Positions 1 to 44,454 of a stretch of 44,454 bases of DNA are shown here, piece by piece (within the stretch, counting starts at the first letter, position 1; every line of letters starts with the position of its first letter). The stretch is from NCBI GenBank assembly GCA_016869145.1, contig VGEU01000017.1, positions 1 through 44,454 on the forward strand, read 5' to 3'. A program made the translations under genes and the position numbers. The stretch is from Alphaproteobacteria bacterium (GTDB lineage Bacteria; Pseudomonadota; Alphaproteobacteria; MPNO01; VGEU01). The notes below the pieces were generated by a model, which worked only from the letters and a program-made list of their open reading frames with translations, had not been told where the DNA came from and did not search any database.

Positions 1-72
1 GGCGGAGCGTTCCACGCGGGGCGGCGGGGCGCAAGCGGGCCGCGCGCCCGCCCGCGCCGCCGCCCGCCGCGG
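1..72. other. GC-rich non-coding edge
   Basis: This stretch lies beyond the stop of the TAXI gene and is almost pure G/C, with CCGCCCG-like repeats. It could fold into strong hairpins and might act as a terminator for the TAXI gene, but there is no T-tract and the window edge cuts the context. I see no gene in it. Confidence 0.3.
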
Positions 73-1047
73 TCACCGCACGAGACCGAGCGCCCTGAAC
101 GCCTTCTCGGCGCCGGGGTGGTAGGGCATGTCAGCGTCGACCCGGATCATGTCGCGGGTGAAGTCCTGGAAGCCCGCGTAGTTCTGGACCAGCGTCTCCT
201 TGTCGTCGTGGAGGATGCGCACGATCGTCTCGACGATGCCGTCGGGCACGTGCGCGCCGGTGTTCAGCATGATCGGATAGGCCATGATCCGGGTCGGCTT
301 GGTGATGCCGACATAGGCCGGCCCGGGTTGCAGCGTCACGATCTTGCCGTAGGGAAACGCGGCGCGCATCCGCGCCACCGCGGCGGGCGATTCGTCGAGA
401 TCGATGAACCGCGCACCGCCGCGGCTCGTGAGCTTGGCGTGGAGCTCCTTGACCGCGCCCGCGGTCGGGTTGTGCGAGGCGGTATCGACGCGGCCGTCGG
501 CGAGCGCCTCGGTCCCCTTGACCTGGTTGACCACCGGGAAGGACTTGAAGTCGGCATAGCCGAGGCCGGCATTGGCGAGCACGGCGCCGAGGACCGGCAG
601 CATCCCCTGCTGCCCCGAATAGCCGGTCGGCAGCGTCTTGCCCTTGAGATCGGCGAGCGTCTTGGCCGGGTTGTCGGCGGCGACGATCATGCCGAAATAG
701 AAGACGTGGATGCCCGAAACGAGACGGTAATTGGGATTGGGCTTGCCCTCGAACACGCCTTTGCCGTGGAAGCCGTCGCTCGCCTCGACCGGATTCGAGA
801 TGCCGAAATCGGCCTCGCCGCGGTTGATCTGGGGCACGAAGGTCGAGGAGCCGGCGCCGGGCTGGATGCGGAATTGGAGACCGTGTTTCTCGACCAGGAT
901 CTTGGCGAGCGCCGAGCCGGCGGAGTACGCGATCGAGCCCGGCGGATTGGTCGCGATGGTATAGACCTGCGTGTTGGTCTGGGCCGCGGCCGTGCCGCTC
1001 GTAACAAATCCGGCGGCAGCCAGTGCCGCGATGAGGTGGCGACGCAT
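73..1047 (-). CDS. TAXI family TRAP transporter solute-binding protein
   Basis: This is a periplasmic substrate-binding protein of the TAXI (TRAP-associated extracytoplasmic immunogenic) family. It should capture a small organic acid or similar ligand and deliver it to a fused TRAP membrane subunit. The N-terminus is a signal peptide (MRRH, then an Ala-rich core, cleavage near TAAA-QTN). The mature part has family features such as YTIATNPPGS, the RIQPGAGSS segment, the INRGEADFGI segment and a KGKTLPTG stretch. Two ATGs lie in tandem (1050 and 1047). GGAGG sits one base from the first and four from the second, so I chose 1047 (324 aa). No TRAP permease is in the window, so the partner is either downstream, beyond the left edge, or elsewhere. 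The ligand cannot be predicted. Confidence 0.9.
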   Translation of the reverse strand: MRRHLIAALAAAGFVTSGTAAAQTNTQVYTIATNPPGSIAYSAGSALAKILVEKHGLQFRIQPGAGSSTFVPQINRGEADFGISNPVEASDGFHGKGVFEGKPNPNYRLVSGIHVFYFGMIVAADNPAKTLADLKGKTLPTGYSGQQGMLPVLGAVLANAGLGYADFKSFPVVNQVKGTEALADGRVDTASHNPTAGAVKELHAKLTSRGGARFIDLDESPAAVARMRAAFPYGKIVTLQPGPAYVGITKPTRIMAYPIMLNTGAHVPDGIVETIVRILHDDKETLVQNYAGFQDFTRDMIRVDADMPYHPGAEKAFRALGLVR

Positions 1048-1137
1048 CATTCCTCCCTGTGTAGCCGGGCGATCCCGCGGCCCGGTCGAAGGGGAAATTA
1101 GTCCATGCGCCCCCGGTCGGGAAGCTGCGGCTTGTGC

Positions 1138-1326
1138 CTAGCCGCCCATGGTGCTGAACAGATACATCGACACCGCCGCGCACACGATGCCGGCATTGAG
1201 CTTGAGCATGCCCTTCTTGCGCTCGGGTTCGGATCGGGCCTTGTCGGACACGGCGGCGAAGCCCTGGACGGCGAGCAGCACGCCGATCCCGAGGAGGAGC
1301 CCGAGCGCGGCGGCCTGCCACGGCAT
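1138..1326 (-). CDS. small two-helix membrane protein
   Basis: This 62-residue protein has two predicted membrane segments (about residues 5-26 and 43-60). A basic and acidic loop (DKARSEPERKK) separates them, which suggests both ends face the same side of the inner membrane. It starts with ATG eleven bases after the stop of the MoaB/CinA-like gene on the same strand, so the two are probably co-transcribed. Codon use and GC3 look like the neighbours. I do not recognise a named family; it resembles the small HIG1-like or twin-helix proteins common next to housekeeping genes in Alphaproteobacteria, but that is only an impression from shape. Confidence 0.7.
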   Translation of the reverse strand: MPWQAAALGLLLGIGVLLAVQGFAAVSDKARSEPERKKGMLKLNAGIVCAAVSMYLFSTMGG

Positions 1327-1337
1327 GGGTCGGGGCC

Positions 1338-2120
1338 TCAGCCCGGCTCGCCGTCTGTCTTTCCGACGATCTCCTCGGGCGTGCCGCCGAGACCGCGGAG
1401 AAGCGCCAACAGCTCGTCGCGACACGCATCGAGCCGGACCGGATCGGTGCCCCGCATGACGACCGAGACGCGGAAGCGCCGGTCCGGGCCGCTGACGGCC
1501 GGGTAGCTGCCGATGTCGATGTCGGCATAGGATTCCTGCAGCGCGCCGAGGCCCGCCGCGATCGCGCCCTCGCCGAGCGCGACGACGACGGTGCGCGACT
1601 GCACCGGACGGCCGCCGCGGAGCCCGGACTTCAGCTCCTCGAACATCGCCTGCATGATCGAGGGGATGCCGGCGAGGACGTAGACGTTCTCCATCCGGAA
1701 TCCGGGCGCGGCGCTGATCCGGTTCTTCACCAGCTCGGCCCCGTCCGGGAACGTCGCCATGCGCAGCCGCGCCTCGTTGAGCTCGCCCGGCTTGAGCCGC
1801 GCCTCGAGTGCGGCGACCGCCTCCGGGAACCGCCGCATCGGCCGGCCGAACGCCTCGCCGACGCATTCCGAGGTGATGTCGTCGTGGGTCGGGCCGATGC
1901 CGCCGGTCGTGAACACATAGTCGAAATGGCGCCGCGCCCAGTCGACGGTCGCGACGATCGTCTCGCGCACGTCCGGGATCACCCGGGCCTCGGTCACCCG
2001 GATGCCGATCTCGTTGAGGTTGAGCGCGAGGAACTGGAGATTCTTGTCCTGGGTCCGGCCGGACAGGATCTCGTTCCCGATGACAAGGACGCAGGCGGTG
2101 ACGACCTTCTCTGGCAACAT
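1338..2120 (-). CDS. competence/damage-inducible protein A-like (MoaB/CinA N-domain)
   Basis: This is a stand-alone molybdopterin-binding-fold protein of the CinA N-terminal (COG1058) type, 260 aa. It has the start VLVIGNEILSG, the RVTEARVIPD segment and the FTTGGIGPTHDD motif, which form the MoaB-like ligand pocket. The C-terminal nicotinamide-nucleotide amidase domain of full CinA is absent, as is usual for the alphaproteobacterial short form. CinA-family proteins process pyridine-nucleotide derivatives such as ADP-ribose; the short form is uncharacterised in most species. The start ATG is preceded by GGGGA. It is divergent from map and followed at eleven bases by a small membrane protein gene. 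Confidence 0.88.
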   Translation of the reverse strand: MLPEKVVTACVLVIGNEILSGRTQDKNLQFLALNLNEIGIRVTEARVIPDVRETIVATVDWARRHFDYVFTTGGIGPTHDDITSECVGEAFGRPMRRFPEAVAALEARLKPGELNEARLRMATFPDGAELVKNRISAAPGFRMENVYVLAGIPSIMQAMFEELKSGLRGGRPVQSRTVVVALGEGAIAAGLGALQESYADIDIGSYPAVSGPDRRFRVSVVMRGTDPVRLDACRDELLALLRGLGGTPEEIVGKTDGEPG

Positions 2121-2231
2121 GATTTCCCCGGCTCGACGGCGGCGGGCGGATCATAGTGCATCGACGGCCCCGGTTGAAGGCGCCAGCGCTGGAGCCTCGG
2201 CCCCGCGATGCCCATATGACCCACTATGAAC

Positions 2232-2265
2232 TGGACCGACCGACGCGCCCCGACCTATAAGGTCG
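2232..2265 (+). promoter_or_regulatory. candidate map promoter with dyad over the -10
   Basis: TGGACC (2232-2237), an 18-base spacer and TATAAG (2256-2261) resemble a sigma-70 promoter reading toward map. The -10 is framed by a perfect 5-bp inverted repeat, CGACC-TATAA-GGTCG (2251-2265). The rest of the 212-base divergent interval (2121-2332) shows nothing else recognisable. No transcript evidence is available. Confidence 0.3.
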
Positions 2266-2332
2266 CGGTAAGGAACCGCCGTCATCGTCGGAAGGCACGG
2301 GCCGGCGGGCGGCCCGCGGGATCGTCGCGAGC

Positions 2333-3163
2333 ATGATGAACGACCAGGCGCGTTGGCAGTCGGAGGACGTCGAGGATGTCCGCCGCATCCCGATCCACGG
2401 ACCGGCCGAGTTCGCCGCCATGCATCGCGCCGGGCGCCTCGCCGCCGAGGTGCTCGACTTCATCACGCCCCATGTCGTCCCGGGCGTCACCACCGAGACG
2501 CTCGACCGTCTCTGCCACGACTTCATCGTCGCCCACGACGCGATACCCGCGCCCCTCAACTATCGCGGCTTCCCGAAGTCGATCTGCACCTCGATCAACC
2601 ATGTCGTCTGCCACGGCATCCCCGGCGAGCGCCAGCTCGTCGAGGGCGACATCATCAATATCGACATCACCGTCATCCTCGACGGCTGGTTCGGCGATAC
2701 CAGCCGCATGTTCCCGGTCGGCAAAGTCGGCATCAAGGCGAAGCGGCTGATGGACGTGACCTATGCCGCGATGATGGAGGGGATCAAGGTCGTCCGACCC
2801 GGCGCCACCGTCGGCGACATCGGGCACGCGATCCAGCGCTTCGTCGAGCGCGAGCGCTTCTCGGTGGTGCGCGATTTCTGCGGCCACGGCCTCGGGCGGG
2901 TGTTCCACGCGCCGCCCTCGATCCTGCATTTCGGCCGCCCCGGGACCGGCCCCGTCCTCTATCCCGGCATGTTCTTCACCATCGAGCCGATGGTGAACGC
3001 GGGCCGCTACGAGACCAAGCTCCTCGCCGACGGCTGGACCGCGGTGACCAAGGACAAGTCGCTCTCGACGCAGTTCGAGCATTCGGTGGGCGTGACCGAG
3101 ACGGGCTTCGAGATCTTCACGCTGTCGCCCAAAGGCTTGCACCAGCCGCCTTACGACGTCTGA
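2333..3163 (+). CDS. map: type I methionine aminopeptidase
   Basis: This cytosolic metallopeptidase removes the initiator methionine from nascent proteins. The full pita-bread active site is visible. His94 is in VCHGIPG. Metal ligands are Asp111 (NIDIT), Asp122 (GDTS), His185 (CGHGLG), Glu218 (TIEPM) and Glu249 (QFEHS), matching E. coli MAP His79, Asp97, Asp108, His171, Glu204 and Glu235. Length is 276 aa, with a short N-terminal extension of about 20 residues compared with E. coli. ATGATG at 2333 gives two possible starts three bases apart, neither with a strong ribosome-binding site. The gene converges on the MBL-fold gene with only 12 bases between stops. Confidence 0.95.
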   Translation: MMNDQARWQSEDVEDVRRIPIHGPAEFAAMHRAGRLAAEVLDFITPHVVPGVTTETLDRLCHDFIVAHDAIPAPLNYRGFPKSICTSINHVVCHGIPGERQLVEGDIINIDITVILDGWFGDTSRMFPVGKVGIKAKRLMDVTYAAMMEGIKVVRPGATVGDIGHAIQRFVERERFSVVRDFCGHGLGRVFHAPPSILHFGRPGTGPVLYPGMFFTIEPMVNAGRYETKLLADGWTAVTKDKSLSTQFEHSVGVTETGFEIFTLSPKGLHQPPYDV

Positions 3164-3175
3164 GCGCGCGGCCCC

Positions 3176-3988
3176 TTAATAGATCGAGGTCTTGAGGAAC
3201 AGGACCTCGGTCGCGCGCGGCAGCGTCTTCAGGCTGACCTCGATCGTCTCGCTCGGGTGATGGGCGACGGGAAAGAGCGCGCGGGCGCGGGCGGTGAACT
3301 GCTCGATGCTCAGGTTCGAGCCGTAGTGCATCGGGATGATGAGCCGCGGCTTGATCTGCTCGATGATGTGGAACGCCTCCTCGTGGCTCATCGTCCACAT
3401 GCCGTCGATCGGGACGAGCAGCACGTCGGCGTCCTTGATCGGCTGCACCTGCTCGGGCGCGAGCACGTGGTGGGTGTGGCTCAAATGCACGACGCACACA
3501 CCCGCCGCCTCGATGATGAAGATCGAGTTGCCGGCGGTGCCGAGATCGCCGGCGACCTCGCCGAAATTGGTCGGCACGTTGCGGATGCGCGTGTCCTTGA
3601 TCTTGACGTCGTGATGCGGCACGCCGCCCGACGGATTCCAGCCGCGCAGCACCTGGCCGATCTCGGGCTCGACCCGATCGGTCCAGTGCGTGCGGTGGAA
3701 CCGGTTCATGGTGACGACCTCCGGCCAGCGATGCGGCTTGATGTAGCCGTTATAGTCGGTGAAGACGCCGACCCCTTCGGGCGATTCGATCATGAAGCTC
3801 GCATGGCCGGCGAAGGTGAGCCGCACATGGCCCGCCGACGCCGCGGCGAACCCGGCCGGCACGAACCCCGGCGCGCCGGCCGCGACGGTCACCTGGCAGG
3901 CGGCAAGCGCGGCGCGGACCGAGAGCGCGAGGACGAGACCGAGGACCGCGACGCGCGCGCCGATCCGGCCGATGTCGATCGCCGCCAC
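3176..3988 (-). CDS. exported MBL-fold hydrolase, second of tandem pair
   Basis: This metallo-beta-lactamase-fold protein is of the UlaG/UPF0173-like type and is predicted to be exported: a hydrophobic segment ending in RAALA-ACQV looks like a signal peptide. I chose the GTG at 3988, which follows the upstream paralogue's TGA by one base, as expected for translational coupling (270 aa). An in-frame ATG lies further upstream inside the paralogue. Visible family features are TFAGHASFMIESPEG, VPIDGMWTMSHEEAF and IPMHYGS. The usual HxHxDH metal motif is replaced by FHRTHWTD, and the GDT-type segment is LSHTHHVLAP. Its overall pattern closely follows its upstream neighbour, which points to a tandem duplication. 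Substrate unknown. Confidence 0.78.
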   Translation of the reverse strand: MAAIDIGRIGARVAVLGLVLALSVRAALAACQVTVAAGAPGFVPAGFAAASAGHVRLTFAGHASFMIESPEGVGVFTDYNGYIKPHRWPEVVTMNRFHRTHWTDRVEPEIGQVLRGWNPSGGVPHHDVKIKDTRIRNVPTNFGEVAGDLGTAGNSIFIIEAAGVCVVHLSHTHHVLAPEQVQPIKDADVLLVPIDGMWTMSHEEAFHIIEQIKPRLIIPMHYGSNLSIEQFTARARALFPVAHHPSETIEVSLKTLPRATEVLFLKTSIY

Positions 3989-3989
3989 G

Positions 3990-4820
3990 TCAGAAAAACC
4001 GCGTCTCGAGGAACAGGATCTCGGTCGGCTTGGGCAGCGTCTTGAGGCTGAACTCGGCCACATCGCCGCCCTGCTCGCGGATCGGGAACAAGGGCGTCGC
4101 GCGCGCGATGAAGGTCTGGAGGGCGCGCGTCGAGCCGTAGTGCATCGGGATCACGACCCTGGGCTTGACCTGGTCGATGATGTGGAAGGCCTCGTCGTGG
4201 CTCATCGTCCACGTGCCGTCGATCGGGACAAGAAGCACGTCGGCGTCCTTGATCGGCTGGAGCTGGGACGGCGACAGCACGTGGTGGGTGTGGCTCAGAT
4301 ACACGACGCAGATACCCGCCGCCTCCATGATCAAGATCGAGTTGTCGTTGCGCAGCCGGCCGTTGCCGAGGTCGCGGAGATTGGTCGGCACGTTGCGCAC
4401 CCGCATATCCTTGTACTTGATGTCATGGCTCGCCACCCCGCCGCCCGGGTCCCAGCCGCGCAGGACATGCTTGATCTCGGGCTCGATGAAATCGGTGTAA
4501 TGCGTCGAGTGCATCGGGTTCATGGTCACGATATCGGGGACGCGGGTCGGGCGCACGACGCCGTTATAGTCGGTGAACACCCCGACGCCCTCGGGCGATT
4601 CGACCATGAAGCTCGCGTGGCCGGCGAAGGTGATGCGAATCTGGTCGGGTGCGAGCGCGGCGACGAGGAGGCCATGGGGCATGTAGCCGGCGCCGGCGAC
4701 GGCGATCTGGCAGCCGGCGCGAGCGGTCGTGGCGGCGAACGACCAGGCGAGCGCCGAGGCCATTGCGAGCAACGCGACGGGCCACGAGGCCCCCCGGGCA
4801 ACCGACCGTGACCGACGCAT
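3990..4820 (-). CDS. exported MBL-fold hydrolase, first of tandem pair
   Basis: This paralogue of the following gene has 276 aa, with a clear signal peptide (basic MRRSRSVARG, hydrophobic core to about residue 35, cleavage near TARA-GCQ). Motifs are FAGHASFMVESPEG (about 65-78), TMNPMHSTHYTD (99-110), SHTHH (176-180), PIDGTWTMSHDEAF (199-212) and IPMHYGS (224-230). In canonical UlaG-like enzymes the second motif would be THxHxDH. Here only H104 and H107 remain with different spacing, while extra histidines appear at 177-180. The protein may bind metal differently, or may have lost classical hydrolase chemistry. It is divergent from radC across a 123-base gap in which I see no clear signal. 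Confidence 0.8.
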   Translation of the reverse strand: MRRSRSVARGASWPVALLAMASALAWSFAATTARAGCQIAVAGAGYMPHGLLVAALAPDQIRITFAGHASFMVESPEGVGVFTDYNGVVRPTRVPDIVTMNPMHSTHYTDFIEPEIKHVLRGWDPGGGVASHDIKYKDMRVRNVPTNLRDLGNGRLRNDNSILIMEAAGICVVYLSHTHHVLSPSQLQPIKDADVLLVPIDGTWTMSHDEAFHIIDQVKPRVVIPMHYGSTRALQTFIARATPLFPIREQGGDVAEFSLKTLPKPTEILFLETRFF

Positions 4821-4943
4821 GCTCCCCTCCCCTCCGCGGGCGCGCGCCCCGCGCGGTTGAGACTATAGCGCAGTCGGCGCCGTTGACGACCGGCGCGGCG
4901 CCCGTTTCTATGACGGGTCTCAGCATCGCAGCCGGGTCCACAC

Positions 4944-5624
4944 GTGGCCGACGAGAACGACCACCACGAACACCGCAAGCGTCTGCGCAGCCGCTTCCTC
5001 AAGGGTGGCGGTGAGGCGCTGCACGACTACGAGCTGCTCGAGCTCGTCCTCTTCCTCGCCATACCGCGCAAGGACACCAAGCCGATCGCCAAGGCCCTGA
5101 TCAAGCGCTTCGGCGGCTATGCCGAGACCATTGCCGCCGAGCCGGACGCGCTCCGCGCCGTCGAGGGCGTCGGCGAGGCGGCCGCCGTCGCCATCAAGTC
5201 GATCGGCGCCGCCGCCGAGCGCCTCGCCCGCGAGCAGGTGATGAACCGGCCGGTGCTGTCGTCCTGGGACCGCCTCCTCGCCTATCTCCGGATCGGCATG
5301 GGCCACAAGCCGACCGAGCAGTTCCGCATCCTCTTACTCGACGCCCGCAACATCCTGATCGCCGACGAGGCGCAGCAAGAGGGCACCGTCAACCATAAGC
5401 CGGTCTATCCGCGCGAGGTCATCAAGCGCGCGCTCGAGCTCGGCGCGACCGCCATCATCATGGTGCACAACCACCCCTCGGGCGATCCGACGCCGTCGCA
5501 GGCCGACATCGCCATGACGCGCGAGGTGATGGAGGCCGGCGCGCGGCTCGGCATCGCGCTTCACGACCACGTGATCATCACCCGCGCCCGCCACGCGAGC
5601 TTCAAGGCGCTCGGCCTGATCTGA
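4944..5624 (+). CDS. radC: RadC/JAB-MPN domain protein
   Basis: This RadC-family (UPF0758) protein has 226 aa. A helix-hairpin-helix region (GGYAETIAAEPDALRAVEGVG, split around residues 57-77) is followed by the JAMM/MPN metallopeptidase-like domain with HNHPSGDPTPSQAD at 175-188, where His175, His177 and Asp188 are the expected zinc ligands. The family was once assigned to DNA repair, but that role is disputed; the domain resembles deubiquitinase-type isopeptidases. The start is GTG at 4944, with no strong ribosome-binding site. It stands alone, divergent from the MBL pair. Confidence 0.92.
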   Translation: MADENDHHEHRKRLRSRFLKGGGEALHDYELLELVLFLAIPRKDTKPIAKALIKRFGGYAETIAAEPDALRAVEGVGEAAAVAIKSIGAAAERLAREQVMNRPVLSSWDRLLAYLRIGMGHKPTEQFRILLLDARNILIADEAQQEGTVNHKPVYPREVIKRALELGATAIIMVHNHPSGDPTPSQADIAMTREVMEAGARLGIALHDHVIITRARHASFKALGLI

Positions 5625-5737
5625 AGAGCGTTAACGCGACCGCCGTTCACGGCCGCTTGTGTTGTGCGTCACCGCCACGGTCCGCTACGGTCGCGGCCAT
5701 CGGTGGGGCAGGCGCTGTTCGAGTTGTGGAGTAGACG

Positions 5738-7337
5738 ATGGCGTTCGCGCGCGTCGGCGAAGAATTCCCGGTCAACGTCTTCACATCGTCCAACCAGGAA
5801 CGACCCGTCGCCGTTCCGCTGTCCGGTGGCCGCTATCTCGTCGTCTGGCAATCGGGCACGCAGGACGGCAGCGGCAACGGCATCTATGGCCGGATCCAGA
5901 CCGCCGGTGATCCGCTGTCGGGCGTCGAGTCCGGGTCAACCAGGCGACGGACGGCAACCAGGAGACGCCGGCGCTGATCGCCCTGCCGACCGGCGGTTTC
6001 GTCGCGCTCTGGGAATCCCCGGACGGCGACGGCATCGGCGTGTTCGGCCGGCAATTCGACGGCAACGGCGCGGCGCAGTCCAGCCAGTTCCGGCTCAATG
6101 TCTTCGCCACGTCCAACCAGGAAGAACCGCAAGGCGCCGCCATCGGCGACGGCCGCTGGGTCGCGGTCTGGCAGTCGCTCGGCCAGGACGGCTCGGGTCG
6201 CGGCGTCGTCGGGCGGATCTTCGGTGGCGGTGATGTCGGCGGCGGCGAGGAGTTCGTCGTCAACACCAACATCTTCGGCGTCCAGGAGCGGCCCGTCGTC
6301 GCCGGGCTCAAGGACGGCGGCTTCGTCGTCGCCTGGCAGTCGGCGTTCCAGGACGGTCCCGGCTACGGCGTCTTCGCCCAGCGCTACGCCGCCGACGGCA
6401 CGCGGATCGGCGACGAGTTCCGCGTCAACACCATCACCGCCGGCCAGCAACAGGCACCCGCGATCGTCGGGCTCCCCGACGGCGGCTTCTTCATCGCCTG
6501 GGAGACGGAGAGCCTCGACGGCGACGGTTTCGCCATCGCCGGTCGGCGCTTCGACGCCGCCGGGCTCGCCGCGGCGCCGGAATTCCAGATCAACACGACG
6601 ACGGCCTCGAACCAGACCGACCCGCATCTCATGCTCACCGCCACCGGCGGTCTCGTCGTCACCTGGGAATCGAACGGCCAGGACGGCAGCGGCACCGCCG
6701 TCGTCGCCCAGCGCTTCAATCCGAACTTCACCCGGAACGGCGGCGAGATCGTCGCCAACACCTTCCAGACCTTCTTTCAGGAGAACCCGGCGAGCGTCGC
6801 GACGCCGTCGGGCTTCGTCACCCTGTGGCAGACCTTCGGCAAGGAGTCCGGCACCGGCATCTACGCGCAGGAGTTCGCCTCGAGCGACACGCTGCCGGTC
6901 TTCCGCTTCTACAACTTCGCGACCGGCGGACACTTCTACACGGCCGGCGCCGACGAGCGCGACCACATCCGCGCCAACATCGACACCTTCGTCTACGAGG
7001 GCGTCGCGTTCGGTGTGGCCGCCCAGCCGGCGACGGGAACCGCGCCGCTCTGGCGCTTCTACAACAGCGCGACGGGCACGCATTTCTATACGATCTCGAT
7101 CAAGGAGCGCGTTTCGTCCGCGCCAACTACGCGCAGTTCCAGTACGAGGGGAAGGCCTTCGACGCCTACGGCATCGAGGTCGAGGGCACGATCCCGGTGT
7201 GGCGGTTCTACAATGATCGCACCGGAACGCATTTCTATACCGCGAACGAGGAGGAGAGGGTCTTCGTCGAGGGCACGTTCGCGGAATGGAAACTCGAAGG
7301 CATCGGCTACTACGCGGAGCCCGTGTTCGCCGCTTGA
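5738..7337 (+). CDS. beta-propeller-like repeat protein with DUF5648 repeats (two frameshifts)
   Basis: Reading across two single-base deletions gives a 533-aa protein. The first deletion is near 5930, where GAG-TCC should read GAG-TTC-CGG. The second is in the T-run at 7112-7114, where the parallel repeat EERVFVEG shows that ERVFVRAN is expected. The N-terminal part has seven repeats of about 55 residues with the pattern FxVNTxTxxNQxxPxV, then GGFVVxWQS, QDGSGxGV and QRF, suggesting a seven-bladed propeller. The C-terminal part has three repeats with WRFYNxxTGTHFYT, the DUF5648 signature. No signal peptide is evident. Start ATG has GGAG seven bases upstream. Function unknown; a cell-surface or secreted binding protein is an inference. 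As sequenced it would be truncated at about residue 79. Confidence 0.75.
5765..6891 (+). repeat. seven coding repeats of about 165 bp
   Basis: Repeat units begin near 5765, 5930, 6088, 6253, 6418, 6583 and 6748. Each encodes F-x-(V/L/I)-N, then (S/G)NQ or QQ, a GG(F/L/R)-V-x-W-(Q/E)-S core and DGSGxGV. The spacing is a constant 55 codons except in the second, which is slightly shorter. This regularity fits one beta-propeller blade per unit. Confidence 0.75.
6892..7334 (+). repeat. three DUF5648-type coding repeats
   Basis: Three units of about 48 residues carry FRFYNFATGGHFYT, WRFYNSATGTHFYT and WRFYNDRTGTHFYT. Each is followed by a (D/K/E)ER motif and a (F/Y)xYEG or WKLEG segment. This is the DUF5648 repeat, found at the C-terminus of many bacterial surface and secreted proteins. 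A one-base deletion lies in the second unit. Confidence 0.8.
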
Positions 7338-7389
7338 GTGACGGCCGCGGCGCCGCCATGCTGGGGCCCCAACCGGCAGGGAGGCCGCC

Positions 7390-8079
7390 ATGCATCCGAT
7401 CGGCATTCGTCCCGCGATCGTCGACCGCGTTCTCCTCAGGCGCGGCCGCCTCCATCTCCACGACCGTCTCGATCCGGCCCGGACCGCGCTCGTCGTCATC
7501 GACATGCAGGAGGGCTTCGTCGCGCCGGGCGCGCCTGCCGAGGTCCCGGCCGCACGCGCGATCTGCGCCAACATCAACACGCTCGCCGCCGCGCTCCGCG
7601 CACGCGGCGGCAAGGTCGTCTGGGTGCTCCATGCCAACGCGACCGACGGGACGCGGAGCGACTGGAGCGGCTTCATGGACAATTTCGTCGCTGCAGAGCT
7701 CCGGCACGCGACGATCGCCGCGCTCGCGCCGGGCGGCAAGGGTCAAGCGGTGTGGCGCGAGTGCACCGTCGCGCCGGGCGATCTCACCGTCACCAAGAAC
7801 CGCTACAGCGCGATGATCGCGGGCTCCTCGGCGCTCGAGCGCACGCTCCGGAGCTTCGGCATCGACACCGTGCTGATCGCCGGCACCAAGACCAATGTGT
7901 GCTGCGAATCGACCGCGCGCGATGCCATGATGCTCGACTTCAAGGTCGTGATGGTCGAGGACGCCTGCGCCGCGCTCTCCGACGAGGAGCACCGCGCGAC
8001 GCTCGAGAACATCGTCCAGCAGTTCGGCGACGTGCGGACGACCGCGGACACGGTCGGGCTTCTCGGTCCGCCGCGATGA
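7390..8079 (+). CDS. isochorismatase-family cysteine hydrolase
   Basis: This 229-aa hydrolase has the catalytic triad of the family: Asp38 in VVIDMQ, Lys136 in TVTKNRY and Cys171 in TNVCCESTARDA. The TNVCCESTARDA and KNRYSAM segments resemble ureidoacrylate amidohydrolase (RutB) and related amidases more than true isochorismatase, but no other rut gene is nearby, so the substrate is open. Start ATG at 7390 follows GGGAGGCCGCC. Its last codon overlaps the adenylate cyclase start (ATGA at 8076-8079), which predicts translational coupling. Confidence 0.88.
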   Translation: MHPIGIRPAIVDRVLLRRGRLHLHDRLDPARTALVVIDMQEGFVAPGAPAEVPAARAICANINTLAAALRARGGKVVWVLHANATDGTRSDWSGFMDNFVAAELRHATIAALAPGGKGQAVWRECTVAPGDLTVTKNRYSAMIAGSSALERTLRSFGIDTVLIAGTKTNVCCESTARDAMMLDFKVVMVEDACAALSDEEHRATLENIVQQFGDVRTTADTVGLLGPPR

Positions 8080-9251
8080 TGCCGCCGCCGCCTGCGCAGG
8101 CCCTCCTCGACTGGCTGCTCGCGTCCGCGCCGGGTATCGTCGATTTGCGCCAACTGGTCGCGGCGCTGGTCGATCGGCTCGACGGCGCGGGCGTGCCGGT
8201 CGATCGCATGAGCGCAGGCTTCGCGGCGCTGCATCCCGAGATCCGCTCGATCGGTTATATTTGGACGCGGGGCGACAGCTTCGTCCGCGAGCGCTTCGCA
8301 CATCACGGCATCGAGCGCACCGACGACTATATCGGGAGCCCCTTCCAGCAGATCATCAACGGCGAGCCGATCGTCCGCTATCGACTGGACGCGACGCTCG
8401 GCGCCGATGGGCATGCGATCCTCCGCGAGCTGCGCGAGGAAGGCTTCACCGACTATATCGCCCACCGGCTCGATTTCTCGGACGGCAATGTCGGGGTGAT
8501 CTCGTTCGTGACCAGGAAGGCGGGCGGGTTCGGCGCCGAGGCCGTCGCCATCCTCGCCGCCATGCGCCCGCTGCTGGCGCTCGTCGTCAATATCCAGGTT
8601 GAGCGGTTCGTCGCGCGCGGCGTGCTCGACACCTATCTGGGTCGCGAGGTCGGCCGGCGCATCCTCGCCGGCGAGGTCCGCCGCGGCGAGGGCGTCACGA
8701 TCCGCTCCGCGCTCCTCTTCTGCGACATGCGGGGCTTCGCCGCACTGTCCGACCGTCTCCCGCTCGAGGCGCTGATCCGGCTCCTCAACGACTATTTCGA
8801 GGCGATCATCGAGCCCGTCGCGGCCCAGGGGGGCGAGGTCCTGAAGCTGATCGGCGATGGCATGCTCGCGATATTCCGCATCGACGAGACGGCCGAGACG
8901 AAGCGCGTCTGCGATGCGGCGATGACCGCGGCCGAGCTCGCTTCGGCCAACATCGCCCACCTCAACCGGCGTCGCGTGCGCGGCAGCGAAGACGCGATCC
9001 GCTTCGGGATCGCGCTCCACGTGGGCGACGTAATGTACGGCAATGTCGGCGCCGCCTCGCGGCTCGACTTCACGGTGATCGGCCCGGCCGTCAACCGCGT
9101 GGCGCGGCTCGAGGGCCTCGCGGGCTCGCTCGGGCGCGACCTCGTGACGTCGGCGGAATTCGCCGCGGCCGCGACGCGGCCCCTCGTCGCGATCGGCCGT
9201 CATGCCCTCAAGGGCATCGCCGATCCGCTCGAGGTGTACGGCGCCGGCTGA
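8076..9251 (+). CDS. class III adenylate cyclase
   Basis: This 391-aa soluble cyclase makes cAMP from ATP. The N-terminal half (about 1-205) is a sensor-like domain without membrane segments, including YIWTRGDSF and a GFTDYIAHRL segment. The catalytic domain (about 208-391) has metal-binding Asp217 (LLFCDMRGF) and Asp261 (LIGDGMLAIF), Lys257 (EVLKLIG) and Asp331 (LDFTVIG) for adenine selection, and Asn340 and Arg344 (AVNRVARLE) for transition-state binding. The Lys/Asp pair argues for adenylate over guanylate cyclase. Start ATGATG at 8076 overlaps the hydrolase stop. What the N-terminal domain senses is unknown; the coupling hints at a link to the hydrolase's substrate or product. Confidence 0.88.
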   Translation: MMPPPPAQALLDWLLASAPGIVDLRQLVAALVDRLDGAGVPVDRMSAGFAALHPEIRSIGYIWTRGDSFVRERFAHHGIERTDDYIGSPFQQIINGEPIVRYRLDATLGADGHAILRELREEGFTDYIAHRLDFSDGNVGVISFVTRKAGGFGAEAVAILAAMRPLLALVVNIQVERFVARGVLDTYLGREVGRRILAGEVRRGEGVTIRSALLFCDMRGFAALSDRLPLEALIRLLNDYFEAIIEPVAAQGGEVLKLIGDGMLAIFRIDETAETKRVCDAAMTAAELASANIAHLNRRRVRGSEDAIRFGIALHVGDVMYGNVGAASRLDFTVIGPAVNRVARLEGLAGSLGRDLVTSAEFAAAATRPLVAIGRHALKGIADPLEVYGAG

Positions 9252-9264
9252 GCGGGGCGCCGTC

Positions 9265-9426
9265 TCAGGCCGCGATGTCGCGCGGCAGTTCCTCGATGAG
9301 CTGCGCCCGCTCGCGCAGCAGCGCTTCAAGGAAGAATTCGTCCGGTCGGGCCGACGTGATCTCGCGCTCGATTTCCTCGTCGATCTCGGCCACACGCATG
9401 GCGGAGGTGTCGTTCAGGCTCGACAT
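9265..9426 (-). CDS. small hypothetical protein, 53 aa
   Basis: An ATG at 9426 preceded by GGGAGAGG opens a 53-codon reading frame ending in TGA. The protein is mostly charged and helical (MRVAEIDEEIEREI, then a FFLEALLRERAQLIEEL segment) and could form a coiled-coil dimer. There is no cysteine, membrane segment or recognised motif. It is on the strand opposite to the cyclase, 13 bases beyond its stop. Good Shine-Dalgarno sequence and neighbour-like codon use support it; the short length keeps the call tentative. Confidence 0.55.
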   Translation of the reverse strand: MSSLNDTSAMRVAEIDEEIEREITSARPDEFFLEALLRERAQLIEELPRDIAA

Positions 9427-9591
9427 GGTGCACCTCTCCCGTCGTCTATGCCGGTTGGGTCCGGCGTTTCACGCGGGTAGGTAGAGCCGATCCCAAAAAA
9501 AGAAAAGAGGCAATCGCATGGCACGCCGCGCGATCAGGGTTAACGGCGCCCCGGCGACGCGGCGTGCTGCAATGCAAAAAGACGTGGTGGA

Positions 9592-9879
9592 TCAGAGACC
9601 TTCGACGATGAAGAACTGCGCCGTGGCAGCGCCTTCGCGCTGGCGCTTGGCCTCCTGGTATTCGGGCGAATCGTAGCACGCCTTCGCGGTCGCGACGTCC
9701 TTGAACTCGATGATCGCGATCCGGCCGGGCGGCGGCGCGCCCTCGAGGTTGGTCAACTGGCCGCCGCGCGACAGCATCTTGCCGCCGAACTTCGCGATCG
9801 CGGCCGGCGCGCGGTCGGCATAGCCCTTGAACTTGTCGGGGTTGGTCACGCTGAGCATGCCGATCCAATAGGCGGGCAT
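9592..9879 (-). CDS. DUF1330 domain protein
   Basis: This 95-aa protein of the dimeric alpha/beta barrel (ferredoxin-like) superfamily has the DUF1330 signatures AYWIGMLSVTNPDKFKGY at the N-terminus, GGKMLSRGG in the middle and ACYDSPEYQEAKRQR near the C-terminus. Members are small homodimeric cytosolic proteins of unknown function, often near catabolic genes. It lies downstream of mmsA on the same strand, 48 bases after its stop, so co-transcription is likely. The 165-base gap to its left (9427-9591) includes an A-rich run near 9496 but no gene I can support. Confidence 0.85.
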   Translation of the reverse strand: MPAYWIGMLSVTNPDKFKGYADRAPAAIAKFGGKMLSRGGQLTNLEGAPPPGRIAIIEFKDVATAKACYDSPEYQEAKRQREGAATAQFFIVEGL

Positions 9880-9927
9880 CGTCGTCTCCTCGTCGTTTCG
9901 GTGTGGGGTTGCGGTCGGTGGTCTCGC

Positions 9928-11424
<1,497 letters not shown>

Positions 11425-11528
11425 CACCCTCTCCTCGCGCGTCGACGGCGCCCGCCGGCTCCGCCGCGCGCCGCCAGTATCGCCGCTTCGGCCGCCGACG
11501 CAAGGTGCCGGGCGACAGGGGTGGGATC

Positions 11529-12380
11529 ATGAGCGGATGGAAGACCGAATACGTGCCCGGCAAGCCGCGGCTCGCCTATGACCGGATGGGACGCGGGCCG
11601 CTCCTCTTCTTCCTGCACGGCATCGGCGGGTCGCGTTCGAACTGGCATCTGCAGCTCCCGGCCTTCGCTACGGACTTCACGGCGATCTCGTGGGACGCGC
11701 GCGGCTATGGTCTTTCCGAGGACTATGACGGGCCGCTCGACTTCGCCGACTTCTCCGCCGACGTGGTCCGCGTGCTCGATCATCTCGGCGCCGACAAGGC
11801 GCATCTCTGCGGGCTCTCGATGGGCGGACGCATCGCGCAGGATTTCTACCCGCGTCATCCCGAGCGCGTCGCGACGCTCACGCTCTGCGACACCTTTCCC
11901 GGCTTCGAGGGCGCGACGCGGGCACAGACGCCGGAGGAATTCGTCGACTCGCGCATCAAGCCGCTGCTCGAGGGCAAGACGCCGATGGAGGTGGCGGCGG
12001 CGCGGGTCGGGCGCCTGATGAGCCCGAAGCGGAGCGAGGACGCCTTCCGTCGCGCGGTCGAATCCTCGGCCTCGATCCACATCGAGTCCTACATCAAGAC
12101 CGTGCGCGCCTCGATCGCGTTCAACCGCGCGGCCGATCTCCCCAACATCAAGGTCCCGACGCTCCTGATCTTCGGCCGCGAGGATCCGCTGACCCCGCCC
12201 GCGATCGGCGAGGTGATGGCGCGCCACATCCCGGATTCGCGGCTCGTCGTGCTCGAGGACGCGGGCCACATGGCGAATCTCGAGCAGCCGGCCGCGTTCA
12301 ACGCCGCGCTCCGCGCGTTTCTCGCGCGTCATCGCGATCGCGCGGCGCCGCTCCGCGGCGGCAGCGCCGGTCAGGAATAG
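11529..12380 (+). CDS. alpha/beta hydrolase, 3-oxoadipate enol-lactonase-like
   Basis: This 283-aa alpha/beta-fold esterase or lactonase has the oxyanion-hole segment FFLHGIGGSRSNW, nucleophile Ser97 in GLSMGG, an Asp in FGREDPLTP and His in EDAGHMANLEQP. The closest broad group is PcaD-like hydrolases, but no other beta-ketoadipate gene is present, so the substrate is unknown. ATG 11529 fits the conserved N-terminus better than the ATG eight codons earlier. It ends inside the last codons of the convergent NTF2-like gene (10-base overlap of the two reading frames). Confidence 0.86.
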   Translation: MSGWKTEYVPGKPRLAYDRMGRGPLLFFLHGIGGSRSNWHLQLPAFATDFTAISWDARGYGLSEDYDGPLDFADFSADVVRVLDHLGADKAHLCGLSMGGRIAQDFYPRHPERVATLTLCDTFPGFEGATRAQTPEEFVDSRIKPLLEGKTPMEVAAARVGRLMSPKRSEDAFRRAVESSASIHIESYIKTVRASIAFNRAADLPNIKVPTLLIFGREDPLTPPAIGEVMARHIPDSRLVVLEDAGHMANLEQPAAFNAALRAFLARHRDRAAPLRGGSAGQE

Positions 12381-12703
12381 AAGAGTTGCTCCTCGGACAC
12401 GCCGTCGGGGCCGAAGGTGATGAGGCCGGCGCCGATGGTCGCGCCGAGACGCCACTTGCACCACGCCTTGTTGCCGTCGACCATGACGTTGGTGATATCC
12501 ATCCGGCTGCCGTGCTGCGTGAGCTGGGCGATATAGCCGGCGAGCTCCTTCTTGGTGATGATCTTGCCGCCCTTCTCGACCAGCCTGAAGTCGGCGGTCA
12601 CGTTGGCCGCGATCATGTCGGCATCGAGCGCGCCGAACCCCTTCGCGTAGCCGCCGAGCTTGTCCGCTGCTGCCATCGGTCGCTTCCCTGTCGCCGCGGC
12701 CAT
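12371..12703 (-). CDS. SnoaL/NTF2-like protein
   Basis: This 110-aa protein has the look of the SnoaL-like/NTF2 cone fold: an N-terminal helix (GGYAKGFGALDADMIAANV), a middle FRLVEKGG strand, and two alternating strand segments with ITNVMVDGNKAWCKW and GAGLITFGPDG. Such proteins are ketosteroid-isomerase-like enzymes or binding proteins. Start: ATG 12703 follows AAAAAAAGGAG with 10-base spacing; a second ATG at 12676 with AGGGAA is also possible. It begins 25 bases after the diacylglycerol kinase ends on the same strand, so the two may be co-transcribed. Function unknown. Confidence 0.7.
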   Translation of the reverse strand: MAAATGKRPMAAADKLGGYAKGFGALDADMIAANVTADFRLVEKGGKIITKKELAGYIAQLTQHGSRMDITNVMVDGNKAWCKWRLGATIGAGLITFGPDGVSEEQLFYS

Positions 12704-12728
12704 TCGCCGGCCGCTCCTTTTTTATGGA

Positions 12729-13631
12729 TCAGGCTAGCACAGCGGGTGGCGCCGGTCTCAGGACCCGGATCGTGCCCGGCGCGACGTCGATCTCGACGGG
12801 GAGTGCCGCCACGATGTCGCCGTCGGCCTGGACCGGCGCGCCGGGCGGGCCGTCGATCCGGACGACCCGACCCGGCACGAGGGTCACGTCGGAAAGCCGC
12901 GGCAATATCCCGAGACCGAGCGCCGCGGCGTAGCGGAGCGTCGCGAGCGGCCCGCCCCGCCGCGCGAGGCAGACCTCGAAACCGGGCGCGTCGATCCGCG
13001 CGCCGGGCGTGCAGCTGAACCGACCGCCATAGTGCCGACCATTGCCGACGACGACCGAGGCCGCGTGGTGGACGCGGCCGTCGATCGTCACCGTGAGCGG
13101 CCGATAGTCATGGCGCGCGAGCCGCCGGATCGCCTCGAGCATGTAGGCGTAGCGGCCGAGCCGGCGCTTGAGCGACGGTGTGACGGCGGCGACGACGGCG
13201 GCATCGAAGCCCGCGCCCGCCATAAGGAGGAACGCGCGGCCGTCGATGCGTCCGAGATGCACGGTCGTGGGCTCGCCGCGGGCGATCGCGGCGGCGATGT
13301 CGGCGGGCGAGCCGCCGAGGCCGATCTTGAGCGCGGCGACGTTCGCGGTGCCGAGCGGCACGATCGCGATCGGCGGCGCATCGGCGCCGAGCCCGGCGAG
13401 GGTCTCGTTGATGGTGCCGTCGCCGCCCGCGACGGCGATCACATCGACCGTATCGGGCCGCGCCGCCTGGGCGATGCGCGCCGCATCGCCGGGGCCGCGG
13501 GTCTCCTCGACCACGACCGCGCAGCCGGCCGCGGCGAGCGCGCCGAGGACCGCCTCGAAGCGCGCCCGGCGGCGCCGGCCGGCGACCGGGTTCAAGATCA
13601 CGAGTACGCGACGCGGACGAATGCTGGTCAC
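12729..13631 (-). CDS. diacylglycerol kinase family lipid kinase
   Basis: This 300-aa member of the DagK/YegS/BmrU family phosphorylates a lipid hydroxyl such as diacylglycerol, giving phosphatidate, at the inner membrane face. It has VLVILNPVAGRRRR at the start, the nucleotide-binding GGDGTINE (69-76) and PLGTANVAALKIG, followed by the C-terminal beta-sandwich domain with a VVGNGRHYGG segment. The start is GTG 13631 with only a weak Shine-Dalgarno. Its position about 2 kb from the plcP-agt pair is suggestive, because the phospholipase would release diacylglycerol, but it is divergent from the FAD gene and I see no Pho box ahead of it. Confidence 0.88.
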   Translation of the reverse strand: MTSIRPRRVLVILNPVAGRRRRARFEAVLGALAAAGCAVVVEETRGPGDAARIAQAARPDTVDVIAVAGGDGTINETLAGLGADAPPIAIVPLGTANVAALKIGLGGSPADIAAAIARGEPTTVHLGRIDGRAFLLMAGAGFDAAVVAAVTPSLKRRLGRYAYMLEAIRRLARHDYRPLTVTIDGRVHHAASVVVGNGRHYGGRFSCTPGARIDAPGFEVCLARRGGPLATLRYAAALGLGILPRLSDVTLVPGRVVRIDGPPGAPVQADGDIVAALPVEIDVAPGTIRVLRPAPPAVLA

Positions 13632-13717
13632 GCCGACGACCGGGTTGACGGAACCGCGCCGAGCGGGGCCGAATGGCCCGGTCGGCGGGGATCGCCCGCA
13701 GCGACCCGGAGATGGAC

Positions 13718-15463
13718 ATGACTGAGAGCGACGGACCGGCCGATACGACCGCTGCGGAGGAATTCGACGTCGTCGTGATCGGCTCGGGCGCCCCCGGCAT
13801 GGCGGCCGCGATCGTTGCCCATGACGCGGGGCTCCGGCCGCTGATCGTCGAGAGCGAGCGCTGGTTCGGCGGCTCGAGCGCGGTATCGGCGGGCGCGGTC
13901 TGGATCCCGAACAACCAACACGCCCGTGCCGCCGGCATCGCCGACAGCGCCGAGGCGGCGATGACCTATCTCCGCGGCGAGGGCGGCAACCGCGTGCCCG
14001 AGGCGATCCTCCGCGCCTTCGTCGACACCGGCCCTGACGCGATCGCCTTCCTCGAGGCCAAGACCGCGGCCCGCTTCTACGTGCGGCCCAACATGCCCGA
14101 CTACCACCCCGAGCGGCCGGGCGGCATGGCGACGGGACGGACGCTCGACACGTATAATTTCGACGGACGCCAACTCGGCGACCGGTTCGACGATCTGCGC
14201 CCGCCGCTCCGCCATTTCATGATCCTGGGCGGCATGATGGCGGGGCGGCCGGAGGTCTATCACCTCCTCCACATGACGCGCTCGCTGCGCTCGGCGACCT
14301 ATTCGGCCGGTCTCTTCCTCCGCTTCTTCCGCGACCGGCTCACCCATCGCCGCGGCACGCGGCTCACGATCGGCAACGCGCTCGTCGCGAGCCTCGCGAA
14401 GACGCTCAAGGACCGCGCGATCCCGCTCCGGCTCTCCTGTCCGGCCGAACGCCTCGTCGTCGACGGCGGGCGCGTGACGGGCGTCGTCGTCCGCCGCGAT
14501 GGGACCTCGGTGACGATCGCGGCACGGCGGGGCGTGATCATCGCGACCGGCGGCGCGCCGCACAGCACCGCCCTCGCCGACCGCCTCGCCCCGCACCGCA
14601 AGGCGCGCGGCCACCATTCGGCGGTGCCCGAGGGGAGCCGCGGCGACGGGCTCGCGCTGGCGACCGCGGTCGGCGGTCGTCTCGTCGACGGCAATATCGA
14701 CAACCTGTTCTGGACGCCGATGTCGCTCGTCCCGGAGGCCGACGGCACGACCCACGTCTATCCGCACATCGCGCTCGACCGCTCGAAGCCGGGCTTCATC
14801 GCCGTCGACGGCACCGCGCGCCGTTTCACCCGCGAGAGCACGTCCTATCACGACTTCGTCCGCGGCATGCTCGGGCTTGACGGCGGCCGCGGCGCGACCG
14901 ATCCGGTGTGGCTCGTCTGCGACCACCGCGCGCTCCGCCGCTATGGCATCGGGCCGGTGCCGCCGTTCCCGGGCCCCTATCGCGCCCGCATCGCCTCGGG
15001 CTATCTCAAGCGTGGCGCGACGGTCGCCGCGCTTGCGCGCGAGCTCGGGCTCGATCCGGCGACGCTCGAGGACACGATCCGGCGCTACAACGGGCCGGCC
15101 GCCGCGGGAGAGGATCCGGAGTTCGGCAAGGGTTCGGGTCGCTACGACCGGGCACTCGGCGATCCCGAGCACGGGCCGAATCCGTGCAACGCGCCCCTCG
15201 CGACGCCGCCCTTCTACGCCGTCCGCCTCCATGCCGGCGATCTCGGCTCGTCGATGGGTCTTGCCACCGACGAGCGCGCGCGCGTGCTCGACCGTGTCGG
15301 CGCCCCGATCCCCGGTCTCTACGCCGTCGGCAACGACATGAACGCGATCGGCGGCGGCAACTATCCGGGCGCCGGATCGACGCTCGGGCCCGGCCTCACC
15401 TTCGCCTATATCGCCGCGCGTGATCTCGCGGGTATCGCCGCGCGCAATCTCGCGAGTCGCTGA
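13718..15463 (+). CDS. FAD-dependent dehydrogenase (3-ketosteroid dehydrogenase/fumarate reductase type)
   Basis: This 581-aa FAD-binding-2 family flavoprotein has an N-terminal Rossmann motif VVVIGSGAPGMAAA, then ERWFGGSSAVSAG and WIPNN, as in 3-ketosteroid delta-1-dehydrogenases. The C-terminal FAD-binding motif is GLYAVGNDMNAIGGG followed by YPGAGSTLGPGL. Such enzymes dehydrogenate ring ketones or reduce enoates. The true substrate is unknown, and steroid use is not implied by the context. ATG 13718 has GGAG six bases upstream; an in-frame ATG at 13712 is possible. It is divergent from the lipid kinase. Confidence 0.85.
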   Translation: MTESDGPADTTAAEEFDVVVIGSGAPGMAAAIVAHDAGLRPLIVESERWFGGSSAVSAGAVWIPNNQHARAAGIADSAEAAMTYLRGEGGNRVPEAILRAFVDTGPDAIAFLEAKTAARFYVRPNMPDYHPERPGGMATGRTLDTYNFDGRQLGDRFDDLRPPLRHFMILGGMMAGRPEVYHLLHMTRSLRSATYSAGLFLRFFRDRLTHRRGTRLTIGNALVASLAKTLKDRAIPLRLSCPAERLVVDGGRVTGVVVRRDGTSVTIAARRGVIIATGGAPHSTALADRLAPHRKARGHHSAVPEGSRGDGLALATAVGGRLVDGNIDNLFWTPMSLVPEADGTTHVYPHIALDRSKPGFIAVDGTARRFTRESTSYHDFVRGMLGLDGGRGATDPVWLVCDHRALRRYGIGPVPPFPGPYRARIASGYLKRGATVAALARELGLDPATLEDTIRRYNGPAAAGEDPEFGKGSGRYDRALGDPEHGPNPCNAPLATPPFYAVRLHAGDLGSSMGLATDERARVLDRVGAPIPGLYAVGNDMNAIGGGNYPGAGSTLGPGLTFAYIAARDLAGIAARNLASR

Positions 15464-15532
15464 GCGGTCCGGACCTCTCGCAGTATTCGTCGTCACATCC
15501 GGCACTCGTTATTGGATCGGACGCGGAGAAAC

Positions 15533-15550
15533 CTGTCACGAAACTTTCAC
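15533..15550 (+). promoter_or_regulatory. Pho box upstream of plcP-agt
   Basis: CTGTCAC, GAAA, CTTTCAC form two direct repeats of 7 bases with a 4-base gap, the layout of a PhoB site. Against the E. coli consensus, 15 of 18 positions agree by my count. A -10-like TAGAAC begins 11 bases after the box, as in PhoB-activated promoters where the box replaces the -35. Its centre is about 85 bases before the GTG start of plcP. Confidence 0.7.
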
Positions 15551-15597
15551 AATACAACATGTAGAACCTTCTTATTCCTCGAATACCAGATGCGCAT

Positions 15598-15606
15598 TGT
15601 GGATAA
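15598..15606 (-). promoter_or_regulatory. perfect DnaA-box match
   Basis: The plus strand reads TGTGGATAA, the exact complement of the DnaA box TTATCCACA. It lies between the Pho box and the plcP start. A single box in a GC-rich genome may be coincidence, or may let DnaA modulate transcription. There is no cluster of boxes, so it is not an origin. Confidence 0.4.
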
Positions 15607-15626
15607 CAAGGTATTCGGAGGAACAC

Positions 15627-16412
15627 GTGGGCATCTATCCGCTCCGCCCGACCCGACGATACCGGTCGATCTGGATCTCCGACGTCCATCTCGGAACCCG
15701 CGGCTGCCAGGCGGAGCTTCTGATCGAGTTCCTGCGTCGGAACGACTGTGACCGCCTCTATCTGGTCGGCGACATCATCGACGGCTGGCGTCTGCAGAAG
15801 AACGGCTTCTGGCCCGACACCCACAACGACGTCCTTCAGTGGGTGCTGCGCAAGGCCTCGGCCGGCACCGACGTCGTCTATCTCCCCGGCAATCACGACG
15901 AGATCGCGCGGTCGTGGTGCGAGCTCCGCTTCGGCGGCGTCACCATCGTCAACGAGGCGGTGCACGAGACCGCCGACGGGCGCCGCTTCCTCGTCGTGCA
16001 CGGTGACGAGTTCGACGCCATCGTCAAGCACGCGCGCTGGCTCGCCCACATGGGCGAACGTGCCTACCAGGCGGCGACGCGCTGCAACCTCTGGCTCAAC
16101 GCGGCGCGCCGGAAACTGGGGTTCCCGTACTGGTCGCTCGCCGCCTATCTGAAGCAGGTCGTCAAGGACGCGCTCGAGACCATCGACAAGTTCGAGCGCA
16201 CGCTCGCCGAGGAGGCGCGCCGGCGCGGCTTCGACGGCGTCGTGTGCGGCCGCGTCCACCACGCCGCGATCCGCCCGATCGACGGCGTGCTCTACTGCAA
16301 CACCGGCGACTGGGTCGAGAACTGCACCGCGCTGGTCGAGGACCATGGCGGCCGGTTCGAGATCGTACGCTGGGCCGAGCACCGCGCGATGACGCTCGCC
16401 GTGGCGTCCTGA
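15627..16412 (+). CDS. plcP: PlcP-like phospholipase C / UDP-2,3-diacylglucosamine hydrolase family metallophosphoesterase
   Basis: This 261-aa calcineurin-like phosphoesterase is often annotated as LpxH-like. In Alphaproteobacteria the version beside an Agt-type glycosyltransferase is PlcP, which cleaves phospholipids to diacylglycerol during phosphate starvation. Active-site motifs are DVHLG (Asp19, His21), GDIIDGW (Asp49), GNHDE (Asn89, His90), VVHGDEFD (His125) and CGRVHHAA. In the last, Arg209 stands where the usual GHxH motif has a metal-binding His. The start is GTG 15627 with GGAGG upstream. The glycosyltransferase starts three bases after its stop. A Pho box lies 77 bases upstream of the start codon. 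A role in lipid remodelling is inferred from these, not proven. Confidence 0.75.
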   Translation: MGIYPLRPTRRYRSIWISDVHLGTRGCQAELLIEFLRRNDCDRLYLVGDIIDGWRLQKNGFWPDTHNDVLQWVLRKASAGTDVVYLPGNHDEIARSWCELRFGGVTIVNEAVHETADGRRFLVVHGDEFDAIVKHARWLAHMGERAYQAATRCNLWLNAARRKLGFPYWSLAAYLKQVVKDALETIDKFERTLAEEARRRGFDGVVCGRVHHAAIRPIDGVLYCNTGDWVENCTALVEDHGGRFEIVRWAEHRAMTLAVAS

Positions 16413-16414
16413 GG

Positions 16415-17418
16415 GTGCGGATTCTGATCGTCACCGATGCCTGGTTTCCCCAGGTGAACGGCGTCGTGCGGACGCTCTCGACCGTCGCGGGCGAGCTCTC
16501 ATCGCTCGGCCATGCGGTCGCGTTGGTCACGCCCGAGAGGTTCCGGACGATCCCGTGTCCGACCTATCCCGAGATCCGACTCGCGGTCGGCGCGCGACGG
16601 GGAATCGTCGAGGCGCTCGATCGCCACGCGCCCGAGGCCATCCACATCGCGACCGAGGGGCCGCTCGGGCTCGCCGCGCGCCGCCTCTCCGCGCGCGCGG
16701 GCTTCCGTTCACGACCTCGTTCCACACGCGCTTTCCCGAATACGTCCATGCTCGCTTCCGCGTGCCCATTGCCTGGAGCTATGCCCTCGTCCGCCGGTTC
16801 CACGCCGGGGCGGCGCGGACCATGGTCGCGACCGAGACCCTCGCTGCCGAGCTCGCGGCGCGCGGCTTCGGCCCCCTCGCGCTGTGGGGCCGCGGCGTCG
16901 ACATCGATCTGTTCCGGCCGCGGCCGGGCGACTGGCTCGACCTGCCACGACCCGCCTTTCTCCATGTCGGACGCATCGCGGTCGAGAAGAACATCGAGGC
17001 CTTCCTTCGCCTCGACCTCCCGGGATCGAAACTCGTCGTCGGTGACGGCCCTGAGCATCGGCGGCTCGAGCGGCGCTATCCTGAAGCCCGCTTCGTCGGG
17101 GCGAAGACCGGAGACGACCTCGCCCGCCACTACGCCGCCGCCGATGCGCTGGTCTTCCCGAGCCTCACCGACACCTTCGGCAACATGGTCCTCGAGGCGC
17201 TCGCCGCCGGCGTTCCGGTCGCGGCGTTCCCGGTTCCGGGACCGCGCGACGTGATCGGCGCGGCGCCCGTCGGCGTCCTCGACCACGATCTCCGGCGCGC
17301 CGCGCTCGGCGCGCTCGCGGTGCCGCGCGCGGCCTGTCGCGCCTTCGCGATGGAGCGCACCTGGCGGACCTCCGCTCGCCAATTCCTCGCCAACCTCGCG
17401 CCCGTCGCCCCGCGCTGA
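16415..17418 (+). CDS. agt: Agt-like GT4 glycosyltransferase (one frameshift)
   Basis: With one deleted base restored near 16702 (GGC-TTC should be GGC-CTT-CCG) this is a 334-aa family-4 glycosyltransferase. The N-terminal domain begins RILIVTDAWFPQVNGVVRTL; the C-terminal nucleotide-sugar domain has FLHVGRIAVEKNIEAFL and the closing PSLTDTFGNMVLEALAAG motif with its conserved acidic residues. The closest functional match is Agt, the diacylglycerol glycosyltransferase paired with PlcP, although mannosyltransferases of the MgtA/PimB type look similar. It starts with GTG three bases after plcP. As sequenced the frameshift would cut the protein at its middle. No terminator is seen in the 81 bases before the next gene. 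Confidence 0.72.
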
Positions 17419-17499
17419 GCCCGCCTTTCGGGTGGACAGGGGCGCGGCGAAGGTCTACCCCCGCCGCATGATGCAAGCACCCGCCCGGCGGCCCGCGCC

Positions 17500-18723
17500 A
17501 TGAGCCGTCTCTATTTCTTCGCGTTCGCCCTCCTCCTCGCGTCGTTGACCGCGGTCAACCCGATCGCCATCGACACGATGATGCCGGCGATGCCGATGAT
17601 CGCCGACGCGCTGGCGACCGACGCGGCCTCGGTGCAGTACACGCTGAGCGCCTATCTCGTCGGCATCGGCATCGGCCAGCTCGTGCACGGGCCGGTCTCC
17701 GACCGCGTCGGGCGGCGGCCGATCGCGCTCGTCGGCATCGTGCTGTTCGCGCTGAGCTCGGCCGGCTGCGCGCGCGCAAGCTCGGTCGAGATGCTGTTCG
17801 CGCTCCGCGTGCTGCAAGGCTTTTCCGCCTGCGCCGGCCTGGTCATGGCGCGCGCGATCGTGCGCGACCGGTTCGAGCGCAACGTCGCGGCCGAGGTGCT
17901 CGCCTATGTCGGGGTGTTCCACAGCCTCGCGCCGCTGACCGCGCCGATCTTCGGCGCCTCGCTCGCGGTCGCCTATGGCTGGGAGGCGACGTTCTGGGCG
18001 ATGGCGATCTATGCCGCGGTGGTCTCGGTGATCGCCTGGTTCGCGCTGCCCGAGACCCATCGCCAGACCGAGCACGCGCGCTTCGGCGTCCTCGCCAAGG
18101 CCGCGAACTTCGCCCACATCCTGCGCAATCCGGTGTTCCGCGGCTATCTCGGCTGTATGGCGATCGCCTATGCCGGCATGTTCAGCTTCCTCGCCGGCTC
18201 GCCCTTCGTGCTGATCACTTTCATGGGCATCGATCCCGAGCGCTATGGCGTGCTGACGGCGCTGATCATGGTCGGCCATATCCTGGCGTCGTTCTCGGCT
18301 GCGCGCCTCGTCCGCCGCTTCGGCATCGACCGGCTTCTCGGGCTCGGCGTCCTCTTGACGCTCGCCGGCGGCGCCACGATGGCCGGGCTCGCCTGGTTGG
18401 GCATCGCGACGGTCGCCGCGGTGATGCTCCCGATGTTCGTCTACATGCTGGGGTTCGGCAACGTGTCGCCGACCTCTGCGGCGGCGGCGCTGCAACCGTT
18501 CCCGACCATCGCCGGCACGGCGTCGTCGCTGTTCGGCTTCGTCCAGACCATGACCGCGACGGTGGTCGTCGAGCTCACCGGCCTCTTCCACGACGGGACC
18601 CAGCTGCCGATGACGACCGGCGTCGGCGTCTGCGGGGCGCTCGCCGCGCTCCTCTATCTCTATGTCCGCGCCGTCCGGCGCCGGGGCGAGGTCGCCCCGA
18701 CGCCGGAGGCTTGTCGGACCTAG
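17500..18723 (+). CDS. MFS multidrug efflux transporter, Bcr/CflA type
   Basis: This 407-aa inner-membrane proton antiporter is of the DHA1 (Bcr/CflA) type. It starts with a helix containing NPIAIDTMMPAMPMIA, followed by the motif-A loop GPVSDRVGRRP. Alternating hydrophobic stretches suggest 12 membrane helices. Family members export chloramphenicol-like drugs or peptides; a native metabolite is possible. It begins 81 bases after the glycosyltransferase on the same strand and may be read from the same Pho-box promoter, though the gap could hold its own. It converges on phoX with only a few bases between stops. Confidence 0.88.
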   Translation: MSRLYFFAFALLLASLTAVNPIAIDTMMPAMPMIADALATDAASVQYTLSAYLVGIGIGQLVHGPVSDRVGRRPIALVGIVLFALSSAGCARASSVEMLFALRVLQGFSACAGLVMARAIVRDRFERNVAAEVLAYVGVFHSLAPLTAPIFGASLAVAYGWEATFWAMAIYAAVVSVIAWFALPETHRQTEHARFGVLAKAANFAHILRNPVFRGYLGCMAIAYAGMFSFLAGSPFVLITFMGIDPERYGVLTALIMVGHILASFSAARLVRRFGIDRLLGLGVLLTLAGGATMAGLAWLGIATVAAVMLPMFVYMLGFGNVSPTSAAAALQPFPTIAGTASSLFGFVQTMTATVVVELTGLFHDGTQLPMTTGVGVCGALAALLYLYVRAVRRRGEVAPTPEACRT

Positions 18724-18727
18724 TCGA

Positions 18728-20773
18728 TCAGCCGCCGATCGGCCCGCCGTCCTCGCGCGTGATGACGACCACCGACGGACGCGGCGGCATGCCGGCCGCG
18801 AAGTCGGGCCAGCGCGTCGCCGGCTCCTCGAAGCTCGACCGCTTGCCGAACGGCGGATAGTCGCGCGCGCCGTCGGCGGCCGGATGCTAGATGGCGAGGA
18901 AGAGCGTGCGGCCGTCGGCGCTGAACTGCGGACCGCACAGCTCGGCGCCGACCGGCACGCGGAAGAACATCTTCGCGTAGCCGCGCATCGCGCCTTCGGT
19001 CTCGAGGCCCCAGAGCCCGTCGGCGGTGCCGCTCGCCTTCTTCCAGGACGTGCCCTGATCGGTCGCGATCCAGAGGCGGCCCTGGTTGTCGAAGGCCATG
19101 TTGTCGGGGCAGGCGAACCAGCCGTTCCGCGACGTCGCGGCGTGATAGCGCGCGCCCACCGCGGCGACCGCGGGATCGCCGCAGCGGACCAGCATCTCCC
19201 ACGTGCCGCCGAGCGCCGCGTGGTCGTCGCCGGGCTGGGTCATCTCGATGATGTGGCCCCAGTCGTTGGCCGCACGCGGGTTCGCGGCGTCGAGCTGGTC
19301 GGCCTTGCGGTTCGCGTTGTTGGTCATGATCGCGTAGACCTTGTGCGTCCGCGGGCTCGCCTCGACGTCCTCGGGGCGGTCCATCCGCGTCGCGCCGAGG
19401 AGATCGGCGGCGCGCCGCGTCTCGATCATGACGTCGGCCTGGCTCGCGAAGCCGTTCTGCGGCGTGAGGGGTCCGGCGCCCCAGACCAGCGGCAGCCACA
19501 CGAACGAGCCGTCGGCTTCGTAGCGGGCGACGAACAGCGTGCCCTCGTCGAGAAGGCGGCGGTTCGCCTCGCGGTTCGCCGGATCGAAACGGCCGTGGCT
19601 CACATATTTGTAGATGTACTCGAAACGCTCGTCGTCGCCCATGTAGAGGACGACGCGGCCATCTCTGTTGACGATCGCCTCGGCGCCCTCGTGCTTCATG
19701 CGCCCGAGCGCGGTGCGCTTGACCGGCACCGCGGACGGATCATAGGGATCGATCTCGACGATCCAGCCGAAGCGGTTGGCCTCGTTCGGTTCCTTGGCGA
19801 CGTCGAAGCGGTCGTGATAGGCGCCCCAGTTGTAGCCGCGACCGGGGACGCCGTAGCGGCGATGGTTGCGCGCCTCCGCCGATTCGCTCGCCACCTCGCC
19901 CCAGAAGTAGAAATGGAAGTTCTCCTCGGCCGTGAGATACGTGCCCCATGGCGTCATGCCGCCGGCACAGTTGTTGAGCGTGCCGTTGCAGCGAAGCCCG
20001 GTCGGATCGGCCTTGGTCCGCATGCGGTCGTGGCCGGCGGCGAGGCCGGCGATCGTCATCGGCGTGTCGGCGGTGATGCGCCGGTTGAGCCGGCTTTCGG
20101 CCTCGATGCGCCAGCGTCCGTTCGCAGCGCGGGCGATCTCGACGATCGAGGCGCCGTGCGCGGCCATCTCGATATCGACCAGCGCGCGGGTCATGTTCTT
20201 GAACGCCATCTGCTTGGCGTCCTGCTCGCCGCCGAGGCCTGGGAACATCAGCTCCTCGTTGGTATATTCTTGGTTGACGCAAAGGAGCCCGCGATCGCCG
20301 CCATTGGACCCGACGGGCAACGGCGCGAAGCCGACATAGTCGCAGTTGTAGCCGAACTGCCGCGCCTGGGCGGCGGCGGTCTGGTTCATCGGGTCGAAGG
20401 CGGGCACGCCCGGCACGACGGGGTCGCCCCAGCGGAGAAGGATCTCGGCACGATGACCGGCCGCGACATGGTGGGTCTCGTCGACACCGTGGGCGATCTC
20501 GTCGAACCGGAAGCGCGTTTCGGGGCCCGCGTTCGCGGCGGCGCGACGCGCGGTCGCGAGCGCGGTCGGCCCGACGAGAGCCGTGATCGCGGTCGTGGCG
20601 AGCGCACCCTCGAGGAGCGCGCGGCGGCCATAGCGCGCGCCGATCACCTCGCCCATCGTGGGCGCGGTCGCGGGATTGCTCGGGATGTTCTCGGCCTCCT
20701 CGAGGATCGCCGATCGGCTGTGACCGGCAAAAGCGGGGTCGCGGCGAAGGGTCGGATAGTCCTTGCGACGCAT
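18728..20773 (-). CDS. phoX: PhoX-family alkaline phosphatase with in-frame amber codon
   Basis: This PhoX (COG3211) phosphatase is a calcium/iron enzyme that frees phosphate from organic esters in the periplasm. A Tat signal lies after a 49-residue lead: YGRRALLEGA (48-57) and a hydrophobic stretch to about 72. The family-typical segments GVDETHH, PVGSNGGDRGLLCVNQEY, MTPWGTYLTAEENFH and DNQGRLWIATDQG are present. The open frame ends with TAG at 18887-18889 after 628 codons, but the frame then continues for 52 codons with HPAADG, SSFEEPATRWPDF and PPRPSVVVITR, the conserved PhoX C-terminus, ending in TGA at 18730-18728. TAG sits where most homologues have CAG (Gln). The start ATG has AGGAGGAGAG; the Pho box is 48 bases upstream. 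Confidence 0.9.
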
Positions 20774-20821
20774 CGGTCTCTCCTCCTGCTGACGATGGCT
20801 ACGAACCCCTAGCCGAGCGCT

Positions 20822-20839
20822 GTTACAGGACGTTGACGG
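20822..20839 (-). promoter_or_regulatory. Pho box upstream of phoX
   Basis: On the minus strand the sequence reads CCGTCAA, CGTC, CTGTAAC: two 7-base direct repeats with a 4-base gap. The phoX-proximal half matches the consensus at all 7 positions and the distal half at 5 of 7. It lies 48 bases ahead of the phoX ATG, inside the phoX-purB divergent region. The following -10 is weak. Confidence 0.6.
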
Positions 20840-20842
20840 AGG

Positions 20843-20870
20843 TTGCAAAACGGCGCCACACCTCTACAAA
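20843..20870 (+). promoter_or_regulatory. candidate purB promoter
   Basis: TTGCAA (20843-20848), a 16-base spacer and TACAAA (20865-20870) make a plausible sigma-70 promoter pointing at purB, with AGGAGAG then TTG downstream. It sits immediately beside the phoX Pho box, so binding there might affect purB too. Confidence 0.3.
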
Positions 20871-20893
20871 CGACGCGACGACAGGAGAGACCG

Positions 20894-22189
<1,296 letters not shown>

Positions 22190-22205
22190 CCGGCCGACGC
22201 CCGCG

Positions 22206-22553
22206 TCAGACCTGCTGCGGGGAGTCGGGCTTCGCTTCGCGGGTGATCTGGTCGCGGGCCACGGCGGCGAGCCGCTCCATCTCGCGGCGAAGATCGGTCT
22301 CCCCCATCTTCACGCCCTTGGCGCCGAGGTCCTTCAGAACCTTGCCGATCACGTCGTCGTCGCCCGGCTTGTCGAAATCGGCGACGACCACGTCCTTCGC
22401 ATTGGCCTCGGCCGCCGCGCCGGTCATGCCCATCTTCTCCGCCGCCCACAGGCCGAGCAGCTTGTTGCGCCGGGCGGTCATCTTGAACTGGGTTTCCTGG
22501 TCGTGCTTGTACTTGGACTCGAAGCCCTTCTCGCGCTCGTTGAACGTCGTCAT
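22206..22553 (-). CDS. DUF1476 protein, ATP synthase inhibitor zeta subunit
   Basis: This 115-aa protein is of the DUF1476 family, known in Paracoccus and relatives as the zeta subunit that blocks ATP hydrolysis by F1-ATPase. The inhibitory N-terminus (TTFNEREKGFESKYKHD, residues 2-18) and the four-helix part with WAAEKMGMTG are well conserved. The family is confined to Alphaproteobacteria, which makes it a useful lineage marker. The start is ATG 22553 after GGGAGAGAGGT; upstream codons are not conserved. It is divergent from the TANGO2-like gene; the 176-base gap shows no clear signal. Confidence 0.92.
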   Translation of the reverse strand: MTTFNEREKGFESKYKHDQETQFKMTARRNKLLGLWAAEKMGMTGAAAEANAKDVVVADFDKPGDDDVIGKVLKDLGAKGVKMGETDLRREMERLAAVARDQITREAKPDSPQQV

Positions 22554-22729
22554 ACCTCTCTCCCGACACCCGGCGCGAAGCCGCACCGCCCGTTCCATGA
22601 ACCACTCGCGGTAATATGTGGGCGGCCGATGGTCCAAGCAAGTCACCCGAGCGCCCGTCATCCGAGCGCCGATCCGGGAACCGCCGGCCGCGTCTGGCGC
22701 ATCGATCGGTTCCGTGCTATCGGGCGCCG

Positions 22730-23518
22730 ATGTGCACGGTGGTCATCCTGCGTCGCCCGGGTCACGACTGGCCCCTCCTCCTCGCCGCCAACCGCGACGA
22801 GATGGCGGACCGGCCATGGCTCCCGCCGGCGCGGCACTGGGCGGACCGCATCGAGGTCGTCGCCGGCATCGACCAGCTCGCCGGCGGCACCTGGCTCGGG
22901 CTCAACGATCACGGCGTCGTCGCCTGCATCTTGAACCGGCGCAATTCGCTCGGCCCCGACCCGCGGCTCCGCTCGCGGGGCGAGCTCGTGCTCGAGGCGC
23001 TCGATCACGCCGACGCCGACGATGCGGCGCGCGCGCTCGGCGGCCTCGACGGCCGCAGCTATCGCAGCTTCAACATGGTGATCGCCGACAATCGCGACGC
23101 GTTCTGGATCCGGAGTCTCGGCGAGGCCGACGACGGGCGCGTGTCGGCGCACGCGATCCCGGACGGGCTCTCGATGCTGACCGCGCGCGAGCTCGACGAT
23201 CCGCAGTCCCCGCGCATACGCCTGTACCGCCCGCGCTTCGCCGCGGCGCCGGCGCCCGACCCGGCGCGCGAGGACTGGTCCGGTTGGCAGCGTCTTCTCG
23301 CCTGCCGCGACGCGCTCGACGGCGAAGGCCCCGGCGAGGCGATGACGATCGAGACCGACCACGGCTTCGGCACGCTGTCGAGCTCGCTGATCGCCTTGCC
23401 GTCGATCGAGCGCGTCGGCGCGACACCGATCTGGCGCTTCGCCGCCGGTCGCCCCGACCGCACCCCTTATCTCCCCGTCGCGATCGGGGAGAATCGGCCC
23501 GCGGCTCGGGCTCCCTAG
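22730..23518 (+). CDS. NRDE/TANGO2 family protein
   Basis: This 262-aa protein of the NRDE (TANGO2) family starts with MCTVVILRR, which leaves Cys2 as a likely N-terminal nucleophile after Met removal, as in Ntn-type hydrolases. The defining NRDE motif is at 21-24 ([12 protein letters not shown]), followed by [20 protein letters not shown]. Its role in bacteria is unsettled; TANGO2 proteins have been linked to haem and acyl-CoA handling. It stands alone between the zeta subunit and the purine operon, on the same strand as the latter. Confidence 0.9.
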
Positions 23519-23615
23519 TCAATTCGCATCGCAACATCCTGATTCGACACAATTAGCGTTCGCGCGATCCGGCGGCGACGGTGATCCGGGCTGCACCGAA
23601 GGCCGCGGCGCGGCA

Positions 23616-23644
23616 TTGAGGCAGGGGGGCGGAGTTGCTATATC
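23616..23644 (+). promoter_or_regulatory. candidate sigma-70 promoter of the purine operon
   Basis: TTGAGG (23616-23621), a 17-base spacer and TATATC (23639-23644) form a good promoter candidate, giving a leader of about 40 bases before the purC ATG at 23691. The -10 is in the centre of an 11-bp inverted repeat. Confidence 0.45.
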
Positions 23645-23660
23645 AGAAACAGCTCCGCCC
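23627..23660. repeat. 11-bp inverted repeat framing the purC -10 region
   Basis: GGGCGGAGTTG (23627-23637) and CAGCTCCGCCC (23650-23660) match at 10 of 11 positions, with one G-T pair, around a 12-base AT-rich centre that contains TATATC. It may be a repressor operator; as RNA it would also make a stable hairpin if transcription started further upstream. Confidence 0.5.
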
Positions 23661-23690
23661 GCCCCGATCCCCTTCGTCCAGAGACCCCGC

Positions 23691-24455
23691 ATGGCGCGCC
23701 GCCGACGCATCTATGAAGGCAAGGCCAAGGTGCTGTTCGAAGGCCCGGAACCGGGGACGCTGGTCCAGTACTTCAAGGACGACGCCACCGCCTTCAACAA
23801 CCAGAAGCGCGGCACGATCACTGGCAAGGGCGTCCTCAACAACCGCATCTCCGAGTTCCTCATGATCAAGCTCGGCGAGATCGGCGTGCCGACGCATTTC
23901 GTGCGCCGGCTCAACATGCGCGAGCAGCTGATCCGCGAGGTCGAGATCATCCCGCTCGAGATCGTGGTGCGCAATGTCGCCGCCGGCTCGCTCTGCGCCC
24001 GGCTCGGTCTCACCGAGGGCGCGGCGCTGCCACGCTCGATCGTCGAGTACTATTACAAGTCCGACGAGCTCGGTGATCCGCTCGTCGCCGAGGAACACGT
24101 CACGGCCTTCGGCTGGGCGACACCGCAGGAGCTCGACGAGCTCCTGCATCTGTCGCTCCGCATCAACGATTTCCTGACCGGGCTCTTCATGTCGATCGGC
24201 ATCAGGCTGATCGACTTCAAGCTCGAGTTCGGCCGGCTGTGGCAGAACGACGAGATGCGGATCGTGCTCGCCGACGAGATCAGCCCCGACAATTGTCGGC
24301 TGTGGGATATCAAGACCAACGAGAAGATGGACAAGGATCGTTTCCGCCGCGACCTCGGCAAGGTCGAGGAGGCCTACCTGGAGGTCGCGCGCCGGCTCGG
24401 GATCCTGCCCGACGGCGGTCCGGGCGATCTCAAGGGCCCGGCGGTGATGCAGTGA
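23691..24455 (+). CDS. purC: phosphoribosylaminoimidazole-succinocarboxamide synthase
   Basis: This SAICAR synthase joins CAIR and aspartate with ATP in de novo purine synthesis. It has 254 aa, with [11 protein letters not shown] at the start, the TAFN segment and [15 protein letters not shown] (about 87-101). The region [11 protein letters not shown] (about 176-186) and [11 protein letters not shown] (about 200-210) complete the family signature. Start ATG 23691 matches the usual short N-terminus; the frame opens further upstream but without conservation. It is the first gene of the purC-purS-purQ-purL-bolA-grxD operon. The promoter and dyad lie ahead of it. Confidence 0.95.
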
Positions 24456-24479
24456 CGGCCCTCCGGTGAAGGCTCCGGC

Positions 24480-24722
24480 GTGAAGGCCCGCGTCCACGTC
24501 ACCCTCAAGAAGGGCGTCCTCGATCCGCAGGGTCAGGCGATCGCGCACGCGCTCGGCACGCTCGGCTTCGCCGGCGTCGGCGATGTGCGCCAGGGCAAGT
24601 ATATCGAGATCGAGCTCGCCGAGACCGACCGCGCCACGGCACGCGCGCGCGTCGAGAAGATGTGCGCGCAACTTCTCGCCAACCCGGTGATCGAGGACTA
24701 CGCGATCGAGATCGCGGAATGA
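24480..24722 (+). CDS. purS: phosphoribosylformylglycinamidine synthase subunit PurS
   Basis: This 80-aa small subunit of the FGAM synthase complex bridges PurQ and PurL in organisms with the short PurL. It shows the pattern [20 protein letters not shown] and [10 protein letters not shown] typical of PurS, with a C-terminal EDYAIEIAE. The start is GTG 24480, which gives the usual N-terminus. Its final codons overlap the purQ start (ATGA), so translation is coupled. Confidence 0.94.
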
Positions 24723-25404
24723 AGGCCGCCGTCATCGTCTTTCCGGCGTCGAACTGCGACCGCGACGTCGCCGTCGCGCTCGCGGCGAGCATGGGGCGCG
24801 ATCCGCTGATGGTCTGGCATCGCGACGCCGACTTTCCCGCCGTCGACCTGATCGTGCTGCCGGGCGGGTTCTCCTACGGCGATTACCTCCGCGCCGGCGC
24901 GATGGCAGCGCGATCGCCGGTGATGGCCGAGGTGATCCGGCGCGCCCGCCGCGGCGTGCCGGTGCTCGGCATCTGCAACGGGTTCCAGATCCTGACCGAG
25001 GCGGGCCTCCTTCCCGGCGCGCTGATGCGCAACGCCGGCCTCGCCTTCGTCTGCCGCGACGTTCACATCCGGGTCGAGACGACCGACAGCGTCTTCACCC
25101 GGCGCTATGCGAAGGGTGCCATCCTCCGCATCCCGGTCGCCCATCACGACGGCAACTATTTCGCCGATCGTGCGACGCTCGAGGCCCTCGAGGGCGACGG
25201 GCGGATCGCGTTCCGCTATGTCGAGCCGGACGGGCGCGTCACCGCGGCCGCCAATCCGAACGGTGCGGCGCGCAACATCGCCGGCATCTTCAACACGACG
25301 CGCACCGTGCTCGGGCTGATGCCGCATCCCGAGCGCCTCGCCGATCCGCTCCTCGGCGGCACCGACGGGCGGGCGATGTTCGACGGCCTGGTCGAGGCGC
25401 TCGC

Positions 25405-25408
<4 letters not shown>
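24719..25408 (+). CDS. purQ: phosphoribosylformylglycinamidine synthase glutaminase subunit
   Basis: This 229-aa class I glutamine amidotransferase supplies ammonia to PurL. The nucleophile Cys is in [11 protein letters not shown] (about 83-93), and the His/Glu pair is in [11 protein letters not shown] near the C-terminus. The N-terminal [11 protein letters not shown] and [15 protein letters not shown] are typical PurQ segments. It overlaps purS by four bases (ATGA) and purL by four (GTGA), which fits stoichiometric production of the three subunits. Confidence 0.95.
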
Positions 25409-27615
<2,207 letters not shown>

Positions 27616-27620
27616 TCGTC

Positions 27621-27860
27621 ATGGCGATGGATCCCGGCGAGATCGAGGCCTTGATCAAGGCGAGCATCCCCGATGCCGTGGTCCGCATCCAGGATCTCGC
27701 CGGCGACGGCGACCATTACGCGGCGCATGTCACCTCGGCGGCCTTTCGCGGCAAGACCCGCGTCCAGCAGCACCAGATGGTGTACGCCGCACTCCAGGGC
27801 CGCATGGGCGGCCTCCTGCACGCGCTCGCGTTGCAGACGGCCGTCCCCAAGGGCGCCTGA
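27621..27860 (+). CDS. BolA family protein
   Basis: This 79-aa BolA/IbaG-type protein has the class II KH-like fold with IEALIKASIPDAVVRI, a HYAAHVTSAAF stretch and RVQQHQMVYAALQGRM, where the conserved C-terminal His contributes to Fe-S ligation with a monothiol glutaredoxin. It follows purL by five bases and precedes grxD by 30 bases; BolA and Grx4 form a [2Fe-2S] complex used in iron sensing and cluster transfer. The length is short compared with E. coli BolA (105 aa) and closer to IbaG. Confidence 0.93.
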   Translation: MAMDPGEIEALIKASIPDAVVRIQDLAGDGDHYAAHVTSAAFRGKTRVQQHQMVYAALQGRMGGLLHALALQTAVPKGA

Positions 27861-27890
27861 GGCGCCGCATCAGAGACGAGGAAACAGACG

Positions 27891-28238
27891 ATGAGCGAAA
27901 AACCAGTCTTCGAGCGCATCCGCCGTGACGTCGCGGATAATGAGGTGTTCCTCTACATGAAGGGAACGCCGGTGTTCCCGCAATGCGGCTTCTCGGCCGC
28001 GGTGGTGCAGGTCCTGAGCAATCTCGGCGTGCGGTTCTCCTCGGCCAACGTGCTCGAGGACCCCGAGCTCCGCGACGGGATCAAGCACTTCTCGAACTGG
28101 CCGACCATCCCGCAGCTCTACGTCAAGGGCGAGTTCGTCGGTGGCTGCGACATCATCCGCGAGATGTACGAGACGGGCGAGCTCGCCGAGTTCCTGAACA
28201 GCCGCGGCGTCAACGTCCAGCTCGCCAACCCGGCCTGA
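27891..28238 (+). CDS. grxD: Grx4-type monothiol glutaredoxin
   Basis: This 115-aa CGFS-type glutaredoxin carries the active-site Cys32 in [16 protein letters not shown] before it, [16 protein letters not shown] after it, and a [14 protein letters not shown] segment that ends the glutathione pocket. It binds a [2Fe-2S] cluster with glutathione and BolA and delivers it to client proteins. ATG 27891 follows GAGGAAACAG. The last gene of the purine operon is likely this or the following lipoprotein, whose signal peptide begins at the grxD stop. Confidence 0.95.
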
Positions 28239-29408
28239 CCGGGCCGCGCCGCCGTCGCCTCGCCGCGGGCGCGCTCGCGCTCGCGGCCCTGGTGCTTTCG
28301 GCCTGCGCCGACCGTGACACCAATTTCTCGCAGTATCCGGGCTTCGCCGCCTATTTCGCGGCGAACCCGCCGGCGGCCGAGCCTCCCGCCGCCGCCGACC
28401 GGGCGCTCCTCCAGCGCTTCCGGCCGCGCACCTGGCTGCCGGCCGGGCATGAAGGCCCGATCGACTTCTACGCCGACTACATCGCGCAAGGGCGGCTCCG
28501 CGCCGGCGACGGGGCGGCGATCGCCGCGGCGGTCACGCCCGCGATCCTCGCCGCGCACAAGGACGACCCCCGCGCCGTGTTCGAGCACGTGCCGTCGGGC
28601 GCCCCGCCGCGGCCGGTCGTCTATGCGCGCATCGACCGCGAGAACGTGCGCTTACCCAACGACCCGGCCGGGGTCCGGCCGTTCGTCTTCCTCACCTACC
28701 ATCTCGTGTTCCGCGTCTCTTGCCTCCCCGATGGGCTCGCATGGTGGAAGGCGCTGCCGGTCTCGCTCGTCGCCTCGCTCGAGGACTGGCATCAGCTCGA
28801 CCACTACACCGCGGTCACGCTCGTCCTCGACGACGCATCGCGCCCCGTCGCGGTGACGGTGCAGCAGCACAACTATCTCCGCACATGGCTGGTCGGGCGC
28901 GAGTGGCCGTGGCCGGCCGACGACCGGATCGCGATCGACGTCGCGCGCCGCTCGAACGAGCTCTACCCGCACCGATCAGGGCGCACGCGCCACCGCGCGG
29001 TGCCGTTCCTCGACGGCGACAGCGTCGACTATCTCGTCGGCAACGGCGGCGCACCCTTCTTCGCCGGCGAGGACATCACCGATCCGGTGCGCGAGATCGA
29101 GGCGCCGCTCGTCTTCCTCGCGCCGGCGGACGCGTTCTACACGTTCAAGGGCTTCCTCGGCGAGAAGCGCCTTCTGCCCGGCCGCAGCGGCCCCCCCCGG
29201 CGCCGACTACAACACGCTGCCGCGCTACAAGCCGCGCGCGGTGCAGCTCGTCGCCTTCCACTGGCGCGAGGGCGATCCGCTCTATCCCGGCCTCGTCAAG
29301 CCGGGCGAGCGCGAAGGCCCGGGGTCGGGCACCGACCGCCTCGCCGCGCGGTTCTTCGCCGAATGGCAATGCGCGACGGCACGGATCGAGACGGCCTGCG
29401 CGCCGTAG
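28235..29408 (+). CDS. hypothetical lipoprotein (one frameshift, uncertain start)
   Basis: Reading across a C-run at 29191-29198, where eight C instead of the expected seven shift the frame, gives about 390 residues. The N-terminus has a short lipoprotein signal: an Arg-rich start, [12 protein letters not shown] as lipobox with the acyl-Cys next to ADRDT. The body is acidic and rich in [20 protein letters not shown] and [13 protein letters not shown] do not recognise a family. No ATG, GTG or TTG lies between the frame's preceding region and the lipobox; the nearest usable codon is CTG 28235, which overlaps the grxD stop. So the real start may be an unusual codon, or an indel hides it. Confidence 0.6.
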
Positions 29409-29430
29409 TCTCGGCGGCTCGGGCGCCGGC

Positions 29431-30054
29431 TCAGTCCTTCGGCAGATCCATGCCGCGCTGCACGGCGGGGCGCGCCTCGATCGCCTGGTACCAGCGCTTG
29501 GCGTTCGGGAACTCGTCGAGCGAGACACCCTGCCATTCGTAGCGCGCGGTCCACGGGAAGATCGCGATGTCGGCGATCGTGTAGTCCGCGCCCGCGACGA
29601 AAGGCACCTCGGCGAGGCGCTTGTCGAGGACGCCCCAAAGCCGGCGCGTCTCGGTCGTGTAGCGCTCGATGCTGTAGGCGATCTTCTCCTTCGCCGCGCG
29701 GCGGAAATGGTGCGTCTGGCCGAACATCGGGCCGATGCCGCCCATCTGGAACATCAGCCACTGGATCGTGACGTAGCGCGCCGCCGTCTCGGTCGGCATG
29801 AAGCGGTGATATTTCTCGGCGAGATACATCAGGATTGCGCCCGATTCGAACAGCGTGAACGGTTTGCCGCCCGGCCCGTTCTGGTCGATGATCGCCGGGA
29901 TCTTGGAGTTCGGGTTGATCTTGACGTAGGCGGGCGCGAACTGCTCGTCCTTGCCGATGTTGATCGGATGGATGGTGTAGGGGACGCCGAGCTCCTCGAG
30001 CATGATGGTCGCCTTGCGGCCGTTCGAGGTCTTCCAGGTGTAGAGATCGATCAT
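29431..30054 (-). CDS. glutathione S-transferase, Nu/YfcG-like
   Basis: This 207-aa cytosolic GST begins MIDLYTWKTSNGRKATIML, with the thioredoxin-like domain holding NPNSKIPAI and the glutathione-binding LFESGAILMYLAE. The C-terminal helical domain has WLMFQMGGIGPMFGQ and YTIADIAIFPW. This Thr/Asn-type start and FES motif match the Nu class (YfcG), which act as disulfide reductases as well as transferases. It lies downstream of a similar GST on the same strand, with 36 bases between them, so they are probably co-transcribed. The C-terminus faces the convergent lipoprotein gene. Confidence 0.93.
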   Translation of the reverse strand: MIDLYTWKTSNGRKATIMLEELGVPYTIHPINIGKDEQFAPAYVKINPNSKIPAIIDQNGPGGKPFTLFESGAILMYLAEKYHRFMPTETAARYVTIQWLMFQMGGIGPMFGQTHHFRRAAKEKIAYSIERYTTETRRLWGVLDKRLAEVPFVAGADYTIADIAIFPWTARYEWQGVSLDEFPNAKRWYQAIEARPAVQRGMDLPKD

Positions 30055-30090
30055 CGGTTCGCCTTCGGTTGAGGACGGCGGGACGCGCGA

Positions 30091-30810
30091 TCAGCCCGCG
30101 CGCTGCTGCACCTGACTCTTGCCGTAGAGGAGTTCCCAGGCCTTGTCGCTATAGGCGTTGCTGGTGCGGTTCGCGTCCGACAGCGTCTTCAGCGCCTTCT
30201 CGACCTGCGGTCGCTTCCAGATCTTGTCGCGCCAGCGCATCACGTTCGGGTAGTCCTCGCCCTTGATACCCTGCTTCGCCGGGTCGCGTGTCCACGGGAA
30301 GATCGCCATGTCGGCGATCGTATACTGGCCGGCCGCGAACCACTCCTTGCCCTCGAGATGGCGGTTCATCACGCCGTAGATGCGGTTGCCCTCGTTGACA
30401 TAGCGGTCGATGCCGTATTGCAGCTTCGCGCGCGGGAAGCGCTCGGGCGCGTAGGCATTGAAGTGATGCGCCTGGCCGAGCATCGGCCCGACGGACGCCA
30501 TCTGGAACATCAGCCACTGCAGGACGTCGTAGTGCTGGTGCTCCTCGGTCGGCAGGAACTTGCCGCTCTTCTTGCCGAGATAGATCAGGATCGCGCCCGA
30601 TTCGAAGACCGAGATCGGCTTGCCGCCGGGACCGTTCCGGTCGACCATCGCGGGCATCTTGTTGTTGGGGCTGATCTTCAGGAACTCGGGCTTGAACTGG
30701 TCGCCGGCCTGGATGTTGATCGGGTGCACCTTGAAGGGAAGCCCAGCCTCCTCCAGCATGATGTGGACCTTGTGTCCGTTCGGCGTCGGCCAAGTGTAGA
30801 GGTCGATCAT
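30091..30810 (-). CDS. glutathione S-transferase, Nu/YfcG-like
   Basis: This 239-aa GST is clearly paralogous to its downstream neighbour: it begins MIDLYTWPTPNGHKVHIML, has NPNNKMPAM-like and VFESGAILIYLGKK segments, then WLMFQMASVGPMLGQ and YTIADMAIFPW. It is longer by a C-terminal tail ending YGKSQVQQRAG. ATG 30810 is preceded by GAGGGAGCG. The two genes are probably an old tandem duplication with divergent tails. Substrate unknown; the pair likely handles disulfides or electrophiles. Confidence 0.93.
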   Translation of the reverse strand: MIDLYTWPTPNGHKVHIMLEEAGLPFKVHPINIQAGDQFKPEFLKISPNNKMPAMVDRNGPGGKPISVFESGAILIYLGKKSGKFLPTEEHQHYDVLQWLMFQMASVGPMLGQAHHFNAYAPERFPRAKLQYGIDRYVNEGNRIYGVMNRHLEGKEWFAAGQYTIADMAIFPWTRDPAKQGIKGEDYPNVMRWRDKIWKRPQVEKALKTLSDANRTSNAYSDKAWELLYGKSQVQQRAG

Positions 30811-30907
30811 GGGGCGCTCCCTCGGATGCGGGCCTAAGGGAGCAAGGTGGACCGGCCGCCGGCCGCGGTCAACTCGGCGCGCGGCGCCGCGCGGCGGAGC
30901 GCTTCGC

Positions 30908-32377
30908 TCAGCCGGCGAGCTTCTTCCTCAGGATGTCGTTGACGGCGCCGGGATTGGCCTTCCCCTGGGTCGCCTTCATGACCTGGCCGACGAAGAAGCC
31001 GAACAGCTTGTCCTTGCCGGATCGGTACTCGGCGAGCTTGTCGGCGTTGGCGGCGAGCACCTTGTCGATCTCGGCCTCGATCGCAGCCGTGTCGGTGACC
31101 TGCTTGAGGCCGCGCTCGGCGACGATCGCGGCCGCGTCCTTGCCGGTCTCGAACATCAGCGCGAACACGTCCTTGGCGATGCGACCGGAGATGGTGCCGT
31201 CGGCGATGAGCGCGATCAGCCCGCCGAGCGCCGGTGCGGCGACCGGCGAGCGCGCGATGTCGAGCCGCGCCTCGTTGAGCCGGCCGAACAGCTCGCCCGT
31301 CACCCAGTTGGCCGCGATCTTGGGATCGCGCCGGGGCGTGCCGTCGCGCGCATCGACGACCGCCTCGAAATACGCGGCGGTCTCCTTCTCGGCCACGAGC
31401 ACGTCGGCGTCATAGGCGCCGAGCCCGAAGGCCGACACGAAGCGGCGTTTCTTCGCGTCGGGGAGCTCGGGCAGCGTGCGGCGGATGGTCTCGATGAAAT
31501 CCTCCGCGAGCTTGAGCGGCAGGAGATCGGGGTCGGGGAAATAGCGGTAGTCGTGCGCATGCTCCTTCGAGCGCATCGAGCGCGTCACGCCCTTGGCCGA
31601 ATCGAACAGCCGGGTCTCCTGCTCGATCGTGCCGCCGTTCTCGATCACCTCGACCTGGCGGCGCGCCTCGTACTCGATCGCCTGGCGGACGAAGCGGATC
31701 GAGTTGACGTTCTTGATCTCGCAGCGCGTGCCGAGCGCGCCACCCGGCCGGCGCACCGAGAGGTTCACGTCGCAGCGGAGGCTCCCCTCCTCCATGTTGC
31801 CGTCGCACGTGCCGAGATAACGGAGGATCGAGCGCAGCTTGCCGAGATAGGCCGCCGCCTCGTCGGCCGATCGGATGTCGGGCTCGGAGACGATCTCCAT
31901 CAGCGCCACGCCCGAGCGGTTGAGATCGACATAGGTGAGCGACGGATGCTGGTCGTGCAGGCTCTTGCCCGCGTCCTGCTCGAGATGGAGCCGGGTAATC
32001 CCGATCGACCGCGTCTCGCCGCTCGGCAGCTCGATCGCGATCGTGCCGCGGCCGACGATCGGCTGCTTGTACTGCGAGATCTGATAGCCCTGCGGCAGAT
32101 CGGCGTAGAAATAGTTCTTCCGGTCGAACACCGAGACGCGATTGATCTCGGCGTCGAGCCCGAGACCGGTGCGGACCGCCTGGGCGATGCAGTGCGCGTT
32201 GATCACCGGCAGCATGCCGGGCATCGCGGCATCAACCAGCGAGACCTGCGTGTTCGGCTCGGCGCCGAAGGCGGTCGGCGCGCCGGAGAAGAGCTTCGCC
32301 TCCGAGATCACCTGGGCGTGGACCTCGAGACCGATAACGATCTCCCACGCACCGGTGCGGCCATCGATCAGCGACAT
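30908..32377 (-). CDS. gatB: aspartyl/glutamyl-tRNA amidotransferase subunit B
   Basis: GatB (489 aa) phosphorylates and amidates mischarged Asp-tRNA(Asn) or Glu-tRNA(Gln) using ammonia from GatA. It has [13 protein letters not shown] at the start, [39 protein letters not shown] and [16 protein letters not shown]. The C-terminal YqeY-like region holds [20 protein letters not shown] and the TQGKANP segment. ATG 32377 is the standard start; a longer upstream frame is a shadow. It lies 17 bases after the inserted membrane protein gene in the order gatC-gatA-X-gatB. Confidence 0.95.
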
Positions 32378-32394
32378 CGGCGCCTTTCTTCCCT

Positions 32395-32703
32395 TCAGCC
32401 GCGCGCGATCGCGGCGATGCCGAGCGTCAGGATCGCATAGACGCTGGTGCGGAACGCGAGGACGCGCCCGAGACGGAACCAGTAGCCGCGCGTCATCCGT
32501 GCCCGCTCGTCGGCCTGAAGACCGGGAACGAGCGTCGCGCGGAAGCGCGGCCACGCGACAGTGTGGATCTGCCAGGTCGGCCACGCCTGGAGCACACTGC
32601 ACGCGGCCATGCAGAGAAGCGTGCCCGGCAGGTTGAGACGGAAGAAATCCTGGCCGATCACGCCGAGGCTCGCATGGGCGAGGATGTACCAGACATGATC
32701 CAT
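32395..32703 (-). CDS. small membrane protein between gatA and gatB
   Basis: This 102-aa protein has hydrophobic segments at about 18-40 and 82-99, separated by a basic loop ([21 protein letters not shown], in pieces). It starts three bases after the gatA stop and ends 17 bases before gatB, so it must be part of the transcript. I do not recognise a family; there is no signal peptide or catalytic motif. Its sandwiching suggests that it may be an accessory or simply a neighbour carried in the operon. Confidence 0.75.
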
Positions 32704-32706
32704 CCC

Positions 32707-34179
32707 TCAGTCGCGCGACGCCGGACGCGCGGTGAAGCCCGCCGCCCGCTCGAGAACGCCCGCGGCGCGGAGCACGGTCTCCTCGTCGAAGGCGCGCCCG
32801 ATCAGATGGAGCCCGAGCGGCAGCCCGGCCGACGACAGACCCGCCGGCACCGACATCGCCGGCAGGCCCGCGAGGCTCGCCGGCACCGTAAACACGTCGT
32901 TCAGATACATCGCGATCGGGTCGTTCGACTTGTCGCCCTGGGCAAAGGCGTCGGACGGCGCGGTCGGTGTCAAGAGGAGGTCGACCGACTTGAACGCCTC
33001 GGTGAAATCGCGCGCGATCAACGCGCGGACGCGCTGCGCCTTGATGTAATAGGCGTCGTAGTAGCCGGCCGACAACACATAGGTGCCGATCAGGATGCGC
33101 CGGCGCACCTCGCGGCCGAAGCCGGCGCCGCGCGTGTTCTCGTACATCTGATCGAGCGTCTCGCCGTCGACGCGGAGGCCGTAGCGCACGCCGTCATAGC
33201 GCGCGAGATTGGACGAGGCCTCCGCCGGCGCGATGATGTAGTAGGTTGGCAACGCGTATCGGGTGTGCGGCAGGCTGACCTCGACCGGGATCGCGCCGGC
33301 CGCCTTCATCCACGCGATGCCGTCGTCCCAGAGGTTCCGGATCTCGGCGCTCATGCCGTCGACCTGGTACTCCTTCGGGATGCCGACGCGGAGCCCGCGG
33401 ATGTCGCCGGTGAGCGCGGCCTCGAAATCGGGGACGGGCATGTCGGCCGAGGTCGAATCCTTCGCATCGAAGCCCGACATCGCGCCCAGCATGATCGCCG
33501 CGTCGCGCACGCTCCGCGTCATCGGCCCGGCCTGGTCGAGCGAGGAGGCGAAGGCGACGATGCCCCAGCGCGAGCAGCGGCCATAGGTCGGCTTGATCCC
33601 GACGATGCCGCAGAACGCGGCGGGCTGGCGGATCGAGCCGCCGGTGTCGGTTCCGGTCGCACCGAGCGCGAGACGGCCCGCGACCGCCGCCGCCGAGCCG
33701 CCCGATGAGCCGCCGGGCACCAGCGGCCGATTGTCGCCCGTACGACGCCACGGGTTCTCGACCGGGCCGTAGTGGCTGGTCTCGTTGGACGAGCCCATCG
33801 CGAACTCGTCGAGATTGGTCTTGCCCATCATGACGCCGCCCGCGGCGTGGAGCTGCGCGGTGATGGTCGATTCGTAGGTCGGCCGGAAGCCGTCGAGGAT
33901 ACGCGAGGCGGCCGTGGTGAGAACGCCCTCGGTGCAGAAGAGATCCTTGATCGCGAGCGGGATGCCGTCGAGGGGACCAGGCGTGCCGGCGCGCCGGCGC
34001 GCATCGCTCGCGGCCGCATCGGCGCGGGCGCGCGCCGGCGTCTCGGTGATGAACGCGTTGAGCGCGCGCGCCTTCTCGATCGCAGCGATATGCGCCTCGG
34101 CGAGCTCGACGGCGCTGAACGCGCCCCGGGCGAGCCCGTCGCGCGCCTCGGCGATCGTGAGATCGGTGAGCGTCGTCAT
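32707..34179 (-). CDS. gatA: aspartyl/glutamyl-tRNA amidotransferase subunit A
   Basis: GatA (490 aa) is the amidase-signature glutaminase of the GatCAB complex. The Ser-cis-Ser-Lys triad is visible as Lys78 (LAIKDLFC), Ser158 ([10 protein letters not shown]) and Ser182 ([12 protein letters not shown]). The oxyanion and glutamine pocket follow in [13 protein letters not shown]. Its ATG overlaps the gatC stop by four bases (ATGA). The downstream membrane-protein gene follows immediately. Confidence 0.95.
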
Positions 34180-34463
34180 TCGACGACCTTGGGCACCGCG
34201 AAGAACCCGTCGTGATGGTCTGGCGCGTTGGCGAGCACCTTGTCGGGGATGAAGCCGTCGTCGACCGCGTCGGCGCGCCAGCGGAGCTTCATGTCGACGA
34301 CCGACGCGAGCGGCGCGACGCCCTCGGTATCGACCTCGCCGAGCTGCTCGATCCAGCCCAGGATGTTCGACAACTCGGCCGCGAGCGGCGCACGATCGGC
34401 GTCCGGCACCTGGATGCGCGCGAGCCGGGCGATGCGGGTCACGGTGTCCTTGTCGACGGCCAT
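34176..34463 (-). CDS. gatC: aspartyl/glutamyl-tRNA amidotransferase subunit C
   Basis: GatC (95 aa) is the small stabilising subunit that wraps GatA and GatB. It shows [36 protein letters not shown] and the C-terminal [15 protein letters not shown] 34463 gives the usual length. It is the first gene of the operon and divergent from ruvX; the 189-base divergent region (34464-34652) must carry both promoters, but I could not pick a convincing pair of hexamers there. Confidence 0.95.
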
Positions 34464-34652
34464 CCGGGCACGGTTCCTGGTCATCTGGGAGCGCGGGCCG
34501 GCCCCCGCGACGGGCGCCCAGACCCTATCATCCGGCCCCGGTCGGCGACAAGCTGCGCCCGGCGCGACGCCGAGGTCGCGCTCGACTTTGCGGACCAAGG
34601 GTTTACGCTTCGTGCACCCGCGTCCGCGCTCCGATCCCAGGCCATTCCGTCG

Positions 34653-35132
34653 ATGCCGATCGTGCCCCTCGAAGACCTGCCCGGCCTCATCGGCCCGGCT
34701 GCGCGGCTGGTCGGGCTCGATGTCGGCACCAAGACGATCGGGATCGCGGTCTCCGATCCGTCGGGGCGGATCGCCACCCCGGTGACGACCTTGCGCCGCA
34801 CCCGGTTCCGCGACGATGCCGCGGCGCTAGACAGACTTCTCCGCGCACGCGAGGTCGCCGCCGTGGTCGTGGGCCTGCCGGTCAACATGGACGGCAGCGA
34901 AGGCCCGCGCGCGCAGTCGGTGCGTCAGTTCGCGGCCAATCTCGACGCCGTGCTCGCGCTTCCGATCGCGCTCTGGGACGAGCGGCTGTCGACGGCGGCG
35001 GTGACGCGCGGGCTGATCGCGGCCGACGCCTCGCGCCGGCGCCGTGCCGAGATCGTCGATGCGGAAGCGGCCGCCTACATCCTCCAGGGCGCGCTCGATC
35101 GGCTCGCCTTCCGCGCGCGGGCCGGCGGATGA
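34653..35132 (+). CDS. ruvX: Holliday junction resolvase-like RuvX/YqgF
   Basis: This 159-aa RNase H-fold protein has LVGLDVGTKTIGIAVSDPSG with the catalytic Asp, the VVVGLPVNMDGSEGPRAQ segment, and LWDERLSTAAVTR with the acidic site, followed by the C-terminal DAEAAAYILQGAL. YqgF takes part in 16S rRNA 5-prime end maturation; a junction-resolving role was proposed for some. ATG 34653 is chosen. Its stop overlaps the start of the first AEC carrier (ATGA at 35129-35132), implying translational coupling. Confidence 0.92.
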   Translation: MPIVPLEDLPGLIGPAARLVGLDVGTKTIGIAVSDPSGRIATPVTTLRRTRFRDDAAALDRLLRAREVAAVVVGLPVNMDGSEGPRAQSVRQFAANLDAVLALPIALWDERLSTAAVTRGLIAADASRRRRAEIVDAEAAAYILQGALDRLAFRARAGG

Positions 35133-36058
35133 GCGTCGTCGTCGGCGCCGTCGCGCCGGTCTTTCTCCTCATCCTGTTCGGCTTCCTGTTGCGCCGGCGC
35201 GGCTTTCCCGGCGAGGGGTTCTGGGCGCTCGCCGAGCGGCTGACCTATTTCGTGCTGTTCCCGGCGCTCCTCGCCGAGAGCTTGGCGCGCGCCGAGCTCG
35301 ACGGCCTCCCGGTCGGACCCATGGCAATCGTCATCGTCGCGACGACCCTGATCATGACCGGCGCCATCGCGCTGTCACGCCGGTTCTTCGCGTTGTCGGG
35401 CCCCGCCTATACCTCGGTCGTCCAGGGCGCGATCCGGTTCAACACCTATCTCGGCGTCGCCATGGTCGCGACGCTCCTCGGGCCCGGGGGTGTCGCGATC
35501 GCCGCGCTCTATCTCGCGATCATGGTGCCGTTCGCGAACCTCGTCTGCGTCTGGGTGCTCGCGGTGCACGCGACCGAGGGCGCGACGGACCGGCGCCGCG
35601 TCGCGCTCGAGATCGTGCGCAACCCGCTCGTCGTCGGCTGCATCGCGGGCCTCGTCCTCCAGCTCGTCGGCGGCGCGCCGGAGGCCTTCCTCCGCTTCCT
35701 CGGGATGCTCGGCCAAGCGTCGCTGCCGATCGGCCTCCTCTGCGCCGGGGCCGGCCTCGACCCGGTGCGGCTCGTATCCGACCGCCGCATCCTCGCGCTC
35801 GCCGCGGTCGCGAAGCTGATCGCCATGCCGGCGCTGATGGGGATCGCCTGTGCCATCGCCGGCATCGACGGCATGGCGCTCGTGGTGCTCGTCCTCTTCT
35901 CCGCGCTCCCGAGCGCGCCCTCGGCCTATATCCTGGCCCGCCAGATGGGCGGCGATGCGCCGCTGATGGCGGCGATCCTGACCCTCCAGACCGGCCTTTC
36001 GCTCGCGACGCTGCCGGTCGTCCTCACGCTCGCCGGCGCGACGGGAGCGAGCCCGTGA
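35129..36058 (+). CDS. AEC family transporter, first of tandem pair
   Basis: This 309-aa inner-membrane carrier of the auxin-efflux-carrier (AEC) family has ten predicted helices. Family features include the N-terminal PVFLLILFGFLLRRRGF, a conserved FPALLAESLARAEL loop, and IRFNTYLGVAM in the middle of helix four; the C-terminal half has PLMAAILTLQTGLS. Bacterial AEC proteins transport malate, malonate or similar dicarboxylates, or amino acids. It overlaps ruvX by four bases and the next AEC gene by four, so ruvX and both carriers are one unit. Confidence 0.88.
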   Translation: MSVVVGAVAPVFLLILFGFLLRRRGFPGEGFWALAERLTYFVLFPALLAESLARAELDGLPVGPMAIVIVATTLIMTGAIALSRRFFALSGPAYTSVVQGAIRFNTYLGVAMVATLLGPGGVAIAALYLAIMVPFANLVCVWVLAVHATEGATDRRRVALEIVRNPLVVGCIAGLVLQLVGGAPEAFLRFLGMLGQASLPIGLLCAGAGLDPVRLVSDRRILALAAVAKLIAMPALMGIACAIAGIDGMALVVLVLFSALPSAPSAYILARQMGGDAPLMAAILTLQTGLSLATLPVVLTLAGATGASP

Positions 36059-36984
36059 GCGCGATCTTCAGCGCCGTCATTCCGGTCTTCGCCGTCATCA
36101 TGCTCGGCTTCGCGTTCCGCCGCGCGAAGTTTCCGGGCGATGCGTTCTGGCCGTTCGCGGAGCGGATGAACTTCTTCGTGTTCTTCCCCGCGCTCCTGTT
36201 CCTGAGCCTGGCGCGCACCGATCTCGCCGGCGTTCCGCTCGGCGGGATGACGGCGGTGATCCTCGCCAAGAGCTTCGCGATGACCTTCGCGCTCGTCTTC
36301 CTCCGCGTGCCGCTCGGCATCGGCGGGCCGCAGATCTCCTCCGTCGTCCAGGGCGCGATGCGGTTCAACTCCTATCTCGGCGTCGCCGTCGCCGGCATGA
36401 CCTTCGGCGCCGACGGTCTCGCGCTGTCGGCGCTCTATGTCGGGATCGTGGTGCCGCTGTCGAACGTGATCGCGGTGCCGCTCCTCGCGATCTACGGCAG
36501 CGCGACCCGCCCGCGCTGGGATCGGATCGCGTGGGAGGTGGTGAAGAACCCGCTGGTGATCGCGGGGCTCGCCGGCGCCGCGGTCAACCTCGCGGGCGGG
36601 CTGCCGGTCTGGATCGACCGCGTCTTCGGCACGCTCGGCCAGGCCTCGCTCACCATCGGGCTCCTCTGCGTCGGTGCTGGTCTCAACCCGGCCGGGCTCC
36701 GCTCGATGCGCGCCCTCGTCGCGCTGACGACGTTCTGCAAGCTCGTGCTCCTGCCCCTGATGGCGGCGTTCTTCGCCTGGGTATTCGGGGTCGACGGGCT
36801 CGCCGCCGCGGTGCTGATCGTGTTCAGCGCGCTGCCGGCCGCGCCCGCGTCCTATATCCTCGCCCGCCAGATGGGGGGCGATGCGCCGTTGATGGCCGCG
36901 ATCCTCACCACTGAGACCGCGATCTCGGCGTTGACCATACCGATCGTGCTGGCCTTGCTGGCCGCGACCGGTCTCGCCGGGTAG
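36055..36984 (+). CDS. AEC family transporter, second of tandem pair
   Basis: The second carrier has exactly 309 residues too and repeats the layout of its neighbour: SAIFSAVIPVFAVIMLGF, FPALLFLSLARTDL, QGAMRFNSYLGVAV and YILARQMGGDAPLMAA are all shared in place. It is therefore a tandem duplicate with divergent central helices, perhaps with a distinct substrate, or forming a heteromer. The GTG start overlaps the previous stop (GTGA). The next gene begins 27 bases later with its own AGGGAGG site, so the operon may run into the cupin cassette. Confidence 0.88.
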   Translation: MSAIFSAVIPVFAVIMLGFAFRRAKFPGDAFWPFAERMNFFVFFPALLFLSLARTDLAGVPLGGMTAVILAKSFAMTFALVFLRVPLGIGGPQISSVVQGAMRFNSYLGVAVAGMTFGADGLALSALYVGIVVPLSNVIAVPLLAIYGSATRPRWDRIAWEVVKNPLVIAGLAGAAVNLAGGLPVWIDRVFGTLGQASLTIGLLCVGAGLNPAGLRSMRALVALTTFCKLVLLPLMAAFFAWVFGVDGLAAAVLIVFSALPAAPASYILARQMGGDAPLMAAILTTETAISALTIPIVLALLAATGLAG

Positions 36985-37011
36985 TATTGGCCGTCGTGCG
37001 AGGGAGGTTCC

Positions 37012-38184
37012 ATGGCGACCAAGGTGAGCCACAAGGGCGAGCTGCCGCCGGACGTGCTCCGCGAGATGGAGGCGCTCAACGGCGAGGCTGGCCGGTTCCA
37101 CATCTGGCTCCGCACCCAGCCCAACTCCCCGGTGCAGCGGCCGTGGCACCTCGCCGCACCAGCCGGCCGCCCGCCGGTCGCGCCGGGCGCGGTGATCCCG
37201 AGCCATCCGCGCGCCGTCGCCCATGTCTGGCACTGGAAGGACATCGCGCCCTATCTCTACCGGGTGGCCGAGCTCTGCCCGCTCGAGTTCACCGAGCGCC
37301 AGCAATTCCTCCTCGTCAATCCCGGCCTGCCGACCGGCATCAAGGTGACCAACACGATCCGCGTCGCGGTCTCGATCTACCGCCCGGGCGATGTCGCCGA
37401 GACGCATCTCCATACGCCCAACGCGAGCCGCACGATCCTGTCGGCCGGCGGCGGCTACACCATCGTCGAGGGCGAGCGCTTCGCCGCCGAGCGCGGCGAT
37501 CTCCTCCTGACGCCGAACGGCACCTGGCACGGCCACGGCAACGACGGCGCCGAGCCGATCATCTGGATGGACGTGCTCGACTGGCCGCTCCTCGACTATC
37601 TCGACGTGATCTGGATCCGGAGCGACTACGCGAGCGCGCGCCCCAACGAGGCGCCGGCGCCGGCCGGCTGGTCGCAGAAGCTCTATGGCCAGGGCGGCGT
37701 CGTGCCGCGCTCGGTGCCGCCGACCCGCGGCACGGGCATCGCCGTGTCGCCGATGTTCCAGTATCGCGGCCGCGCGACGCGCGCCGCCCTCGATGCCATG
37801 CGCGACCAGGACGGCAGCGCCTATGAGGGCGTCGAGGTCGAGTTCGTCAACCCGGTCGACGGCACGCCGGTGTTCCCGACGCTCGCCTACAAGGCGCAGC
37901 TACTCCGCCCCGCGGAGGCGACGCGCCCGTTCCGCCACACCGCGTCCGCCATGTATGTCGTCCTCGAGGGGACCGGCTACACCGAGGTCGACGGCGTGCG
38001 GCTCGACTGGGGGCCGAACGACTTCTTCGTGATCCCGAACCATCAGTGGCGCAGTCACGTGAATGCGGACGCGCACAAGGACGCCGTCCTCTACCAGGTC
38101 ACCGACGCGCCGCTTCTCCGCGCGATCGGCCAGTACCGCGCCCAGGGCCGCGGCCGCGACGGCGCGGTCGTCGACCTCGCCTGA
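37012..38184 (+). CDS. bicupin dioxygenase-like protein (gentisate 1,2-dioxygenase family)
   Basis: This 390-aa bicupin resembles gentisate 1,2-dioxygenase, which opens gentisate to maleylpyruvate with Fe(II). The N-terminal cupin has His132 and His134 (ETHLHTPNA) and His173 in TWHGHGND, the expected three-His metal site. The C-terminal cupin (about 290-370) has RHTASAMYVVLEG and FFVIPNHQWRSH. Whether the substrate is gentisate, salicylate or hydroxynaphthoate cannot be told. Start ATG has GGGAGG upstream. Flavin reductase and a CoA transferase follow on the same strand; a second bicupin lies beyond on the opposite strand. Confidence 0.83.
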   Translation: MATKVSHKGELPPDVLREMEALNGEAGRFHIWLRTQPNSPVQRPWHLAAPAGRPPVAPGAVIPSHPRAVAHVWHWKDIAPYLYRVAELCPLEFTERQQFLLVNPGLPTGIKVTNTIRVAVSIYRPGDVAETHLHTPNASRTILSAGGGYTIVEGERFAAERGDLLLTPNGTWHGHGNDGAEPIIWMDVLDWPLLDYLDVIWIRSDYASARPNEAPAPAGWSQKLYGQGGVVPRSVPPTRGTGIAVSPMFQYRGRATRAALDAMRDQDGSAYEGVEVEFVNPVDGTPVFPTLAYKAQLLRPAEATRPFRHTASAMYVVLEGTGYTEVDGVRLDWGPNDFFVIPNHQWRSHVNADAHKDAVLYQVTDAPLLRAIGQYRAQGRGRDGAVVDLA

Positions 38185-38213
38185 CCACAACGACACCCGA
38201 CAGCGGAGTTTTC

Positions 38214-38864
38214 ATGTTCTACGAGACCGCCCGCAACGACCACGGCCTGCCGTTCAACCCGCTCAAGGCGTGCGTCGTCCCGCGCCCGATCGGGTGGATC
38301 ACCTCGATGAACGCCAAGGGGCGGATCAACCTCGCGCCGTTCAGCTTCTTCAACATGCTGTCCTACAACCCGGCCTTCGTGATGTTCTCGGCCGGCGGGC
38401 ATGCGGTCGACGAGGAGAAGAAGGACTCGGTCGCCTTCATCGAGGAGACCGGCGAGTTCGTCTACAACATGGCGACCTGGGACACGCGCCGGGCGATGAG
38501 CGAGACCTCGCTGATCATCGATCGCGAGACCGACGAGCTCGCCGCGGTCGGTCTGACGCCGGCGCCCTGCCGGCTGGTCAAGCCGCCGCGCGTCCTCGAA
38601 TCCCCGGTCAACTACGAGTGCAAGCTGCACCAGATCGTCATCCTGCCGGGCAAGACCAAGCACGACATCCATCACGTGGTGATCGGCGAGGTGGTCGGCG
38701 TCCACATCCGCGACTCGGTGATCGTGAACGGCAAGGTGGATGCGACCGTCCTCAAGCCGATCGCGCGCCTCGGCTACAAGGATTACGTCGTCGTCGAGAC
38801 TGTGTTCGAGATGGAGAAGGCGACGCCCGAGGAGCGGATCAAGCCGGCCCATGCCGCCGAGTGA
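38214..38864 (+). CDS. flavin reductase family protein (FMN-binding split barrel)
   Basis: This 216-aa protein is of the FMN-binding split-barrel, flavin-reductase-like type, with VVPRPIGWITSMNAKG near the N-terminus, APFSFFNMLSYNPAFVMFSA and EFVYNMATWDTRRAM. Such proteins reduce FMN for a partner oxygenase, or act on flavin-linked substrates themselves. The start is ATG 38214. It follows the bicupin by 29 bases and overlaps the CoA-transferase start by 14 bases, so the three are one operon. No flavin-dependent oxygenase is visible in the window, so the partner is unclear. Confidence 0.87.
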   Translation: MFYETARNDHGLPFNPLKACVVPRPIGWITSMNAKGRINLAPFSFFNMLSYNPAFVMFSAGGHAVDEEKKDSVAFIEETGEFVYNMATWDTRRAMSETSLIIDRETDELAAVGLTPAPCRLVKPPRVLESPVNYECKLHQIVILPGKTKHDIHHVVIGEVVGVHIRDSVIVNGKVDATVLKPIARLGYKDYVVVETVFEMEKATPEERIKPAHAAE

Positions 38865-40089
38865 GCCGGCCGGCGCGCTCGCCGGCATCCGCATCCTCGA
38901 CCTGTCGCGCATCCTCGCCGGCCCGGTCTGCACCCAGCTCCTCGCCGACTACGGCGCCGAGGTCATCAAGCTCGAACGGCCCGGCGAGGGCGACGACACG
39001 CGGAAATGGGGCCCGCCCTTCGTCAAGGACGCAGCCGGCGCCGACACCGACGAGAGCACGTTCTATCTCTCCGCCAACCGCAACAAACGCTCGGTCGCGA
39101 TCGACTTCGCCAAGCCCGAGGGCCAGCGTCTGGTCCACGCGCTGGTCGCGCGCGCCGATGTCATGATCGAGAACCTCAAGGTCGGCACGCTCGCGCGCTA
39201 CGGCCTCGACTGGGCGAGCCTCCGCGTCGACTTCCCGCGCCTCGTCTACTGCTCGATCACCGGCTTCGGCCAGACCGGGCCCTATGCCGAGCGCGCCGGC
39301 TACGACTTCCTCGCCCAGGGCATGGGCGGCATCATGTCGGTGACGGGCGAGCCCGCGGGCGAGCCGGTCAAGGTCGGCATCGGCATCGCCGACATCATGA
39401 CCGGCATGCACGCCGCCGTCGCGATCCTCGCCGCGCTCCGCCATCGCGATGCGACCGGGGCGGGCCAGCACATCGATCTCGCCCTCCTGGACACCCAGGT
39501 GTCGTGGACCGCCTATCACGCGGTCGAGTATCTCAACACCGGCAACAACCCGGCGCGGCTCGGCAACGCGCACGCCTCGGTCGTTCCCTATCAGGTGTTC
39601 CCGACCGCCGACGGCCACGTCATCCTCGCCGCCGGCAACGATTCCCAGTTCCGGAACTGGTGCCGGGCGGCCGGCGTGGCCGATATCGCCGACGACGCGC
39701 GCTACCGCACCAACCCGGCGCGCATCGCCAACCGCGACACGCTGATCCCGCTGATGCAGGCGATCTTCCGGACGCGCACCATCGACGACTGGGTCGAGAC
39801 GCTCCGCGCGGCGGGCGTCCCGTGCGGGCCGATCAACACCATGGACCGTGTCTTCGCCGACCCGCAGGTAGAGGCGCGCGCGATGGCGATCGAGATGGCG
39901 CATCCGGCGTCGGGCACCGGCACCGTCCACCTCGTCGCCAACCCGGCGAAGCTCTCGGCGACGCCGCTCTCCTATCGCCGCCCGCCGCCGATGCTGGGCG
40001 AGCATACCGAGGCGGTACTGTCCGAAGCGCTCGGCCTCGACCGCGCGACGCTCGCCGCGCTCCGCGATGCGGGCGTCATCGCCGGCTGA
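38851..40089 (+). CDS. CaiB/BaiF family III CoA transferase
   Basis: This 412-aa family III CoA transferase has the N-terminal IRILDLSRILAGPVCTQLLADYG motif, split around residues 13-35, then NRNKRSVAIDF. The likely nucleophile is Asp181 in IADIMTGMHA, as the DxxTG aspartate of formyl-CoA transferase. The enzyme would move CoA from a donor such as succinyl-CoA to a carboxylic acid. In this context it could activate an aromatic acid or ring-cleavage product. ATG 38851 lies inside the flavin reductase's 3-prime end. The gene converges on the second bicupin through a possible hairpin. Confidence 0.88.
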   Translation: MPPSEPAGALAGIRILDLSRILAGPVCTQLLADYGAEVIKLERPGEGDDTRKWGPPFVKDAAGADTDESTFYLSANRNKRSVAIDFAKPEGQRLVHALVARADVMIENLKVGTLARYGLDWASLRVDFPRLVYCSITGFGQTGPYAERAGYDFLAQGMGGIMSVTGEPAGEPVKVGIGIADIMTGMHAAVAILAALRHRDATGAGQHIDLALLDTQVSWTAYHAVEYLNTGNNPARLGNAHASVVPYQVFPTADGHVILAAGNDSQFRNWCRAAGVADIADDARYRTNPARIANRDTLIPLMQAIFRTRTIDDWVETLRAAGVPCGPINTMDRVFADPQVEARAMAIEMAHPASGTGTVHLVANPAKLSATPLSYRRPPPMLGEHTEAVLSEALGLDRATLAALRDAGVIAG

Positions 40090-40117
40090 GCCCGCGGTCG
40101 CGACGCGGCGCGCTCAG
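40086..40117. terminator. possible bidirectional hairpin between convergent genes
   Basis: CTGAGC-CCGCG (40086-40096) pairs with CGCGG (40104-40108) and GCTCAG (40112-40117) around a 7-base loop, with a 3-base bulge. Both stop codons of the convergent genes lie within the stem. There is no T-tract, so the call as a terminator is weak. Confidence 0.3.
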
Positions 40118-41085
40118 TCGAGCGCCTCGTGGCGGTAATAGTGGCAGAACTTCATCAGCGCCTCGTCCGACATAGAGAAGACGACCGCGTCCGCGCTCGC
40201 CGCGTGCTGGATGCGCTTCCACACCGGCGCGCAGAAGACATCGCCGAACGACCAGCGGAGCTCCGCCTCGCCGATCGTCGAGCGGCCGGCGCCCTGCATG
40301 ACGACGAAGATCTGGTTCGCGACCGCGCGATAGGGGCGCGAGCGGAAGCCCGTATCCCAGCGGTTGACGCTGAGCGCCATGGTCGGCATCGACGGCGCCT
40401 CGAGCCGGATGCGCCGGCCCTGGAAGCCCTCGGCATCGACCGGCGCGGTCTCGAGCGCGCGCTGGGTGTCGGCCCATGCGAAACGATAGGGCGAGGTCTC
40501 GGTGAGCGTGTGGACGCGCTCGAAGCCGTCCGGGTGCTCCTCGAAGAACATCGGCTCGAGGAGATGATTCAACGGCACGTCGAGACCGTCGAACCAATAG
40601 GCGGGACGGTCGCCGTCATGGCCGTGGCCGTGCCAGCACCAGCCGGGGGTGAGCACGATGTCGCCGGTCTCCATCGGATGCTTGTTGCCGTCGACGACCG
40701 AGTACGAGCCGCGCGAGTCGAGGATCACGCGGAGCGCGTGCGGCGCGTGGCGGTGCGAGCGCGCCTTCTCGCCGGGGAGGATCATCTGGTAGGCGGAGAC
40801 GAGGGTGCGCGTCGTCGCGATGCCGTTCGGATTGGACGGGTTGCGCATCACGAGGTTGCGCCGCTCGGCGAGCTCGGTGTTGATGAGACGTCCCGCCGCG
40901 TCGAGACCGGCCTTGGACACGCGCCATTCCCAGTGCGCCGGCTTGAACGGCGTGTTCGGCTCATGCCACAGGATCGGCTGCGGGCGCGGGATCCAGCCCG
41001 GCGTCATGTCGTAGTCGCCGATCGCGCCGTAGAGCGCATCGAGCGTCGGCACGCGTCTGATGTCCTCGGGTGACAGCACGGCCAA
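40114..41085 (-). CDS. bicupin dioxygenase-like protein (gentisate 1,2-dioxygenase family)
   Basis: This 323-aa bicupin is a second gentisate-dioxygenase-like protein. The N-terminal cupin carries His111 and His113 ([13 protein letters not shown]) and His152 in CWHGHGHD, and the C-terminal cupin contains [11 protein letters not shown] and [12 protein letters not shown]. It is related to, but clearly diverged from, the 390-aa bicupin in the other direction. The start is TTG 41085 with GAGGA just before. It converges on the CoA-transferase gene and is divergent from pyrB. Together the two bicupins suggest ring cleavage of two related aromatic acids. Confidence 0.82.
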
Positions 41086-41177
41086 GCTTCCTCGTTGTCG
41101 CGCCCGCCACTATATCACCCTCGGCCCGCCGTCGCGGCGTCGATTCCGCGTGCGCGATCAAGGTGTTCTTGCTCGGC

Positions 41178-41207
41178 TTGGCGGCGACTCGGGTTGCGCT
41201 CTATAAG
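41178..41207 (+). promoter_or_regulatory. candidate pyrB promoter
   Basis: TTGGCG (41178-41183), an 18-base spacer and TATAAG (41202-41207) form a promoter-like pair. Transcription would begin only a few bases ahead of the pyrB ATG at 41217, giving an almost leaderless message. A longer start on a different promoter is equally possible. Confidence 0.25.
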
Positions 41208-41216
41208 AAGTCTCCG

Positions 41217-42179
41217 ATGGGTGATCCCGACGCCACGCTGCGTTTCCCTCACCGCCACATCCTCGGCATCGCCGGGCTCGCGCGGGATGAGATCGCGTTC
41301 CTGCTCGACCTCGCCGATTCTTATGTCGACCAGAACCGCCGGGCCGACAAGAAGAATGCGGTCCTGCGCGGCCGCACGCTGATCAACCTGTTCTTCGAGG
41401 ATTCGACGCGCACCCGCACCTCGTTCGAGCTCGCCGGCAAGCGGCTCGGCGCGGACGTGATCAACATGTCGGTCGCGACCAGCGCGGTCAAAAAGGGCGA
41501 GACCCTGATCGACACCGCGATGACGCTCAATGCGATGCATCTCGACGTCCTCGTCGTCCGCCACGCGGCGAGCGGCGCGGTGCATCTCCTCGCCGACAAG
41601 GTCGACTGCGCGGTCGTCAACGCCGGCGACGGCAGCCACGAGCACCCGACCCAGGCGCTTCTCGATGCGCTCACCATCCGCCGCCGCAAGGGCGGGCTCG
41701 AGGGGCTCCTCGTCGCGATCTGCGGCGACATCCTGCACAGCCGCGTCGCGCGCTCGAACATGCTCCTGTTGCAGACGATGGGGGCGCGCGTCCGCGTCGT
41801 CGCGCCGGCGACGCTGCTCCCCGCCGCGATCGGGCGCTACGGCGTCGAGGTGCACCACGACATGCGCACCGGGCTCGCCGACGCCGACATCGTGATGATG
41901 CTCCGGCTCCAGCTCGAGCGCATGAACGGGAGCTTCCTGCCCTCGATCCGCGAGTATTTCCGCTTCTTCGGTCTCGACTACGCGAAGCTCGGCGTCGCCA
42001 AGCCCGATGCGCTGATTATGCATCCGGGTCCGATCAACCGCGGTGTCGAGATCGATTCCGAGCTCGCCGACGACATCAACCGGAGCGTGATCCGCGAGCA
42101 GGTCGAGATGGGCGTCGCGGTCCGCATGGCCTGCCTCGATGCCCTGATGCGCAACGCGCCGTCCAACGCCGGCGGGTGA
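41217..42179 (+). CDS. pyrB: aspartate carbamoyltransferase catalytic subunit
   Basis: This 320-aa enzyme catalyses the committed step of pyrimidine synthesis from carbamoyl phosphate and aspartate. The carbamoyl-phosphate site is STRTRTSFE (about 64-72), with [17 protein letters not shown] and the C-terminal [13 protein letters not shown] following. The ATG 41217 gives the expected length. It is followed by the pyrC-like gene four bases later. The proximity matches ATCase/pseudo-DHOase complexes seen in other bacteria, where the second protein is structural. Confidence 0.95.
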
Positions 42180-42183
42180 AGCG

Positions 42184-43503
42184 ATGGCGAGCGAGGGACG
42201 CCGCACCGCCTATGTCAACGCGAGGCTCCTCGATCCGGCGAGCGGGCTCGACCGGGCGGGCGCGCTCCTGGTCGAGGGCAAGCGCATCGTCGATCTCGGC
42301 CCGGGGCTCTTCGCCGACGGCGTGCCGGGCGGCGTGGCGCTCGTCGACTGCGGCGGTGCCTGCCTCGCACCCGGGCTGATCGATCTTCGCGTGCAGCTGC
42401 GCGAGCCCGGCGAGGAGCACAAGGAGACGATCGAATCGGGCTGCGCCGCGGCCGCCGCCGGCGGCGTCACCTCGATGGTGTGCCTGCCCAACACGAGCCC
42501 GCCGATCGACGATGTCTCGGTGGTCGAGTTCATCGCCCGCCGCGCGCGCGAGGTCGGCACGGTCAAGGTATTCGCCTACGGCGCGGCGACCCAGGGCTGC
42601 CGCGGCGAGCAGATCGCCGAGATGGGCATCCTCGCCGAGGCCGGCGCGGTTGCGTTCACCGACGGCGTGCGCGCGATCGCGAACGCGCAGGTGATGCGCC
42701 GCGCGCTCGCCTACGCCAAGACCTTCGGCCTCCTTATCGTTCAGCACGCCGAAGAGCCCGCGCTCGCCACCTCGGGCGTGATGAACGAGGGCGAGATCGC
42801 GACCCGGCTCGGTCTCGCCGGCATTACGCCGGCGGCGGAGGCGATCCTGCTCGAGCGCGACATGCGGCTCGTCGCGCTGACCGGCGCCCGCTACCACGCG
42901 GCCCATGTCGCGACCGCCGAGGGGGTCGCCGTCATCCGCGCCGCCAAGGCGCGCGGGCTTCCCGTCACCGCTGACACCGCGCCGCCCTATTTCCTCCTCA
43001 ACGACACTGCGGTCGGCGACTACCGGAGCTTCGCCCGCCTGTCGCCGCCGCTCCGGAGCGAGGACGACCGCAAGGCGGTCGAGGCCGGTCTCCTCGACCG
43101 CACGATCGACTGCATCGCGAGCGACCACGCGCCGCAGGACCAGGACGCCAAGCGCCTGCCCTTCGCCCAGGCCGAGCCGGGCGCGGTCGGGCTCGAGACC
43201 CTGCTCGCGCTCGCGCTCAGCCTCGTCCACAACCGGCGGGCCGGTCTTCTCGACGTGCTCCGGCTCCTCAGCCTGCGGCCGGCCGAGATCATGGGCTTTC
43301 CCGCCGGCCGGCTCGCGCCCGGCGCGCCCGCCGACCTCGTCCTGTTCGATCCCGCGCGGCCGTGGCGGATCGAGCCGGAACGGTTCCGCAGCAAGTCGAA
43401 GAACTCACCCTTCGACCGCCACCCGACGCAAGGCCGCGTGCTCCGGACCGTCGTCGACGGCGCCACCGTCTATTCGGCCGGCGCCGACGCCACGCGCGGC
43501 TAG
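42184..43503 (+). CDS. dihydroorotase-like protein lacking metal-binding HxH
   Basis: This 439-aa amidohydrolase-fold protein is of the PyrC class I type. In active dihydroorotases a DxHxH motif binds zinc; here the segment reads LIDLRVQLREPGEEH (65-79), with Arg69 and Gln71 in place of both histidines. The TPHH-like second-sphere segment is replaced by TAPPYFLLND, whereas HAAHVAT and IASDHAPQD are kept. It therefore matches the degenerate PyrC-prime/PyrX proteins that assemble with ATCase. A true DHOase should exist elsewhere in the genome. Start ATG 42184 lies four bases after pyrB. Confidence 0.87.
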   Translation: MASEGRRTAYVNARLLDPASGLDRAGALLVEGKRIVDLGPGLFADGVPGGVALVDCGGACLAPGLIDLRVQLREPGEEHKETIESGCAAAAAGGVTSMVCLPNTSPPIDDVSVVEFIARRAREVGTVKVFAYGAATQGCRGEQIAEMGILAEAGAVAFTDGVRAIANAQVMRRALAYAKTFGLLIVQHAEEPALATSGVMNEGEIATRLGLAGITPAAEAILLERDMRLVALTGARYHAAHVATAEGVAVIRAAKARGLPVTADTAPPYFLLNDTAVGDYRSFARLSPPLRSEDDRKAVEAGLLDRTIDCIASDHAPQDQDAKRLPFAQAEPGAVGLETLLALALSLVHNRRAGLLDVLRLLSLRPAEIMGFPAGRLAPGAPADLVLFDPARPWRIEPERFRSKSKNSPFDRHPTQGRVLRTVVDGATVYSAGADATRG

Positions 43504-43538
43504 GGCCTGACCCCGATGCGCCGGATGCGCGCGCCGCC

Positions 43539-44150
43539 ATGATCGACCCGATCAGCTGGGCGCACGCCTGGCCCTATGTTCTCGCCGCCTTCGCGTTCGG
43601 CTATGTCCTCGGCGCGATCCCGTTCGGGCTGATCCTGACGCGGCTCGCCGGTCTCGGCGACATCCGGCGCATCGGCTCGGGCAATATCGGCGCGACCAAC
43701 GTGCTCCGCACCGGCAACAAGGGGCTCGCCGCGGCGACGCTCCTTCTCGATGCGGCGAAGGGCGCGGCGGCCGTCCTCCTCGCCCGCGAATACGGGTCCG
43801 ACATGGCCGTGGTCGCGGCGGCCGGCGCGATGGTCGGCCATGTCTTCCCGCTCTGGCTCGGCTTCCGCGGCGGCAAGGGCGTCGCGACCGCGCACGGCAT
43901 TCTGCTCGCGCTGGCATGGCCGGTCGGCGTCCTCGCCTGCCTCGTCTGGCTGGCGACCGCGGCAATCACCCGCCGCTCCTCGCTCGCCGCCCTCGTCGCG
44001 CTCGCCGTCGCGCCGGTCGCGGCCTGGTTCCTCGCCGATCCGCAACGCGCCGAGCTCGCCGCCGCGATCGCCCTCCTCGTCTGGGTGCGCCACGTCGGCA
44101 ATCTCCGACGGCTGATCGCCGGCACCGAGCCCCGCATCGGGGGCGGTTGA
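43539..44150 (+). CDS. plsY: glycerol-3-phosphate acyltransferase PlsY
   Basis: This 203-aa inner-membrane enzyme transfers acyl groups from acyl-phosphate to glycerol-3-phosphate, the first step of phospholipid synthesis. It has AFGYVLGAIPFGLILTR near the N-terminus, the three conserved motifs IGSGNIGATNVLRTG, GAMVGHVFPLWLGFRGGKGVAT (in pieces) and VRHVGNLRRLIAGTE. Predicted membrane helices number five or six. ATG 43539 lies 35 bases after the pyrC-like gene; dprA follows 31 bases later, an arrangement I know from other Alphaproteobacteria. Confidence 0.94.
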   Translation: MIDPISWAHAWPYVLAAFAFGYVLGAIPFGLILTRLAGLGDIRRIGSGNIGATNVLRTGNKGLAAATLLLDAAKGAAAVLLAREYGSDMAVVAAAGAMVGHVFPLWLGFRGGKGVATAHGILLALAWPVGVLACLVWLATAAITRRSSLAALVALAVAPVAAWFLADPQRAELAAAIALLVWVRHVGNLRRLIAGTEPRIGGG

Positions 44151-44181
44151 CGGACCCGGAACGCTTTCGCATTCTGGTTGC

Positions 44182-44454
44182 ATGGATGCGCCCGCCCACG
44201 CCTTGACCGATGCCGCACGCCGCGACGTTCTCCGACTGATCCGGAGCGAGGGCATCGGCCCGATCACCTTCCACGCGCTGTTGCGCCATTTCGGATCCGC
44301 CAGCGCCGCGGTCGCCGGCGCGCCCGAGCTCGCCCGGCGCGGCGGGCGATCGAAGCCGTTCCGCATCGCCGCGGCCGCCGACGCCGAGCGCGAGCTCGCC
44401 GCCATCGCGCGCATCGGCGCGACCGCGATCATGTGGGGCGAGCCGCGCTATCCG
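44182..44454 (+). CDS. dprA: DNA processing protein DprA (partial, runs off the window)
   Basis: The first 91 codons of DprA are present: MDAPAHALTDAARRDVLRL, LIRSEGIGPITFHALLRHFG, an ARRGG segment, then DAERELAAIARIGATAIM and EPRYP, the start of the Rossmann domain. DprA loads RecA onto incoming single-stranded DNA in natural transformation. The frame is open at the right edge. The gene lies 31 bases after plsY. The remaining domain and the winged helix lie beyond the window. Confidence 0.88.
   Translation, partial: MDAPAHALTDAARRDVLRLIRSEGIGPITFHALLRHFGSASAAVAGAPELARRGGRSKPFRIAAAADAERELAAIARIGATAIMWGEPRYP

Follow-up and report, generated by a model that had tools for sequence, protein, structure and literature searches.

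Operons in which plcP is followed by agt, with Pho boxes and glycolipid products, have been published (PMC4796936, PMC9239053, PMC8528852), and the placement of this gene pair under a Pho box is already established in the literature. Those of Methylosinus trichosporium OB3b, Pelagibacter HTCC7211 and Pseudomonas aeruginosa (PA3219-PA3218) represent the type 2 arrangement of PMC4796936. The locus described here shares with these three operons the gene order, the close spacing, the protein families and a Pho box ahead of plcP, while it differs in an arginine within the GHxH motif of PlcP, in a frameshift in agt (as assembled) and in a FAD-dependent gene which lies between dagK and plcP. The PlcP of Sinorhizobium meliloti has the five-block signature of its family in common with the protein studied here, except for block 5; in the S. 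meliloti record, unlike in our locus, no agt is annotated beside plcP. In that record (CP090106.1, L183) the sinI/sinR-bluB-plcP region, a chromosomal one, is found under the label plasmid pSymB, and the label looks wrong. As for phoX, the gene shares with known PhoX a Tat-type N-terminus and a Pho box ahead of it, differing in a stop which, as assembled, falls before the QHP motif; the PhoX of P. fluorescens (3zwu) matches the protein along the 628 residues ahead of that stop (E=1.3e-124). In two further genomes, G106 and G279, the same three genes are found within about 4 kb, phoX following agt on the same strand, whereas here phoX is convergent and an MFS gene lies in between.

The window, that is, the whole stretch of 44,454 nucleotides analysed, forms contig C17 of an alphaproteobacterial genome of 3.93 Mb in 247 contigs, which is 99% complete and alone represents its family in the set of relatives used. 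At 15533-20839 it carries a block in which Pho box 1 is followed by plcP, agt and an MFS gene, with phoX and its own, weaker Pho box pointing towards them. The MFS gene and phoX are convergent; with the phoX frame extended to where its family usually ends, 4 bp separate the two genes. On the far side of phoX, outside the block, purB opens a purine gene cluster. This layout had been described in the first-pass annotation and stands, and the identities given there to PlcP, Agt and PhoX are borne out by family profile matches; as assembled, however, each of the three enzyme genes carries one severe fault, and none of these had been named.

With a probability of roughly 0.8, we take this locus to be one of a known kind of phosphate-sparing blocks controlled by PhoB and, as assembled, either recently inactivated or misread, since PlcP carries Arg209, agt is frameshifted and phoX is short. 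The reading is founded on the gene identities, the two boxes, the presence of PhoB and the pst genes, and the conservation, among relatives, of plcP beside agt and of dagK beside plcP. When phosphate is scarce, PhoB would occupy box 1 and turn on plcP-agt, whereupon PlcP would strip the phosphate head group from phospholipids to leave diacylglycerol, and Agt would put a sugar on the latter to yield glycolipids. PhoB at box 2 would turn on PhoX, a predicted exported phosphatase releasing phosphate from organic esters, and the diacylglycerol kinase could turn diacylglycerol back into phosphatidic acid.

The Pho boxes and their regulator

Both facing units are preceded by a 7-4-7 element, confirming what had been claimed for them: box 1 (CTGTCAC GAAA CTTTCAC, 15533-15550, forward strand) stands 76 bp ahead of the start codon of plcP, and box 2 (CCGTCAA CGTC CTGTAAC, 20822-20839, reverse strand) 48 bp ahead of that of phoX. 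A matrix was trained on the upstream regions of 100 plcP and 13 phoX genes of relatives, the window's own genome being excluded, and converged on TGTCA-n6-TGTCAT, the classical Pho box. Its spacer is AT-rich and favours AT-rich DNA, and hence the half-sites were also scored alone. Whichever 18-position matrix was used, box 1 came out on top of the 88,874 positions, and it ranked first or fourth when the half-sites alone were considered. Box 2 took rank 3 to 36 of 88,874, depending on the matrix, with 0.005-0.06 equal matches expected per 150 bp upstream of a gene. Box 1 thus stands far above chance, and box 2 is the weaker of the two.

The genome-wide scan for Pho boxes was carried out by pattern only. 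In the 3.93 Mb, CTGTCAYNNNNCTKTCAY, a pattern drawn with box 1 in view, was matched exactly by box 1 alone, while CTGTCATNNNNCTGTCAT with two mismatches recovered neither box. None of the other pattern matches in the genome (contigs C191, C189, C99, C62, C3 and C180) precedes a clear phosphate gene, and this holds also for a near-perfect direct repeat on C191 (L173:1261-1278), CTGTAAC ACAG CTGTAAC, behind which no such gene could be recognised. A simple sigma-70 scan gave no promoter match, which, like the three faults and the only moderate strength of box 2, counts against the reading given above.

The genome encodes a PhoB that scores over its curated cut-off and shares a contig with PstS, and phoR, pstSCAB, phoU and phoB are intact frames, the names being assigned partly from position and reading. 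Moreover, three half-sites with 11-bp spacing (CTGTCAT ATAG ATGCAAC ATAA CGGTCAT) lie ahead of pstS, so that neither the regulator nor a site for it is missing from this genome. Since each unit is preceded by a 7-4-7 box and PhoB is encoded in the genome, the case that plcP would be under Pho control via box 1 is strong, and the corresponding case for phoX via box 2 is moderate.

Identity and state of the three enzyme genes

The plcP gene (15627-16412, forward strand; GTG start, 261 aa) encodes a metallophosphoesterase of the PlcP/LpxH2 kind (PF00149/PF12850). Over 250 aa it shares 47.6% identity with an S. meliloti protein whose gene lies next to sinI/sinR and which we take to be SMc00171, the characterised PlcP. 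SMc00171 is a Pho-regulon phospholipase C (PMC3596328). The family is recognised by the five blocks D..GD..GNH(E/D)..H..GHXH, LpxH having GNR instead of GNH (PMC3087551). The window's protein has blocks 1 to 4, with GNHDE as in LpxH2/PlcP, while its block 5 reads GRVH. In fact, codon 209 (16251-16253, forward strand) is CGC, for arginine, where all 110 relatives have histidine, the first histidine of the GHxH metal motif, and this is the sole private change of the protein in an invariant column. Descent from the PlcP/LpxH2 family is clear, the enzyme activity of this particular copy doubtful.

The first-pass annotation had taken the protein for PlcP rather than an enzyme acting on UDP-diacylglucosamine, and this choice is upheld. 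It is true that the PDB and NCBIfam matches of PlcP are LpxH proteins and that relatives are automatically annotated as UDP-2,3-diacylglucosamine diphosphatase. Nevertheless, the LpxH model gives only 34.6 bits against a curated cut-off of 190.35, which places the protein outside LpxH; the GNH block and the S. meliloti identity point the same way, the pairing with agt is conserved, and LpxI, encoded elsewhere in the genome, fills the lipid A step, so that the PlcP reading holds. A role as the lipid A enzyme LpxH instead of a phospholipase is largely refuted and we consider it highly improbable.

A GT4 glycosyltransferase gene follows plcP closely, as had been reported, and begins two bases past its stop, at 16415. 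As a single gene, however, agt does not stand, because its halves lie in different frames: an N-terminal part (16415 to about 16700, PF13439) and a C-terminal part (about 16690 to 17418, PF00534/PF13692), both on the forward strand and separated by a frameshift in the CG tract CGCGCGCGCG (16686-16707), whereas relatives have one frame. A codon-usage model which is blind to homology also placed a frame jump in agt, at 16707. The gene was intact in 99 of 104 rows compared, and the exceptions include two copies of the window locus itself as well as G279. In the latter (L147, on G279:C144), the agt of the plcP-agt-phoX run is frameshifted at 9639-9642, a site other than that of the window.

On the opposite strand, phoX starts at 20773, in agreement with the earlier claim of a PhoX phosphatase gene, and its full frame, including the codons past an internal TAG, covers 18728-20773 (PF05787, E=1.1e-161). 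Read from the translation, the N-terminus is of the twin-arginine, Tat type (RRALLEGALATTAITALVG). It is the C-terminus that fails, since the frame halts at the TAG (18887-18889, reverse strand), about 53 codons before the end of the relatives, at the glutamine of the QHP motif, for which 14 other genes have CAG or CAA. The codons past the TAG are well conserved. This conservation, the position of the TAG at a glutamine codon and the occurrence of TAG in both plcP and phoX of G007, a genome of the same order, would be expected if the lineage decoded TAG as glutamine, or suppressed it by some other means, and made PhoX at full length. Such recoding was rejected, and only a very slim chance is left to it: several ordinary genes of the window end at TAG, which looks the same in G007, where the columns that hold the TAGs have Trp and Pro in the window's genes; long frames otherwise contain few TAGs; and suppression would leave agt and Arg209 unexplained.

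Neighbouring genes and synteny

The gene pair is widely conserved, agt being found directly behind plcP at 95 of 110 plcP loci. In the class, plcP was found in at least 163 and phoX in at least 160 of 387 genomes, and both together in at least about 97, a count taken from the listed matches. Among these, plcP and phoX are adjacent, besides the window's own genome, only in G106 and G279, which belong to one genus in another family of the same class and have a same-strand plcP-agt-phoX run; plcP is absent from the two remaining genomes of this other family. The proximity of plcP-agt to phoX, which had been remarked on as unusual, is therefore rare and not unique. Of the synteny that was to be looked for, plcP-agt is conserved, the MFS gene is not, and the adjacency of phoX is confined, outside the window's own genome, to G106 and G279 among the matches listed.

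The MFS gene (17500-18723, forward strand) lies 81 bp after agt and encodes a Bcr/CflA-type drug-efflux transporter (TIGR00710, over cut-off). Its co-transcription with plcP-agt, as previously supposed, finds no backing in synteny, given that no homologue was found behind plcP-agt at any other plcP locus compared, and its membership in the block seems doubtful. The MFS gene that is present behind S. meliloti plcP is no relative of the window's (29% over 78 aa), and the MFS gene was rejected as a conserved Pho partner.

On the other side of plcP, dagK (12729-13631, reverse strand) encodes a member of the YegS/BmrU diacylglycerol kinase family (TIGR00147, over cut-off). A divergent dagK is close to plcP (median 250 bp) at 53 of 103 loci, which supports the view of this kinase as a functional neighbour and the earlier guess that it could recycle diacylglycerol. 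Between dagK and plcP lies a 3-ketosteroid dehydrogenase-like, FAD-dependent gene (13712-15463, forward strand), which was absent from that position at all other loci compared.

Sequence error or recent decay

As assembled, each of the three enzyme genes carries one change that may be disabling, and it would be unsafe to take the block as working. The codon-usage model detects the phoX TAG in addition to the agt shift. By our own reading of its output, the remaining 217 kb of coding DNA sampled contain about 5 breaks of a similar kind. With such a background, one per about 43 kb, P is about 0.004 for two truncations within 3.84 kb. This clustering favours something special about the block, though an error of the draft assembly may still account for it.

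That the organism's block is intact and working, and that the draft, probably metagenome-derived, assembly misrepresents it, seems to us slightly better than an even bet. The genome lies in 247 contigs and has no close relative among the genomes compared, other breaks do occur in its sampled coding DNA, and the agt shift sits in a CG repeat. Moreover, the sequence past both the agt shift and the phoX TAG is conserved like that of a working gene, so that, were the lesions real, the loss would have to be very recent. What errors explain less readily is the density of the truncations and a PlcP change which falls exactly on a metal-motif residue. To recent decay, with the loss of the phosphate-sparing outputs only just behind it and Pst uptake kept, we give somewhat less than an even chance. 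In its favour, the lesions cluster in the block, plcP and phoX are single-copy genes with no backup, and the pst-phoB operon is intact. Within the same order, in addition, plcP is found in only 4 and phoX in 9 of 27 genomes, G007 has a TAG in both genes, and G009 has a phoX frameshifted and with a TGA; on these small numbers, the pattern would fit loss in the group. Nevertheless, both Pho boxes are intact, and the G009 case lies at the edge of a draft contig.

A wider proposal, that this lineage is in the course of losing its starvation-response outputs, lipid remodelling as well as PhoX, to separate single lesions, with Pst and the Pho boxes kept, is tentative and on balance unlikely. If the lesions are real, the joint loss of phosphate-saving outputs with uptake retained would suggest a niche rich in phosphate, and the locus would offer a natural test of how the outputs of a Pho regulon disappear. 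If they are errors, the lipid-remodelling module is an ordinary one, of use only as a further case of phoX near plcP-agt.

Some further damaged genes were observed. The G007 genome is a single contig, with one in-frame TAG in each of plcP and phoX (L014/L113, L102/L112), TAG being seemingly an ordinary stop there, and on G009:C107 (L108-L111) phoX is broken by two frame changes and the TGA at the contig edge. Within the window, apparent frameshifts are seen at 5931-7337, in the gene of a DUF5648 protein, and at 28256-29408, in a gene with no Pfam match. Elsewhere in the same genome, a thiamine-diphosphate-enzyme-like gene (L190:15071-16474) has a premature TAG and a nuclease-like gene (L195:11559-12509) a premature TGA, both forming part of the background of damaged genes.
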